From Chitinophaga pinensis (lineage in GTDB: Bacteria > Bacteroidota > Bacteroidia > UBA4408): DNA of 50,672 nt. Position 1 is the stretch's first letter. Each line of letters starts with the position of its first letter. Below the pieces are notes generated by a model, which saw only the letters and a program-made list of their open reading frames with translations, was not told the DNA's origin and did not search any database. Shown here one piece after another: positions 1 through 50,672 of this stretch. The stretch spans positions 1 to 50,672 of the forward strand of contig CAMBZU010000016.1 of NCBI GenBank assembly GCA_945872355.1, read 5' to 3'. Made by a program: the position numbers and the translations under genes.

Positions 1-205
1 AAGTTAAAATATATACAATAGTGAATAATAACTCCTACAAATGTATGTATTATTTTTTAATTTATAAAATATATAATAAATCATGCATTAAATGCATTTA
101 TTTACTTTAGTGAATTAAAAATCATTCAAAAATAGGTGTAAAAATAGGCTTTATTAAGCCAACTTTAATCATTAGGATGCAACAAACTGCTGAATTAATT
201 ATTTT

Positions 206-395
206 ATACCAATGTGATTTATAAATTATACCAATAATTTACAATGGTTAATGCCGATATAACAAAATATAGTTCAATAAAATTGGACTATTTGTTTTGT
301 ATAAGCGGTATTACATTGGTAAATGCCCATCGGAAAAAAGTTTGGGACAAATGCCGTGAAACAAATTTGGGCCATAACTTATTTCACATCGGTAT
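206..395 (+). repeat. Dispersed palindromic repeat, copy A (long form)
   Basis: The element begins ATACCAATGTGA and ends TTTCACATCGGTAT, so its ends form an imperfect terminal inverted repeat. Positions 311-395 match the reverse complement of 24172-24255 almost base for base, and 206-240 match the start of the copies at 24297 (reverse) and 26158. Unlike the other copies, it carries an extra internal hairpin with arms of about 40 bp at 239-278 and 282-322. No open frame inside it looks like a protein. A MITE-like or REP-like non-autonomous element is the likeliest class. Confidence 0.85.
239..322. repeat. Long imperfect hairpin inside repeat copy A
   Basis: The left arm at 239-278 begins TTACAATGGTTAATGCCG. 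The right arm at 282-322 contains GCGGTATTACATTGGTAA. The two pair imperfectly over about 40 bases around a 3-base AAA loop. The right arm also forms the start of the second module of the repeat, so the hairpin may come from one repeat end inserting into or duplicating within another. Confidence 0.65.
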
Positions 396-463
396 TATGA
401 GGCTAATTCAGCGAATATAAAAAATCAAGAATTACATCTTTTGTAAATTACTGCTTGGTTCAT

Positions 464-495
464 TGAAAAAAAAGTCATTAATTAATTTAACTTCG
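464..495 (+). promoter_or_regulatory. Putative Bacteroidota-type promoter for the DinB-like gene
   Basis: A TTG at 464-466 lies 21 nt upstream of TAACTTCG at 488-495. This matches the known Bacteroidota pattern of a -33 TTTG/TTG and a -7 TAnnTTTG with one mismatch. Transcription would start near 502, about 28 nt before the start codon at 530. Confidence 0.4.
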
Positions 496-529
496 CACCC
501 TTAAAAAAAGTTTACTGTATTTTACATCT

Positions 530-1021
530 ATGAAAAACACGCTAAAAGCATATACCTCTTATAATTTGTGGGCAAATAATGAAATGATTAAATGCGTAGA
601 GAAACTTACTCAAGAGCAGTTACACCAAACCATTGATAGCAGTTTTAACAGTGTTTTTAAAACCATATTACACATTTGGGATGCTGAATATATTTGGTTA
701 CAGCGTATGCAAGGCAAAAGTATTAATGATTGGCCGAGTAAGATGATGGATAAAGAAGGCTTTTCCACCAATCTTTTCTTAGCCAACTCTGCCAACTTTA
801 ATGATTTTGTGAATGAGTGTAATGATTCTTTTTTTGATCAACATTGCGAATATTCAAACCTAAAAGGCGAACAATTTTCAACAAGATTTGCATCAGTAAT
901 TATGCATTGTATGAACCATGGTACTTATCATCGCGGACAATTAGTAACAATGTTTCGTCAATTAGGGCTTAATGAAATTCCCTCAACCGACTTTATCAAT
1001 TTTGAGAGAAAGCAATCATAA
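530..1021 (+). CDS. DinB/YfiT-like putative metal-dependent protein
   Basis: This 163-residue protein has the length and pattern of the DinB four-helix-bundle superfamily, a group of small cytoplasmic proteins that includes thiol-dependent transferases and hydrolases. The N-terminus has the typical start of the family (a YNLWAN segment at residues 11-16). Three histidines are spaced as in the metal triad: His48 in the ILHIWDAE segment, and His130 and His134 in the HGTYHRGQ segment. The substrate cannot be told from sequence. It converges on recQ with only 10 nt between the stop codons. The start ATG at 530 follows the putative promoter at 464-495. The family is clear, but DinB in this sense is not the DNA polymerase IV gene of the same name. 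Confidence 0.85.
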   Translation: MKNTLKAYTSYNLWANNEMIKCVEKLTQEQLHQTIDSSFNSVFKTILHIWDAEYIWLQRMQGKSINDWPSKMMDKEGFSTNLFLANSANFNDFVNECNDSFFDQHCEYSNLKGEQFSTRFASVIMHCMNHGTYHRGQLVTMFRQLGLNEIPSTDFINFERKQS

Positions 1022-1031
1022 TATTTAGAAT

Positions 1032-2969
1032 TTATTTAACCAACTTCGAATTCAGATAAAGCAGTCCATCTCTTTCTTCTACTTGATTAATTTCGAAGAG
1101 CCAATTTAATACTTCTAGCGCCTCATCTTCTCTAAATTGTTTGAAATTTTCAATTAGCTGTACTACAGTAATTGGTTTTTTTTCAATAATAGAAATAATG
1201 GTTACACTCATTTTTTGCACTACAACGTTTGATAAAGCAAGCTTTCTGTCATGGATACAAACATCGCAATGACCACATTTTTTTGTGTTTTCCTCTTCAA
1301 AATAATTTAAAAGCAGCACATTTCTGCACACATTAGTACTTTCTGCATAATGCAATATAGCTTCCATTTTTTTTATTGCTTGCAATTTTCTATCAATATA
1401 AACTTCATTACTTAGGTTTATTGATTTAGCATCTTTTCTTAAAGCAGTAAAATGCAATTGAGGTATACTTTTTTGGGGCAGATAATTTAATATTTTAAAA
1501 CCATCTAACTTTTTCAGATAATCAATCACCTCTTCCTTCTTAAGTCTTGCCCTGCGCGCCAATTCTGTTTCATTAATAATTGCGTAGCTGTCAAAAATAC
1601 CACCATAAGACCTAAGCAGTAATTTAACAAACTCATCGTACTTAAAATGATATACTTGAAAATCATACAATGCATTTTTATTCACCAAAAATTTAATGCG
1701 CGATGGCATATTAATTTCTTCAGTAAGTGCAATGAGGCCATCGCGTTCAATCAATTTCATGGCATTGTAAACCATGCCAGTGCTAAGGTTGTAGGTATTG
1801 CAAAATTCATTAATATCAAAATCAAAACTTTTTTCTGGTGCCACACCCACAGCCACTTGAAAGAAATTAGATAAACCCTGATACACTCTTTTTATTTCAT
1901 GCATAGGGGGAAAACTAGCTTCTACTTGGGCGGTCAATTCAAATCTGTCGCTCTTTTCATAAAGCAATACTGCATATGCTTTTTGCTCGTCTCTTCCTGC
2001 TCTGCCTGCTTCTTGAAAATAATTCTCTACACAATCTGGCGCACTGTAATGAATCACAAAACGAACATCGGGCTTATCTATACCCATTCCAAATGCGTTG
2101 GTGCATACAATAACTTGTATGGTATTGTTGATCCAGTCATTTTGTCTTACATCTCTTTGTTCAGTGGTTAAGCCCGCATGATAGAAATTAGAAACAATTC
2201 CATTCTGATTTAAAAAGTGACTTATTTCTTGAGTTAGTCTTCTATTACGAACATATACAATGCCTGAACCTTTAACATTCCTCGCAATTTTTAGCATACG
2301 CCCCATTTTGTTTTCTTCCTTTAAAACCATATAGGCAATGTTTTTTCGCTCAAAGCTTTTCTGAAAAAAAGCAGGTTTATGGAACACTAACTTATCGGCA
2401 ATATCTAATACTACTTTTTGAGTGGCTGTTGCAGTAAGCGCAATAATTGGCACTTCGGGAACTAATTCAGTTAAAGATGCTATTTTTAGATAAGCGGGTC
2501 TAAAATCATAACCCCATTGTGAAATACAATGCGCTTCATCAATGGCAATAAGCGTTACGTTCATGAGGTGCACTTTTGCCAACAACATTTCTGTTTGCAA
2601 CCTTTCGGGAGATAAATAAAGAAACTTATCCTTTTTTTGAATGCCATTACCTATAGCAATATCTATCTCGCGCCTGCTCATACCGCTGTGTATTGCAGTA
2701 GCGCTAATGCCCTTTTTATTGAGTTGCATCACTTGGTCTTTCATTAAGGCAATGAGCGGCGTAACTACAATGCACAAACCATCTAAGGCCATTGCAGGCA
2801 CCTGAAAACAAACAGATTTTCCGCCTCCTGTAGGTAAGAGTGCTACGGTATCTTTTTTGTTTAATACTGATTCAATAATTTCCCATTGCAGTGGCCTAAA
2901 GTTTTTATGCCCCCAATACTTATTAAGAATTTGTGTGCATTTTAAATAATTATCTTCGGGAACTGTCAT
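1032..2969 (-). CDS. recQ: RecQ family ATP-dependent DNA helicase
   Basis: A 645-residue superfamily 2 helicase that unwinds DNA 3' to 5' in recombination and replication-fork repair. The Walker A motif LLPTGGGKS ends at Lys51-Ser52, and the DEAH box is at residues 144-147 (IDEAHCISQWG). The helicase C domain keeps the arginine-finger segment HYSAPDCVENYFQEAGRAGR. A zinc-binding Cys set follows at roughly residues 552-578 (one Cys, then CGHCDVC), typical of the RQC region. The C-terminus ends in a winged-helix-like segment, and I see no clear HRDC domain, so it is the shorter RecQ form common in Bacteroidota, which often have several RecQ paralogues. It is about the same length as E. coli RecQ. 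It is probably transcribed alone or with the DUF1801 gene upstream at 3015. Confidence 0.95.
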   Translation of the reverse strand: MTVPEDNYLKCTQILNKYWGHKNFRPLQWEIIESVLNKKDTVALLPTGGGKSVCFQVPAMALDGLCIVVTPLIALMKDQVMQLNKKGISATAIHSGMSRREIDIAIGNGIQKKDKFLYLSPERLQTEMLLAKVHLMNVTLIAIDEAHCISQWGYDFRPAYLKIASLTELVPEVPIIALTATATQKVVLDIADKLVFHKPAFFQKSFERKNIAYMVLKEENKMGRMLKIARNVKGSGIVYVRNRRLTQEISHFLNQNGIVSNFYHAGLTTEQRDVRQNDWINNTIQVIVCTNAFGMGIDKPDVRFVIHYSAPDCVENYFQEAGRAGRDEQKAYAVLLYEKSDRFELTAQVEASFPPMHEIKRVYQGLSNFFQVAVGVAPEKSFDFDINEFCNTYNLSTGMVYNAMKLIERDGLIALTEEINMPSRIKFLVNKNALYDFQVYHFKYDEFVKLLLRSYGGIFDSYAIINETELARRARLKKEEVIDYLKKLDGFKILNYLPQKSIPQLHFTALRKDAKSINLSNEVYIDRKLQAIKKMEAILHYAESTNVCRNVLLLNYFEEENTKKCGHCDVCIHDRKLALSNVVVQKMSVTIISIIEKKPITVVQLIENFKQFREDEALEVLNWLFEINQVEERDGLLYLNSKLVK

Positions 2970-3014
2970 AAATAGGCTTTAGTAAAATCTTAGAGAGGCT
3001 GATAATTCCGTGAT

Positions 3015-3473
3015 TTATTTTTTTTTGAATGCATTTTCGTAGGCGGTAATCCATTGTGCAACTGTAATTTTGCGCATTAATGCAGCAATTAAATCAAAAG
3101 GAATATTTTCTGCTTTTTTATAGCGGATACAACTTTTGCCCATGTCTAACTTTGATTTTACCCTTTTGCCATGCTCAATTGTAAACCATTCAAGCAGGCT
3201 CGGGCTAGCATAAATGCCCATGTGATAGATGGCAATAAAGTTTTTTTGAGCTGCTAAACTCACAAAAGGTAATGGCAGTTTGGGATCACAATGATAACCT
3301 GTTGGATACAAATGATGAGGCACCACATAACCAATCATACCATAACTTAAACACTCTTCAAAGCCTTTTGGAATGTTCGTTTTTATAATTTCACGCAAAT
3401 GCATAAAGGCCGCTCGTTTATCATCACTTACCTTTAATAAGTAGTCATCAACAGAGTTAGCAGGTAGGTTCAT
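3015..3473 (-). CDS. DUF1801 domain-containing protein
   Basis: A 152-residue protein of the DUF1801 (YdhG/Fra-like) fold. It has an N-terminal helix with the family pattern (VDDYLLKVSDDKRAAFMHLREII), a central LSYGMIGY segment, and a FIAIYHMGIYASP segment where these proteins form a beta-sheet core. Its biochemical role is unknown; relatives are small cytoplasmic proteins. A TAGATTTG sequence at 3501-3508 on the minus strand fits the Bacteroidota -7 element and lies 28 nt upstream of the start. A second DUF1801 protein of different length lies at 10768. The family call is fairly sure; the function is not. Confidence 0.8.
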   Translation of the reverse strand: MNLPANSVDDYLLKVSDDKRAAFMHLREIIKTNIPKGFEECLSYGMIGYVVPHHLYPTGYHCDPKLPLPFVSLAAQKNFIAIYHMGIYASPSLLEWFTIEHGKRVKSKLDMGKSCIRYKKAENIPFDLIAALMRKITVAQWITAYENAFKKK

Positions 3474-3500
3474 AAGCTTTATGTTTCATAAATTTCAATG

Positions 3501-3508
3501 CAAATCTA
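3501..3508 (-). promoter_or_regulatory. Putative -7 element (TAGATTTG)
   Basis: Read on the minus strand, this is TAGATTTG, an exact match to TAnnTTTG, 28 nt upstream of the DUF1801 start at 3473. No convincing -33 TTTG lies at the usual spacing, so confidence is low. Confidence 0.3.
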
Positions 3509-3537
3509 AATAATTTAATACGATACTGTAATTAACC

Positions 3538-3558
3538 ATATTTGTTGACCAAACATAT
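3538..3558. promoter_or_regulatory. Palindrome in the divergent DUF1801/icmF intergenic region
   Basis: An imperfect palindrome: TTTG (3541-3544), five bases, CAAA (3550-3553), flanked by ATAT-like arms. It sits between two divergent genes, about 80 nt upstream of icmF. Position and symmetry suggest an operator, but AT-rich DNA gives such patterns by chance and no regulator gene lies beside it. Confidence 0.25.
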
Positions 3559-3635
3559 AAATTTCAAAATCAGCAGAAGAGTGCGAATAATCCCAAAAAA
3601 ATTAGCAAATTTGTAACCTACATTATTATAATAAT

Positions 3636-6600
3636 ATGATTGCTATAACACCATATATCCCAAAAAATAAAATTAGAATTGTTACTGCTGCTTCTTTGTT
3701 TGATGGGCACGATGCCTCCATCAATATTATGCGCAGAATTATCCAAAGCAGTGGGGCGGAGGTGATTCACTTGGGTCACGATAGAAGCGCTTTAGAAGTG
3801 GTAAATTGTGCCATTCAGGAAGATGCCAATGCCATTGCGCTTACTTCCTACCAAGGAGGGCATGTTGAATTTTTTAAATACATGCACGATTTATTAAAAG
3901 AAAAAGATTGTGGTCACATCAAAATTTTTGGTGGTGGCGGTGGCGTTATTTTACCTGAAGAAATTAAAGAACTCCATGCTTATGGAATTACAAGGATTTA
4001 TAGTCCTGATGATGGCCGTGCTATGGGCTTGCAGGGAATGATTAATAATATGCTTGAGTTATGTGATTTTCCTACAGGAGCTAATTTGAATGGCGAGGTA
4101 AAACATTTAAAAGAAAGAGATTACAAAAGTATTGCACGTTTAATTTCCTCTGCTGAAAATTTTCCTGATGAGTTTGCTAAATTTTATCCTGAAATATTAG
4201 CTGGTGCAATTGCAAAAACAGCTTCAAACCTTTCCCATACGCCTATATTAGGTATTACAGGAACCGGTGGAGCAGGAAAATCATCCTTGGTTGACGAATT
4301 GGTGAGAAGATTTTTAGTGGACTTTAGCGACAAAAAAATTGCTATTGTTTCAGTTGATCCTAGCAAAAGAAAAACCGGTGGCGCCCTGCTTGGTGATAGA
4401 ATTCGCATGAACAGTATAAAAAATGAAAGAGTTTATATGCGTTCATTGGCTACACGCCAAAGTAATTTAGCTTTAAGCAAACACGTAAAAGAGGCTGTAG
4501 ATGTATTAAAAGCAGCACATTTTGATTTAATTATTTTGGAAACTTCTGGCATTGGTCAATCTGATACAGAAATCATTGAACATAGCAATATGAGCTTGTA
4601 TGTGATGACACCAGAATACGGTGCGGCAACACAACTCGAAAAGATTGATATGCTTGACTTTGCAGATATTATTGCCCTCAATAAATTTGATAAAAGAGGT
4701 GCATTAGATGCTTTGCGCGATGTTAAAAAACAGTACAAGCGCAATCACCAATTATGGGATGTAGATGATGAAGAAATTCCAGTTTTTGGAACCATTGCTT
4801 CTCAATTTAATGACCCCGGCATGAATCGTTTGTACAAGGCTGTGATGGATAAGTTGGTTGAAAAAACTGGGGCTCCTCTGGTGTCAAATATTTCCATTAC
4901 AAAAGAAATGAGCGAAAAGATTTATATTATTCCTCCCAATAGAACAAGGTATTTAAGCGAAATCACGGAGAATAACAGAAGTTATGATAAGTGGGCGCGT
5001 ACACAAGCTGAAATTGCACAAAAACTTTACTCCATTTGTCAAACATCCTTGGCTTTAACTGGCAGTAATGAAAGTGCATTTGAGCGTATGGAGCATTTTT
5101 GGGACAATTTAGCAACATCTTCAGAAGCTGATGTAAATGATGCATTGAAAGTAATTAAAGCGCAATTTGATAAGCTTTTACTGGAGTTAGATCCAAAAAA
5201 TAAAAAAGTGATTGAAGGTTTTGCGGCCAAGTTTCAATTGTATAAAAACGAATATTATATTTTTAAAGTACGCGATAAAGAATTAAAAATTGCAACGCAT
5301 TATGAGTCATTATCACATTTGCAGGTTCCTAAAGTAAGTACACCAACCTACCGTGCTTGGGGCGATTTATTGCAATGGACCCTACAAGAAAACGTGCCAG
5401 GGGAATTTCCTTTTACTGCTGGAATTTATCCTTTTAAAAGAGAAGGAGAAGATCCAACACGAATGTTTGCTGGCGAAGGTGGGCCAGAAAGAACAAACAA
5501 ACGTTTTCATTATGTGAGCATGGGCTTGCCTGCAAAGCGCTTGAGCACTGCTTTTGATAGTGTTACACTTTATGGAAATGATCCTGATTATCGTCCAGAT
5601 ATTTATGGAAAAATTGGTAATAGCGGTGTTTCTGTTTGTTGTTTAGATGATGCTAAGAAATTATATAGTGGCTTTAATTTGGCTTCACCAAGCACTTCTG
5701 TAAGTATGACCATTAATGGTCCTGCTGCTATTATAGCTGCTTTTTACATGAATGCTGCTATTGATCAGCAATGTGAAATTTATATTCAAAAAAATGGATT
5801 AGAAAAAGAAGTTAACGATAAAATTGACGCTATTTATAATGCCAAAGGAACCAATCGTCCAGCTTATCAAGGAGATATTCCACAAGGCAATAATGGATTA
5901 GGATTATTTTTGTTAGGCGTTACAGGTGATCAAGTTTTACCTACAGATGTATATCAAAAAATAAAGGAAGAAACATTAGCATCGGTGCGCGGCACAGTTC
6001 AAGCAGATATTTTAAAAGAAGACCAAGCTCAAAATACATGTATTTTTAGTACCGAGTTTTCATTGCGTTTGATGGGTGATGTGCAACAATACTTTATTGA
6101 TCAAAATGTTAGAAATTTTTACTCAGTTTCCATTAGTGGGTATCATATTGCAGAGGCAGGCGCTAATCCTATCACACAGTTGGCGCTTACCTTAAGTAAT
6201 GGTTTCACTTTTGTGGAATATTATTTAAGTCGTGGGATGAATATAGATTCATTTGCGCCTAATTTATCTTTCTTTTTTAGCAATGGAATTGATCCTGAAT
6301 ATGCAGTGATTGGAAGAGTTGCACGAAGAATTTGGGCCAAGGCTATGAAGTTAAAATACAATGCTAATGAGCGCTCACAGATGTTGAAATATCACATACA
6401 AACCAGTGGCCGTTCATTGCATGCACAAGAAATTGATTTTAATGATATAAGAACAACATTGCAGGCCTTGTATGCTATTTATGATAATTGCAATAGTTTG
6501 CATACCAATGCTTATGACGAGGCCATAACCACACCTACCGAAGAAAGTGTAAGAAGGGCAATGGCAATTCAATTAATCATCAATAGAGAATTAGGTTTAG

Positions 6601-7088
6601 CAAAAAATGAAAATCCGTTACAGGGTTCATTTATTATTGAAGAATTAACCGACTTAGTTGAAGATGCTGTGCTTACAGAATTTGATAGAATTAATGAAAG
6701 AGGTGGCGTTTTAGGGGCCATGGAAACCATGTATCAAAGAGGAAAAATACAAGAAGAAAGTTTGTATTATGAAACATTGAAGCATAATGGCGATTATCCT
6801 ATCATTGGCGTAAATACTTTTTTATCTTCTAAAGGTTCTCCAACAGTGATTCCTGCAGAAGTAATAAGGGCAACGCCAGAAGAGAAAGAATATCAAATAA
6901 ACATGTTAACACAGCTGCATAAAACCAATGAAGATAAACTCGAATTGATTTTTGATCGACTTAAAAATGCTGCTATCAATAATCAAAATTTATTCGTTGA
7001 ATTAATGGAAGCTGTTAAATATTGTTCATTGGGGCAAATAACAAATGCTTTGTTTGAAGTTGGTGGACAATATAGAAGAAACATGTAA
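3636..7088 (+). CDS. icmF: Fused isobutyryl-CoA mutase (IcmF)
   Basis: This 1150-residue enzyme joins three parts normally separate in methylmalonyl-CoA mutase systems: an N-terminal B12-binding domain, a central GTPase chaperone and a C-terminal acyl-CoA mutase barrel. It interconverts isobutyryl-CoA and n-butyryl-CoA using adenosylcobalamin. His25 in FDGHDASIN is the expected lower cobalt ligand. The GTPase P-loop GTGGAGKS is at residues 209-216, with NKFD as its guanine-specificity motif. The mutase part begins near residue 560. Phe600 ([10 protein letters not shown]) and Gln799 (QAQNTCIF) sit where methylmalonyl-CoA mutase has Tyr89 and Arg207, which argues for isobutyryl-CoA over methylmalonyl-CoA; this alignment was made by eye. 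The protein is somewhat longer than the bacterial IcmF I recall, with apparent extra sequence before residue 799. The next gene starts 5 nt downstream. Confidence 0.93.
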
Positions 7089-7093
7089 TTAAA

Positions 7094-9382
7094 ATGATGA
7101 AAATAAATATCAGTTTACTCAAAGTTAACATTAAAAACAAAATTAGTTTTGCTATTGCACTGATTATACTTTGTACATTTTCTATATCCTTTGCGCAAAA
7201 AAAAGGGCAGGCCCGCATCGATTCAATTCAAGATTATTTAAAAGCAAATACTGCTCAAGATACCAATCGAGTGAATGCGCTTTGCGAAATTTCATTTGCG
7301 TACTATGTCATTAATCCTAAAAAAGGTGTAGAGATAGGTATTGAAGCATTGGCCTTGTCAGAGCAACTTAAATTTATTGGTGGGCAGGCTAAAGCCAACC
7401 GATTTATTGGGGTTAACTATTATGGTTTGTCAGATTATACTGGAGCAATTCAATACTATAAAAAGGCATTAGTAGCTGAAACAAAATTGTTGAATAAAAA
7501 AGGCATGGGCAGCAATTTAATGAACATTGGTTTGATTTATACCTCGCAGTCAGATTACGGGAAAGCGCTTGATTATTATTTTAAATCTTTACGATTATTT
7601 GAACAAATAAATTTTCAAAAAGGCTTATCAGCATGCTATGGTAATATCGTTTTAGTTTACATGGAAACTGGTGATCATGACAAAGCACTAGAGTTTGCTT
7701 TTAAAGCCTTAGCCATTGATAAGGTCATGGGCAATGAAGGTATGCAAGCGCGACACTTAGGAAATATTGGTGTGCTCTATACCAATAAAAAAGAACTAGA
7801 TAAAGCTATGCAATATTTGAATGAAGCTTTAACTAAATACAAGCTGGTTGATGATCAGCGCGGTGTTGCTAATATCATTGGCAATATTGCAGGTTCTTAT
7901 ATTAAGAAAAAGGAGTTTGATACTGCTATTGAATATATTCAAAAGTCAATAGCAAGTTACGAAAAATTAAACTCTAAAAAGGATGTGGCGATAAATACAC
8001 TTAATATGAGCGGTGCTTATATTGAAATGCACAAGGCCAATTATAAAAGTAAATTGTTAAGTAAAGGACAAAATAAATTAGACCTTGCGATGCAAAATAC
8101 GCTAAAAGCATTGGCTATTTCTCAATCGTTAAATGAAACATATATAGAACGTGATGCTCGTTCTCAACTTTATCAAATTGAAAAGTTAAGAGGTAATAAA
8201 GCACAAGCATTAATTGAATTTGAAAAATATGTGGCTTTGCGCGATACTATTAACGGACAACAAAATAAGAAAGATATTTTAAGAAAAGAATTGTTGTTTG
8301 AGTTTGAAAAAAAAGCTACTGGCGATAGTATTAAAAACCTTGCTGCTAATCAATTGCAGCAGGCTCAAATTGAAGCCCAAAGAGCAAATTTAAAAGTTGA
8401 AAAAACAAAGCGTGAGGGATTAATTGCGGGTATCATTTTATTGGTTTTATTTTCACTGTTTATTGGCAACCGCTTAATAGTAATGCGCCGGCAAAAAGAG
8501 TTTATTGAAAAACAAAAAGATTTTGTTGAACACCAACGAATAAATATTTCGGCACAGAAAAAAATACTAGAAGAAAAAAGTAAAGAAATATTTGATTCAA
8601 TAATGTATGCAAAACGCTTACAGGAAGCCATTTTACCGTCGAATAAATTACTGAATAAATACTTGCCAAACTCCTATGTTTTTTATAAACCGAAAGACAT
8701 TGTAGCAGGTGATTTTTATTGGATGGATACTTTTCCAAAAGATGATTTTGGGAATTTTATAAAGCCTAAAGATTCATCAATGAATCCATCAGATTGCGTT
8801 ATGTTTGCTGTTGCAGATTGCACAGGACATGGCGTGCCAGGTGCTATGATTAGTATTTTTTGTAGCAATGCCTTAAACAGGGCAATCAAAGAGTTTTACT
8901 TGATGGATCCGGGTAATATTTTAGATAAAGTAAGAGGTTTGGTGATCGAAACTTTCGAAAAAAGTGACATGGAAGTGCGCGATGGTATGGATATTTCATT
9001 ATGCGTTTTAAATTTTAAAACAAACGAATTGCTTTGGGCTGGTGCCAACAATCCTTTATGGTTAATGCGTAACCAAGAAATAATAGAATTCAAACCAGAT
9101 CGCCAGCCTATTGGGAAATTTGATAATCCAACCAATTTTAAAACGCATCAGATACAACTTGAAAAAGGTGATAAGTTTTATATTTTTTCAGATGGTTTGG
9201 CAGATCAGTTTGGTGGAGAAAAAGGAAAGAAATTAAAGACGGGCAAAATGCGCGAATTGATTTTAGCGCAGCAAAGCAACAGCATGCAAGTGCAATATGA
9301 TATCATGGACAAATTCTTTGAAATGTGGAAAGGCAACTTAGAGCAAGTTGATGATATTTGTGTGATAGGTGTTGCTGTTTAA
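7094..9382 (+). CDS. Membrane TPR protein with SpoIIE-type PP2C phosphatase domain
   Basis: A 762-residue signalling protein. An N-terminal signal peptide or membrane segment ends near FSISFAQ, followed by about eight tetratricopeptide repeats (roughly residues 55-390). Then come a coiled coil, a transmembrane segment near residues 442-463 (IAGIILLVLFSLFIGNRL), a second coiled coil and a PP2C/SpoIIE serine phosphatase domain (about 505-762). The phosphatase keeps metal-binding acidic motifs: GDFYWMD, ADCTGHGVPG, DGMDISLC and SDGLADQFGG. The layout suggests a periplasmic TPR sensor controlling a cytoplasmic phosphatase that could act on an anti-sigma-factor antagonist, but no such partner lies nearby. 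It starts 5 nt after icmF and so is probably co-transcribed. Its stop codon overlaps that of rimO by 4 bases (TTAA). Confidence 0.9.
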   Translation: MMKINISLLKVNIKNKISFAIALIILCTFSISFAQKKGQARIDSIQDYLKANTAQDTNRVNALCEISFAYYVINPKKGVEIGIEALALSEQLKFIGGQAKANRFIGVNYYGLSDYTGAIQYYKKALVAETKLLNKKGMGSNLMNIGLIYTSQSDYGKALDYYFKSLRLFEQINFQKGLSACYGNIVLVYMETGDHDKALEFAFKALAIDKVMGNEGMQARHLGNIGVLYTNKKELDKAMQYLNEALTKYKLVDDQRGVANIIGNIAGSYIKKKEFDTAIEYIQKSIASYEKLNSKKDVAINTLNMSGAYIEMHKANYKSKLLSKGQNKLDLAMQNTLKALAISQSLNETYIERDARSQLYQIEKLRGNKAQALIEFEKYVALRDTINGQQNKKDILRKELLFEFEKKATGDSIKNLAANQLQQAQIEAQRANLKVEKTKREGLIAGIILLVLFSLFIGNRLIVMRRQKEFIEKQKDFVEHQRINISAQKKILEEKSKEIFDSIMYAKRLQEAILPSNKLLNKYLPNSYVFYKPKDIVAGDFYWMDTFPKDDFGNFIKPKDSSMNPSDCVMFAVADCTGHGVPGAMISIFCSNALNRAIKEFYLMDPGNILDKVRGLVIETFEKSDMEVRDGMDISLCVLNFKTNELLWAGANNPLWLMRNQEIIEFKPDRQPIGKFDNPTNFKTHQIQLEKGDKFYIFSDGLADQFGGEKGKKLKTGKMRELILAQQSNSMQVQYDIMDKFFEMWKGNLEQVDDICVIGVAV

Positions 9383-10692
9383 TCGGCAATCACGCCAAAC
9401 AAATCATAATCTTCGGCTCCTGTAATTTCAATATTTGCAAAATCGCCAACCCTTACAAAATTAGTAGCAGCATCAACTAAAACTTCATTGTCAACTTCGG
9501 CAGAGTCAAACTCAGTGCGTCCTACAAAGTAATCTCCTTCTTTTTTATCGAACAACACTTTAAATGTTTTCCCAATTTTTTGTTCATTCAACTCTTTTGA
9601 GATGCCTTGTTGAATACTCATGATATTGTCGGCACGTTCTTGTTTTAATTCTGCTGGAACATCATCATTTAAAGCAAAAGCATGGGTGTTGTCTTCGTGA
9701 GAATAGGTAAATATGCCTAAGCGATCAAACCTACTGTTTGTAACCCACTCGGCCATTTCATCATGATCTTTTTCTGTTTCTCCTGGATAGCCTGCTATCA
9801 AAGTTGTTCTTATTGCAATATGAGGTACTTTATCCCTAATCATATTTACTAAATCGATAGTTTTTTGCTTGGTAGTGCCTCTGCGCATGCTTTTAAGCAT
9901 GTTGTCAGTAATATGTTGTAAAGGCATGTCAATATAGTTACACACCTTTGGATTGTTTTTCATTACTTCTAATACATCAAGCGGAAAACCACTTGGAAAT
10001 GCATAATGCAAGCGCAACCATTCAATGCCTTCTACATCTGATAATTGTTCTAATAAATTGGCAAGCTTTCTTTCTTTATATAAATCTAATCCATAATAGG
10101 TGCTGTCTTGCGCAATAATCATTAATTCTTTAGTGCCGTTTTTTGCTAATTGCTTGGCTTGGGCAACTAATTGTTCAATAGGAACTGAAACATGTCCACC
10201 ACGCATTAAGGGAATAGCACAAAAAGAGCAAGGTCTATCGCAACCTTCAGAAATTTTAAAATAGGCCGAATGATTTGGTGTGGTAAGCAAACGTTCACCC
10301 AACAACTCTTGCTTATAATCGGCCTTTAGTGTTTTAAGCATTCGGGGTAATTCTCTTGTGCCAAAATAGGCATCTACATTCGGAATTTCTTTTTCTAAAT
10401 CTGGTTTGTAGCGTTCGCTTAAACAACCCGTAACATATAATTTATCTATTTGTCCTTTCTTTTTTGCTGCCGAAAATCTTAAAATGGTATCTATACTTTC
10501 TTGCTTGGCATTATCAATAAAACCGCAGGTGTTAATGATGACAATGGAAGAATCATTTTTTGTACTTTCGTGCTCTACTTCAATATTGTTGGCGCGTAAT
10601 TGTCCCATCAATACTTCGCTATCTACAATGTTTTTAGAGCATCCAAGGGTAATTACATTAACCTTGTTCTTTTTAAGGGTTTTGGTTTTCAT
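9379..10692 (-). CDS. rimO: Ribosomal protein S12 methylthiotransferase RimO
   Basis: A 437-residue radical SAM methylthiotransferase that modifies the conserved aspartate of ribosomal protein S12. The N-terminal UPF0004 domain carries the three cysteines of the auxiliary cluster (Cys18, Cys56, Cys90). The radical SAM cluster motif CDRPCSFC gives Cys151, Cys155 and Cys158. The C-terminus has a TRAM-like domain. The LGCSKNIVDSE and INTCGFID segments are typical of RimO rather than MiaB. The length is normal. The last four bases overlap the stop of the convergent phosphatase gene. A TACCTTTG -7-like element ends only 6 nt before the ATG, so the mRNA may have little or no leader. Confidence 0.95.
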   Translation of the reverse strand: MKTKTLKKNKVNVITLGCSKNIVDSEVLMGQLRANNIEVEHESTKNDSSIVIINTCGFIDNAKQESIDTILRFSAAKKKGQIDKLYVTGCLSERYKPDLEKEIPNVDAYFGTRELPRMLKTLKADYKQELLGERLLTTPNHSAYFKISEGCDRPCSFCAIPLMRGGHVSVPIEQLVAQAKQLAKNGTKELMIIAQDSTYYGLDLYKERKLANLLEQLSDVEGIEWLRLHYAFPSGFPLDVLEVMKNNPKVCNYIDMPLQHITDNMLKSMRRGTTKQKTIDLVNMIRDKVPHIAIRTTLIAGYPGETEKDHDEMAEWVTNSRFDRLGIFTYSHEDNTHAFALNDDVPAELKQERADNIMSIQQGISKELNEQKIGKTFKVLFDKKEGDYFVGRTEFDSAEVDNEVLVDAATNFVRVGDFANIEITGAEDYDLFGVIAD

Positions 10693-10697
10693 ATCCG

Positions 10698-10705
10698 CAA
10701 AGGTA
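10698..10705 (-). promoter_or_regulatory. Putative -7 element of rimO (TACCTTTG)
   Basis: Read on the minus strand, this is TACCTTTG, an exact TAnnTTTG match. It stands 5 nt from the rimO ATG, which would place the transcript start at or next to the start codon. No clear -33 element is seen. Confidence 0.3.
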
Positions 10706-10767
10706 ATGATTAGCTTAAGATTTAAAATTGGAAATTAATTTTATTATTTTTAGGCTCAATCAAATTT

Positions 10768-11115
10768 ATGTCACCAGTAGATGAATATATTGAAAGCCTT
10801 GAAAATACGCATCAGCAGCATCTAATTTATCATTTGCATCATTTGATAATGACGTTTTCGGGTGTTTCAACTAAACTACGCTTTAGAATTCCTTTTTATG
10901 ATGGTAGAAAGTGGATTTGTTACATTAATCCTATTAAGAAAAATGGGGTAGAAGTATGTTTTATAAACGGTTTTAAATTAACAAACAGACCGCAATTGGA
11001 AGCTCGAAAAAGAACAATGATTAAAGGTATTTCGATTTTTGAAATTAACGATGAAACACTTGCCTTGATTGCGGAAGTGTTTCAGGAGGCGCTAGAACTC
11101 GATAAAAATAATTGA
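10768..11115 (+). CDS. Short DUF1801 domain-containing protein
   Basis: A 115-residue protein with the compact DUF1801 layout: an N-terminal VDEYIESLENTHQQHL helix, a central LRFRIPFYDGRKWICYINP beta segment and a C-terminal helical end. It is shorter than the DUF1801 protein at 3015 and differs in sequence, so it is a separate subfamily rather than a recent duplicate. The function is unknown. It is divergent from rimO and converges on the beta-helix lipoprotein gene with a single base between the two stops. Confidence 0.75.
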   Translation: MSPVDEYIESLENTHQQHLIYHLHHLIMTFSGVSTKLRFRIPFYDGRKWICYINPIKKNGVEVCFINGFKLTNRPQLEARKRTMIKGISIFEINDETLALIAEVFQEALELDKNN

Positions 11116-11116
11116 A

Positions 11117-12580
11117 TTAATGATATTCGTAACAACCCATATCTGGCTGCCCATCGCGTGCATATTCATCTAAATCTATAGGTACTTGCTGCCCCAATAA
11201 AGGCAATCCGGTATTGATGGTTGGTGCAGTAGCTCTTAATCTATAGTCTAATAAATTAGGATTAATAAACAATGCTTGGGCACTCGCACCGTCAACAGTA
11301 ATATTAGCTGGATTTTTAATGATGTTTTTGTAGTTATTTATATTATCAGTATTGGTTGCTGGGTCAATTTTAAGCAAGGTGTTTTCAAACATGTAGTTGA
11401 AGGGTTGACCTGGCTTACTATCAATGCTTATTTCATTTTCAATATTGCCATAAAGTATACAATTTCCAAAATAACAGCTGTCTAAAGGGCCAATTACTCC
11501 CTCATTGTAATTATTTATTACAACTGATGGAGTTTGACGTTGTGTGTTTGCTGAATAAAAGTTTGCAGCTGTGCAATGTTTGAAATTATATATTCCACCC
11601 ATTGTAATGGCCAGCGTATTTTCAGCACAATTTGTTACTAATACATTGTTAGCATGTAATCTAAAAAACTTTGTATAAATGCCATAGGCAGTCATATTAG
11701 AAATCTTTGTATTTCTAAGGTTAAGAAGGGTATTGCCAAAGTTTCCAAAGGGAGGTAAAAACTCCAATTGCAAACCTATAAATGCATTTTTTATTTCAGC
11801 ATAATTGATATTACTTGTTGCACCTTCGTTTATCCATATTCTATCCCATTGGCCTGCTATTTCTCTGTAATCATAATCCAAACGCGCGCCTTGAAAAACA
11901 ACTGGTGCTCCTTTTGTACCATTTACATTTAAACAGCCAAATCTGTATATCCACAAACCAGAATTTTTTGCAAAATGCACTCTCGTGCCTTCATTAATCG
12001 TTAAACAAGCCGCACTATCAACCACTGCATAACCATATATTACATAAGGTTTATCATTGGTCCAGGTAATATTTTCATTTTCTTTAGCAATAATATTTAA
12101 TGGCGGCAAACCAGCGATATAGGTATTGGGTCTAATATAATGTGCATCTTGTCCCCAAGCCACTAAATCAACATCTTGTATGCTTTCATTTGTTTCGAAT
12201 AATATACTATCAGAAACAATCATAGGTGAATTTACATTCAAAGGATTAACAGTAACTTCTACAAATATGTACAAGCTATCATTAGGCATTATTTCAACAT
12301 CATTAGTAGCATTACCGGGCACACCATCAATATTTAATTTAAATTGAGAACCGGCCCCACCTGCTAACCAAATTCTTTTGATCAGTAACTTTTTTTTGTA
12401 AGGATTGTAAATTTTTAATTGCTTGGTGGATGAACCTACCTGAGTAAAAACAGTATCGAACAATATTGTATCTTCCGAAAAGTTTAGTTTGGCATTGTTA
12501 TCTAAAATAAAGCCAACTTCTTTTTTACAAGATGTAAAAGTAATGATGAATAATAACGATAATGCAGAAAGTAATCTCAC
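11117..12580 (-). CDS. Lipoprotein with right-handed beta-helix repeats
   Basis: A 487-residue exported lipoprotein. The signal peptide ends in a lipobox with Cys18 (FIITFTSCKKE). The N-terminal third looks like a beta-sandwich (about residues 30-140), and the rest has the short repeating beta strands of a parallel beta-helix. It ends in a DMGCYEYH segment much like the D-x-G-x-Y/F-E ending of related surface beta-helix proteins. The start codon is GTG at 12580; no upstream ATG fits, and the signal peptide begins right there. It probably sits in the outer membrane; ligand or substrate is unknown. Its 3' end abuts the DUF1801 gene. Upstream lies the nuclease gene at 12716. Confidence 0.75.
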   Translation of the reverse strand: MRLLSALSLLFIITFTSCKKEVGFILDNNAKLNFSEDTILFDTVFTQVGSSTKQLKIYNPYKKKLLIKRIWLAGGAGSQFKLNIDGVPGNATNDVEIMPNDSLYIFVEVTVNPLNVNSPMIVSDSILFETNESIQDVDLVAWGQDAHYIRPNTYIAGLPPLNIIAKENENITWTNDKPYVIYGYAVVDSAACLTINEGTRVHFAKNSGLWIYRFGCLNVNGTKGAPVVFQGARLDYDYREIAGQWDRIWINEGATSNINYAEIKNAFIGLQLEFLPPFGNFGNTLLNLRNTKISNMTAYGIYTKFFRLHANNVLVTNCAENTLAITMGGIYNFKHCTAANFYSANTQRQTPSVVINNYNEGVIGPLDSCYFGNCILYGNIENEISIDSKPGQPFNYMFENTLLKIDPATNTDNINNYKNIIKNPANITVDGASAQALFINPNLLDYRLRATAPTINTGLPLLGQQVPIDLDEYARDGQPDMGCYEYH

Positions 12581-12715
12581 AATTGTACTATATTTTAATT
12601 AAATTAATTGGCTTATTGAACGCGTTATTCGTGCATTTATTTTTAATGAACGCGAAATTAACAAAAAAACATGAATGCCATTGTGCGCTTGATTTGTAAA
12701 TATTAAAAAAGAAAA

Positions 12716-15538
12716 TTATCTCATACAAATATTGGCATAGGCGCAATAGCTGCAAATGTCAGTATTTGCAGTTTGTATAAAAGGCTGTTTTTCATCATGC
12801 AATTGTGCAATGAGCGCAACCAAATGTTGTTCAAATTTTTCCAATATAGTTTCATTTTCCTCCACAGTTCTTATGGTATGTAGCCCCTCACTTATTTTAC
12901 GCAAACTTAAAATACCAGCTTCTACTTCTTGATTTTTAATTGTAGCGTTTTTACGATAGAGTAGGGTATAGAATAATAGTTGAAAGGCTTTGTCGTACTC
13001 AGCATCTTCAAAAACAGTTTCGATAGCTTCAACTTTCAATTTTTTTGGATCAACCACACCTGTTTTGTAATCTATAATTCTAACTTTATTATCCCACTCG
13101 TCTATTCTATCAATGGTGCCACGTAGTTTTATGCTTTCTTTTTCAACATTTAAATTGCATTCAAACTGTTGTTCGGTATGCAGCAAACGAAGAGCAACGC
13201 CATTTTTTAATGATTTTTGCTCTTGTGCTAAAAAATTAGCAACTATTCTAACAGAAGTTTGAATAAATAATAAATTCTTACCACTACTGCTTTCCACCCC
13301 CGGTTCAATTTTTTCAAAGGCCTTTCTTGTGAGCACTTCCAGCTCACTAAAAGAGCGTTGAAGTTGTTGGCTTACGATGAATTGATTTTTGAAAGGTGCA
13401 TAAATTTCCTCAAGCACAGCGTGAATTACACTGCCTACAATATTTGCGCCTACTTCAGTTGCAATTTCATCGGGTTCATGAATACGTTCAATATATTTGA
13501 AGTAAAATTGTAAGGAACAATTTTTATAAGAAATTAAAGCTGTGGCAGATAATCCTTTTTCAGAAAGCACTTTTATGGTTTCATCAATGCGGGCTGTATG
13601 CTCAAATTGAATGTTTTTTCTGCTAAAATTGTTGAGGGCAGGAAGTTTAATTATTTCTGAAGTAATTGCTGCTGCTGGGTTTTTTCGTTTCAATTCCATT
13701 TCTAATTGTATCAGAAATCTTGATTTTTCGCCACTCCCAAACTCATCTGTTTCAGTATTGTAAATAAGGTAAACCTGCTGCGCGCCTTGTATTAATCTGT
13801 AAAAATGATAAGCAAAAACAGCTTCACTGTCTTTGTAAGTAGGTAAATTAAATTGATGGCGTATATCATAGGGAATAAAAGAATTACCTATTGCCTTTGC
13901 ACTTGGTAAAATGCCTTCATTACAGCCTGTAATGATGATCTCATCAAATTGTAACATCCTGGTTTCAAGCAATCCAATAAATTGCATGCCTCCGGTGGCA
14001 TTGCCAATAAAAGGAAGCGATTTACTCAACAATGCTTGATGAATAAGCGTGAAAAGTGTTTTAGCTTGTTTTATATTTGTTTCTTCAACATGATAATAAA
14101 CTTGAATTATGTCGCTTAGTATTTCTTGGTAAAGATGAACTTGCATCAACAATAATTCTTTGAGTTGAATAGCTGTATTTGCTCCAATTATTAATTTTTC
14201 ATTTGTTTTATGTAAGCTACTTGGGAATAAATTTCTGGCCTCATCGTCTTCAATTAATGTTTCAAAAAACCAGTAAAAATCGATTTCATTAAATTGCAAA
14301 TTAAGCGACTTTAGTTCCGATAAATTATAGTTTATTTTCCCCGCGCTAAGTATTTTTTGAATGAGTTTTTTTGTTGCTATAACTGCTTCATAGTGCTTGT
14401 TATTGTTAAATAAAATAGAAGCGTATGGATGACTAAATAGTTGATGCAGTAAATGGGTATTAAAAATCGCTTGTTTGTCTTTTACAAGTTGTTCAATAAA
14501 ATCAAAAATAATAACATACAAGCCATTTAAGGGCAAGGTAGCAATAGGATAACCCATTGAAATATTAATTTCATTGTTTTTTGTTTGAGGCAATTGATAA
14601 AGTAGAGGCGTCAACAAACTTTCATCGGCTGGTATTAAAGCAGTGTTTTTGTTTTGAAGTAATTGTTTTGCTATTTTTCCTGCCAAGGCAGCCTGCATCA
14701 TACTTTTAGGAGCGCCTAAAACATTTATTTGTATGGGATTATTTAAGAGTAGGTTATTGCTAAAAAAAACAGCATTTGAATATTGTTGCCACTTTGTTTT
14801 ATAGTGCCTTAAAAATTTGCCTGCTTCCTGCTTTTCATCTTGCAAATAATAGTCATCGGATTCCCAATAAATTGCTCCTTTTTTATCTTTTAAAAAGCGC
14901 TCAATGATTATTTCTTCAGCAGTACTTAAGGCATTAAAACCAGCAAAAATAACATCTTGTTGTCCTAGCTGAAAGTCGGCTGTTTGTAGCAATTTAGCAG
15001 CTTTTTTATACAGCATTCCTCTATAGCCTAATTGCTCATCACTTAATTTATGGTTAAGTTGCTTATAAAATAGCGGTAAATATTTCCAAAAGCTGAGATA
15101 ATGTTGCTGTAATTTTGTTGGTTCTTTTTCACCTGGATTCCAGTTTTCAATAGCTTTTGCTTCATTAATATAATTAAACAATTGATCTGCATCAACCATA
15201 TACATATCAATATCATTAAAATCGGCAATAACTAAACTCCACCATTTTATAAAGTCATCAAAAGAATCGGCCTGGTCCTGAAGCGCTTCATTGTATATTT
15301 TAAATAAGCAGTTTGCAGTGTAGTTGGGCTCGGCCACTTGCATATTGGTTATATGCAATACAAAATCTTCAATTGTATATATCTTTGGAAACCAAATGGC
15401 TTGTTTCATTTTGCCTGCCATGTATTTTTGCATGTAGGCTATTGGTCTTTTATTCGGGAGCACTATGATAGGTTCCTTTCCCGAAGCAATTTGCTCAAGA
15501 ATGATATCGCAGATATATTCAGTAAAAGTTTTTATCAT
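12716..15538 (-). CDS. AddB-like PD-(D/E)XK nuclease with Fe-S cluster motif
   Basis: A 940-residue protein with an AddB/RexB-like plan: a long, degenerate helicase-like N-terminal region and a C-terminal RecB-family nuclease. The nuclease core is visible near residues 808-830 (GTIDRID, then IIDYKTG). An iron-sulfur staple is suggested by a Cys in SYKNCSLQFYFKYIERI and a C-terminal CSYCAYANIC motif, four cysteines in all. I see no intact Walker A motif, so it is probably a nuclease and scanning subunit rather than an active motor. In many Bacteroidota a UvrD/AddA-type helicase is encoded next to this gene; here neither neighbour is one, so the partner must lie elsewhere. It would act in double-strand-break resection. 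Confidence 0.85.
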   Translation of the reverse strand: MIKTFTEYICDIILEQIASGKEPIIVLPNKRPIAYMQKYMAGKMKQAIWFPKIYTIEDFVLHITNMQVAEPNYTANCLFKIYNEALQDQADSFDDFIKWWSLVIADFNDIDMYMVDADQLFNYINEAKAIENWNPGEKEPTKLQQHYLSFWKYLPLFYKQLNHKLSDEQLGYRGMLYKKAAKLLQTADFQLGQQDVIFAGFNALSTAEEIIIERFLKDKKGAIYWESDDYYLQDEKQEAGKFLRHYKTKWQQYSNAVFFSNNLLLNNPIQINVLGAPKSMMQAALAGKIAKQLLQNKNTALIPADESLLTPLLYQLPQTKNNEINISMGYPIATLPLNGLYVIIFDFIEQLVKDKQAIFNTHLLHQLFSHPYASILFNNNKHYEAVIATKKLIQKILSAGKINYNLSELKSLNLQFNEIDFYWFFETLIEDDEARNLFPSSLHKTNEKLIIGANTAIQLKELLLMQVHLYQEILSDIIQVYYHVEETNIKQAKTLFTLIHQALLSKSLPFIGNATGGMQFIGLLETRMLQFDEIIITGCNEGILPSAKAIGNSFIPYDIRHQFNLPTYKDSEAVFAYHFYRLIQGAQQVYLIYNTETDEFGSGEKSRFLIQLEMELKRKNPAAAITSEIIKLPALNNFSRKNIQFEHTARIDETIKVLSEKGLSATALISYKNCSLQFYFKYIERIHEPDEIATEVGANIVGSVIHAVLEEIYAPFKNQFIVSQQLQRSFSELEVLTRKAFEKIEPGVESSSGKNLLFIQTSVRIVANFLAQEQKSLKNGVALRLLHTEQQFECNLNVEKESIKLRGTIDRIDEWDNKVRIIDYKTGVVDPKKLKVEAIETVFEDAEYDKAFQLLFYTLLYRKNATIKNQEVEAGILSLRKISEGLHTIRTVEENETILEKFEQHLVALIAQLHDEKQPFIQTANTDICSYCAYANICMR

Positions 15539-15603
15539 AATAAAATTGTGATTAAATTTAAGATGTCAATATTACATTTATATTCGTAACATATAATTCA
15601 ATT

Positions 15604-15858
15604 ATGTTTCCCATTTTTTTAAAATACAAGCAACATGCCACCTACTTTAAGATTAATTCGTCTAATAACTTTGAGGAACTAAGAATTGTTGGCAATTTTT
15701 TTAATTTGACTGTTCATGAAGCAAGCATTTTGCCCGACAGGGTTTTTATAGCCGATTTGTTAGACGATAAAGGTGAACGATTAGAGAAAGTTTCAACACA
15801 GGAATTTAATGAAGTGTTAGCTGATTGTTATAAAACTAAAATTGAAAAGTTTTTTTAA
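15604..15858 (+). CDS. Small conserved-looking protein of unknown function
   Basis: An 84-residue soluble protein without signal peptide or membrane segment. The order of hydrophobic and charged residues (YFKINSSNNFEELRIVGNFF, then a C-terminal helix ending in KIEKFF) suggests a compact alpha/beta fold. It begins 65 nt from the divergent nuclease gene and ends 8 nt from the stop of the convergent outer-membrane protein. I do not recognise the family. Clean ATG, codon use like its neighbours, and a well-filled interval support it as a real gene. Confidence 0.6.
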   Translation: MFPIFLKYKQHATYFKINSSNNFEELRIVGNFFNLTVHEASILPDRVFIADLLDDKGERLEKVSTQEFNEVLADCYKTKIEKFF

Positions 15859-15866
15859 TAGTTAAT

Positions 15867-16484
15867 TTATAGTTTAACAGAAAGTCCAGCTGAAAGTAGC
15901 GGTCCACCCAATCCTATTTCTGTGGTAATACCAAAGGTGTCGTTGAAAAAATAACGTAATCCAACAGCAAGCTTAAATGATATTGGTAGAATGTTAAATG
16001 TTTGATCATATTGACTACTACCCGTATCATAAAAAGTGGTTTTTTTAAAACCTATCCCAGCAGTAAAATAAGGATCTAAATTATGTGTGGTTGCAAAATG
16101 ATAATTTAATCGGCCTAAGATTCTTATTTTTTTAATGCCTGCTTTCTCAAAACGTCCATTTGTGCTATTTTGGTAATTAACAGAAGCATCAGCAAATGTA
16201 AATTCTCCGCCAAGTCCAATATTTTCACTAAGCATATACTCAACTTTACCACCCAGGTGGTTCTTATTTGTTACTTTATAATTATTATTTCCACCACCAT
16301 TGCTGATTGCTGATTGCAATAATGTACCATTAAAGTATGGCCATCCGTAAAAAGCATCAATTAAAATTGCTCCTGTTTTAATGCAATTGTTATTGGCAAA
16401 ATCTTGGCTCACTTGCGCTTTCGCCGTTTTGTTAGTTAACGATACAATAAAAAAGATGAACAGCGCGATAAAATATTTTTTCAT
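15867..16484 (-). CDS. Outer membrane beta-barrel protein
   Basis: A 205-residue exported protein with a signal peptide (hydrophobic residues 5-18, likely cut after TAKAQ). The body has alternating amphipathic strands (VEYMLSENIGLGGEFTFADASV, then LGRLNYHF, FTAGIGFKKTTF, LAVGLRYFF) ending in a strand with terminal Leu, like small eight-stranded porin-type barrels. There is no sign of a plug or OmpA peptidoglycan-binding domain. It is a structural or adhesion-type outer membrane protein of unknown role. It is divergent from cphA, with 196 nt between the starts. Confidence 0.75.
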   Translation of the reverse strand: MKKYFIALFIFFIVSLTNKTAKAQVSQDFANNNCIKTGAILIDAFYGWPYFNGTLLQSAISNGGGNNNYKVTNKNHLGGKVEYMLSENIGLGGEFTFADASVNYQNSTNGRFEKAGIKKIRILGRLNYHFATTHNLDPYFTAGIGFKKTTFYDTGSSQYDQTFNILPISFKLAVGLRYFFNDTFGITTEIGLGGPLLSAGLSVKL

Positions 16485-16680
16485 AATGGTTGATTAAATT
16501 CTTCAAATATAACTAAATTTAGAGGTTTCAACACAAAAAATAAGGGCATTTTAAAAGATGTTTTTATTATTTTTTTTAAGTATCAAAAAATGTTTTTTTT
16601 TCAGTGTATTTCAAAACGCTTTTTTCTTACATTGCACAAATAATTATAATAACACAGCTAAATATTTAATCTGATAATTT

Positions 16681-19341
16681 ATGAAAATCCTTGATATTAA
16701 AGCCATGCGCGGCCCAAATTATTGGAGCATCAGACGTCACAAATTAATTGTGATGAAAATTGATTTAGAGGAAATGGAAGATTTTCCTTCTAATAAGATT
16801 GATGGTTTTGCCAATCGTTTGGAACAAATGTTTCCAACCATGTATGAACATGAGTGTAGTGAAAACAAGCCAGGAGGCTTTTTTTATAGGGTGCGCGAAG
16901 GAACTTGGATGGGGCATGTGATAGAGCATGTTGCTTTAGAAATACAAACCCTAGCCGGTATGGATACAGGTTTTGGAAGAACAAGAACCACAGGCGAAGA
17001 TGGTGTTTATAATGTGGTGTTTAGCTATGAAGAAGAAAAAGTAGGTATTTATGCAGCAAAGGCTGCAGTTAGAATTTGTGCAGCTTTAGCTAAAAATGAA
17101 GCCTATGATTTAGCTGAAGATATTCAGCGCATGCGCGAAATTAGAGAAGATGAAAGACTTGGCCCAAGCACAGGTTCAATTGTTGAAGAAGCAAAGGCAA
17201 GGGGCATTCCTTGGATTAGATTAAACAGACATAGTTTGGTTCAGCTTGGTTATGGTATAAATCAAAAAAGAATTCAAGCTACTGTAAGCAGCACAACAAG
17301 CAATATTGCAGTTGAAATAGCCTGTGATAAGGAAGAAACAAAAAATTTATTGGAGGCTGCTTCAATTCCTATTCCGCGAGGAACAATTATTTATGATGAA
17401 GAGGATATGGAAAGGGCAATCAAACGCATTGGATATCCAATCGTTTTAAAACCTGTGAACGGCAATCACGGCCGAGGGGCAACCATTAATGTGCAAACAT
17501 GGGAGCAGGCAGTTGAAGCTTTAGCTGTTGCAAAGAAAATTAGCCGTGGTGTAATTTGCGAAAAGTTTATTACGGGCTATGATTTTAGATTATTGGTTAT
17601 TAATTACAAATTAGTTGCTGCCGCAAAGCGCACTCCTGCATGTGTTATTGGAGATGGCAAATCAACAATTAAAGCATTGGTTGATGCTGTAAATAGCGAT
17701 CCACGAAGAGGTTATGGGCACGAAAAAGTGTTAACCGCAATCAAACTTGATGAAATGACACTTAACATCTTAAAAGATCGTAATCTAAATTTAGATGATG
17801 TGATTGCAAAAGATGAAATTTTATATCTAAAGAAAACAGCTAATTTAAGTACTGGTGGAACCTCTACAGATGTTACAGATATGGTTCATCCTTACAATGT
17901 TTTTATGGCTGAACGAATTGCACGTATCATTGGCTTAGATATTTGTGGTATTGATATTATGGCGCCAGATTTAAGTGCTTCTATAAAAGAAAACGGAGGT
18001 GCTGTGCTTGAAGTGAACGCTGCGCCTGGTTTTAGAATGCACATTGCACCTGCCCAAGGATTAGCAAGAAATGTGGCAGAACCTGTTATAGATATGCTAT
18101 ACCCTCCCGGAAGTTCAGCGCGTATTCCAATTATTGCTGTAACAGGAACAAACGGTAAAACTACAACCACAAGATTAATGGCACATATTGTAAAAACAAT
18201 GGGTCATAAAGTTGGATTTACAACCACCGATGGAATTTATGTTCAAAACAGAATGCTAGAGCAAGGCGATTGCACAGGACCTGTTAGTGCAGAGTTTGTG
18301 TTAAAAGACCCCACTGTTGATTTTGCGGTGCTTGAATGCGCGCGTGGTGGAATTTTAAGAGCAGGTTTAGGTTTTCACAATTGTGATATTGCCATAGTTA
18401 CTAATGTGGCGGCTGATCATCTTGGCTTAAAAGATATCAACTCTTTAGAAGATATGGCCCGCGTAAAAGGCGTGGTGGCTGAAAGCGTTATGAAAAGCGG
18501 CTATGCTATTTTAAATGCTGATGATGATTTAGTGTATAACATGAGAAAGGGCCTACAATGTAATATCGCCCTCTTTAGTTTAGATGAAAATAACCCTCGC
18601 ATTATTGAACATTGTAATAAAGGCGGATTGGCCGCTATAGTTGAAAACGGATATGTAACTATTTGTAAAGGCACTTGGAGAATTAGAGTTGATAAAGTAG
18701 TAAATATTCCACTTACATTCAGTGGTAAAGCTATTTTTATGATTCAAAATATTTTACCCACTTTAATTGCTGGCTTTGTTAGAAACTTTAAAATTGAAGA
18801 TATAAGAATTGCGCTCGAAACATTTATACCATCGCCAACGCAAACGCCAGGTAGAATGAATTTGTTCCAATTTAAAAACTTCCAAGTAATGGTAGATTAT
18901 GCGCATAATACCGCAGGTTTTCAGGCATTAGGCAAGTTTTTAGAGAAAATTGAAGCGCAGCCTAAAATTGGAATTATTGCAGGGGTGGGCGATAGGAGAG
19001 ATGAAGATATTTTTAATTTAGGAAAGCAAGCCGCGCACATGTTTGATAAAATAATTATTAGACAAGATAAAAACCTAAGAGGCAGAAGCGAGCAAGAAAT
19101 TATTGATTTAATGCTAAAAGGGATAGCTGAAATAGATGCCAATAAATTAGATAAAGTGATTCCAACAGAAAGAGAAGCCATAGATTATGTGCTAAAAAAC
19201 GCTGTAAAAGGAGCATTTATTACTATTTGTAGCGATGTTGTGCCTGATGCTTTAGATCAAATTATGCAGTACAAAGAGCTAGAAGATAAATTTGAAATAA
19301 CAGCCGCTGATATTAAAGATTTACGCAAAGAGCAAGCATAA
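16681..19341 (+). CDS. cphA: Cyanophycin synthetase
   Basis: An 886-residue enzyme that builds cyanophycin (an aspartate backbone with arginine side chains) from Asp, Arg and ATP. The order matches CphA1: an N-terminal domain (1-160), an ATP-grasp domain (about 200-475, with IVLKPVNGNHGRGATI and VLEVNAAPGFRMH) and a Mur-ligase domain (about 485-880) with P-loop GTNGKT at 489-494 and substrate segment VDYAHN. The N-domain contains HVIEH at residues 79-83, an HxxEH pattern as in M16-type zinc peptidases; the matching region in cyanobacterial CphA1 has been reported to act as a primer-making hydrolase. Bacteroidota often place cyanophycinase (cphB) beside cphA, but here the neighbours are a beta-barrel and a T9SS protein. 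It is probably monocistronic. Confidence 0.95.
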   Translation: MKILDIKAMRGPNYWSIRRHKLIVMKIDLEEMEDFPSNKIDGFANRLEQMFPTMYEHECSENKPGGFFYRVREGTWMGHVIEHVALEIQTLAGMDTGFGRTRTTGEDGVYNVVFSYEEEKVGIYAAKAAVRICAALAKNEAYDLAEDIQRMREIREDERLGPSTGSIVEEAKARGIPWIRLNRHSLVQLGYGINQKRIQATVSSTTSNIAVEIACDKEETKNLLEAASIPIPRGTIIYDEEDMERAIKRIGYPIVLKPVNGNHGRGATINVQTWEQAVEALAVAKKISRGVICEKFITGYDFRLLVINYKLVAAAKRTPACVIGDGKSTIKALVDAVNSDPRRGYGHEKVLTAIKLDEMTLNILKDRNLNLDDVIAKDEILYLKKTANLSTGGTSTDVTDMVHPYNVFMAERIARIIGLDICGIDIMAPDLSASIKENGGAVLEVNAAPGFRMHIAPAQGLARNVAEPVIDMLYPPGSSARIPIIAVTGTNGKTTTTRLMAHIVKTMGHKVGFTTTDGIYVQNRMLEQGDCTGPVSAEFVLKDPTVDFAVLECARGGILRAGLGFHNCDIAIVTNVAADHLGLKDINSLEDMARVKGVVAESVMKSGYAILNADDDLVYNMRKGLQCNIALFSLDENNPRIIEHCNKGGLAAIVENGYVTICKGTWRIRVDKVVNIPLTFSGKAIFMIQNILPTLIAGFVRNFKIEDIRIALETFIPSPTQTPGRMNLFQFKNFQVMVDYAHNTAGFQALGKFLEKIEAQPKIGIIAGVGDRRDEDIFNLGKQAAHMFDKIIIRQDKNLRGRSEQEIIDLMLKGIAEIDANKLDKVIPTEREAIDYVLKNAVKGAFITICSDVVPDALDQIMQYKELEDKFEITAADIKDLRKEQA

Positions 19342-19521
19342 TTCTTAATAATAAAAATGCGTTTTAAAAAATAGTTTTATGCTATAAACATAGAAAAATT
19401 AATCCCTTAATTTATTTATTTTAGCATATAGAAAACTATTATTTACCTCATTTGTTAAATACAAACTTTGACTTTTAAAAATTTAATAAGATATTTAAAC
19501 ATTAATTAAACCACAATAAAA

Positions 19522-21378
19522 ATGAATAAAAAAATTACTTTACTTTTTACCTTATTTATAGGCGCTTATCAGTTTAGTTTTGGTCAACAGAGCGTAACTC
19601 CAGAAACTGGTGTAATTTACCCCGAATACATGGGCGTTTCTAAACCTTTGTCTGAGTTGTTTGAAACAGAGCAAGATCAAATGAATGCGGAAACCATTTT
19701 TAAAGAATCAGAAGACAGAGCGCATAGAACACCTCAAACATTTCAGTACACTGCTGAAGATGGTCCTGAATATGGAAATGATGAATCAACCATTCAAAAA
19801 GAACAAGGCAATAGAAGTGTTTTACCGCCATTAACCAATTGGGGTGGTCAAAGTGGAGGCGGAAGTTGTCCTCCTGACCCATCAGGCGCAGCAGGTATAA
19901 ATCATTACGTACAATCTGTTAACGCAACTCCTTTTAAAGTTTTTAATAAAACTTCAGGTGCCACAATGGGCACAATTCGTCAAATAGGTTCACTTTGGAG
20001 TCCAGCCACCAGTAATGATGGCGATCCAATTATATTATATGATAAGTATGCAGACAGATGGTTTGTGTCTCAATTTGGTACAAGTGGAAATAAAGTATAT
20101 ATTGCTATTTCAACAACCAATGATCCAACGGGTGCTTATTATACTTATACCTATACCTCACCAAATTTCCCCGATTATTTAAAATTCTCGATTTGGGCTG
20201 ATGGTTATTACATGACTTCAAACCAGCAAACAGATAGATTATTCGTTTTTGAAAGAGATAAAATGATTTTAGGTCAAACAGCGAGGTCAGTTTATGGAAG
20301 TTACACTACTGGTACCGTTTCTGGTTTTTTTGCACCAATGCCAGCTGATGCAGATGGTGTTTTACCTCCAATAGGCACTCCTTGTCCTTTCTTTTGGTAC
20401 ACTGAGAACTCTTGGGGTGGTGGAAATGTTGATGGAATAAAATATATCAATGCCACAGTTAATTGGGTACCTACAACACCTACTTTAAATTTTAGCGCAA
20501 CAACAACGGTTCCTACAGCGGCATTTGATGGGACATATAATCAATTTTGGAATGATATTTCGCAGGGTACTGGAACACAAAAGTTAGATGGGATTGGTGG
20601 TATAGTTTGGTACAGGGCGCAATGGAGACAATGGACAGGATACAACACAATCGTATTATGCTGGGGTGTTAAAATAAACACAACTACCAGAAGTATTAAA
20701 TGGGTAGAATTACGTCAAGCACAACCTTCTGGTGCTTGGACTTTGTACCAAGAGGGTATTTACAATCCTGATGCATTAAACAGATGGGTAGGAAGCATTG
20801 CCATGGACGATAATGGCAGTATTGCATTAGCCTATGCAGCAGCTGGTCCAACGCCAACAGCAACACCTGCTGGTTTGCGTTATACTGGTAGATTGGCAAC
20901 TGATCCACTCGGAGAAATGACTTTTGCTGAAACTGTAGCCTTTGCAGGTACTGGTAGTATGACAGGTTGTGGAAATCGTTTTGGTGATTATTCACAAACA
21001 TCTTTAGATCCAAATGGTACTACATTTTGGCATACTGGCGAATATTCAAATGGTGGAAGTCCTGCCACAAGAATTTATTCTTTTACTTTGCCTTTACCAA
21101 CTGAATTAAAGGAAGTTAAAAAAGAATTGGCTTACGATGTTTATCAAAATGGAACAGCATTATTAATTAATGCCGAAAATTTGCCAAACACCGGCCAATT
21201 TGTTGTTGACTTATTTGATATGCAAGGTAGAAAAATTGATGGTCAATTGGTAAATTCAACAGATAATAAATTAAAAACAAGTTTTGATGTGAGTAACTTT
21301 GCTAAAGGCATTTACATGGTGCGTATAGGAAAAGCTAATACGAGCTTTCAAAAGGTAGTTAAAGTTCCAATCAATTAA
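19522..21378 (+). CDS. Secreted protein with T9SS C-terminal sorting domain
   Basis: A 618-residue exported protein. The signal peptide ends near YQFSFGQQ. The large central part (about 100-530) is rich in Gly, Thr and aromatic residues, with SGGGSCPPDPSGAAG and repeated WxxGG-type segments, and looks like a beta-propeller or similar all-beta ectodomain; I see no known catalytic motif. The last 80 residues form a type A sorting domain (FDMQGRKIDGQL, then FAKGIYMVRIG and KVVKVPIN), which sends the protein through the T9SS to the surface. A strong terminator follows at 21397-21417. The function of the ectodomain is unassigned. Confidence 0.85.
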   Translation: MNKKITLLFTLFIGAYQFSFGQQSVTPETGVIYPEYMGVSKPLSELFETEQDQMNAETIFKESEDRAHRTPQTFQYTAEDGPEYGNDESTIQKEQGNRSVLPPLTNWGGQSGGGSCPPDPSGAAGINHYVQSVNATPFKVFNKTSGATMGTIRQIGSLWSPATSNDGDPIILYDKYADRWFVSQFGTSGNKVYIAISTTNDPTGAYYTYTYTSPNFPDYLKFSIWADGYYMTSNQQTDRLFVFERDKMILGQTARSVYGSYTTGTVSGFFAPMPADADGVLPPIGTPCPFFWYTENSWGGGNVDGIKYINATVNWVPTTPTLNFSATTTVPTAAFDGTYNQFWNDISQGTGTQKLDGIGGIVWYRAQWRQWTGYNTIVLCWGVKINTTTRSIKWVELRQAQPSGAWTLYQEGIYNPDALNRWVGSIAMDDNGSIALAYAAAGPTPTATPAGLRYTGRLATDPLGEMTFAETVAFAGTGSMTGCGNRFGDYSQTSLDPNGTTFWHTGEYSNGGSPATRIYSFTLPLPTELKEVKKELAYDVYQNGTALLINAENLPNTGQFVVDLFDMQGRKIDGQLVNSTDNKLKTSFDVSNFAKGIYMVRIGKANTSFQKVVKVPIN

Positions 21379-21396
21379 TAATATTTACTTTATGAG

Positions 21397-21423
21397 AGCC
21401 CATGCTATGCATGGGCTTTTTTA
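21397..21423 (+). terminator. Rho-independent terminator after the T9SS protein gene
   Basis: A perfect 9-bp stem (AGCCCATGC at 21397-21405, GCATGGGCT at 21409-21417) with a 3-base loop, followed by a T-rich run. It lies 19 nt after the stop at 21378 and before the lipoprotein gene at 21442. Confidence 0.85.
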
Positions 21424-21441
21424 TTTAATCAAACAAAAAAA

Positions 21442-21825
21442 ATGAGTAATAAATTAATTTTAATAGCACTTGTTTCTTTGCTAGGCGTATCCTGTAAAGT
21501 AAAGACTTCTAAAGAAAATTCAAACCAACAAAATATTGCAAAACCTGCCGATAAAGTAACTATGGTTGAAGAAACCAAGGACATAGAAAACAAAACCTTA
21601 GGGAAGGTATCACATCAATATCGTGCTGCGGGATGTAACACAGTCATAGAAGTAAAACTAGCAGAGGGAGAAATTCAAACACTTATACCAAAAGATAAAC
21701 TTGCTGCAGAGTTTGATGTAGATGGGAAAGAATTATATTTTAATTTTTTATTGCTAAGAATGCCGCAACCAGCCGGCTGCACTGTTGGTCAACCCGCAGC
21801 TATTACTGATATAGTTAAGAAGTAG
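21442..21825 (+). CDS. Small lipoprotein of unknown function
   Basis: A 127-residue exported lipoprotein with the lipobox Cys at residue 18 (LLGVSCKVK). After a low-complexity linker to about residue 50, the C-terminal part (HQYRAAGCNTVIEVKLAEGE, then YFNFLLLRMPQPAGCTVG) forms a short beta-rich domain with two Cys that could pair. I do not recognise a named family; similar small lipoproteins with a single beta domain are common in Bacteroidota. It starts after a terminator, so it likely has its own promoter. The AT-rich repeat tract begins a few bases after its stop. Confidence 0.7.
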   Translation: MSNKLILIALVSLLGVSCKVKTSKENSNQQNIAKPADKVTMVEETKDIENKTLGKVSHQYRAAGCNTVIEVKLAEGEIQTLIPKDKLAAEFDVDGKELYFNFLLLRMPQPAGCTVGQPAAITDIVKK

Positions 21826-21830
21826 TTTTT

Positions 21831-22250
21831 TAATGCTAAATTATGAATTATGAATGCTGAATTATGAATTATGAGAAAGGAATTCTAAATTCTAAATTCT
21901 AAATTATGAATTATGAATGCTGAATTATGAATTATGAGAAAGGAATTCTAAATTATGAATTATGAATGCTAAATTATAAATGCTAAATTATGAATGCTGA
22001 ATTGTAAATAGAAAATGGTGAATTATGAATGCTGAATTAAAATGCTGAATTGTAAATGCTAAATTGTAAATAAAAAATGGGTAATTAAAAATGATAAATG
22101 TTAAATTGAAAGATGCAAATTCTAAATTGAAAATCATATGTAAAAATTCTCAATTAAAAACTAAAAATTAAGAATTAAGAATTCACAATTAAGAATTAAC
22201 AATTCACAATTTAGAATTAACAATTAAGAATTAAAAATTAAGTTTTGATC
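21831..22250. repeat. AT-rich degenerate short-repeat tract
   Basis: About 420 bases built almost entirely from variants of AATTATGAATGCT, AATTCTAA and, in the second half, AATTAAGAATTCACAATT. An exact 56-base direct repeat occurs at 21836-21891 and 21899-21954, a 63-base period. The tract fills the gap between the convergent lipoprotein and fabG genes and has stops in every frame. It looks like a replication-slippage product; no hairpin typical of a terminator stands out. Confidence 0.9.
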
Positions 22251-22259
22251 AACTTCGTA

Positions 22260-23006
22260 TTAGGTTAACATGCCACCGCAAACATTAATGCATTGACCTG
22301 TTATATAAGCACTCATATCGCTTCCTAAGAAAACACAAAGGTTAGCCACGTCATCAACCTTACCACCTCTTTTTAATGGAATAGCATCACGCCAACCTTG
22401 CACCACTTTTTCGTCTAAAACAGCTGTCATTTCTGTTTCAATAAAGCCAGGGGCAACAGCATTGCAACGAATATTGCGAGAACCTAATTCTAGCGCAACT
22501 GATTTGGTAAATCCAATAATACCTGCTTTTGAAGCCGCATAATTGGCTTGGCCTGCATTTCCTTTAACACCAACTACTGAGCTAATATTAATAATGGAGC
22601 CACTTCTTTGTTTCAACATTATTTTTTGAACCGCTTTTGTGATATTGAATACCGACTTTAAATTTGTTTTAATAACTTCATCAAAATTTTCTTCAGACAT
22701 ACGCATTAACAAACCATCTCTGGTAATGCCAGCATTATTAATAACAATATCAATACTGCCAAAATCTGCTGTCATTTGCGCGATAAGTTCTTCTGATGCT
22801 TTATAATCGGCCGCATCGGAACGATATCCTCTGGCATTTACGCCAAAAGCTTTTAATTCATTTTCTAATTCAAGTCCTTTCTCAACGGATGAAAGATAAG
22901 TAAAAGCCACATTGGCACCGTGCTCGGCAAACTTTAAAGCAATGCCTTTGCCAATACCTCTTGAGGCTCCTGTGATTAATGCTGATTTTCCTTGAAGCAA
23001 TTTCAT
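22260..23006 (-). CDS. fabG: 3-oxoacyl-[acyl-carrier-protein] reductase FabG
   Basis: A 248-residue short-chain dehydrogenase that reduces 3-oxoacyl-ACP with NADPH in fatty-acid elongation. The cofactor motif is GASRGIGKG at residues 13-21, with the NNAG motif at 90-93. The catalytic residues are Asn115, Ser142/Ser143 (INISSVVG), Tyr156 and Lys160 (YAASK). The C-terminus (GSDMSAYITGQCINVCGGM) is typical of FabG. It lies 100 nt downstream of accA on the same strand, consistent with a shared role in fatty-acid synthesis. Length and motifs are normal. Confidence 0.95.
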   Translation of the reverse strand: MKLLQGKSALITGASRGIGKGIALKFAEHGANVAFTYLSSVEKGLELENELKAFGVNARGYRSDAADYKASEELIAQMTADFGSIDIVINNAGITRDGLLMRMSEENFDEVIKTNLKSVFNITKAVQKIMLKQRSGSIINISSVVGVKGNAGQANYAASKAGIIGFTKSVALELGSRNIRCNAVAPGFIETEMTAVLDEKVVQGWRDAIPLKRGGKVDDVANLCVFLGSDMSAYITGQCINVCGGMLT

Positions 23007-23106
23007 ATATGTGTAAATTTTAAGTTCAAAAAAGACAATTAATTGTTTTCTTGTATTTTTATATCTGTTATCAATTAATCAATTAATGAGTTGTAATTAG
23101 GCTTTG

Positions 23107-24063
23107 TTATTCAATAACAACGCCCATTGCACAGAATTTTTTAATTCTTTTTTCAATGCGCTGCTCTACTGATAAAGCATCTAATTTCTCAAGTTGTTTT
23201 TTTACTTCAGCTTTTACAATTTTATGAATTTCTGGTATATTGTTGTGTGCGCCACCAAGCGGTTCTTTAATAATACCATCCACTAATTTATTTGAATACA
23301 TATCGGTTGCCGTTAACTTTAGTGCTTCTGCCGCTCTTTCTTTAAAATCCCAACTTCTCCATAAAATAGAAGAGCAAGACTCTGGGGAAATTACCGAATA
23401 CCAGGTGTTCTCTAGCATCAATACTTTGTCGCCAATGCCAATACCTAAGGCGCCGCCAGAAGCTCCTTCTCCAATAATAACACAAATTACAGGTACTTTT
23501 AATTGTGCCATTTCAATAAGATTACGCGCAATGGCTTCGCCTTGTCCACGCTCTTCTGCTTCTAGGCCTGGGTAAGCGCCCGGCGTATCAATAAAAGTTA
23601 CAATGGGTTTATTAAATTTTTCAGCCAGTTTCATAAGGCGCAAAGCCTTTCTATAGCCTTCTGGATTTGGCATTCCAAAGTTTCTGTATTGACGCATTTT
23701 AGTATTGATCCCTTTTTGCTGCCCAATAAACATCACAGTTCTACCATCTAAACTTCCAAAACCACCAACCATAGCTTTATCATCTTTTACAGTGCGATCG
23801 CCATGCAGCTCAATCCAAGTATTATCACTTAATGCATTAATGTAACTGATGGTGTAAGGTCTGTCGGGATGACGGCTCACCATCACTCTTTGCCAAGGCG
23901 TAAGATTGTCGTAAACATCTTTCCTTGCGGTTTTTATTTTATCGTCTAAATCTTTGATTGTTTTTGATACATCAACGCCACTTTTAGCTGCTACTTGTTC
24001 TACTTTCTCGCGTTGCTCTAGTAAGTCAGCTATAGGTTTTTCAAATTCTAACATGGTTGCCAT
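23107..24063 (-). CDS. accA: Acetyl-CoA carboxylase carboxyltransferase subunit alpha
   Basis: The alpha subunit of the acetyl-CoA carboxyltransferase, which moves carboxyl from biotin carrier to acetyl-CoA to make malonyl-CoA, with AccD as partner. Diagnostic segments are [16 protein letters not shown], the oxyanion-loop region [16 protein letters not shown] and [16 protein letters not shown] place the start at the ATG at 24063 (318 residues, [10 protein letters not shown]); a frame extension to 24099 adds residues not expected in the family, and a second ATG at 24054 is also possible. It is encoded just before fabG on the minus strand. Size is normal for AccA. Confidence 0.95.
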
Positions 24064-24565
24064 TATATCTTTCTTTTTATTTGAGCGGCTAAAATACAAA
24101 AATATAAATACCTGTGGTTTTTGTATTTTAAAAGATATATCGTTATCAGGAAGTTGAAATGAAAATAAGTTATACCGATGTGAAATAAGTAATGGCCCAA
24201 ATTTGTTTCACGGCATTTGTCCCAAACTTTTTTCCGATCGGCATTTACCAATGTAAGATTTTAAATTATTGGCCTAATTTATAAATCACATTGGTATTAT
24301 TTACAACAAACTTTAATATATTGCACATGCTAATTGAAACTGAATTAATACTTGGCATACATCAAAGCGTTGCGTTATTATTTTATGAGTATTGATAGGC
24401 AAGTCAAAGTTTTTATTTCGATACACTGCGCTCATAGTAAGGTTGATTATCAATTACAAATGTGATAGCTATTCCTTAATTTAATGATTAATTTTAGCAA
24501 AAAAATGAATTCAGTAAGCTTGAAAATCGCAAATATTTTAGTCCACAATTTTAAACTTTAATCAA
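24064..24565. other. Intergenic region with repeat copy B
   Basis: A gap between the divergent accA and VOC genes. Positions 24172-24297 are a reverse copy of the dispersed palindromic repeat. A 63-codon minus-strand frame across the repeat encodes only repeat sequence and is not a gene. The rest is AT-rich; TTAATTTTAGC just before the VOC gene (near 24487) loosely resembles a -7 element. Confidence 0.6.
24172..24297 (-). repeat. Dispersed palindromic repeat, copy B
   Basis: Read on the minus strand, it begins ATACCAATGTGATTTAT and ends ATTTCACATCGGTAT, a 126-bp element with imperfect terminal inverted repeats. It contains both modules: a first of about 55 bp nearly identical to copy C at 26158, and a second of about 75 bp nearly identical to 311-395 of copy A. 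It lacks the extra hairpin of copy A. Confidence 0.9.
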
Positions 24566-25093
24566 ATGAAAAAAACTATGCTATTAATTTTAGCCATTGC
24601 TGGCTCTTTTTATTTAGGATTTGCATTTAACGCGCTCCTTTCAAAACAAAGCAATGAAAACAAAAAAATAAAGAGAGTAACAGGGATTGGCGGCATATTC
24701 TTTAAATGTAAAGATCCAAAAGCTTTGCGCGAATGGTATCAAACACATTTAGGATTAAATACCAATCAATATGGCTCCGTATTTGAATGGTACCAAGGTG
24801 CAGATAGCACTAAAAAAGGCTTTTCACAATGGAGTCCGTTTAAAGAAACAACAAAATATTTTTTGCCTTCAACCAAGGAATTTATGATTAATTACCGTGT
24901 TGATAATTTAGCATTATTGTTGGTTGAACTTCAGAAGGAAGGTGTAACAATTTCAGATACTTTACAAAGTTATGATTATGGAAAGTTTGTTCATATTATG
25001 GATGTAGAAGGCAATAAAATTGAACTTTGGGAGCCTCATGATGTGGCATTTGAAAAAATGGGAAAAGAAATGGGAGCCACTACTACAAAGTAA
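24566..25093 (+). CDS. VOC-family protein with N-terminal membrane anchor
   Basis: A 175-residue protein with a hydrophobic N-terminus (residues 4-25, LLILAIAGSFYLGFAF) followed by a single vicinal-oxygen-chelate (glyoxalase/bleomycin-resistance) domain. The VOC part has the typical FFKCKDPKALREWYQTHLGL opening, a central YRVDNLALLLVELQKEGV segment and a closing VHIMDVEGNKIELWEPH with the expected Glu ligand. Most proteins of this subfamily are cytoplasmic; the hydrophobic leader suggests an anchored or exported form, with the VOC domain facing the periplasm if anchored as a signal anchor. The substrate is unknown. It is probably transcribed alone. Confidence 0.85.
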   Translation: MKKTMLLILAIAGSFYLGFAFNALLSKQSNENKKIKRVTGIGGIFFKCKDPKALREWYQTHLGLNTNQYGSVFEWYQGADSTKKGFSQWSPFKETTKYFLPSTKEFMINYRVDNLALLLVELQKEGVTISDTLQSYDYGKFVHIMDVEGNKIELWEPHDVAFEKMGKEMGATTTK

Positions 25094-25188
25094 AAATGAT
25101 TTAAACAGGTTAAATTTGTACATGTATTTCATATCAACTATTTAAAAGCTTGTAAACACTACATCGTGCTTTAAAAGAATCAACTAAA

Positions 25189-26130
25189 ATGAATAAATTA
25201 CCTCTCATAATGCTTGTGTTTTGCCTGTGTTTTTATTTGTTACATGGCACAAACAATTCCGCAAAAAATGCCCATGTATTGAAACCTCATTTGTATGATA
25301 CTTTATATCCAGTGATATACAATGCTTTAGCTACCTCAAATGGGGAATATGCCTTTCGAACAATTCCTGCGAAAACATTAAAAGTAAAATTAATTCCAAA
25401 TTTGGAAACAAGAGCTAAAATGAAGCTACATAAAATTGATCATATTATTGGCGTTCATCAGTTCTTTCTTGATCATGATTTGGTTTCAGGATTTGTGCAT
25501 CCCTTCACTAAAAACATGTTTGATAAATTACAATCTACTCAGTTTGTACTTAAATTTACATCAACTGATAAAAACAAGATGATTGGAAATATTGGGTACA
25601 TTAGAAAAAGTCAGTTAACCAAAGGCGACACCTTAGGCAAAAATATTGCATACTTTAGGCAATGGCGTTTGTCGGAAATTGATTATAAAGTAGAAAAAGG
25701 AATTGTTTATATTCATGCTAATCCATGCAATTTTAACAAGCGATGTGCCTGTCCAGAAAGCAAACTAACAGGGAACATGAGGCAAATTCCGCTATGGCAA
25801 AAAACTGAAATTGGTGTTCAACCGCTAAATAAATTTAATGCTTTTGGAAGAGAAAATGGAGGCACAGTGGCATTAATTTGGGAGTATAATCATGAAATAT
25901 TTTTTCAAGATATTCATAGTTCATGGAGCGAAATATTGGAGCGCGCTATTGAAGTTTCTAAAAAATATCGCACCGACCCAAGCATAGCAATTTCAGATGC
26001 AGGGCCCTTAGCATACAAATTAAAAGCGAACAGGAACTATGAATTAAATGTTTCAGCCATTGATGCGCTTGCACCTAGTGGCAAAAGATTTGGTGCTGGT
26101 TATGGATACATACAAGGCAACAATAAATAA
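25189..26130 (+). CDS. Secreted protein of unknown function with a Cys cluster
   Basis: A 313-residue protein with an N-terminal signal peptide (residues 4-20, LPLIMLVFCLCFYLLHG) and no later membrane segment, so it is exported. A cysteine-rich stretch near residues 180-190 (PCNFNKRCACPES) has three close cysteines that could bind metal or form disulfides. The region around YFRQWRLSEIDYKV and the C-terminal SDAGPLAYKLKANRNYEL look like a compact domain, but I do not recognise a family. The gene lies between the VOC gene and repeat copy C, without operon partners. Confidence 0.6.
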   Translation: MNKLPLIMLVFCLCFYLLHGTNNSAKNAHVLKPHLYDTLYPVIYNALATSNGEYAFRTIPAKTLKVKLIPNLETRAKMKLHKIDHIIGVHQFFLDHDLVSGFVHPFTKNMFDKLQSTQFVLKFTSTDKNKMIGNIGYIRKSQLTKGDTLGKNIAYFRQWRLSEIDYKVEKGIVYIHANPCNFNKRCACPESKLTGNMRQIPLWQKTEIGVQPLNKFNAFGRENGGTVALIWEYNHEIFFQDIHSSWSEILERAIEVSKKYRTDPSIAISDAGPLAYKLKANRNYELNVSAIDALAPSGKRFGAGYGYIQGNNK

Positions 26131-26157
26131 TATTCCTGCTTTATTTAATTACATTTA

Positions 26158-26210
26158 ATACCAATGTGATTTATGAATTATGCCAATAATTTAAAATCTT
26201 ACATTGGTAT
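26158..26210 (+). repeat. Dispersed palindromic repeat, copy C (short form)
   Basis: A 53-bp copy that starts ATACCAATGTGA and ends TTACATTGGTAT, a closed palindromic unit. It is nearly identical to the first module of copy B, differing at only a few positions, but stops at the internal inverted repeat. This shows the first module can exist alone. Confidence 0.85.
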
Positions 26211-26380
26211 AAATACTAAAAACTTGTAATGATTTACCCACATTTTTATAGCCTATATCGAAATCAATAAAGCAATTAAAATTAGTATTAAAGCCATCGA
26301 TTTAGCCCAAATTAATCAATAGGAGATTTAAAAATCGAACTACTTGATTTAGTTGGGTTAATCCCGATTTAGAAAATGTT

Positions 26381-26440
26381 ATCAGATTTGTAAAAATCTG
26401 ATTTGCAATTTCTTTATCGTATACGCATTTCTAATGCGTA
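26381..26440. repeat. REP-like hairpin pair
   Basis: Two neighbouring palindromes: ATCAGATTT with AAATCTGAT at 26381-26402, and TACGCAT with ATGCGTA at 26422-26440, each with a short loop. They lie downstream of the subtilase gene stop (minus strand, 26454) and could act in its transcript end, but their form resembles the REP-like palindromes I associate with Bacteroidota genomes. Confidence 0.5.
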
Positions 26441-26453
26441 ATCTGGGTTAAAA

Positions 26454-28697
26454 TTATTCATTTATAATTTTCAAGGTATTAATTCCTTTGCTGCCATTTA
26501 TTTTTAGGAAATAAATACCTTTCCCGCTCTCGCTGATATTAATATCGATGAGGTTAAGGCCTAAACTAATTTGCTCAGTTGAATTTTTAATTATTTTACC
26601 CGTAATATCTGAAATGCTTAATTGTAATTTATCGTTTTCAGCTGCGTACACTTCAAGTTGATAATTTCCTTTTCCAGGATTTGGAAAAAGCATACATGGC
26701 AATTGACTGCTGTTGTTTTTTACAGCTAAAACACCCAATAAAGAAGCAATAGCCCCATAAGCATTTACTTTACCATGTCCCCAAATGGTACTTCCGCCAG
26801 CAGGAATAACACCTGTTTTACTATCTGTAATGGCAGTATTGAATAACAATGTTTTTACATCAACAGGATTTAATGTTGAGTCTACTTGCAAAAGCAAAGC
26901 TACAATTCCAGAAACTGCTGGGCTCGACATGGAGGTGCCGGCAGCCATAGCGTAACTATAAGATTCACCATTGATGGGAGATACATTGCTTGCAATAACG
27001 GAACTGTAGTCAACTCCGCCTAAATAGTAAGTGGTATCTAAGGCACTGATAGAAGAGGCAAGTGCAAGTCCTGGGCCAGCAATATCAGGTTTTGTTCTGC
27101 CATCTGCCGTAGGTCCTTTGCTGCTAAATGGAGCAATAGCGCCCTTTGCATATCCTGTATACGTTAAACTTTGACCTGAAATATTTGTGAAAGTTGGCTT
27201 GCTGTTATATGCGGCCACTGCTAAGGCTTGTTCGGTGCTCACTAAATCTCCGCAGGTCATAAGGTTATCGCCATTAACGGCCCATGTATAGCCGTTTTTA
27301 GCAAATGTTCCATAGTATCCCGAAGTTTTAATAACAATGCCTTGCCACATATTTACAGTGCCATCTGTGCTTGTAATGGTTACAGCTAATCTATCTAAAA
27401 CTTTAGAGAAAAGCTGCACCAGCATATGTGGTTTGCCATTAAATTCGCTTGCTACACTTGTTATAGTAACAAAGCAAGTATCGCCATTAGAACCAATTAA
27501 ATTAAATTGATGTGTAGTATCATCTAAACATATGGTGGTGGTGCTGTCGAGTTTAGTATTTAAATTATACAAACTAAAATTCATGCAAAATGATTTGCCA
27601 GCTTCACCCCAAATATCTAATTGATTTTTTTTATCAACTAAACTTGTAGAAAATGTGCAAATGGTATTTACAATAGTATCGGTAGCGGTAAATGTCTTTT
27701 TTATATGAATGTTATTGTTGCCATTATTGCCGCCCGACAATACAAATATTTTACCCGGCCCAAGCAAATTGTTGCAGGCCAAACTAAACAATGATGTTCC
27801 GTCTCTTGGGCCTAAGGGGCAACCCCAGCTTAGGTTTGCCACTGCAGGTTTATTTACTGCATCGGCATAATTAAAAACATAATGAATGCCATCAAGCATA
27901 TCAACGCTGCCTGTATTTAGCCAATGCGCGGCAGTTGGGTAAATGGCTACAGCAACCAAATCACTTTCAAAAGCCATACCTCTAAATCTTCTGTGGCTTG
28001 CACTGCTTCCACCGCCAGAGCCGCCTGCTATGCCCATTACGTGAGTTCCATGGGTGCCATCAGTAATGTCATAATGTTTATTCCAAATTGAAGCAGAATC
28101 GCTGTATTCGGTGCCGTACCCATAATTTGCTGGGGCAGTTCCTGTAATGTCTTTTTGTTCCCAAACACGTTTAATTCTATAACGTGTAAGTGTTGTATCG
28201 AAAAAGGTTGGATGCGTGTAATCGTAGCCAGCATCAATAATACCTACCACCACATTTTTTCCCGTATAAGCCTGTGGCAAATAAATACCTTTATGCACGG
28301 AGTCAACACCAGTTAATCTTCTTGCTGTGTCAAGCTCAGGGAAACCTGGTTGGTCTAAATCAATATATTGAATGCCTGTTGTTTTAACAAATTGTTGTAT
28401 GGTGCCTAATGGAATTTTTGCTGTCCAAATGTCTTTTGCTTTAGTACCAATTTTAACGCCTTGTTGCTTTAGTTTATTTTCATCCATTGCATTGTCAACT
28501 TTAATTAATGCATTCACAAAAATATTGTGTTGGATGTCGGTACTGTATACATACTGCTCTAAAACTTTATTTTTATTTTGCTCAAGATTTGAAAGAAATA
28601 AGTATTGTTTTGCAGAGGCCGATAGCAGAGGTTTGCTATTTTGTGCTTTTGTATAACCGATGGTAATAAAAAATAGGGCGATGTAAATTTTATGCAT
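26454..28697 (-). CDS. Secreted S8 subtilisin-like serine peptidase with T9SS sorting domain
   Basis: A 747-residue secreted protease. The signal peptide ends near YTKAQ. A propeptide-like region (about 20-125) precedes the catalytic domain. The triad is Asp155 (VVVGIIDAGYDYTHP), His216 (DGTHGTHVMG) and a Ser near residue 587 (AAGTSMSSPAVSG). A large insertion between His and Ser (about 330-480) looks beta-rich. The last 80 residues form a T9SS type A sorting domain (MLFPNPGKGNYQLEVY, then GKGIYFLKI). All catalytic residues are present, so an active extracellular protease is likely. TACATTTG at 28722-28729 (minus) is a good -7 candidate 24 nt upstream of the start. Confidence 0.93.
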   Translation of the reverse strand: MHKIYIALFFITIGYTKAQNSKPLLSASAKQYLFLSNLEQNKNKVLEQYVYSTDIQHNIFVNALIKVDNAMDENKLKQQGVKIGTKAKDIWTAKIPLGTIQQFVKTTGIQYIDLDQPGFPELDTARRLTGVDSVHKGIYLPQAYTGKNVVVGIIDAGYDYTHPTFFDTTLTRYRIKRVWEQKDITGTAPANYGYGTEYSDSASIWNKHYDITDGTHGTHVMGIAGGSGGGSSASHRRFRGMAFESDLVAVAIYPTAAHWLNTGSVDMLDGIHYVFNYADAVNKPAVANLSWGCPLGPRDGTSLFSLACNNLLGPGKIFVLSGGNNGNNNIHIKKTFTATDTIVNTICTFSTSLVDKKNQLDIWGEAGKSFCMNFSLYNLNTKLDSTTTICLDDTTHQFNLIGSNGDTCFVTITSVASEFNGKPHMLVQLFSKVLDRLAVTITSTDGTVNMWQGIVIKTSGYYGTFAKNGYTWAVNGDNLMTCGDLVSTEQALAVAAYNSKPTFTNISGQSLTYTGYAKGAIAPFSSKGPTADGRTKPDIAGPGLALASSISALDTTYYLGGVDYSSVIASNVSPINGESYSYAMAAGTSMSSPAVSGIVALLLQVDSTLNPVDVKTLLFNTAITDSKTGVIPAGGSTIWGHGKVNAYGAIASLLGVLAVKNNSSQLPCMLFPNPGKGNYQLEVYAAENDKLQLSISDITGKIIKNSTEQISLGLNLIDINISESGKGIYFLKINGSKGINTLKIINE

Positions 28698-28721
28698 TGA
28701 ATCATTGTTTTAATTGATGCT

Positions 28722-28729
28722 CAAATGTA
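28722..28729 (-). promoter_or_regulatory. Putative -7 element of the subtilase gene (TACATTTG)
   Basis: Read on the minus strand, this is TACATTTG, an exact TAnnTTTG match, 24 nt upstream of the ATG at 28697. No -33 TTTG is obvious at the usual distance. Confidence 0.35.
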
Positions 28730-28763
28730 TGAATTTGAATGATGATATTCTGAAAATAAGCTT

Positions 28764-28798
28764 TAAAAAAAGGCAGTCCTCAAAAAAGAGGACTGCCT
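28764..28798 (-). terminator. Rho-independent terminator of the collagen-like gene
   Basis: An 11-bp perfect stem (AGGCAGTCCTC at 28771-28781 and GAGGACTGCCT at 28788-28798) with a 6-base loop. On the minus strand it is followed by a T run (28770-28764). It lies about 63 nt after the stop of the gene at 28862; the + strand also ends in T residues, so it may work both ways. Confidence 0.9.
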
Positions 28799-28861
28799 TT
28801 TAATTTTATTCAATAAAATAATTACACGAGATAGAGCGTGTAATTTTGAACAGCGAATGGC

Positions 28862-30202
28862 TTATTTTTTATTAGCTTTTAAAAGTTCAATCTCTTTTTG
28901 TAATAACTCAATTTGTGCTTGTTGTTCTTGAATTGCTTTTGTTAAAACTGGAATTAATTCAGTATATTTCATAGCATAAGGATCGGTAATTGCAGGGATT
29001 GGTTTTCCGTTAGCTTTTGCATTCGCTAATTGCTCTTCGCTAGCAAAACTATGAACAACGGCTTCAGGCACAACTTTTTCAACCTCTTGTGCAATAAATC
29101 CAATTTCGGTTCCTTTACCATCATTAGGATTTATCCAATTGTAACTTACAGGACGCAATTGCATTACTTTATTTAATCCGCTAGTTAAATTTGTAATGTT
29201 TGTTTTCATACGTGCATCAGAGGTTTGAATAACACCATTGCCTGCATAAATATTTGCCCAACGGTAAATTGGATTACCCATATCAGTGCTATTATCAGTC
29301 CAAGGTTCAATATCATTATCTGTTTTGCTGATCCATTGTCCAATGTAATTAGTGCCATCATTGTTAAAATAAGTAGCGGCATAAGCTTGGTTTGCAAAAG
29401 TAATTACAGAATCGGTTGTTAAACCTGTTTTCCAATAGATAGCTGGGTTTCCAGTACCAAGATTATCACCAATTGAAAGTGTATTTAAACGAATGTCCAC
29501 CTGGTTTCTAGGCGTTGTAGTGCCAAGGCCAATGCGTGTTCCATTATCGAATAACATTGAATTTCCGCCAGTAGTTGCACCAGTAAATTTAACCAAATTG
29601 TTGATTGTTCCACTGATATTAGCGCTTCCTGCAGGTCCAGTTGCACCTGCTGCGCCAGCTGCACCGTTAGCTCCAGTTGCTCCATTTGCTCCTTGCGGTC
29701 CTTGTGGTCCTTGTGGTCCAGCAACACCAGCACTTCCAGCAGCACCATTTGCACCAGCAGGCCCTTGTGCACCAGCAGGTCCTTGTGGCCCTGGCGCGCC
29801 GGCATTAGCTGCGTAGAGTGCATAAGGCACAGAAAGCAATTCAGAGGTGCCCATTAGCGCGTATGAACTACCACCTGTTGCATCTAATTCAACTTTAACA
29901 AAGTAAGGTCCAGCGGCCCAATTAATACCGTTAACGGTGCCTGCTAAAACAGTTCCGCCACCTATAGCTAAATTAGCTAATCCGTATGCATTGGTAGATA
30001 AATTATGTGTTTCTGAATAAACAGAAGTTCCTGAAGCAGTGCCTTGTATGATACTTAAACGAAAGCTTACTGCTGTATTTGGAAGTGTATTACCACTGGC
30101 ATCTCTAGCAACAGCTTGGTAATTGATTTTATTTGGAGATTGTGCAAAAATGGCTAGGTTGCAAATCATTGCCGCAGCAACTGTAAATATTATTTTTTTC
30201 AT
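28862..30202 (-). CDS. Secreted collagen-like protein with S74 tail-fibre chaperone domain
   Basis: A 446-residue exported protein. A signal peptide ends near NLAIFAQ. After a beta-rich N-domain (about 22-130) comes a Gly-x-y collagen-like run of about 60 residues (131-195; repeated GPQGPAG, GANGAAG). A beta domain follows, then the S74/tail-spike segment SDARMKTNITNLTSGLNKVMQLRPVSYNW near residue 330, and a C-terminal coiled coil (IQEQQAQIELLQKEIELL). This matches secreted trimeric fibres, where the S74 domain helps folding of the trimer. It is 6 nt downstream of a short T9SS protein and probably in one operon with it. Such fibres in Bacteroidota are non-phage; no phage genes are near. Confidence 0.88.
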   Translation of the reverse strand: MKKIIFTVAAAMICNLAIFAQSPNKINYQAVARDASGNTLPNTAVSFRLSIIQGTASGTSVYSETHNLSTNAYGLANLAIGGGTVLAGTVNGINWAAGPYFVKVELDATGGSSYALMGTSELLSVPYALYAANAGAPGPQGPAGAQGPAGANGAAGSAGVAGPQGPQGPQGANGATGANGAAGAAGATGPAGSANISGTINNLVKFTGATTGGNSMLFDNGTRIGLGTTTPRNQVDIRLNTLSIGDNLGTGNPAIYWKTGLTTDSVITFANQAYAATYFNNDGTNYIGQWISKTDNDIEPWTDNSTDMGNPIYRWANIYAGNGVIQTSDARMKTNITNLTSGLNKVMQLRPVSYNWINPNDGKGTEIGFIAQEVEKVVPEAVVHSFASEEQLANAKANGKPIPAITDPYAMKYTELIPVLTKAIQEQQAQIELLQKEIELLKANKK

Positions 30203-30208
30203 GATGTA

Positions 30209-30694
30209 TTAATTTTGTTTAATGATTGAAATATTTTGTGTTTTTAAATTTGCTGAGATTATACTCACGTTGTATTGTCCTGAAGCTAAGCCCTCGAAAG
30301 AAATCTTAGGATTAGTGGGTGTAGCCTTTCCTTGGTTGATAAGCTTACCAGCCATATCAAAAATTTTAAAATTGTACTGCTGTTCCATAGCAGCATCAAA
30401 CTTCAAAATTACATAATCTGCTGTTGGGTTAGGATACACAAGCAAATTCGCAGAAAGGTTATTTTCATTGATAGAAGTGGCAATGAGCAAAGTTGGTTGT
30501 TGAAAACCTTGAGTTAATGTTGAACTACCATCAGAAACAGTTGCTGTAACTGGTTCCCCAATAGTCCAAACTAAACTACCTTGTGCATTTTGACCACTAC
30601 CACCCGATGATGACACAACTTGTGGCACCAAGGATTGCGCTTTTAATGCCCCCATAAAGGCAAAAGCTGCAATTGTAAGTAAGTGTTTTTTCAT
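30209..30694 (-). CDS. Short secreted protein with T9SS sorting domain
   Basis: A 161-residue protein with a signal peptide (ending near GALKAQ), a short N-domain (QVVSSSGGSGQNAQGSLVWTIGEP, then LTQGFQQP) and a T9SS type A sorting domain from about residue 85 (LLVYPNPTADYVILKFD, ending in SIIKQN). The N-domain type (a Gly/Ser run, a WTIGEP motif and TQGFQQP) is common in Chitinophagales-like genomes as a minimal cargo. It is the first gene of a two-gene operon with the collagen-like protein (6 nt gap), so the two may meet at the surface. Confidence 0.88.
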   Translation of the reverse strand: MKKHLLTIAAFAFMGALKAQSLVPQVVSSSGGSGQNAQGSLVWTIGEPVTATVSDGSSTLTQGFQQPTLLIATSINENNLSANLLVYPNPTADYVILKFDAAMEQQYNFKIFDMAGKLINQGKATPTNPKISFEGLASGQYNVSIISANLKTQNISIIKQN

Positions 30695-30851
30695 AGTGTT
30701 TATTTAATTTTGAGTAAATCTAAAAATATATTATTAAATTAAAAATATATGTAAGGCATTTAACATTTTACTTTCTAATCACTCATTTTAAATGACAATT
30801 TGGTATCTAATTAGAATTAAAAATATGTTTCTAAGTACTTGCTTTTGTAAT

Positions 30852-31706
30852 TTAATTGGAGATTAAAATACTTATACTTTGACACAAAATTAAGCCATCA
30901 ACTCCTAAAATAAAATAGTAATAACTTTTGCTTGGGTTTAAACTAGCAATAAATAATAGGGTTAACATTGAAACCATTAAATAGCCCTCCAATTGATGTA
31001 AATCCATAAAATTTAAATTGTAAATAATAAACAATAGCAATAGGTGTATGCCCATTAAAATCGAAATTATTTTTTTTGAAATAGCTGCACCAGCTGCTAC
31101 CGGAAAAGTTTTAATTTGGTCTTCCTTGTCTTCATCAATATCTCTTAAATCAGATGCAATGCATAATGCTGAAATAAATAAAAACTGTGCGAGTGCATAA
31201 AGTGCTATTAATAATAAATTGACTTCAGTAATTGGGAATTTTGCAGCAGGAATGAATACAGCAGCAATGATTGAAACGGAAGCAATTGAAAATGCTTTCA
31301 CCCCTTTTATACTTCTTAAATGTATTCCAATAATTTTTTGATTATAAAGTAAAGCAATGGTTCCAGCAATTATCCCAAAAAGTAGTTGTAATGGAGTAAC
31401 AATACATTCAGTAATCAATGCCATTGTTCCGGTAAATCCAATTATAAGCGAAAGCAATAGCAAACCTGGATATTGGGCTGGCCATTGGTATTTTATGCTT
31501 TTAATTTTTATCATTCTTGGATGACCAAACCAAGAAATTTTATGAAAATTGTAATAAAGAAAAGTTGCAAAAAAAAGGAAAATGAAATATTGCCAATCAG
31601 GTTTTGAATTAATTATAACAATGTTGGTGGCTAAACTTAATGAGGCCAAACTAAGTGCTGTGTATGCACCAGAGGATGTAATGTGTAGGAGGAAATTGAA
31701 TTTCAA
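30852..31706 (-). CDS. UbiA-like integral membrane protein
   Basis: A 284-residue membrane protein with about eight hydrophobic segments. The segment SDLRDIDEDKEDQIKTFP near residues 186-203 matches the second Asp-rich motif of UbiA prenyltransferases, and LLYNQKIIGIHLRSIKGVKAF resembles the family's central loop. The first Asp-rich motif (NDxxD) is not seen; the equivalent position has YNFHKISW, so prenyl-diphosphate binding may be altered. The start is TTG at 31706, overlapping the TGA stop of the upstream gene (TTGA), which implies translational coupling. The substrate is unknown; a divergent or inactive UbiA member is the alternative. Confidence 0.6.
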   Translation of the reverse strand: MKFNFLLHITSSGAYTALSLASLSLATNIVIINSKPDWQYFIFLFFATFLYYNFHKISWFGHPRMIKIKSIKYQWPAQYPGLLLLSLIIGFTGTMALITECIVTPLQLLFGIIAGTIALLYNQKIIGIHLRSIKGVKAFSIASVSIIAAVFIPAAKFPITEVNLLLIALYALAQFLFISALCIASDLRDIDEDKEDQIKTFPVAAGAAISKKIISILMGIHLLLLFIIYNLNFMDLHQLEGYLMVSMLTLLFIASLNPSKSYYYFILGVDGLILCQSISILISN

Positions 31707-32329
31707 TTATCAAGCAATGTGTATCTTGACACAGCACCAATTAACACACCTATCACTGCACCTTTAATTACATTTTGAACACGAGATTGACGCGCAGCAT
31801 TTTCATAACCACTCAAGTAATTGGGATCTTTAAGGTATTTTGGATCAGAAATGTGTGAGCGATTTATTTTAATCCAATTAGATCCTAATAAAAATGCGCC
31901 TACACCAGCACCAATTGGTGATAACCAGGCTGGTAACACAACTCCAGAAGCAGCACCAATGCCAAAGCTTCCCCAAAAAGCTAAAGGAGAGCTGTATCTT
32001 GCATTGGCATCATGAGCACCAGCAATATAACTTCTCATTTCTTCAACAGCTAAAAAGTTATCTTCTGATAAAGTATCTTGTTTATAAATGAAAACCTCTC
32101 TTCCGCTCTTATAAAGAATAGAAAATATCCTGCTTTTTTCAATATCAACTACTTCATTTTTTTTAGATTCGGGATCTATCATTTTTACTTGGTCGCCAAC
32201 TGAATCGCCAACATTTACAAAAAAGATATTTCCATTCATCATAGTTACCTTTTCTTGTGCCAAAGAAATAACAGAAGAACTAATGAGCAAGAAGAGGTTT
32301 AGTAGTATTTTTTTAAGCGAGTTTTTCAT
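31703..32329 (-). CDS. Exported membrane protein of unknown function
   Basis: A 208-residue protein with a signal peptide (ending near SVISLAQ), a soluble beta-rich part (about 25-110) and Gly-rich hydrophobic segments near residues 120-150 (FWGSFGIGAASGVVLP, then GAGVGAFLLGS) and 188-202 (IKGAVIGVLIGAVS). Between them is a YLSGYENAARQSR segment of a type I have seen in other Bacteroidota unknowns. No catalytic motif is visible. Its stop overlaps the TTG start of the UbiA-like gene by 4 bases, so the two are likely made together. Confidence 0.6.
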   Translation of the reverse strand: MKNSLKKILLNLFLLISSSVISLAQEKVTMMNGNIFFVNVGDSVGDQVKMIDPESKKNEVVDIEKSRIFSILYKSGREVFIYKQDTLSEDNFLAVEEMRSYIAGAHDANARYSSPLAFWGSFGIGAASGVVLPAWLSPIGAGVGAFLLGSNWIKINRSHISDPKYLKDPNYLSGYENAARQSRVQNVIKGAVIGVLIGAVSRYTLLDN

Positions 32330-32394
32330 GCATCAAACATACATTTTAAAAAGCAAAAGTCAAAAAACGATTTTGAATGTAAATTTAAATAAAC

Positions 32395-33819
32395 TTAAAC
32401 TACTCCTAATTTAATCATGTTCGCGCGCCCGCGTTCTTTCATAGGAATGCTTGCAATATGTATTAACAAATCATTTTCTTTCACCATGTTTTGCTGCTTT
32501 AAAAATTTTTTTACATCGGCAATAGTTTTATCAGTACTTTCATATTTATCATAATAAAAACCGCGCACACCCCAAACCAAATTTAAGGTATTAAGTAATG
32601 CAGGATTATCAGTAAAAATAAAAATGTTGGCTAATGGTCTATGACTGCTTAATTTAAAGGCTGTGTAGCCACTATTAGTCATGCTTACAATTCCTTTTGC
32701 GCCGCTATGTTGAGCCATAATGCAGGCATTAAAACAAATGGAATCTGAAATAAAGGTTTGATTTTTTACTATGGGTGGATGGTCTTTAAAATAGATGTTA
32801 CCTTCACTTTCCACCGCGGCTAAAATTTTATACATGTGTTGTATTACCACCACTGGAAATTTTCCAACAGAGGTTTCTCCACTTAACATTACAGCATCTG
32901 CTCCATCGAGCACTGCATTGGCTACATCATTAACCTCTGCTCTGGTTGGTGTATAATTAGTAATCATACTTTCCATCATTTGTGTGGCAATTATGACAGG
33001 TTTAGATGCTTTTATGCATTTATCTACAATCATCTTTTGTATTAAAGGCACTTTTTCCATTGGTAATTCAACACCCAAATCGCCACGCGCAACCATAATG
33101 CCATCGGCCATGTCAATAATATTGTCAATTTCCTCTATCGCTTCAGGCTTTTCAATTTTAGCAATTACCCTGGTTGTTTTTTTTGCATTTTTAATACGTT
33201 CTTTTAAATCAATAACATCTGTTACAGAGCGCACAAAGGATAATCCAATCCATTCAACATTATTACTTAAAGCAAAATCAAGATCTTGCAAATCTTTTTT
33301 AGTTAAAGAAGGCAATGATATTTTTGTGTTTGGGAGGTTTACACCTTTTTTTGAGGAGAGCACTCCACCATTTACAATAACTGCTTTTACAGTATCTTTT
33401 CTATTTGTTTCAATTACCTTAAGTTCTAATTTTCCATCATCAATTTTTACACTGTCTCCAACAGCCACATCCTTAGGAAATTCAGGATAAGTAATATATA
33501 TTTTAGCAGCTGTTCCTATACATTCTTCGGTGGTAATAATTATTTCTTTTCCATCAATTAATATCACCTCATTGTCTTCAACATTACCAATACGTAATTT
33601 CGGTCCTTGTAAATCAACTAAAATGGCAACATTGTTTTTCTTTTCAAGACTTAATTCACGAATAATATTAATTGTATTTTGATGAAATTCATAAGTTCCA
33701 TGCGATGAATTAATTCGCGCCACATTCATACCTGCATCCATCATAGCACTTAATACAGGAGCACTGTTTGATGCAGGTCCTAAGGTAGCTACTATTTTAG
33801 TTTTTGTCCAATGATTCAT
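32395..33819 (-). CDS. pyk: Pyruvate kinase
   Basis: A 474-residue glycolytic enzyme that transfers phosphate from phosphoenolpyruvate to ADP. It has the KIVATLGPAS start, the MNVARINSSHG segment, the active-site region VIAKIEKPEAIEEIDNII followed by IMVARGDLGVELP (catalytic Lys and metal-binding Glu/Asp), and the TQMMESM segment. The C-terminal domain is complete. It is 73 nt downstream of the IPExxxVDY-family gene on the same strand, a pairing I recall as conserved in Bacteroidota. No regulatory structure is visible upstream. Confidence 0.97.
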   Translation of the reverse strand: MNHWTKTKIVATLGPASNSAPVLSAMMDAGMNVARINSSHGTYEFHQNTINIIRELSLEKKNNVAILVDLQGPKLRIGNVEDNEVILIDGKEIIITTEECIGTAAKIYITYPEFPKDVAVGDSVKIDDGKLELKVIETNRKDTVKAVIVNGGVLSSKKGVNLPNTKISLPSLTKKDLQDLDFALSNNVEWIGLSFVRSVTDVIDLKERIKNAKKTTRVIAKIEKPEAIEEIDNIIDMADGIMVARGDLGVELPMEKVPLIQKMIVDKCIKASKPVIIATQMMESMITNYTPTRAEVNDVANAVLDGADAVMLSGETSVGKFPVVVIQHMYKILAAVESEGNIYFKDHPPIVKNQTFISDSICFNACIMAQHSGAKGIVSMTNSGYTAFKLSSHRPLANIFIFTDNPALLNTLNLVWGVRGFYYDKYESTDKTIADVKKFLKQQNMVKENDLLIHIASIPMKERGRANMIKLGVV

Positions 33820-33892
33820 ATTTAGTTTTTTGTAAATTTAGTATTTAAAATTTTACAGTGTTTGAGTTAAACTGTAGTTATAGTATGTTTTG

Positions 33893-34381
33893 TTAAACAG
33901 GTAATTGAAGTTTATTAATAATACTTTCTTTGCCAATTATATAGGCCATTTCTATGGGTTCTATAGCATTTAAATCAAAGATTAATTGTTCTGCATTTTC
34001 TGCATTTTTACCATTAATTTCTAAAAAGTAGTTTACTTTTTTTAATTGCGGCTCTAGGTTTAAACTAGTGCCTTTGTTAACAATAAAAAAATAATCGCTA
34101 AAGAGATTGTCATCTAAATATTTGAAAACATGGTGATGCGAAAATATTTTTTCTTGCGTTTGCGTTTTTTCTTCTCGTGTAAAAAGATCAGGTACAAAGA
34201 TCTTCTTGCTTTTATTGATTACCTCAAACTTAATATCTTCTGTTCTGCTCAAATTAATATTGAGCTGTTTGTTAATATGCCAACACACAGTGAAATCGGG
34301 GGCAGAAGATACAATGCCAATCAAAACACATTCATCATCGCCAGCTAAATCATCTAATTTATGTTTGATAGTGTTCGACAT
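33893..34381 (-). CDS. IPExxxVDY family protein
   Basis: A 162-residue cytoplasmic protein of a Bacteroidota-specific family named after an IPExxxVDY motif. Here the motif is degenerate: EPQLKKVNY at residues 110-118. Other family features are the FTVCWHINKQLNINL segment (30-44) and the short C-terminal tail. Its location next to pyk supports the call; in many Bacteroidota this gene stands in the same place. No function has been established that I know of. Confidence 0.8.
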   Translation of the reverse strand: MSNTIKHKLDDLAGDDECVLIGIVSSAPDFTVCWHINKQLNINLSRTEDIKFEVINKSKKIFVPDLFTREEKTQTQEKIFSHHHVFKYLDDNLFSDYFFIVNKGTSLNLEPQLKKVNYFLEINGKNAENAEQLIFDLNAIEPIEMAYIIGKESIINKLQLPV

Positions 34382-34521
34382 ATTTATTAAACACGAAGTA
34401 AATTAAATAAATTGAAATTTGGTGTAAAGAGTTGTTAATTTAAAATTAATTTTAGACAAGCCTCATTCTCAATAAATTCAATTACTTTGCCTTTTATTAG
34501 CCAACAAAATTAATATTAGCA

Positions 34522-35466
34522 ATGGATATTTTTTCAGCAAGCAATGTAGTAAAAAAGTATGATAAACACACAGCCCTAGATGGTGTGAGTATTAACGTAA
34601 AGCAAAATAGTATTTTTGGTTTGTTGGGCCCCAATGGTGCAGGCAAAACTTCCTTAATCAGAATTATAAATCAAATTACAGGTCCCGATAGCGGTGAATT
34701 ATTTTTTAATGGAGAGAAACTTCAGCAAAAACATATTGAACGGATTGGATATTTGCCTGAAGAAAGAGGATTATATAAAAAAATGGAAGTAGGGGAGCAA
34801 GCACTTTATTTGGCCCGACTTAAAGGATTAAGCAGGCAAGAGGCTGTAAAAAGATTGAAGTTTTGGTTCGAAAAATTTGAAATTACCACATGGTGGAATA
34901 AAAAAATAGAAGAGCTAAGCAAGGGCATGCAACAAAAGGTGCAGTTTATTGTAACCGTGCTGCATGAACCCGAATTGTTGATATTAGATGAACCATTTAG
35001 CGGATTTGATCCTATTAATGCGAATTTAATAAAAAATGAAATTTTAGAACTGAAAAAGAAAGGGACTAGTATTATTTTTTCAACACATAATATGTCATCT
35101 GTTGAAGAACTTTGCGATGATATTGCACTCATTAATCAATCAAAAAAAATTTTAGAAGGCAGCGTAAAGGATATTAGAAAAGAATACCGCACAAACACTT
35201 ACAAAGTAGAATTTACAGGAAACTTCATTGCATTTACAAATGCCATTTGGACAGGCTGTGAGCTCATAGAAAAACATAGCGAAGGAAATAGCAATATTGC
35301 AACAATTAAGCTGCTTTATGATGCAACTCCCAACCAATTTTTACAAGCCATAATGCCGCATGTAATGGTTAACGGACTGCAAGAAATTATTCCTAGTATG
35401 AATGATATTTTTATTGCAAAAGTGAGTAACCAAAAACTATCAATTGATTCAAATTTTACCGAATAA
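34522..35466 (+). CDS. ABC transporter ATP-binding protein (NatA type)
   Basis: A 314-residue ATPase subunit of an ABC-2 exporter. Walker A is GPNGAGKT at 36-43, the signature is LSKGMQQ at 132-138, Walker B with catalytic Glu is LLILDE at 152-157, and the H-loop His is at 189. A C-terminal domain of about 90 residues follows, as in exporter ATPases of the NatA/DrrA type. The permease gene starts 21 nt downstream. The substrate cannot be told. It is the first gene of a + strand run to 38939, though the two following genes may have their own promoter. Confidence 0.93.
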   Translation: MDIFSASNVVKKYDKHTALDGVSINVKQNSIFGLLGPNGAGKTSLIRIINQITGPDSGELFFNGEKLQQKHIERIGYLPEERGLYKKMEVGEQALYLARLKGLSRQEAVKRLKFWFEKFEITTWWNKKIEELSKGMQQKVQFIVTVLHEPELLILDEPFSGFDPINANLIKNEILELKKKGTSIIFSTHNMSSVEELCDDIALINQSKKILEGSVKDIRKEYRTNTYKVEFTGNFIAFTNAIWTGCELIEKHSEGNSNIATIKLLYDATPNQFLQAIMPHVMVNGLQEIIPSMNDIFIAKVSNQKLSIDSNFTE

Positions 35467-35487
35467 AAAATATTAAAGACACTTGCT

Positions 35488-36807
35488 ATGAACAAGATAT
35501 TACTAATTATTCAGAGAGAATACTTAACACGTGTTAAGAAAAAGTCATTTATCATTATGACTATCATAGGCCCAATATTAATGGTAGGCCTTGTTTTTGC
35601 GCAATTCTGGATCAAAATGATACCTGAAGAAAAACAAAAAATATTAGTGGTTGATGAATCTCAATTGTTTGTAAATAAATTGGAAAATAGCGCCAATCAA
35701 ACCTTTACATACAGTAAAAATAATTTAGCATTTGAGAAAAAAGCTTTTTATAGCACAGATAATAATGTGATATTGTATATTCCTGCAAATATTATTGATT
35801 CTCAAAAAATACAAATATTTTATAAGAAACAACCAGGCCTTGATATGCAAGATTATATAAACGCTATTGTAGGAAAAAAGCTAGAAGAAATGAAATTGCT
35901 TGCCTCCGGTGTTAATGTAAATCAGTTAGCATCTATCAAAACAAAGCTAAATTTAACCACAACAAAAATTGAAAAAAGCGGCAACCTAGAAACAAAAGAC
36001 AACGAAGTGAGCATGGCTTTGGGCTTTATTGCTGGCATACTTATTTATATTTTTATTTTCCTTTATGGCGCACAAGTGATGCGCGGGGTTATTGAAGAAA
36101 AAACCAGCAGAATTGTAGAAGTAATTATTTCTTCGGTTAGACCCTTCGAGTTAATGATGGGCAAAATAGTTGGCATTGCTATGGTTGGTTTAACACAGTT
36201 TTTGTTGTGGATTATTTTAAGTGTTGTTGGTACTTCTTTAGTGGGAAATTATTTTATAAAAGATGATGTTAATGTGGCTCAAGTTGAGCAAACTTTTAAA
36301 ACTAATATACCCCAAAATGATGCCTTTAAAGAAATGTCAAACGACAAACAAGCAGAAATTATGGATTCATTTTTTAATCAGGTAAATTTACCTGTGATGT
36401 TGTTTTCTTTCTTGTTTTACTTTTTAGGAGGTTATTTATTATATGGTGCTTTATTTGCTGCAGTTGGCTCTGCTGTTGATAACGAGGCAGATACACAACA
36501 GTTTATGCTTCCATTAACAATTCCGCTAATTCTATCTTTTACTTTAGCGCAAAATGTAATGACCAATCCCGAATCATCATTGGCTTTTTGGCTCTCTGTA
36601 TTTCCACTCACAAGTCCAATTATTATGATGGTACGCATACCTTTTGGCGTTCCTTATTTTGATTTAATATTATCAATGGTAATGCTTGTGTTAGGATTTA
36701 TTGGTGCTACTTGGATTTCAGCTAAAATATATAGAACAGGCATTTTAATGTATGGCAAAAAAACTTCCTATAAAGAACTTTGGAAATGGTTGTTTTATAA
36801 AGGATAG
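35488..36807 (+). CDS. ABC-2 type transporter permease (NatB type)
   Basis: A 439-residue permease. An N-terminal transmembrane segment (about 24-42) follows the QREYLTRVKKKSF start seen in NatB-like permeases. A large extracytoplasmic domain (about 43-180) precedes five further hydrophobic segments. The MRGVIEEKTSRIVEVIISSVRPFELMMGKIVG segment is the characteristic coupling region of ABC-2 permeases. It is the partner of the ATPase 21 nt upstream. In related systems the pair exports sodium ions, small toxic molecules or carries out quality control; none can be picked here. Confidence 0.92.
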   Translation: MNKILLIIQREYLTRVKKKSFIIMTIIGPILMVGLVFAQFWIKMIPEEKQKILVVDESQLFVNKLENSANQTFTYSKNNLAFEKKAFYSTDNNVILYIPANIIDSQKIQIFYKKQPGLDMQDYINAIVGKKLEEMKLLASGVNVNQLASIKTKLNLTTTKIEKSGNLETKDNEVSMALGFIAGILIYIFIFLYGAQVMRGVIEEKTSRIVEVIISSVRPFELMMGKIVGIAMVGLTQFLLWIILSVVGTSLVGNYFIKDDVNVAQVEQTFKTNIPQNDAFKEMSNDKQAEIMDSFFNQVNLPVMLFSFLFYFLGGYLLYGALFAAVGSAVDNEADTQQFMLPLTIPLILSFTLAQNVMTNPESSLAFWLSVFPLTSPIIMMVRIPFGVPYFDLILSMVMLVLGFIGATWISAKIYRTGILMYGKKTSYKELWKWLFYKG

Positions 36808-36818
36808 TTTTTTTAGTT

Positions 36819-36826
36819 TAACTTTG
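36819..36826 (+). promoter_or_regulatory. Putative -7 element before the Ppx/GppA gene (TAACTTTG)
   Basis: TAACTTTG is an exact TAnnTTTG match, 22 nt upstream of the start at 36849. A TTG at 36790-36792 is 26 nt away, longer than usual. If used, this would uncouple ppx and the response regulator from the ABC genes. Confidence 0.35.
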
Positions 36827-36848
36827 AATCATTCACTTAAAAAAAAAT

Positions 36849-37772
36849 ATGCGAATAGCGGTTATTGATTTAGGAACAAATACCTTTAATTTGGTTATAG
36901 CCGACCAAAATAAATCATATTATACCATTGTTCACCAAGATAAATTTCCCGTAAAATTAGGTGAAGATGGAATTAATCTCAACATCATTCAACCTGGGCC
37001 ATTTTGGCGAGGCGTTGACTATATTGAAAAGATACTTTCAATTATCAAGTCTTTTAATGTTGAAAAAATTCATGCTTTTGCAACTTCTGCCATCAGAGAT
37101 GCTTCAAACGGAAGTCAATTTGTAAGTACAATTGATAAATTATTTGATTTAAAAATTACTGTTATTACCGGCAGTAAAGAGGCAGAACTCATTTATTTAG
37201 GTGTAAAATCGGCATTAACTATTGGCAATAAAAATGCCTTAATTATGGATATTGGAGGCGGCAGTACAGAGTTTATTATCGCCAATGATGATAAAATAGT
37301 TTGGAAAAAAAGTTACAAATTAGGTGCTGCCCGCCTTTTAGATAAATTTAATGTAGATGAACCAATTTCTTCAATCAATATTGAAGCGATTGAGCACTAT
37401 TTAACTGAAGAATTAATAACTTTAAACAAGGCTTTAAGCGTTTATCCTGTGCATGAATTAATTGGATCATCGGGTTCATTCGACACATTTGCAGAAATGA
37501 TATGTCATCAGTTTTATGAACCTATCATATTAAATGGTAAAACAACTTTTGAATTTAACATGCAAGATTTAAGTGATATACATCAACAACTTTTAAATTC
37601 AAATAAAGAGCAACGCCTTAAAATGCCCGGTTTGATTGCCATGCGCGCTGATATGATAGTTATTGCTTCGGTATTTGCATGGTATATTATTAAAAATTAT
37701 GAAATGACCAAAGTCCGCCTCTCAACCTATTCTTTAAAGGAAGGTGTTTTATATAAAATGATTCAGAAATAA
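36849..37772 (+). CDS. Ppx/GppA-family exopolyphosphatase/pppGpp phosphatase
   Basis: A 307-residue member of the ASKHA-fold Ppx/GppA family, which hydrolyses polyphosphate or pppGpp. The phosphate-1 motif is IDLGTNTFNL (6-15) and the phosphate-2 motif is MDIGGGSTEF. The protein is the single-module form (about 300 residues), without the C-terminal HD-like domain of long E. coli Ppx. The response regulator follows after 6 nt, suggesting co-transcription and a possible link between stress nucleotides or polyphosphate and sigma-54-type signalling. Which of the two substrates is used cannot be told. Confidence 0.9.
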   Translation: MRIAVIDLGTNTFNLVIADQNKSYYTIVHQDKFPVKLGEDGINLNIIQPGPFWRGVDYIEKILSIIKSFNVEKIHAFATSAIRDASNGSQFVSTIDKLFDLKITVITGSKEAELIYLGVKSALTIGNKNALIMDIGGGSTEFIIANDDKIVWKKSYKLGAARLLDKFNVDEPISSINIEAIEHYLTEELITLNKALSVYPVHELIGSSGSFDTFAEMICHQFYEPIILNGKTTFEFNMQDLSDIHQQLLNSNKEQRLKMPGLIAMRADMIVIASVFAWYIIKNYEMTKVRLSTYSLKEGVLYKMIQK

Positions 37773-37778
37773 AATAAT

Positions 37779-38939
37779 ATGACAAGAGTTTTAATTATTG
37801 ATGACGAAAGACCTATAAGGAACGCACTTCGCGACATTATTGAGTATGAAAAAATGCAAGTTGAAGATGCAGCTACAGGTGCCGAGGGATTAGAAAAATT
37901 AGAAAAAGATAAATTCGATCTTGTTTTGTGCGATATTAAAATGCCAGGAATGGATGGTATCGAGGTTTTAGAGAAAATTATGGAGAAGGGTTATGGTACG
38001 CCTGTAGTAATGATTTCTGGACATGGAACCATTGAAACTGCTGTAGAAGCAGTTAAAAAAGGTGCTTTCGACTTTATTGCAAAACCCTTAGATCTTAATC
38101 GTTTGCTTGTTACTGTTAGAAATGCACTCGATAAATCGGTAATTGTTAATGAAAATAAAGTACTAAAAAAGAAGATTAGTAAAACCTTTGAAATGGTTGG
38201 GAATTCTAATGCCATTAATCAAATAAAGGAAATGATTGAAAAAGTTGCCCCAACAGATGCGAGGGTGCTTATTACAGGTGGAAACGGTACTGGAAAAGAG
38301 CTAGTTGCACGGTGGCTTCATGAAAAAAGCAACAGATGTAATTTCCCAATTGTGGAAGTAAATTGTGCGGCTATTCCTTCTGAACTTATTGAAAGCGAAT
38401 TGTTTGGTCACGAAAAAGGCGCCTTTACTTCTGCTGTTAATCAACGTAAAGGAAAGTTTGAACAAGCAGAGGGCGGAACCTTATTTTTAGATGAAATTGG
38501 CGACATGAGCCTTTCTGCCCAAGCTAAAGTTTTAAGGGCTTTGCAAGAAAATAAAATATCAAGAGTAGGTGGTGAAAAAGAGATTAAAGTAAATGTTAGA
38601 ATTGTAGCCGCTACAAATAAAAACTTAAAAGAAGAAATTCAAAAAGGAAATTTTAGAGAAGATTTATTTCATCGTTTAAGCGTAATTCCTATACATGTAC
38701 CTTCATTAAATCAACGAATAGAGGATATACCATTATTGGCCGATCACTTTATAAAAGTATTAAGTGAGGAGCACGGTATGACAAACAAAAAGCTTACAAA
38801 GGAAGCCGTTGCCGCACTTCAAAAGATTGATTGGACAGGAAATATAAGAGAATTTAAAAATGTGATTGAACGACTGCTCATCTTATGCGATAAAACAATT
38901 ACCGATAAAGATATTAAGCAATACGCAAGCAAAAATTAA
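37779..38939 (+). CDS. Sigma-54-type response regulator lacking a DNA-binding domain
   Basis: A 386-residue NtrC-family protein. The receiver domain (1-120) has Asp8/Asp9, phospho-acceptor Asp52 and Lys102. The AAA+ domain has Walker A GGNGTGKE (167-174) and Walker B LFLDEIG (235-241). The sigma-54 contact loop reads GAFTSA (214-219) instead of GAFTGA. The C-terminal AAA+ lid is present (WTGNIREFKNVIERLLIL), but the protein ends about 20 residues later, with no Fis-type helix-turn-helix. It may activate sigma-54 RNA polymerase from solution, as reported for some DNA-binding-less activators. No histidine kinase is adjacent. It starts 6 nt after the Ppx/GppA gene. Confidence 0.92.
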   Translation: MTRVLIIDDERPIRNALRDIIEYEKMQVEDAATGAEGLEKLEKDKFDLVLCDIKMPGMDGIEVLEKIMEKGYGTPVVMISGHGTIETAVEAVKKGAFDFIAKPLDLNRLLVTVRNALDKSVIVNENKVLKKKISKTFEMVGNSNAINQIKEMIEKVAPTDARVLITGGNGTGKELVARWLHEKSNRCNFPIVEVNCAAIPSELIESELFGHEKGAFTSAVNQRKGKFEQAEGGTLFLDEIGDMSLSAQAKVLRALQENKISRVGGEKEIKVNVRIVAATNKNLKEEIQKGNFREDLFHRLSVIPIHVPSLNQRIEDIPLLADHFIKVLSEEHGMTNKKLTKEAVAALQKIDWTGNIREFKNVIERLLILCDKTITDKDIKQYASKN

Positions 38940-38948
38940 TTCTGCAGC

Positions 38949-39179
38949 TTATTTTTCTGTGCAAGTTACTGTAGCTCCATTGTCAACAGAAGCATCAGCA
39001 TTTACTTTTTGACGATAATTATCTAATTCTTTTTTATTGCCACATTGCTCAGGATAGGCTTTACTTGAGTCTTTTCCTAAGTACTTGTATGAATAAGAGC
39101 ATGTGCTGCATTTGGTGCATGATGCAAAAATCATAGAGGTAATAACTGCTGCGGCGAAAAATGTAAATATGTTTTTCAT
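38949..39179 (-). CDS. Tiny Cys-rich lipoprotein (paralogue 1 of 3)
   Basis: A 76-residue lipoprotein: signal peptide, lipobox Cys21 (MIFASCTKC), then Cys24, Cys27, Cys46 and Cys73. It shares with its two neighbours the pattern C-x-K-C-x2-C, a mid-chain Cys followed by a charged helix (CGNKKELDNYRQ), and a Cys three residues before the end. The four non-lipid cysteines suit two disulfides or a metal site. No known domain is recognised. It is convergent with the response regulator gene (9 nt between them). Three such genes in a row indicate local duplication. Confidence 0.75.
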   Translation of the reverse strand: MKNIFTFFAAAVITSMIFASCTKCSTCSYSYKYLGKDSSKAYPEQCGNKKELDNYRQKVNADASVDNGATVTCTEK

Positions 39180-39246
39180 TGATGATAGATTTTTTTTGAG
39201 AAATAATAATTTGATTAAAATAAAATATTTAGTGTTGGATGTTAAG

Positions 39247-39480
39247 TTAAAATAATGTGGTCTTGCGTTCTGTGCATTTTACTTTGTTACCCGGATTTAC
39301 CGTGCCTTCCATAAATAAACGATATTCATCTATTTCTTTTTTCTTTCCGCATGTTTCTGGCCATTGTAATTCCTTGTCTCCAACAGCATTAATTTCGGTG
39401 CATTCCACACATTTATGGCAAGCGCTGTTGAGCAACAGTGAGGTCATTAAAGTTAAAAAAACAATAGATTTATTTTTCAT
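39247..39480 (-). CDS. Tiny Cys-rich lipoprotein (paralogue 2 of 3)
   Basis: A 77-residue lipoprotein with lipobox Cys21 (LLNSACHKC) and cysteines at 24, 27, 44 and 69. The CGKKKEIDEYR segment (44-54) is close to the matching part of paralogue 1. It has a short C-terminal extension after the last Cys (TERKTTLF). It lies 5 nt downstream of paralogue 3, so those two are one transcription unit; the gap to paralogue 1 is 67 nt. Function unknown. Confidence 0.75.
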   Translation of the reverse strand: MKNKSIVFLTLMTSLLLNSACHKCVECTEINAVGDKELQWPETCGKKKEIDEYRLFMEGTVNPGNKVKCTERKTTLF

Positions 39481-39485
39481 TTATT

Positions 39486-39704
39486 TTAGTCTTTATCTAA
39501 ACAAGTGGCAGTAGTGCCATAGCGCTGAGCTTCATCAGAAACTACCTTCTTAAAAGCATCAATATCTTTTGTTCTCTTACTGCAATAGTCAGCAGAATAT
39601 GCTTTAATACCTGGTGCTGCATAATTGCAAGTAACACATTTTTCGCATGAGCTAAAAAGCAATGCACTCACACCAAAAGCTAAAATCAACTTCATTAATT
39701 TCAT
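39486..39704 (-). CDS. Tiny Cys-rich lipoprotein (paralogue 3 of 3)
   Basis: A 72-residue lipoprotein with lipobox Cys20 (LLFSSCEKC) and cysteines at 23, 26, 41 and 68. It is the most diverged of the three (mid-chain CSKRTKDIDAFKK) but keeps all five Cys in the same order. It is the first gene of the cluster on the minus strand. A second ATG four codons in (MKLMKL) is possible but changes little. Function unknown. Confidence 0.75.
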   Translation of the reverse strand: MKLMKLILAFGVSALLFSSCEKCVTCNYAAPGIKAYSADYCSKRTKDIDAFKKVVSDEAQRYGTTATCLDKD

Positions 39705-39862
39705 TGTTAGTTTAAATTTTCGTTGCTAAAATAGAAAAAACAATTAAATAAAATCTATTTTATTGTTTAATTTATATTTACTCGCCATTCAATAACTTAT
39801 CTTATTGATTACATTATGATAAATATTGTTGCCTTTAGCATATAAAATAATGCTTAGTATCT

Positions 39863-40153
39863 CTAACGAAACAATTTTTTATCGGCATAAAAAGTTCCAA
39901 AAGGTATAATAGATGCCAAAAATGCCCAACATGTTTTAATGATTGGCCATTTATCTTTTAAGGCCACTTTTATCACTAAAAGAATATATAACACAAATAA
40001 AAAACCATGTGCCATGCCTATTACTTTATTTGGACCTTTAATATGATAAACGTATTTTAAAGGCATGGTAATAGCAAAAAGCAAATAGGAGCAACCTTCT
40101 ATAAATGCTATGATTCTTAATTTTCCAATCCAAGTTTGAAGCAGTGCTTTCAT
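39863..40153 (-). CDS. DUF3817 integral membrane protein
   Basis: A 96-residue membrane protein with three hydrophobic segments (about 14-33, 46-63 and 74-88). The opening LRIIAFIEGCSYLLFAITMPLK and the MAHGFLFVLYI centre are typical of the DUF3817 (YdzA-like) family, whose function is not known. It stands alone on the minus strand between the lipoprotein cluster and an orphan frame at 40210. Confidence 0.85.
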   Translation of the reverse strand: MKALLQTWIGKLRIIAFIEGCSYLLFAITMPLKYVYHIKGPNKVIGMAHGFLFVLYILLVIKVALKDKWPIIKTCWAFLASIIPFGTFYADKKLFR

Positions 40154-40209
40154 TATATTGTTTTTTTTTGCAAAGTTAATACTAGAAGTAACATGATAAA
40201 ATGTAAATT

Positions 40210-40443
40210 TTAAAGTTGCCGCATCTCAATAATTTTCATCAAGCCAGAAATTTGTTTATGCTGCTCAGGTGCATTAATTGGTTTTTGAAATAGAAAATTT
40301 TGTTTTAAATGCTTTATATTTATTGATGCCAACTCAGGAAATAAAGTTTGTAAATTTTGTATTTCATATTTTGTTTTAAATGTTATCCAAGCAAATTGAT
40401 TAATAAATGATAAGTTCGCACTAAAATTAATAACAGCAAAATA
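40210..40443 (-). pseudogene. Orphan coding-like frame without a usual start codon
   Basis: A stop-free frame of 77 codons ends in a TAA at 40210-40212. Its translation looks like a protein: NQFAWITFKTKYEIQN, then LFPELASINIKHLKQNF, and a C-terminal KQISGLMKIIEMRQL. There is no ATG, GTG or TTG in the first 37 codons, and an in-frame TAA at 40444-40446 blocks an upstream extension. Possibilities are a gene remnant whose 5' part was lost beside the TPR gene, a frameshift, an ATT or ATA start, or chance. No family is recognised. Confidence 0.3.
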
Positions 40444-40446
40444 TTA

Positions 40447-41373
40447 ATGTTTTTATCAAAAAAATATGTTTCAATAACTATACTCTTATTTTTAGTAGGA
40501 TTAAATATATATGCTCAAGAATTGCCTGTTAAAGCGGGCAACATTGTTGAATTGTGTTATCAGTTCAAATTTAAAACTGCCGATAGCTTAATGGCTGTTT
40601 ATTTTTCTGAAATTAAACAAGGTGAAGAACTTGAGTTATATATGCTTAAAGCCAATATTTATTGGTGGAAAATTATAAGCGGCATTAATGATAAAACAAC
40701 TAAGGCAAATTATTATAAAGCCTTAGCTAAAGCCGAAGCATATTTCGACAAAGAAAAAGAAACAGAAACAGAAACAGGTGCCGCGTATTTGTATAAAGGA
40801 ATAACACTTTATGGATATATGGCCAGAATGGATGGCCTCAACAAAAATTACCTACAAGCCTTTTTAAGAGTCAATAGCTGCCTAAAATATTTAGAAAAGA
40901 GTTTTGGTTCAGAAACAAAATATCCCTTTTTTTATCTTTCTTCTGGTTTGTATAACTACCACATTGTTGTAACAGCCAAAAAATATCCGATGCTTGCGCC
41001 TTATTTATATCTTTATCCTAAAGGAGATAAAAAGAAAGGAGTTGAATATTTACAAACAGCCGCTAAAAACTCGAATAAATATTTAAGTACCGAAGGAAAT
41101 TATTTTTTAATGAAAATTTATCTCGAAGAAAAAAATTATGATAAAGCCTTGCAGCACATAAATGTGCTCATAGAAAGATTTCCTCAAAATGCCATATTTA
41201 TATACTATAAATTTTATATTTATTTGCATTCAAATAATCAAAAAGAATCAGTTGGTATGGAAGCTCGTTTAATTAATGAACTTAAAAAAAACACCCAAAT
41301 TAATGCCAATCAAATTGCACATTTTGAATCATTAATTAAAGAAGATAATATTAATTATAACAAGCAAAAGTGA
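40447..41373 (+). CDS. Exported TPR-like protein
   Basis: A 308-residue protein with a signal peptide (residues 1-24, ending near NIYAQ) and helical repeats consistent with tetratricopeptide repeats: YLYKGITLYGYMARMDGL, then GNYFLMKIYLEEKNYDKALQH and INVLIERFPQNAIFIYYK. It is likely periplasmic and a protein-interaction scaffold. Its stop overlaps the start of the GlcD-type oxidase gene by one base (TGATG), so the two are translationally coupled, although no functional link is evident. Confidence 0.75.
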   Translation: MFLSKKYVSITILLFLVGLNIYAQELPVKAGNIVELCYQFKFKTADSLMAVYFSEIKQGEELELYMLKANIYWWKIISGINDKTTKANYYKALAKAEAYFDKEKETETETGAAYLYKGITLYGYMARMDGLNKNYLQAFLRVNSCLKYLEKSFGSETKYPFFYLSSGLYNYHIVVTAKKYPMLAPYLYLYPKGDKKKGVEYLQTAAKNSNKYLSTEGNYFLMKIYLEEKNYDKALQHINVLIERFPQNAIFIYYKFYIYLHSNNQKESVGMEARLINELKKNTQINANQIAHFESLIKEDNINYNKQK

Positions 41374-42779
41374 TGGATTATAAATTAATTACACAAAGCG
41401 ATTTAGATTTTTTTGCCAGCATTTGCCATAATGGCCAAATATTAAATGATGCTGAAAATCTTTTAAAATATAGCAAAGACGAAACTGAAGATATTAGTTT
41501 GCAACCTCAATTGGTGCTTAAACCCAATGAGGTAGCTCAAATTGCTGCTTTGCTAAAGTATTGTAATCTTCATAAGATTCCTGTTACACCAAGAGGTGCA
41601 GGAACAGGCTTAAGCGGCGGAGCTTTACCATTGTATGGCGGCATTGTGCTTAGTATGGAAAATTTTAACCAGATTATTGAGATAGATGAGCAAAACCTAC
41701 AAGCTACTGTGGAGCCGGGCGTTATAAATCAGGTTTTTCAGGATGAAGTAGCTAAAAAAGGCTTGTTTTATCCTCCTGATCCAGCAAGTAGAGGGAGTTG
41801 TTTTTTAGGCGGAAATATTGCGCATTGCAGCGGTGGGCCGCGAGCTGTTAAGTATGGGGTAACAAGAGATTACGTGCTTAATTTACAAGTGGTTTTACCT
41901 AATGGCGAAGTTATTTGGACAGGTGCCAATACACTTAAAAATAGCACAGGATACAGTCTTACACATCTTTTAATAGGTAGCGAAGGCACTTTGGGTGTGG
42001 TAACTAAAATTGTGTTCAAATTAATTCCTTTGCCTCAAAAAAACGTATTAATGTTAGTGCCTTTTAATGAGGCCGAAAATGCTTGCGCTGCTGTGGCTGC
42101 AGTATTTCATGCAGGCATTGTGCCAAGTGCTATGGAGTTTATGGAACGCGATGCTATTGATTGGACCTTGAAATATGTAGATGGCATCAATTTAATAGTG
42201 CCGCCCGATGTGCAAGCGCATTTGCTCATTGAATTAGATGGAAATGATTTGGATGTTTTGCTAAAAGAGGCAGAGCAGGTAGCAGAGGTGGTCTCAAAAT
42301 TTGAATGTGGTGAAATTCTTTTTGCTGACAGCGAGGCACAGAAACAAAACTTATGGAAAATGAGGAGAAGTGTAGCCGAAGCGGTTAAAAGCAACTCCAT
42401 ATACAAAGAGGAAGATACCGTTGTTAAAAGGGCCGAACTTCCAAAATTACTCAAAGGCGTTAAGGAAATTGGTCGCAAATATGGTTTTAAGTCGGTGTGC
42501 TACGGGCATGCCGGAGATGGTAACCTGCATGTAAATATCATTAAAGGCGAACTTTCCGATGATGTTTGGATCAATGAAATGCCAAAAGGGATTGCAGAAA
42601 TATTTCAATTATGTGTGAGTTTAGGCGGCACTATTAGTGGTGAACATGGTATTGGTTTGGTTCAAAAAAACTATTTAGAAATTGCACAATCAAGCGCTCA
42701 AATCCAATTGCAAATTGGTATTAAAAAAGTGTTTGATCCAAATAATATATTAAATCCAGGGAAAATTTTTAACGTTTAA
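41373..42779 (+). CDS. glcD: FAD-linked oxidase, GlcD type
   Basis: A 468-residue flavoprotein of the GlcD/lactate dehydrogenase (VAO) family, which oxidises 2-hydroxy acids such as glycolate or D-lactate. The FAD-binding PCMH domain has the TPRGAGTGLSGGALP motif near residues 70-85 and the GGNIAHCSGGPRAVKYG region. The C-terminal oxidase domain has YGHAGDGNLHVNI and GTISGEHGIGLVQK, with metal or substrate-binding His, and ends in PGKIF. I prefer the ATG at 41373, which overlaps the upstream stop; a GTG one codon earlier is also possible. The FeS partner subunit (GlcF-like) is not adjacent, so the exact substrate remains open. Confidence 0.92.
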   Translation: MDYKLITQSDLDFFASICHNGQILNDAENLLKYSKDETEDISLQPQLVLKPNEVAQIAALLKYCNLHKIPVTPRGAGTGLSGGALPLYGGIVLSMENFNQIIEIDEQNLQATVEPGVINQVFQDEVAKKGLFYPPDPASRGSCFLGGNIAHCSGGPRAVKYGVTRDYVLNLQVVLPNGEVIWTGANTLKNSTGYSLTHLLIGSEGTLGVVTKIVFKLIPLPQKNVLMLVPFNEAENACAAVAAVFHAGIVPSAMEFMERDAIDWTLKYVDGINLIVPPDVQAHLLIELDGNDLDVLLKEAEQVAEVVSKFECGEILFADSEAQKQNLWKMRRSVAEAVKSNSIYKEEDTVVKRAELPKLLKGVKEIGRKYGFKSVCYGHAGDGNLHVNIIKGELSDDVWINEMPKGIAEIFQLCVSLGGTISGEHGIGLVQKNYLEIAQSSAQIQLQIGIKKVFDPNNILNPGKIFNV

Positions 42780-42806
42780 ACTTATACCCCTCGTACATAT
42801 TTTAAT

Positions 42807-42814
42807 TACTTTTG
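42807..42814 (+). promoter_or_regulatory. Putative -7 element (TACTTTTG)
   Basis: TACTTTTG matches TAnnTTTG exactly, 18 nt upstream of the start at 42833. No -33 TTTG at the usual spacing is visible. Confidence 0.35.
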
Positions 42815-42832
42815 AAATAAATTTTTACAATC

Positions 42833-44266
42833 ATGAAAAAATTACTTTTTACCCTTGCTTCAATTGGCATCTTTAGTGCTTTAAATGCGCAAACAGTGCC
42901 AAATGGCGGCTTCGAAAATTGGTCAACAGCATTCTATTTTGATGAACCAAGTTTTGGCCTCACAACAAATTTACAATCATTTTATGCAACACAAGCTGAT
43001 AATGTGCAAAAGTCAACAGATGCTTTTGCCGGAAATTTTGCTGCCAAGTTAATTACAGTTACCAATAATACTGATACTTTGCCAGGCGTTATCTTTTTAG
43101 GAACACCAAGTGCTAATTCAATTGTTGGCGGTATTCCTATCAATGTAAGACCTGATAGTTTAAAATGTTTTGCTAAATTTTCGATGCAGCCAAATGATAC
43201 TGCTGCCATATTAGTTGCCTTCAAAAAGTTTGGAATGCCCAATCCTATTGGTGCTGCAAGTATCGTTTTTACTGGTGTGCAAAATTCATATCAAGTATAC
43301 ACTGCTGTTATAAACTGGGTAGATAGCAACACTGTGCCTGATAGCTTGGTTGGTTTTTTTACAAGTTCATCATTCAATGGAAGTGCTGCCATGCCAGGCA
43401 GCGAAATTTTATTTGATAATGTAGGTTTTACAGGTGCAGTAGGTGCGCCAAGCACTGATTTCGAAACATGGAACACAGTTGAAAGTCTTGAACCTACAAA
43501 TTGGTGGACTCCCAATTTTGTTTTAATAAATCAAACACCTTGCGTAACGCAAACTACCGACGCGCACAGTGGGCAATATGCTTTGCAAATTGAAAATGTT
43601 GTGAGTAATTTTGGAGATACCCTTGGCTTTGCTACCAATGGCTATTTTGGTCAAAATAACTTTATGGGCGGTATGGGAGTGCTTCAAAATCCTACCATGG
43701 TAAGTGGCTATTATAAGTATGCAACCACTGGCAATGATACCGCCCTAGTTGGTGTTTTTATTTCTAAATTTGATGTTAATTCTAATACTTCAATAAGGTT
43801 AGATTCTATGCTCATAAAACTTCCGGCAGTGAGCAATTACACTTATTTTCAAGTGCCTATTACATATAATGGTTGGCCTATCGCAGATTCTTTGAATATC
43901 ACCTTTGCATCTGGTAATTTTCAAAATGGCAATAATTTGTTACTTCCTGGAAGTGTGCTCAAAGTTGATGATATTGAAGTGTTCTACAATCCAGTATCAG
44001 TGCAAAGTTTTGAATTTCAAAATACACAAAATGTGTATCCAAATCCTGCACAAAATATGATCTACATCAAGTTAGCCAAACATCAATCAAATCAAACATT
44101 TAAATTGTATGATGCAAAAGGCGCTTTGGTTTTTGAAGGAAATTGTCATTATCAAGATGGAACGCTTGCTGCTGTTGATATTAGTGAAGTGCCGCAAGGT
44201 TTATATTTTTACCAAATATTCAACGGAATTAAAAGTCAAAATGGTAAATTAACCATTCAAAAATAA
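42833..44266 (+). CDS. Secreted T9SS-sorted protein with two jelly-roll-like domains
   Basis: A 477-residue exported protein. The signal peptide ends near GIFSALNAQ. Two similar beta-rich halves follow, each starting with a NGGFENW or DFETWNT segment (about residues 25 and 210), as in tandem carbohydrate-binding or choice-of-anchor domains. The C-terminal 85 residues are a T9SS type A sorting domain (NVYPNPAQNMIYIKL, then QGLYFYQIF, ending in KLTIQK). It has no catalytic motif, so adhesion or binding of a surface ligand is likely. It follows glcD by 53 nt with its own probable promoter. Confidence 0.85.
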   Translation: MKKLLFTLASIGIFSALNAQTVPNGGFENWSTAFYFDEPSFGLTTNLQSFYATQADNVQKSTDAFAGNFAAKLITVTNNTDTLPGVIFLGTPSANSIVGGIPINVRPDSLKCFAKFSMQPNDTAAILVAFKKFGMPNPIGAASIVFTGVQNSYQVYTAVINWVDSNTVPDSLVGFFTSSSFNGSAAMPGSEILFDNVGFTGAVGAPSTDFETWNTVESLEPTNWWTPNFVLINQTPCVTQTTDAHSGQYALQIENVVSNFGDTLGFATNGYFGQNNFMGGMGVLQNPTMVSGYYKYATTGNDTALVGVFISKFDVNSNTSIRLDSMLIKLPAVSNYTYFQVPITYNGWPIADSLNITFASGNFQNGNNLLLPGSVLKVDDIEVFYNPVSVQSFEFQNTQNVYPNPAQNMIYIKLAKHQSNQTFKLYDAKGALVFEGNCHYQDGTLAAVDISEVPQGLYFYQIFNGIKSQNGKLTIQK

Positions 44267-44295
44267 AAACAACTTAATTTTAATAACTACCTTTT

Positions 44296-45939
44296 TTGAA
44301 AGTTTTACTTACTACACTTAACGCCAAGTACATCCATATAAACTTGGCTGTTAGATTACTTTATCATTTAAATAAGGATAAGCATAACATAAAGTACAAA
44401 GAGTTTTCAATCAAAGAAGATAAAGATGCTGTTGCTTTAGCTTGTGCAAATTATGATATACTTGCTTTTAGCTGCTATATTTGGAATATTACCCAAACCA
44501 TTGAAGTAATAAAAAAAATAAAAGTCCTTAATCCTGCCATAAAAATTTTACTGGGCGGCCCCGAAGTAAGCTACGAATGGAAAGATGTTATTGAAATAAA
44601 CGAAATTGATTATATAATTACTGGCGAAGGTGAAATTCCATTCGGGCAATTTTTAGATACTTATCCTCATGTTGAGTTAATACCTAATTTGGTTAGAAAA
44701 GAAAACGGTCAAATAAAGTATATTGAGCAATCAGTAACTTTTGATGTACAAAATTACGATACCTTAATGCCTTATGAAAGTGATGATGTTGCTGAACTAA
44801 AAAACAAAGTTTGTTATATCGAAACATCAAGAGGTTGCCCCTATAAATGCGAATTTTGTTTGGCTAGTTTAGATAATAAAGTAAGGTATTTGCCCAATGC
44901 AGCTATTAAACAAAATTTACTTCATTTGATGCAGTATGGCAAGGTAATCAAGTTTTTAGATCGCACTTTCAATGTTAAAAAAGACTTTACAATTGATATA
45001 TTTAAATTTATTTTAGCCAATCACAAGCCCGGCAATGTTTTTCAATTTGAAATCACAGCTGATATTGTGCATCCCGAAATTATTCAGTTTATCAATGAAC
45101 ATGTACCTCCTGGTTTATTTAGGTTTGAAATAGGTATTCAAACAGTAAATCAAAAAGCAAATTTGGAGGTGAGTAGAAAACAAAATTTCGAAAAAACAAA
45201 AAAGGTCATTGAGCAATTGCATCATAAAATTGAGATGCATTTAGACCTTATTGTTGGCCTTCCGCTTGATTATTGGGAAGATATTAAATATAGTTTTGAA
45301 GAAGTGTTTAAAATTTTTCCTTCTGAATTGCAATTAGGCTTTTTAAAGTTTTTAAAAGGTACACCAGTAAGATTGAAATATGAATCGCATGGCTACAAAT
45401 TTGATCCAGCTCCTCCTTATCAAATTATTGAAAGTAATTATCTTTCAGCACATGAATTGCAGCAAATATCAATTTTAGAAGAAGTTTTAGAAATATATTG
45501 GAATAAGAAAAGAGCAATAAACAGTTTAAAATATATTACTGCAAATTACAGCGTTTTTGATTTTTTATTAGGATTAGCAAATCACTTTAATTCAAAAAGT
45601 AATTTTCATCGGCACAGTTTAGCAGATGTGTATCAATTGCTGAATGAATATGTTGAAATCAATTACAATCACGACCATAAGCTCAAACAGTTAATTGCCA
45701 TTGATTATTACATGGCCCATAAAGTAAAACCACAACTGCTTTTTCTTCAAGAAATAAACAAGCAATCAAAACAGCAATTAATTGAGGCAAATGGTTTAAA
45801 TTTACACAAATACCGTTATCTGTTTTTTGAAATAGATTTCGATTATGAAAAATTCAGAGACAGCCAAGTTTTAATTGAAGGAAAAAATAACCTTATTTTA
45901 AAATACACAGGAAAAGATTATGCTGAATTGCTTTTTTAA
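44296..45939 (+). CDS. B12-binding radical SAM protein (DUF4080 type)
   Basis: A 547-residue enzyme with an N-terminal cobalamin-binding (Rossmann) domain (about 1-140, with LLGGPEVSYEW), a radical SAM core and a C-terminal DUF4080-like region. The cluster motif is Cys181-x3-Cys185-x2-Cys188 (TSRGCPYKCEFC). The start is the TTG at 44296, since the family's N-terminus (MKVLLTTLNAKYIH) begins right there and no upstream start fits. The substrate is not known; relatives are often single-copy conserved genes. It lies 29 nt after the T9SS gene without obvious functional link. Confidence 0.88.
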   Translation: MKVLLTTLNAKYIHINLAVRLLYHLNKDKHNIKYKEFSIKEDKDAVALACANYDILAFSCYIWNITQTIEVIKKIKVLNPAIKILLGGPEVSYEWKDVIEINEIDYIITGEGEIPFGQFLDTYPHVELIPNLVRKENGQIKYIEQSVTFDVQNYDTLMPYESDDVAELKNKVCYIETSRGCPYKCEFCLASLDNKVRYLPNAAIKQNLLHLMQYGKVIKFLDRTFNVKKDFTIDIFKFILANHKPGNVFQFEITADIVHPEIIQFINEHVPPGLFRFEIGIQTVNQKANLEVSRKQNFEKTKKVIEQLHHKIEMHLDLIVGLPLDYWEDIKYSFEEVFKIFPSELQLGFLKFLKGTPVRLKYESHGYKFDPAPPYQIIESNYLSAHELQQISILEEVLEIYWNKKRAINSLKYITANYSVFDFLLGLANHFNSKSNFHRHSLADVYQLLNEYVEINYNHDHKLKQLIAIDYYMAHKVKPQLLFLQEINKQSKQQLIEANGLNLHKYRYLFFEIDFDYEKFRDSQVLIEGKNNLILKYTGKDYAELLF

Positions 45940-46351
45940 TGAAAATTTAATCGGATGTTTTTATTAGTTAATAATACGAATTGATTTATTACTCCAATAG
46001 TTGAATAATACTGTATTAAACTATTCAAATTATATTTATTATTGCATTTACATAAAATATGCATGAGGGAGAATTAGTCAAAAAAATTGCTGTAATAATA
46101 AGCGGTCACAAACTATTTAGTATGATCTAAATAATGTGCTTTTTTGAAAATAAAAACGGCGGTAAGTCCCATCGATTCAAGAATTCCCTTGCTTTGGGAT
46201 GAATTAGTTTGATTAGCTTTGAAGCTACATTCTTTTATTAATGCGTAAATTAGGTGAACTTTCTTAAGCCTGTATTGTAAAATTAAATAGTTTAAAAAAA
46301 TATCAATTGTTCGAAGTAAAATTTCAACCACCAACGAAAAAAACAAGTATT
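45940..46351. other. Intergenic region without a convincing gene
   Basis: A 412-base gap. A 77-codon minus-strand frame (46113-46346) has no recognisable protein features. The stretch at 46153-46190 is more GC-rich than its surroundings and contains CAAG, six bases, CTTG, a small hairpin, so a small RNA cannot be excluded. Nothing else stands out. Confidence 0.5.
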
Positions 46352-46936
46352 ATGGAATTGGTATTTGCCACGCATAATTTAAACAAAGTGATAGAAGTGC
46401 AAGATATGCTCTCCTCGCACATGCAATTAGTAGGTCTCGATCAACTTGGCTTTAATCAAGATATTGATGAAGACGGACTTGATTTGGCATCAAACGCCCA
46501 AATTAAAGCCATGCATATTTATGGCGTTTTTGGAAAAAATTGTTTCGCCGACGATACTGGTTTAGAAGTTGATGCTTTAAATGGTTTGCCCGGTGTTTAC
46601 AGCGCAAGATTTGCAGGTGAACAAAAAAGCGATAAAGACAATATTGAGTTGCTTTTAAGTAAAATGAAAAATAAAAGTAACAGAAAAGCGCAATTTAGAA
46701 CAGTAATTTGTTTAGTTTTAGATGGTGAGCAACACCTTTTTGATGGTGTAATTGAAGGTGAAATCACAACTGAACCTAAAGGTTCTGGTGGTTTTGGGTA
46801 CGATTCAATTTTTATACCTAAAGGATTTGATAATACTTTTGCTGAAATGGATGCCTATACTAAAAATGCCATAAGCCACAGATATCTTGCTTTTAAGAAG
46901 ATCGTAAAACATTTAAACGCCTTAAATACTATTTAA
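46352..46936 (+). CDS. rdgB: XTP/dITP pyrophosphatase (RdgB/HAM1 family)
   Basis: A 194-residue housecleaning enzyme that hydrolyses dITP, XTP and related non-canonical nucleotides to monophosphates. The FATHNLNKV start (residues 5-13), the FADDTGLEVDALNGLPGVYSARFAG catalytic segment, the SGGFGYDSIF loop and the ISHRYLAF end are all present. I place the start at the ATG at 46352 because the family begins a few residues before the THN motif; a TTG at 46307 would add 15 non-homologous residues. A strong terminator follows at 46961-46995. Confidence 0.96.
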   Translation: MELVFATHNLNKVIEVQDMLSSHMQLVGLDQLGFNQDIDEDGLDLASNAQIKAMHIYGVFGKNCFADDTGLEVDALNGLPGVYSARFAGEQKSDKDNIELLLSKMKNKSNRKAQFRTVICLVLDGEQHLFDGVIEGEITTEPKGSGGFGYDSIFIPKGFDNTFAEMDAYTKNAISHRYLAFKKIVKHLNALNTI

Positions 46937-46960
46937 CATTTAATTGTTAAAGTAATATTC

Positions 46961-46999
46961 AATAAGCTATGAAACTAAGCATTTCATAGCTTATTTTTG
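46961..46999 (+). terminator. Rho-independent terminator after rdgB
   Basis: A 14-bp perfect stem (AATAAGCTATGAAA at 46961-46974 and its complement at 46982-46995) with a 7-base loop, running into TTTT. It separates rdgB from the ddl transcript. Confidence 0.85.
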
Positions 47000-47070
47000 T
47001 TTAGCAAATATTGGTTTCCGAAAACTATTTATTTAGCATTAATAAACAACGCACTTATAAAAACTAAACA

Positions 47071-49806
47071 ATGAAGTTAAAGGTAGGAATTGTATTTGGT
47101 GGCTTTTCGCGTGAACGCGAAATTTCTTTTGCAGGTGGTAGAACAGTTTATGATAATCTCAATAAATCATTATTTGAAGCTATTCCTATATTTATTGACA
47201 GCTTCGGAAATTTTATTGAACTCGATTGGAAATATATCTACAAAGGTAGTATCCGCGATTTTTATCCTCCTGTTTCATTTCTCAAAAATAGCCCAAATCA
47301 ATTTCAAGTTTATGCCGAAAGTCTAATTTTGGATAATGAAAATTTAGCAAATCAAATGGCGGAAGAGATTGGACAAATTTTAACGCCTCATCAATTAAAA
47401 AGTAAAATAGATTTTGCCTTTCTTTGCTTGCATGGTCCATATGGTGAAGATGGCACAATACAAGGGCTGTTCGATTATTATGGCATTCCTTATTCCGGTT
47501 CGGGTATTTATCCTTCTGCGGTTGGCATCAATAAAGTAATTCAAAAGCAATTAATGAATGAAGCCAATTTTAATTGCCCAAATTTTATTACAGTTGGTAG
47601 GCATGAGTGGGTAGCAGCAAATAAAAAGAAAGTATATGAAAAAGCCATGGCTTTGGTCAATTTTCCAATGGTGCTAAAAGCGCCTACGCAAGGCTCCTCT
47701 ATTGGCATTAGCATACTGAAACAAGACTCTTTTGAACACTTTTGTGAAGCCATGAATAAAAGTTTTTTCAGATTAGCATTTAAGGTAAAATATTGGTTTG
47801 ATTTAGCTGAGGATGCAAAAATTGAAAACATCCGTCAATGGTCAGATATTAGAGAAGGTATTGGCATGCCTATAAAAATGCTACTTCTTGATGGCGAAAA
47901 TGTTTTATTAGACAAAATAATATTGCACCCCGAAGACTTATTGAGTGCTTTAAATAATTTGAAACAAAATGAGAATGAAATTATTTTGGAAGCCTTAGAT
48001 GGAGAAACTGAAGTGCTCATTGAGCAATTTATTAAAGGCAAAGAATTTTCATGCATTGTAGTAGAACATTTTGTAAACGGGGATAAAGAAATTATTGCAT
48101 TGCCTCCAACAGAAATAAGAAAAGGACAAGATTTATTCGATTATAGAAGTAAATACTTACCCGGTTTAGCGCGTAAAATTACCCCTATAGATTTGCCTCA
48201 AAATCAAATTCAAGATATTGCCACCGCTTGCAAATTGCTTTTTTCTTCCTTGCGCTTTGATGTATATGCCCGAATTGATGGGTTTATAAATGATGAAGGT
48301 AAGGTTTTTCTGAACGATCCAAATACAACTTCAGGTATGATGCCTTCTTCCTTTTTCTTCCATCAAGCGGCCGAAATTGGTTTAAATCCTTCACAGTTTC
48401 TTACGTTCATTATCAGTACTTCGCTTAAAAAGCGAGCAGTTTTAAATAAAAACCAGTTTAATGTAATTCAATTATTTGATCGCCTAAATGCGAATATTAA
48501 AAAAAACAATGCCGCTTATAGTAATAAAATAAAAGTGGCTGTAATACTCGGTGGTTATAGCAGTGAGCGACATATATCAGTTGAAAGTGGCAGAAATATT
48601 TACGAAAAATTAGCCTCCTCTGAAAAGTATTTGCCTGTTCCTATTTTCCTTACAGGAAGCAATGAAAAGCATCAGCTTTTTACGCTGCCAATTAATATTT
48701 TATTGAAAGACAATGCTGATGATATCAATGAAAAGGTAAATCATTTTTTTGAACATCCATTTATAACTTCAGTAAAAACAGATGCCGCACCTATAACTAA
48801 TTTTTTTACGGGAAGTCAAGCCACAATTGATCCCGAACAAATAAGTTATGAGCAGTTAAAGCAAATGGTGGATATCGTTTTTATAGCATTGCATGGCCGC
48901 CCAGGTGAGGATGGCGCGGTACAAAGCAAATTAGATGCGCTAGGTATTCCATACAATGGAAGTGGAGTTAAGAGTTCTCAAACTACAATCAATAAATATA
49001 TCACCAACGAAATATTAATGCAAGCAGGTCTTTTGGCTGCTAAGCACATGTTGGTTAATGAAATGGATTGGAAGCAAAAAACGGCAGAAGTTATTCATTC
49101 CATTGAACAGCATGTTGCATATCCTTTAATTGCTAAGCCAGTAGATGATGGCTGTAGCAGCGCAGTTAAAAAAATTAAATCAAGAAAAGATTTAGAAGCC
49201 TTTGCCTCCCTCATTTTTAGATCAGATTTGCCCTTGATAGCAGCGGATGCATTACAATTAAAAGTAAAATCGAATGAGGAATTTCCACAAAAAAAAGAAT
49301 TCTTAATTGAGGAATTAATAAGTGCCAATGGCGCCAATCACTTTATAGAAATTACAGGGGGATTGTTAACTTCCTATAATGATAAAAATGAAATTGAATA
49401 TGAAATTTTTGAAGCCAGCGAAACTTTAGCCGAAGGTGAAGTACTTTCATTGGAAGAAAAGTTTTTAGCTGGGCAAGGACAAAATATAACACCTGCAAGA
49501 TATGATGTTAATACTGCTGAAGCTCAAAAAATTTCTAATCTTGTTCGATCTCAATTGCTGAAAGCTGCGCGTATCCTAAATATTGAAGGTTATGCCAGAA
49601 TTGATGCATTTGTTAGAATTTTTAGTCCAGCGCATGTTGAGGTAATTTTTATTGAGGTTAATTCACTGCCAGGTATGACGCCTGCAACGTGTATTTTTCA
49701 TCAAACAGCAATTAATGGCTATAAACCATTCGATTTTATTGATCGTATACTCGATTTCGGCTTTAAGAGAAAAGCTTTAATAGCTGCTGCTAAAACTACT
49801 GCTTAA
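47071..49806 (+). CDS. ddl: Tandem D-alanine-D-alanine ligase (double-length)
   Basis: A 911-residue protein holding two D-Ala-D-Ala ligase units, which make the D-Ala-D-Ala dipeptide for peptidoglycan. Unit 1 is about residues 1-475 and unit 2 about 486-905. Both have a phosphate-loop-like start (GGFSREREIS at 10-19; GGYSSERHIS near 494), an HGPYGEDGT or HGRPGEDGA segment and an ATP-grasp. Unit 1 has LKAPTQGSSIGIS and FDYRSKY but LNDPNTTSGM instead of the usual EVNTxPGM. Unit 2 has IEVNSLPGM but AKPVDDGCSSA. Unit 1 also has an insertion of about 100 residues after residue 220. The typical Ddl is 300-370 residues. The PASTA-protein gene starts 53 nt downstream. Confidence 0.93.
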   Translation: MKLKVGIVFGGFSREREISFAGGRTVYDNLNKSLFEAIPIFIDSFGNFIELDWKYIYKGSIRDFYPPVSFLKNSPNQFQVYAESLILDNENLANQMAEEIGQILTPHQLKSKIDFAFLCLHGPYGEDGTIQGLFDYYGIPYSGSGIYPSAVGINKVIQKQLMNEANFNCPNFITVGRHEWVAANKKKVYEKAMALVNFPMVLKAPTQGSSIGISILKQDSFEHFCEAMNKSFFRLAFKVKYWFDLAEDAKIENIRQWSDIREGIGMPIKMLLLDGENVLLDKIILHPEDLLSALNNLKQNENEIILEALDGETEVLIEQFIKGKEFSCIVVEHFVNGDKEIIALPPTEIRKGQDLFDYRSKYLPGLARKITPIDLPQNQIQDIATACKLLFSSLRFDVYARIDGFINDEGKVFLNDPNTTSGMMPSSFFFHQAAEIGLNPSQFLTFIISTSLKKRAVLNKNQFNVIQLFDRLNANIKKNNAAYSNKIKVAVILGGYSSERHISVESGRNIYEKLASSEKYLPVPIFLTGSNEKHQLFTLPINILLKDNADDINEKVNHFFEHPFITSVKTDAAPITNFFTGSQATIDPEQISYEQLKQMVDIVFIALHGRPGEDGAVQSKLDALGIPYNGSGVKSSQTTINKYITNEILMQAGLLAAKHMLVNEMDWKQKTAEVIHSIEQHVAYPLIAKPVDDGCSSAVKKIKSRKDLEAFASLIFRSDLPLIAADALQLKVKSNEEFPQKKEFLIEELISANGANHFIEITGGLLTSYNDKNEIEYEIFEASETLAEGEVLSLEEKFLAGQGQNITPARYDVNTAEAQKISNLVRSQLLKAARILNIEGYARIDAFVRIFSPAHVEVIFIEVNSLPGMTPATCIFHQTAINGYKPFDFIDRILDFGFKRKALIAAAKTTA

Positions 49807-49859
49807 ACTTTCTGAATCATTTTAATTAATTCAATTAAATTTGCATTTGTTTTTCAAAT

Positions 49860-50672
49860 ATGGCTTCATCTAATAGTAGTAGTTTATTTAAACATGTTTT
49901 TATCATATCAGCAATTTATGCGATATTGATATGGGGCGTGTTGCAATGGTTAAAAAGTTATACGCTACATGGTATTACTGTAAAAGTTCCTGCTTTAAAT
50001 GGTAAAACAATAAATGAACTCAAGGACTTAGAAAAAAACATCGACCTTGAATTTATCATCAATGATTCAATTTATGTTTTTGATCAAAAAAAAGGTACCG
50101 TTATTGATCAAAATCCAACGCCTGGTTCTGAAGTGAAACAAAATAGAAAAGTTTATATCACCATAAACGCATTTAAACCGCCAACCATTAAAATGCCAAA
50201 GTTGATTGATTTTTCTTTAAGACAAGCAACGGCAGTGTTAGAAACCTATGGCTTAGTGGTAGGGAATTTAAAGTATGAACCCGATTATGCAAAAGATGCA
50301 GTGTTGAAACAATTGTATAAAGGTCGAGAAATAAAGCCAGGCGAACCAATTATGCAAGAATCAAAAATTGATTTGGTGTTAGGTGATGGTTTAAAAGGTG
50401 AAAAAGTTGATTTGCCTAATCTTGTTGGTCTTACAAGATCACAAGCGGTCAATAAAATTACAGAAAATTCGTTATCCATTGGTTCTGAAATATATGATAA
50501 TTCAGTAATTGATACAGTGAATGCAATCATTTACCGACAATTTCCTGTTTACAGTAACAATGCAAATGTTAATTTGGGAAGAGCTGTCGACTTATTTTAT
50601 ACACAAGATATTTCAAAAATTAAATTAGCAAAAGATTCGCTCCAAAGGCAATTGAACAATGAAGAAGATGAA
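49860..50672 (+). CDS. PASTA-domain membrane protein (3' end outside the window)
   Basis: 271 codons from the ATG at 49860 to the window edge without a stop, so the gene is partial. A single transmembrane segment (about residues 10-30, HVFIISAIYAILIWGVLQWL) is followed by three PASTA-like repeats (about 42-110, 115-185 and 190-262; VPALNGKTINEL, MPKLIDFSLRQA, LPNLVGLTRSQA), then a charged tail. PASTA domains bind peptidoglycan or its precursors. In Firmicutes they are fused to kinases; here there is no kinase domain at the N-terminus. It is 53 nt after the tandem ddl and probably in the same operon. Confidence 0.88.
   Translation, partial: MASSNSSSLFKHVFIISAIYAILIWGVLQWLKSYTLHGITVKVPALNGKTINELKDLEKNIDLEFIINDSIYVFDQKKGTVIDQNPTPGSEVKQNRKVYITINAFKPPTIKMPKLIDFSLRQATAVLETYGLVVGNLKYEPDYAKDAVLKQLYKGREIKPGEPIMQESKIDLVLGDGLKGEKVDLPNLVGLTRSQAVNKITENSLSIGSEIYDNSVIDTVNAIIYRQFPVYSNNANVNLGRAVDLFYTQDISKIKLAKDSLQRQLNNEEDE

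Follow-up and report, generated by a model that had tools for sequence, protein, structure and literature searches.

Among described systems, the MauE/MauD system for the maturation of methylamine dehydrogenase (MauE, PF07291) bears a likeness to the genes considered here. For methylamine dehydrogenase of Paracoccus, it has been speculated that MauE takes part in forming the disulfides (PMC7794033, which cites van der Palen 1997). In that system a small cysteine-rich periplasmic protein is encoded along with a membrane protein of the MauE type and a thioredoxin-like partner, and the same elements recur next to some relatives of the genes studied here. The differences from that system are that, in the present case, MauE and thioredoxin form one polypeptide, that the small proteins are lipoproteins without known kinship to methylamine dehydrogenase, and that the gene triplet from which this analysis started has no MauE neighbour.

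Other points of comparison are small lipoproteins. Coliphages have small, disulfide-bearing lipoproteins that shield receptors, such as Llp of phage T5. The members of the PG1828 family (NF050142) are likewise small lipoproteins of Bacteroidota, and this model gives weak matches to 10 of 36 diverse members of the family described below. The match to the product of gene A covers residues 1-23, i.e., only the signal peptide, and its score of 14.2 bits is below the cut-off, which is 50; assignment to the PG1828 family was rejected.

The genes in question are three consecutive lipoprotein genes in a 50,672-nucleotide stretch of Chitinophaga pinensis DNA (hereafter, the window). They are a set within a large, undescribed lipoprotein family that is common in the class Bacteroidia. 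The even number of non-lipid cysteines in nearly all profile hits strongly supports, if indirectly, a role of these residues in structural disulfides.

The triplet, its neighbours and its counterparts in the genus

The three genes lie on the minus strand and are read in the order C (39704-39486), B (39480-39247), A (39179-38949). Gene C, the first of the triplet, encodes a 72-residue lipoprotein with its lipid cysteine at position 20, followed by the KC-xx-C group, a mid-chain cysteine and a C-terminal cysteine. Gene B (77 residues) begins 5 bp past the stop codon of C, and gene A (76 residues) lies 67 bp downstream of B. Given the shortness of these gaps, a single C-B-A transcript is likely. 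The AT-rich leader of gene C (39705-39760, minus strand) contains the segment TATTTTAG approximately 20-30 bp before the ATG; judging by eye, this could be a promoter-like element of the Bacteroidota type, and a similar T-rich element was seen, again by eye, in relatives.

Lipoproteins were recognized by a short n-region with Lys or Arg, a hydrophobic stretch and, no later than residue 30, a lipobox whose last residue is Cys. All three products start with MK, continue with a hydrophobic stretch and carry a lipobox (FASC in A, NSAC in B, FSSC in C). The signal peptidase II lipoprotein features are conserved in all homologues. In gene A numbering, the cysteines are the lipid C21, C24, C27, the mid-chain C46 and C73, and their order is identical in A, B and C. 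The three proteins share the C-x-K-C-x-x-C start, a charged helix of the form K/R-x-x-[DE]-[LI]-D-x-[YF] after the mid-chain cysteine, and a last cysteine 3-8 residues before the C-terminus. The open reading frames and cysteine order given in the preliminary description, namely three minus-strand genes for proteins of 72-77 residues with five cysteines in common, were thus found at the coordinates above.

Pairwise identity is 36% between copies 1 and 2 and 36% between copies 1 and 3. The triplet copies recover one another in a search of the genome's proteins (E 1e-7 and 1e-5), their order is kept throughout the genus and they are the sole matches of a cysteine-rich lipoprotein detector in the window; their resemblance is therefore not due to chance. 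When only the three sequences are aligned, the mid-chain cysteine of copy C falls one column out of register; in alignments of 18 or 36 sequences all five cysteines are invariant, the 36 diverse members having been chosen partly by cysteine pattern. The earlier proposal that the cysteines are under selection is supported.

The triplet has the same gene order in each of the genus's four genomes. Orthologues within the genus are 71-75% identical for A, 56-61% for B and 64-68% for C (gene C profile match, E 2e-31), and each gene matches its own orthologues far better than it matches the other two. The paralogues are each conserved between species, as expected from the old duplication that had been surmised from the window. 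The comparison of copy number suggested at that stage also revealed that the remaining four genomes of the taxonomic family have one or two members each and that, in one genome of the genus (G003), the triplet has been relocated and is present twice. The two G003 copies (L133:13789-14522 and L135:14007-14740) have unrelated flanks. They are 97% identical over 735 bp, and the identity extends no further than the initiation codon of C on one side and the termination codon of A on the other. The triplet thus seems to move, or to get converted, as a unit. About three quarters of random changes are non-synonymous. The mature parts of the two copies differ by 8 synonymous and 0 non-synonymous changes, a pattern which suggests either that selection acts on the mature protein or that the copies have undergone gene conversion. 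A dN/dS comparison between species was set aside, as dS is saturated.

On the downstream side, gene A is followed, after 9 bp, by the end of a convergent gene (37779-38939, plus strand) for a sigma-54 activator with a receiver domain (PF00072 and PF00158). In this protein the usual GAFTGA motif reads, by eye, GAFTSA. Three of the genus's four genomes, as well as one genome of another genus (G007), have the lipoprotein genes next to the sigma-54 regulator. In G003 the site beside the regulator is empty. The convergence noticed at the outset is correct, as is the type of regulator. A functional link does not follow from it: the regulator gene is convergent and does not stand beside the triplet in the fourth genome, so its position provides no evidence for such a link. 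On the other side, 158 bp upstream of gene C and on the same strand, lies a gene for a DUF3817 integral membrane protein (PF12823; 39863-40153, minus strand), which is retained in three of the four genomes of the genus.

Distribution of the lipoprotein family

Homologues were found in all eight genomes of the taxonomic family to which the window belongs. A profile built from 18 members was run against 60 Bacteroidia genomes, sampled evenly across the class, and identified relatives in 30 of them (E <= 0.01), with up to 10 matches per genome. The homology of the mature domains was assessed after removal of the signal peptide and the lipid cysteine, by comparison with shuffled sequences in which every cysteine was held in place. 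Outside the window's taxonomic family, 32 of 84 mature domains exceed the best of 1680 such shuffles and 46 exceed the 1% level. Membership in the window-type family was judged by the C-x-K-C-x-x-C start, the mid-chain and C-terminal cysteines, and a similarity of the mature part that extends beyond cysteines and signal peptide; the five invariant cysteines and the comparison with shuffles support it. One locus (L113:6021-7145, in genome G461) contains four window-type lipoproteins in tandem, each with six non-lipid cysteines.

The family, which the preliminary description did not recognise, is not covered by the profile libraries searched: Pfam, NCBIfam and PHROGs returned weak matches only and no family at cut-off or with a convincing E-value. 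Similarly, the sequence search against PDB gave only weak matches below cut-off, and a literature search found nothing on this lipoprotein family. A phylum-wide scan, in which few candidates were scored per genome, yielded almost nothing, a result that reflects the sensitivity limit of the scan and not absence.

Cysteine parity, predicted fold and place in the cell

The lipid cysteine was assigned by profile column across 102 profile hits, which were not preselected on cysteines. Among these, 99 carry non-lipid cysteines in even number (four in 64, six in 30 and eight in 5), a count that covers related sequences and is not convertible to a probability. The three exceptions are L043, whose open reading frame is interrupted by a stop codon, and L084 and L087, seeming non-members with two cysteines only. 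A C-terminal CxC is present in 26 of the 30 six-cysteine members versus none of the 64 four-cysteine members. In single-domain six-cysteine members the second new cysteine falls either in the helix (14 cases) or in strand 1 (11 cases). The eight-cysteine members, together with three of those with six, are longer chains resembling two tandem domains; L072, L073, L112 and L148, all long and with eight non-lipid cysteines, have this appearance of tandem domain duplicates. Because cysteines have been gained in pairs, and at more than one place, disulfides are favoured over a metal site or free thiols. Even counts and paired gains strongly, albeit indirectly, support the view that the cysteines form structural disulfides, in line with one of the suggestions originally made for these proteins.

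An AlphaFold2 model of the gene A product has a mean pLDDT of 81, with values of 86-92 from residue 21 onward. The model has strands at residues 23-33, 36-41 and 45-47, a helix at 49-63 and a final strand at 70-75. The hairpin turn at residues 34-35 sets residue 24 opposite residues 45-46. This suggests a bond between Cys24 and Cys46, leaving Cys27 to pair with Cys73; on the strength of the model, we propose these as the putative disulfides. Searches with the model (Foldseek, VIA-align), a weak test, gave no match at E <= 0.001; the best Z score, 4.5, was obtained with generic strand-strand-helix-strand partners.

In Bacteroidota, export of lipoproteins to the cell surface is signalled by acidic residues, of the C-X-K-(D/E)2 or S-D-D type, at positions +2 to +6 (PMC5080379), a rule established in other orders than that of the window. 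In A, B and C the sequence is C-x-K-C-x, with Lys at +3 followed by Cys in place of acidic residues, and two or more acidic residues at +2 to +6 occur in only 3 of 102 members. The surface location initially considered is thus not supported, and the lipoproteins are predicted, by a rule taken from other orders, to face the periplasm.

MauE-thioredoxin fusions and the possible function of the lipoproteins

Comparison of gene neighbourhoods showed that small cysteine lipoproteins adjoin a gene for a MauE/DoxX membrane protein (PF07291) with a fused C-terminal thioredoxin-like domain (MauE-Trx). The thioredoxin-like part has an invariant CxxC and a proline, Pro277, in the cis-Pro position, and matches thioredoxin-superfamily entries in PDB with E-values down to 5e-4. 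The N-terminal half matches NF045576, the model of the BT_3928 family of MauE-DoxX proteins, at a score far under cut-off (60 versus 250 bits). A small cysteine lipoprotein gene is found near 22 of 30 MauE-Trx genes, nearly always on the same strand and within 100 bp. Four of the eight exceptions are cut by a contig end, which leaves 22 of 26 genes with an intact upstream flank, from 13 families. The detector has a low background: of its roughly 30 matches in 302 kb, almost every one is a member on which a fetched locus was centred.

Most of the lipoproteins beside MauE-Trx are of a look-alike type, named here after its SCKKDYTCTC segment. They are like the window family in size, lipobox, number of non-lipid cysteines (four) and predicted strand-strand-helix-strand order; they differ in that they lack Cys24 and Cys46, having instead a CxC and a cysteine in the helix. 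Homology between the two groups, though possible, is not claimed here because the signal peptide carried the match: the probability of 96% obtained with the signal peptide fell to 0.2% without it, and the scores of the mature parts lie within the range of the cysteine-fixed shuffles. Were the two groups homologous, the joint absence of Cys24 and Cys46 and the presence of equivalents of Cys27 and Cys73 would fit the pairing proposed above. Foldseek, also a weak test in this case, gave no match at E <= 0.001 with a look-alike model. At one locus (L114:7095-7457), adjoining a MauE-Trx gene, the SCKKDYTCTC-type domain is fused behind two Asp-Asp-Gly-Ser-Cys repeats.

Window-type relatives, confirmed by their mature part, are directly beside MauE-Trx in two genomes (G445 and G475) and adjoin the look-alike gene of MauE-Trx clusters in three more (G422, G443 and G473); these genomes represent three families in all. 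The window triplet itself is without such a neighbour. Elsewhere in the same genome are two MauE-Trx genes (L202:9136-10284, on contig C31 of G000, and G000:C115:4486-5406), one of which is followed by a look-alike small cysteine lipoprotein gene cut by the contig end. Across 99 genomes, the presence of window-type lipoproteins and that of MauE-Trx are weakly associated (Fisher p 0.05). MauE-Trx cannot be the sole oxidase, since many genomes with the lipoprotein family lack it.

The neighbourhood of MauE-Trx in several families, together with a C-x-x-C beside the membrane anchor in every member of the 36-member alignment, could also be read to mean that the lipoproteins are redox partners, one cysteine pair of which cycles between thiol and disulfide and exchanges electrons with a thioredoxin-like enzyme, for example MauE-Trx. 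This appears unlikely. Around the CxxC just a Lys is conserved and conservation elsewhere is low; the four cysteines are spread along the chain, and further cysteines have been added in pairs at other places, as for structural bonds. Moreover, the look-alikes linked to MauE lack Cys24 of the CxxC.

Tandem paralogues, multiple copies per genome and, in G003, a whole triplet that has moved and been duplicated would suit small, fast-changing, disulfide-stapled lipoproteins that confer immunity or exclusion at the level of the envelope, where they would block either a toxin or the receptor of a phage; the receptor-shielding lipoproteins of coliphages offer a precedent. We regard this role as improbable: no toxin, secretion or phage gene was recognized beside the triplet or the class-level members, no relative was found among IMG/VR viral contigs, and the presence in every genome of the taxonomic family, along with purifying selection on the mature part, fits a resident function. 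Most improbable is a metal carrier, also among the early suggestions, in which the CxxC and the two further cysteines would provide the four ligands of a zinc-ribbon- or rubredoxin-like site, since parity disfavours it, six- and eight-cysteine members and paired gains fit disulfides better, A, B and C have one CxxC each instead of two CxxC knuckles, and no match to a metal-binding family was above cut-off in Pfam, PDB or the fold searches.

We consider it rather probable that the triplet encodes lipid-anchored, disulfide-stapled miniproteins of about 55 residues that face the periplasm and are oxidised by a periplasmic thiol oxidase, with MauE-Trx as the best candidate. As the lipobox implies, the precursors would be exported by Sec and lipidated on the first cysteine. 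For the mature chain a strand-strand-helix-strand fold is predicted, which two disulfides, putatively Cys24-Cys46 and Cys27-Cys73, would lock. The lipid anchor would probably sit in the outer membrane, with the protein facing the periplasm. Oxidation may be carried out by a periplasmic thiol oxidase, for which gene neighbourhood, by analogy with MauE and MauD, makes the MauE/DoxX-thioredoxin fusion the best candidate. Our guess is that the folded miniproteins most likely bind a partner protein of the envelope.

A broader proposal is more tentative, and we find it somewhat doubtful. Bacteroidota may possess a dedicated maturation line, in which a MauE/DoxX-thioredoxin oxidase encoded beside its clients staples a large, undescribed set of envelope miniproteins; the window triplet would be one such set, served in trans. 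The chemistry of the family members is probably ordinary. The family is common in Bacteroidia, is found in arrays and has no name in the libraries searched, and the even-cysteine rule assigns a chemistry to it. The adjacency of MauE-Trx to some relatives was unexpected and constitutes a first testable lead to the role of these lipoproteins; the link may provide an entry point to periplasmic disulfide formation in Bacteroidota.
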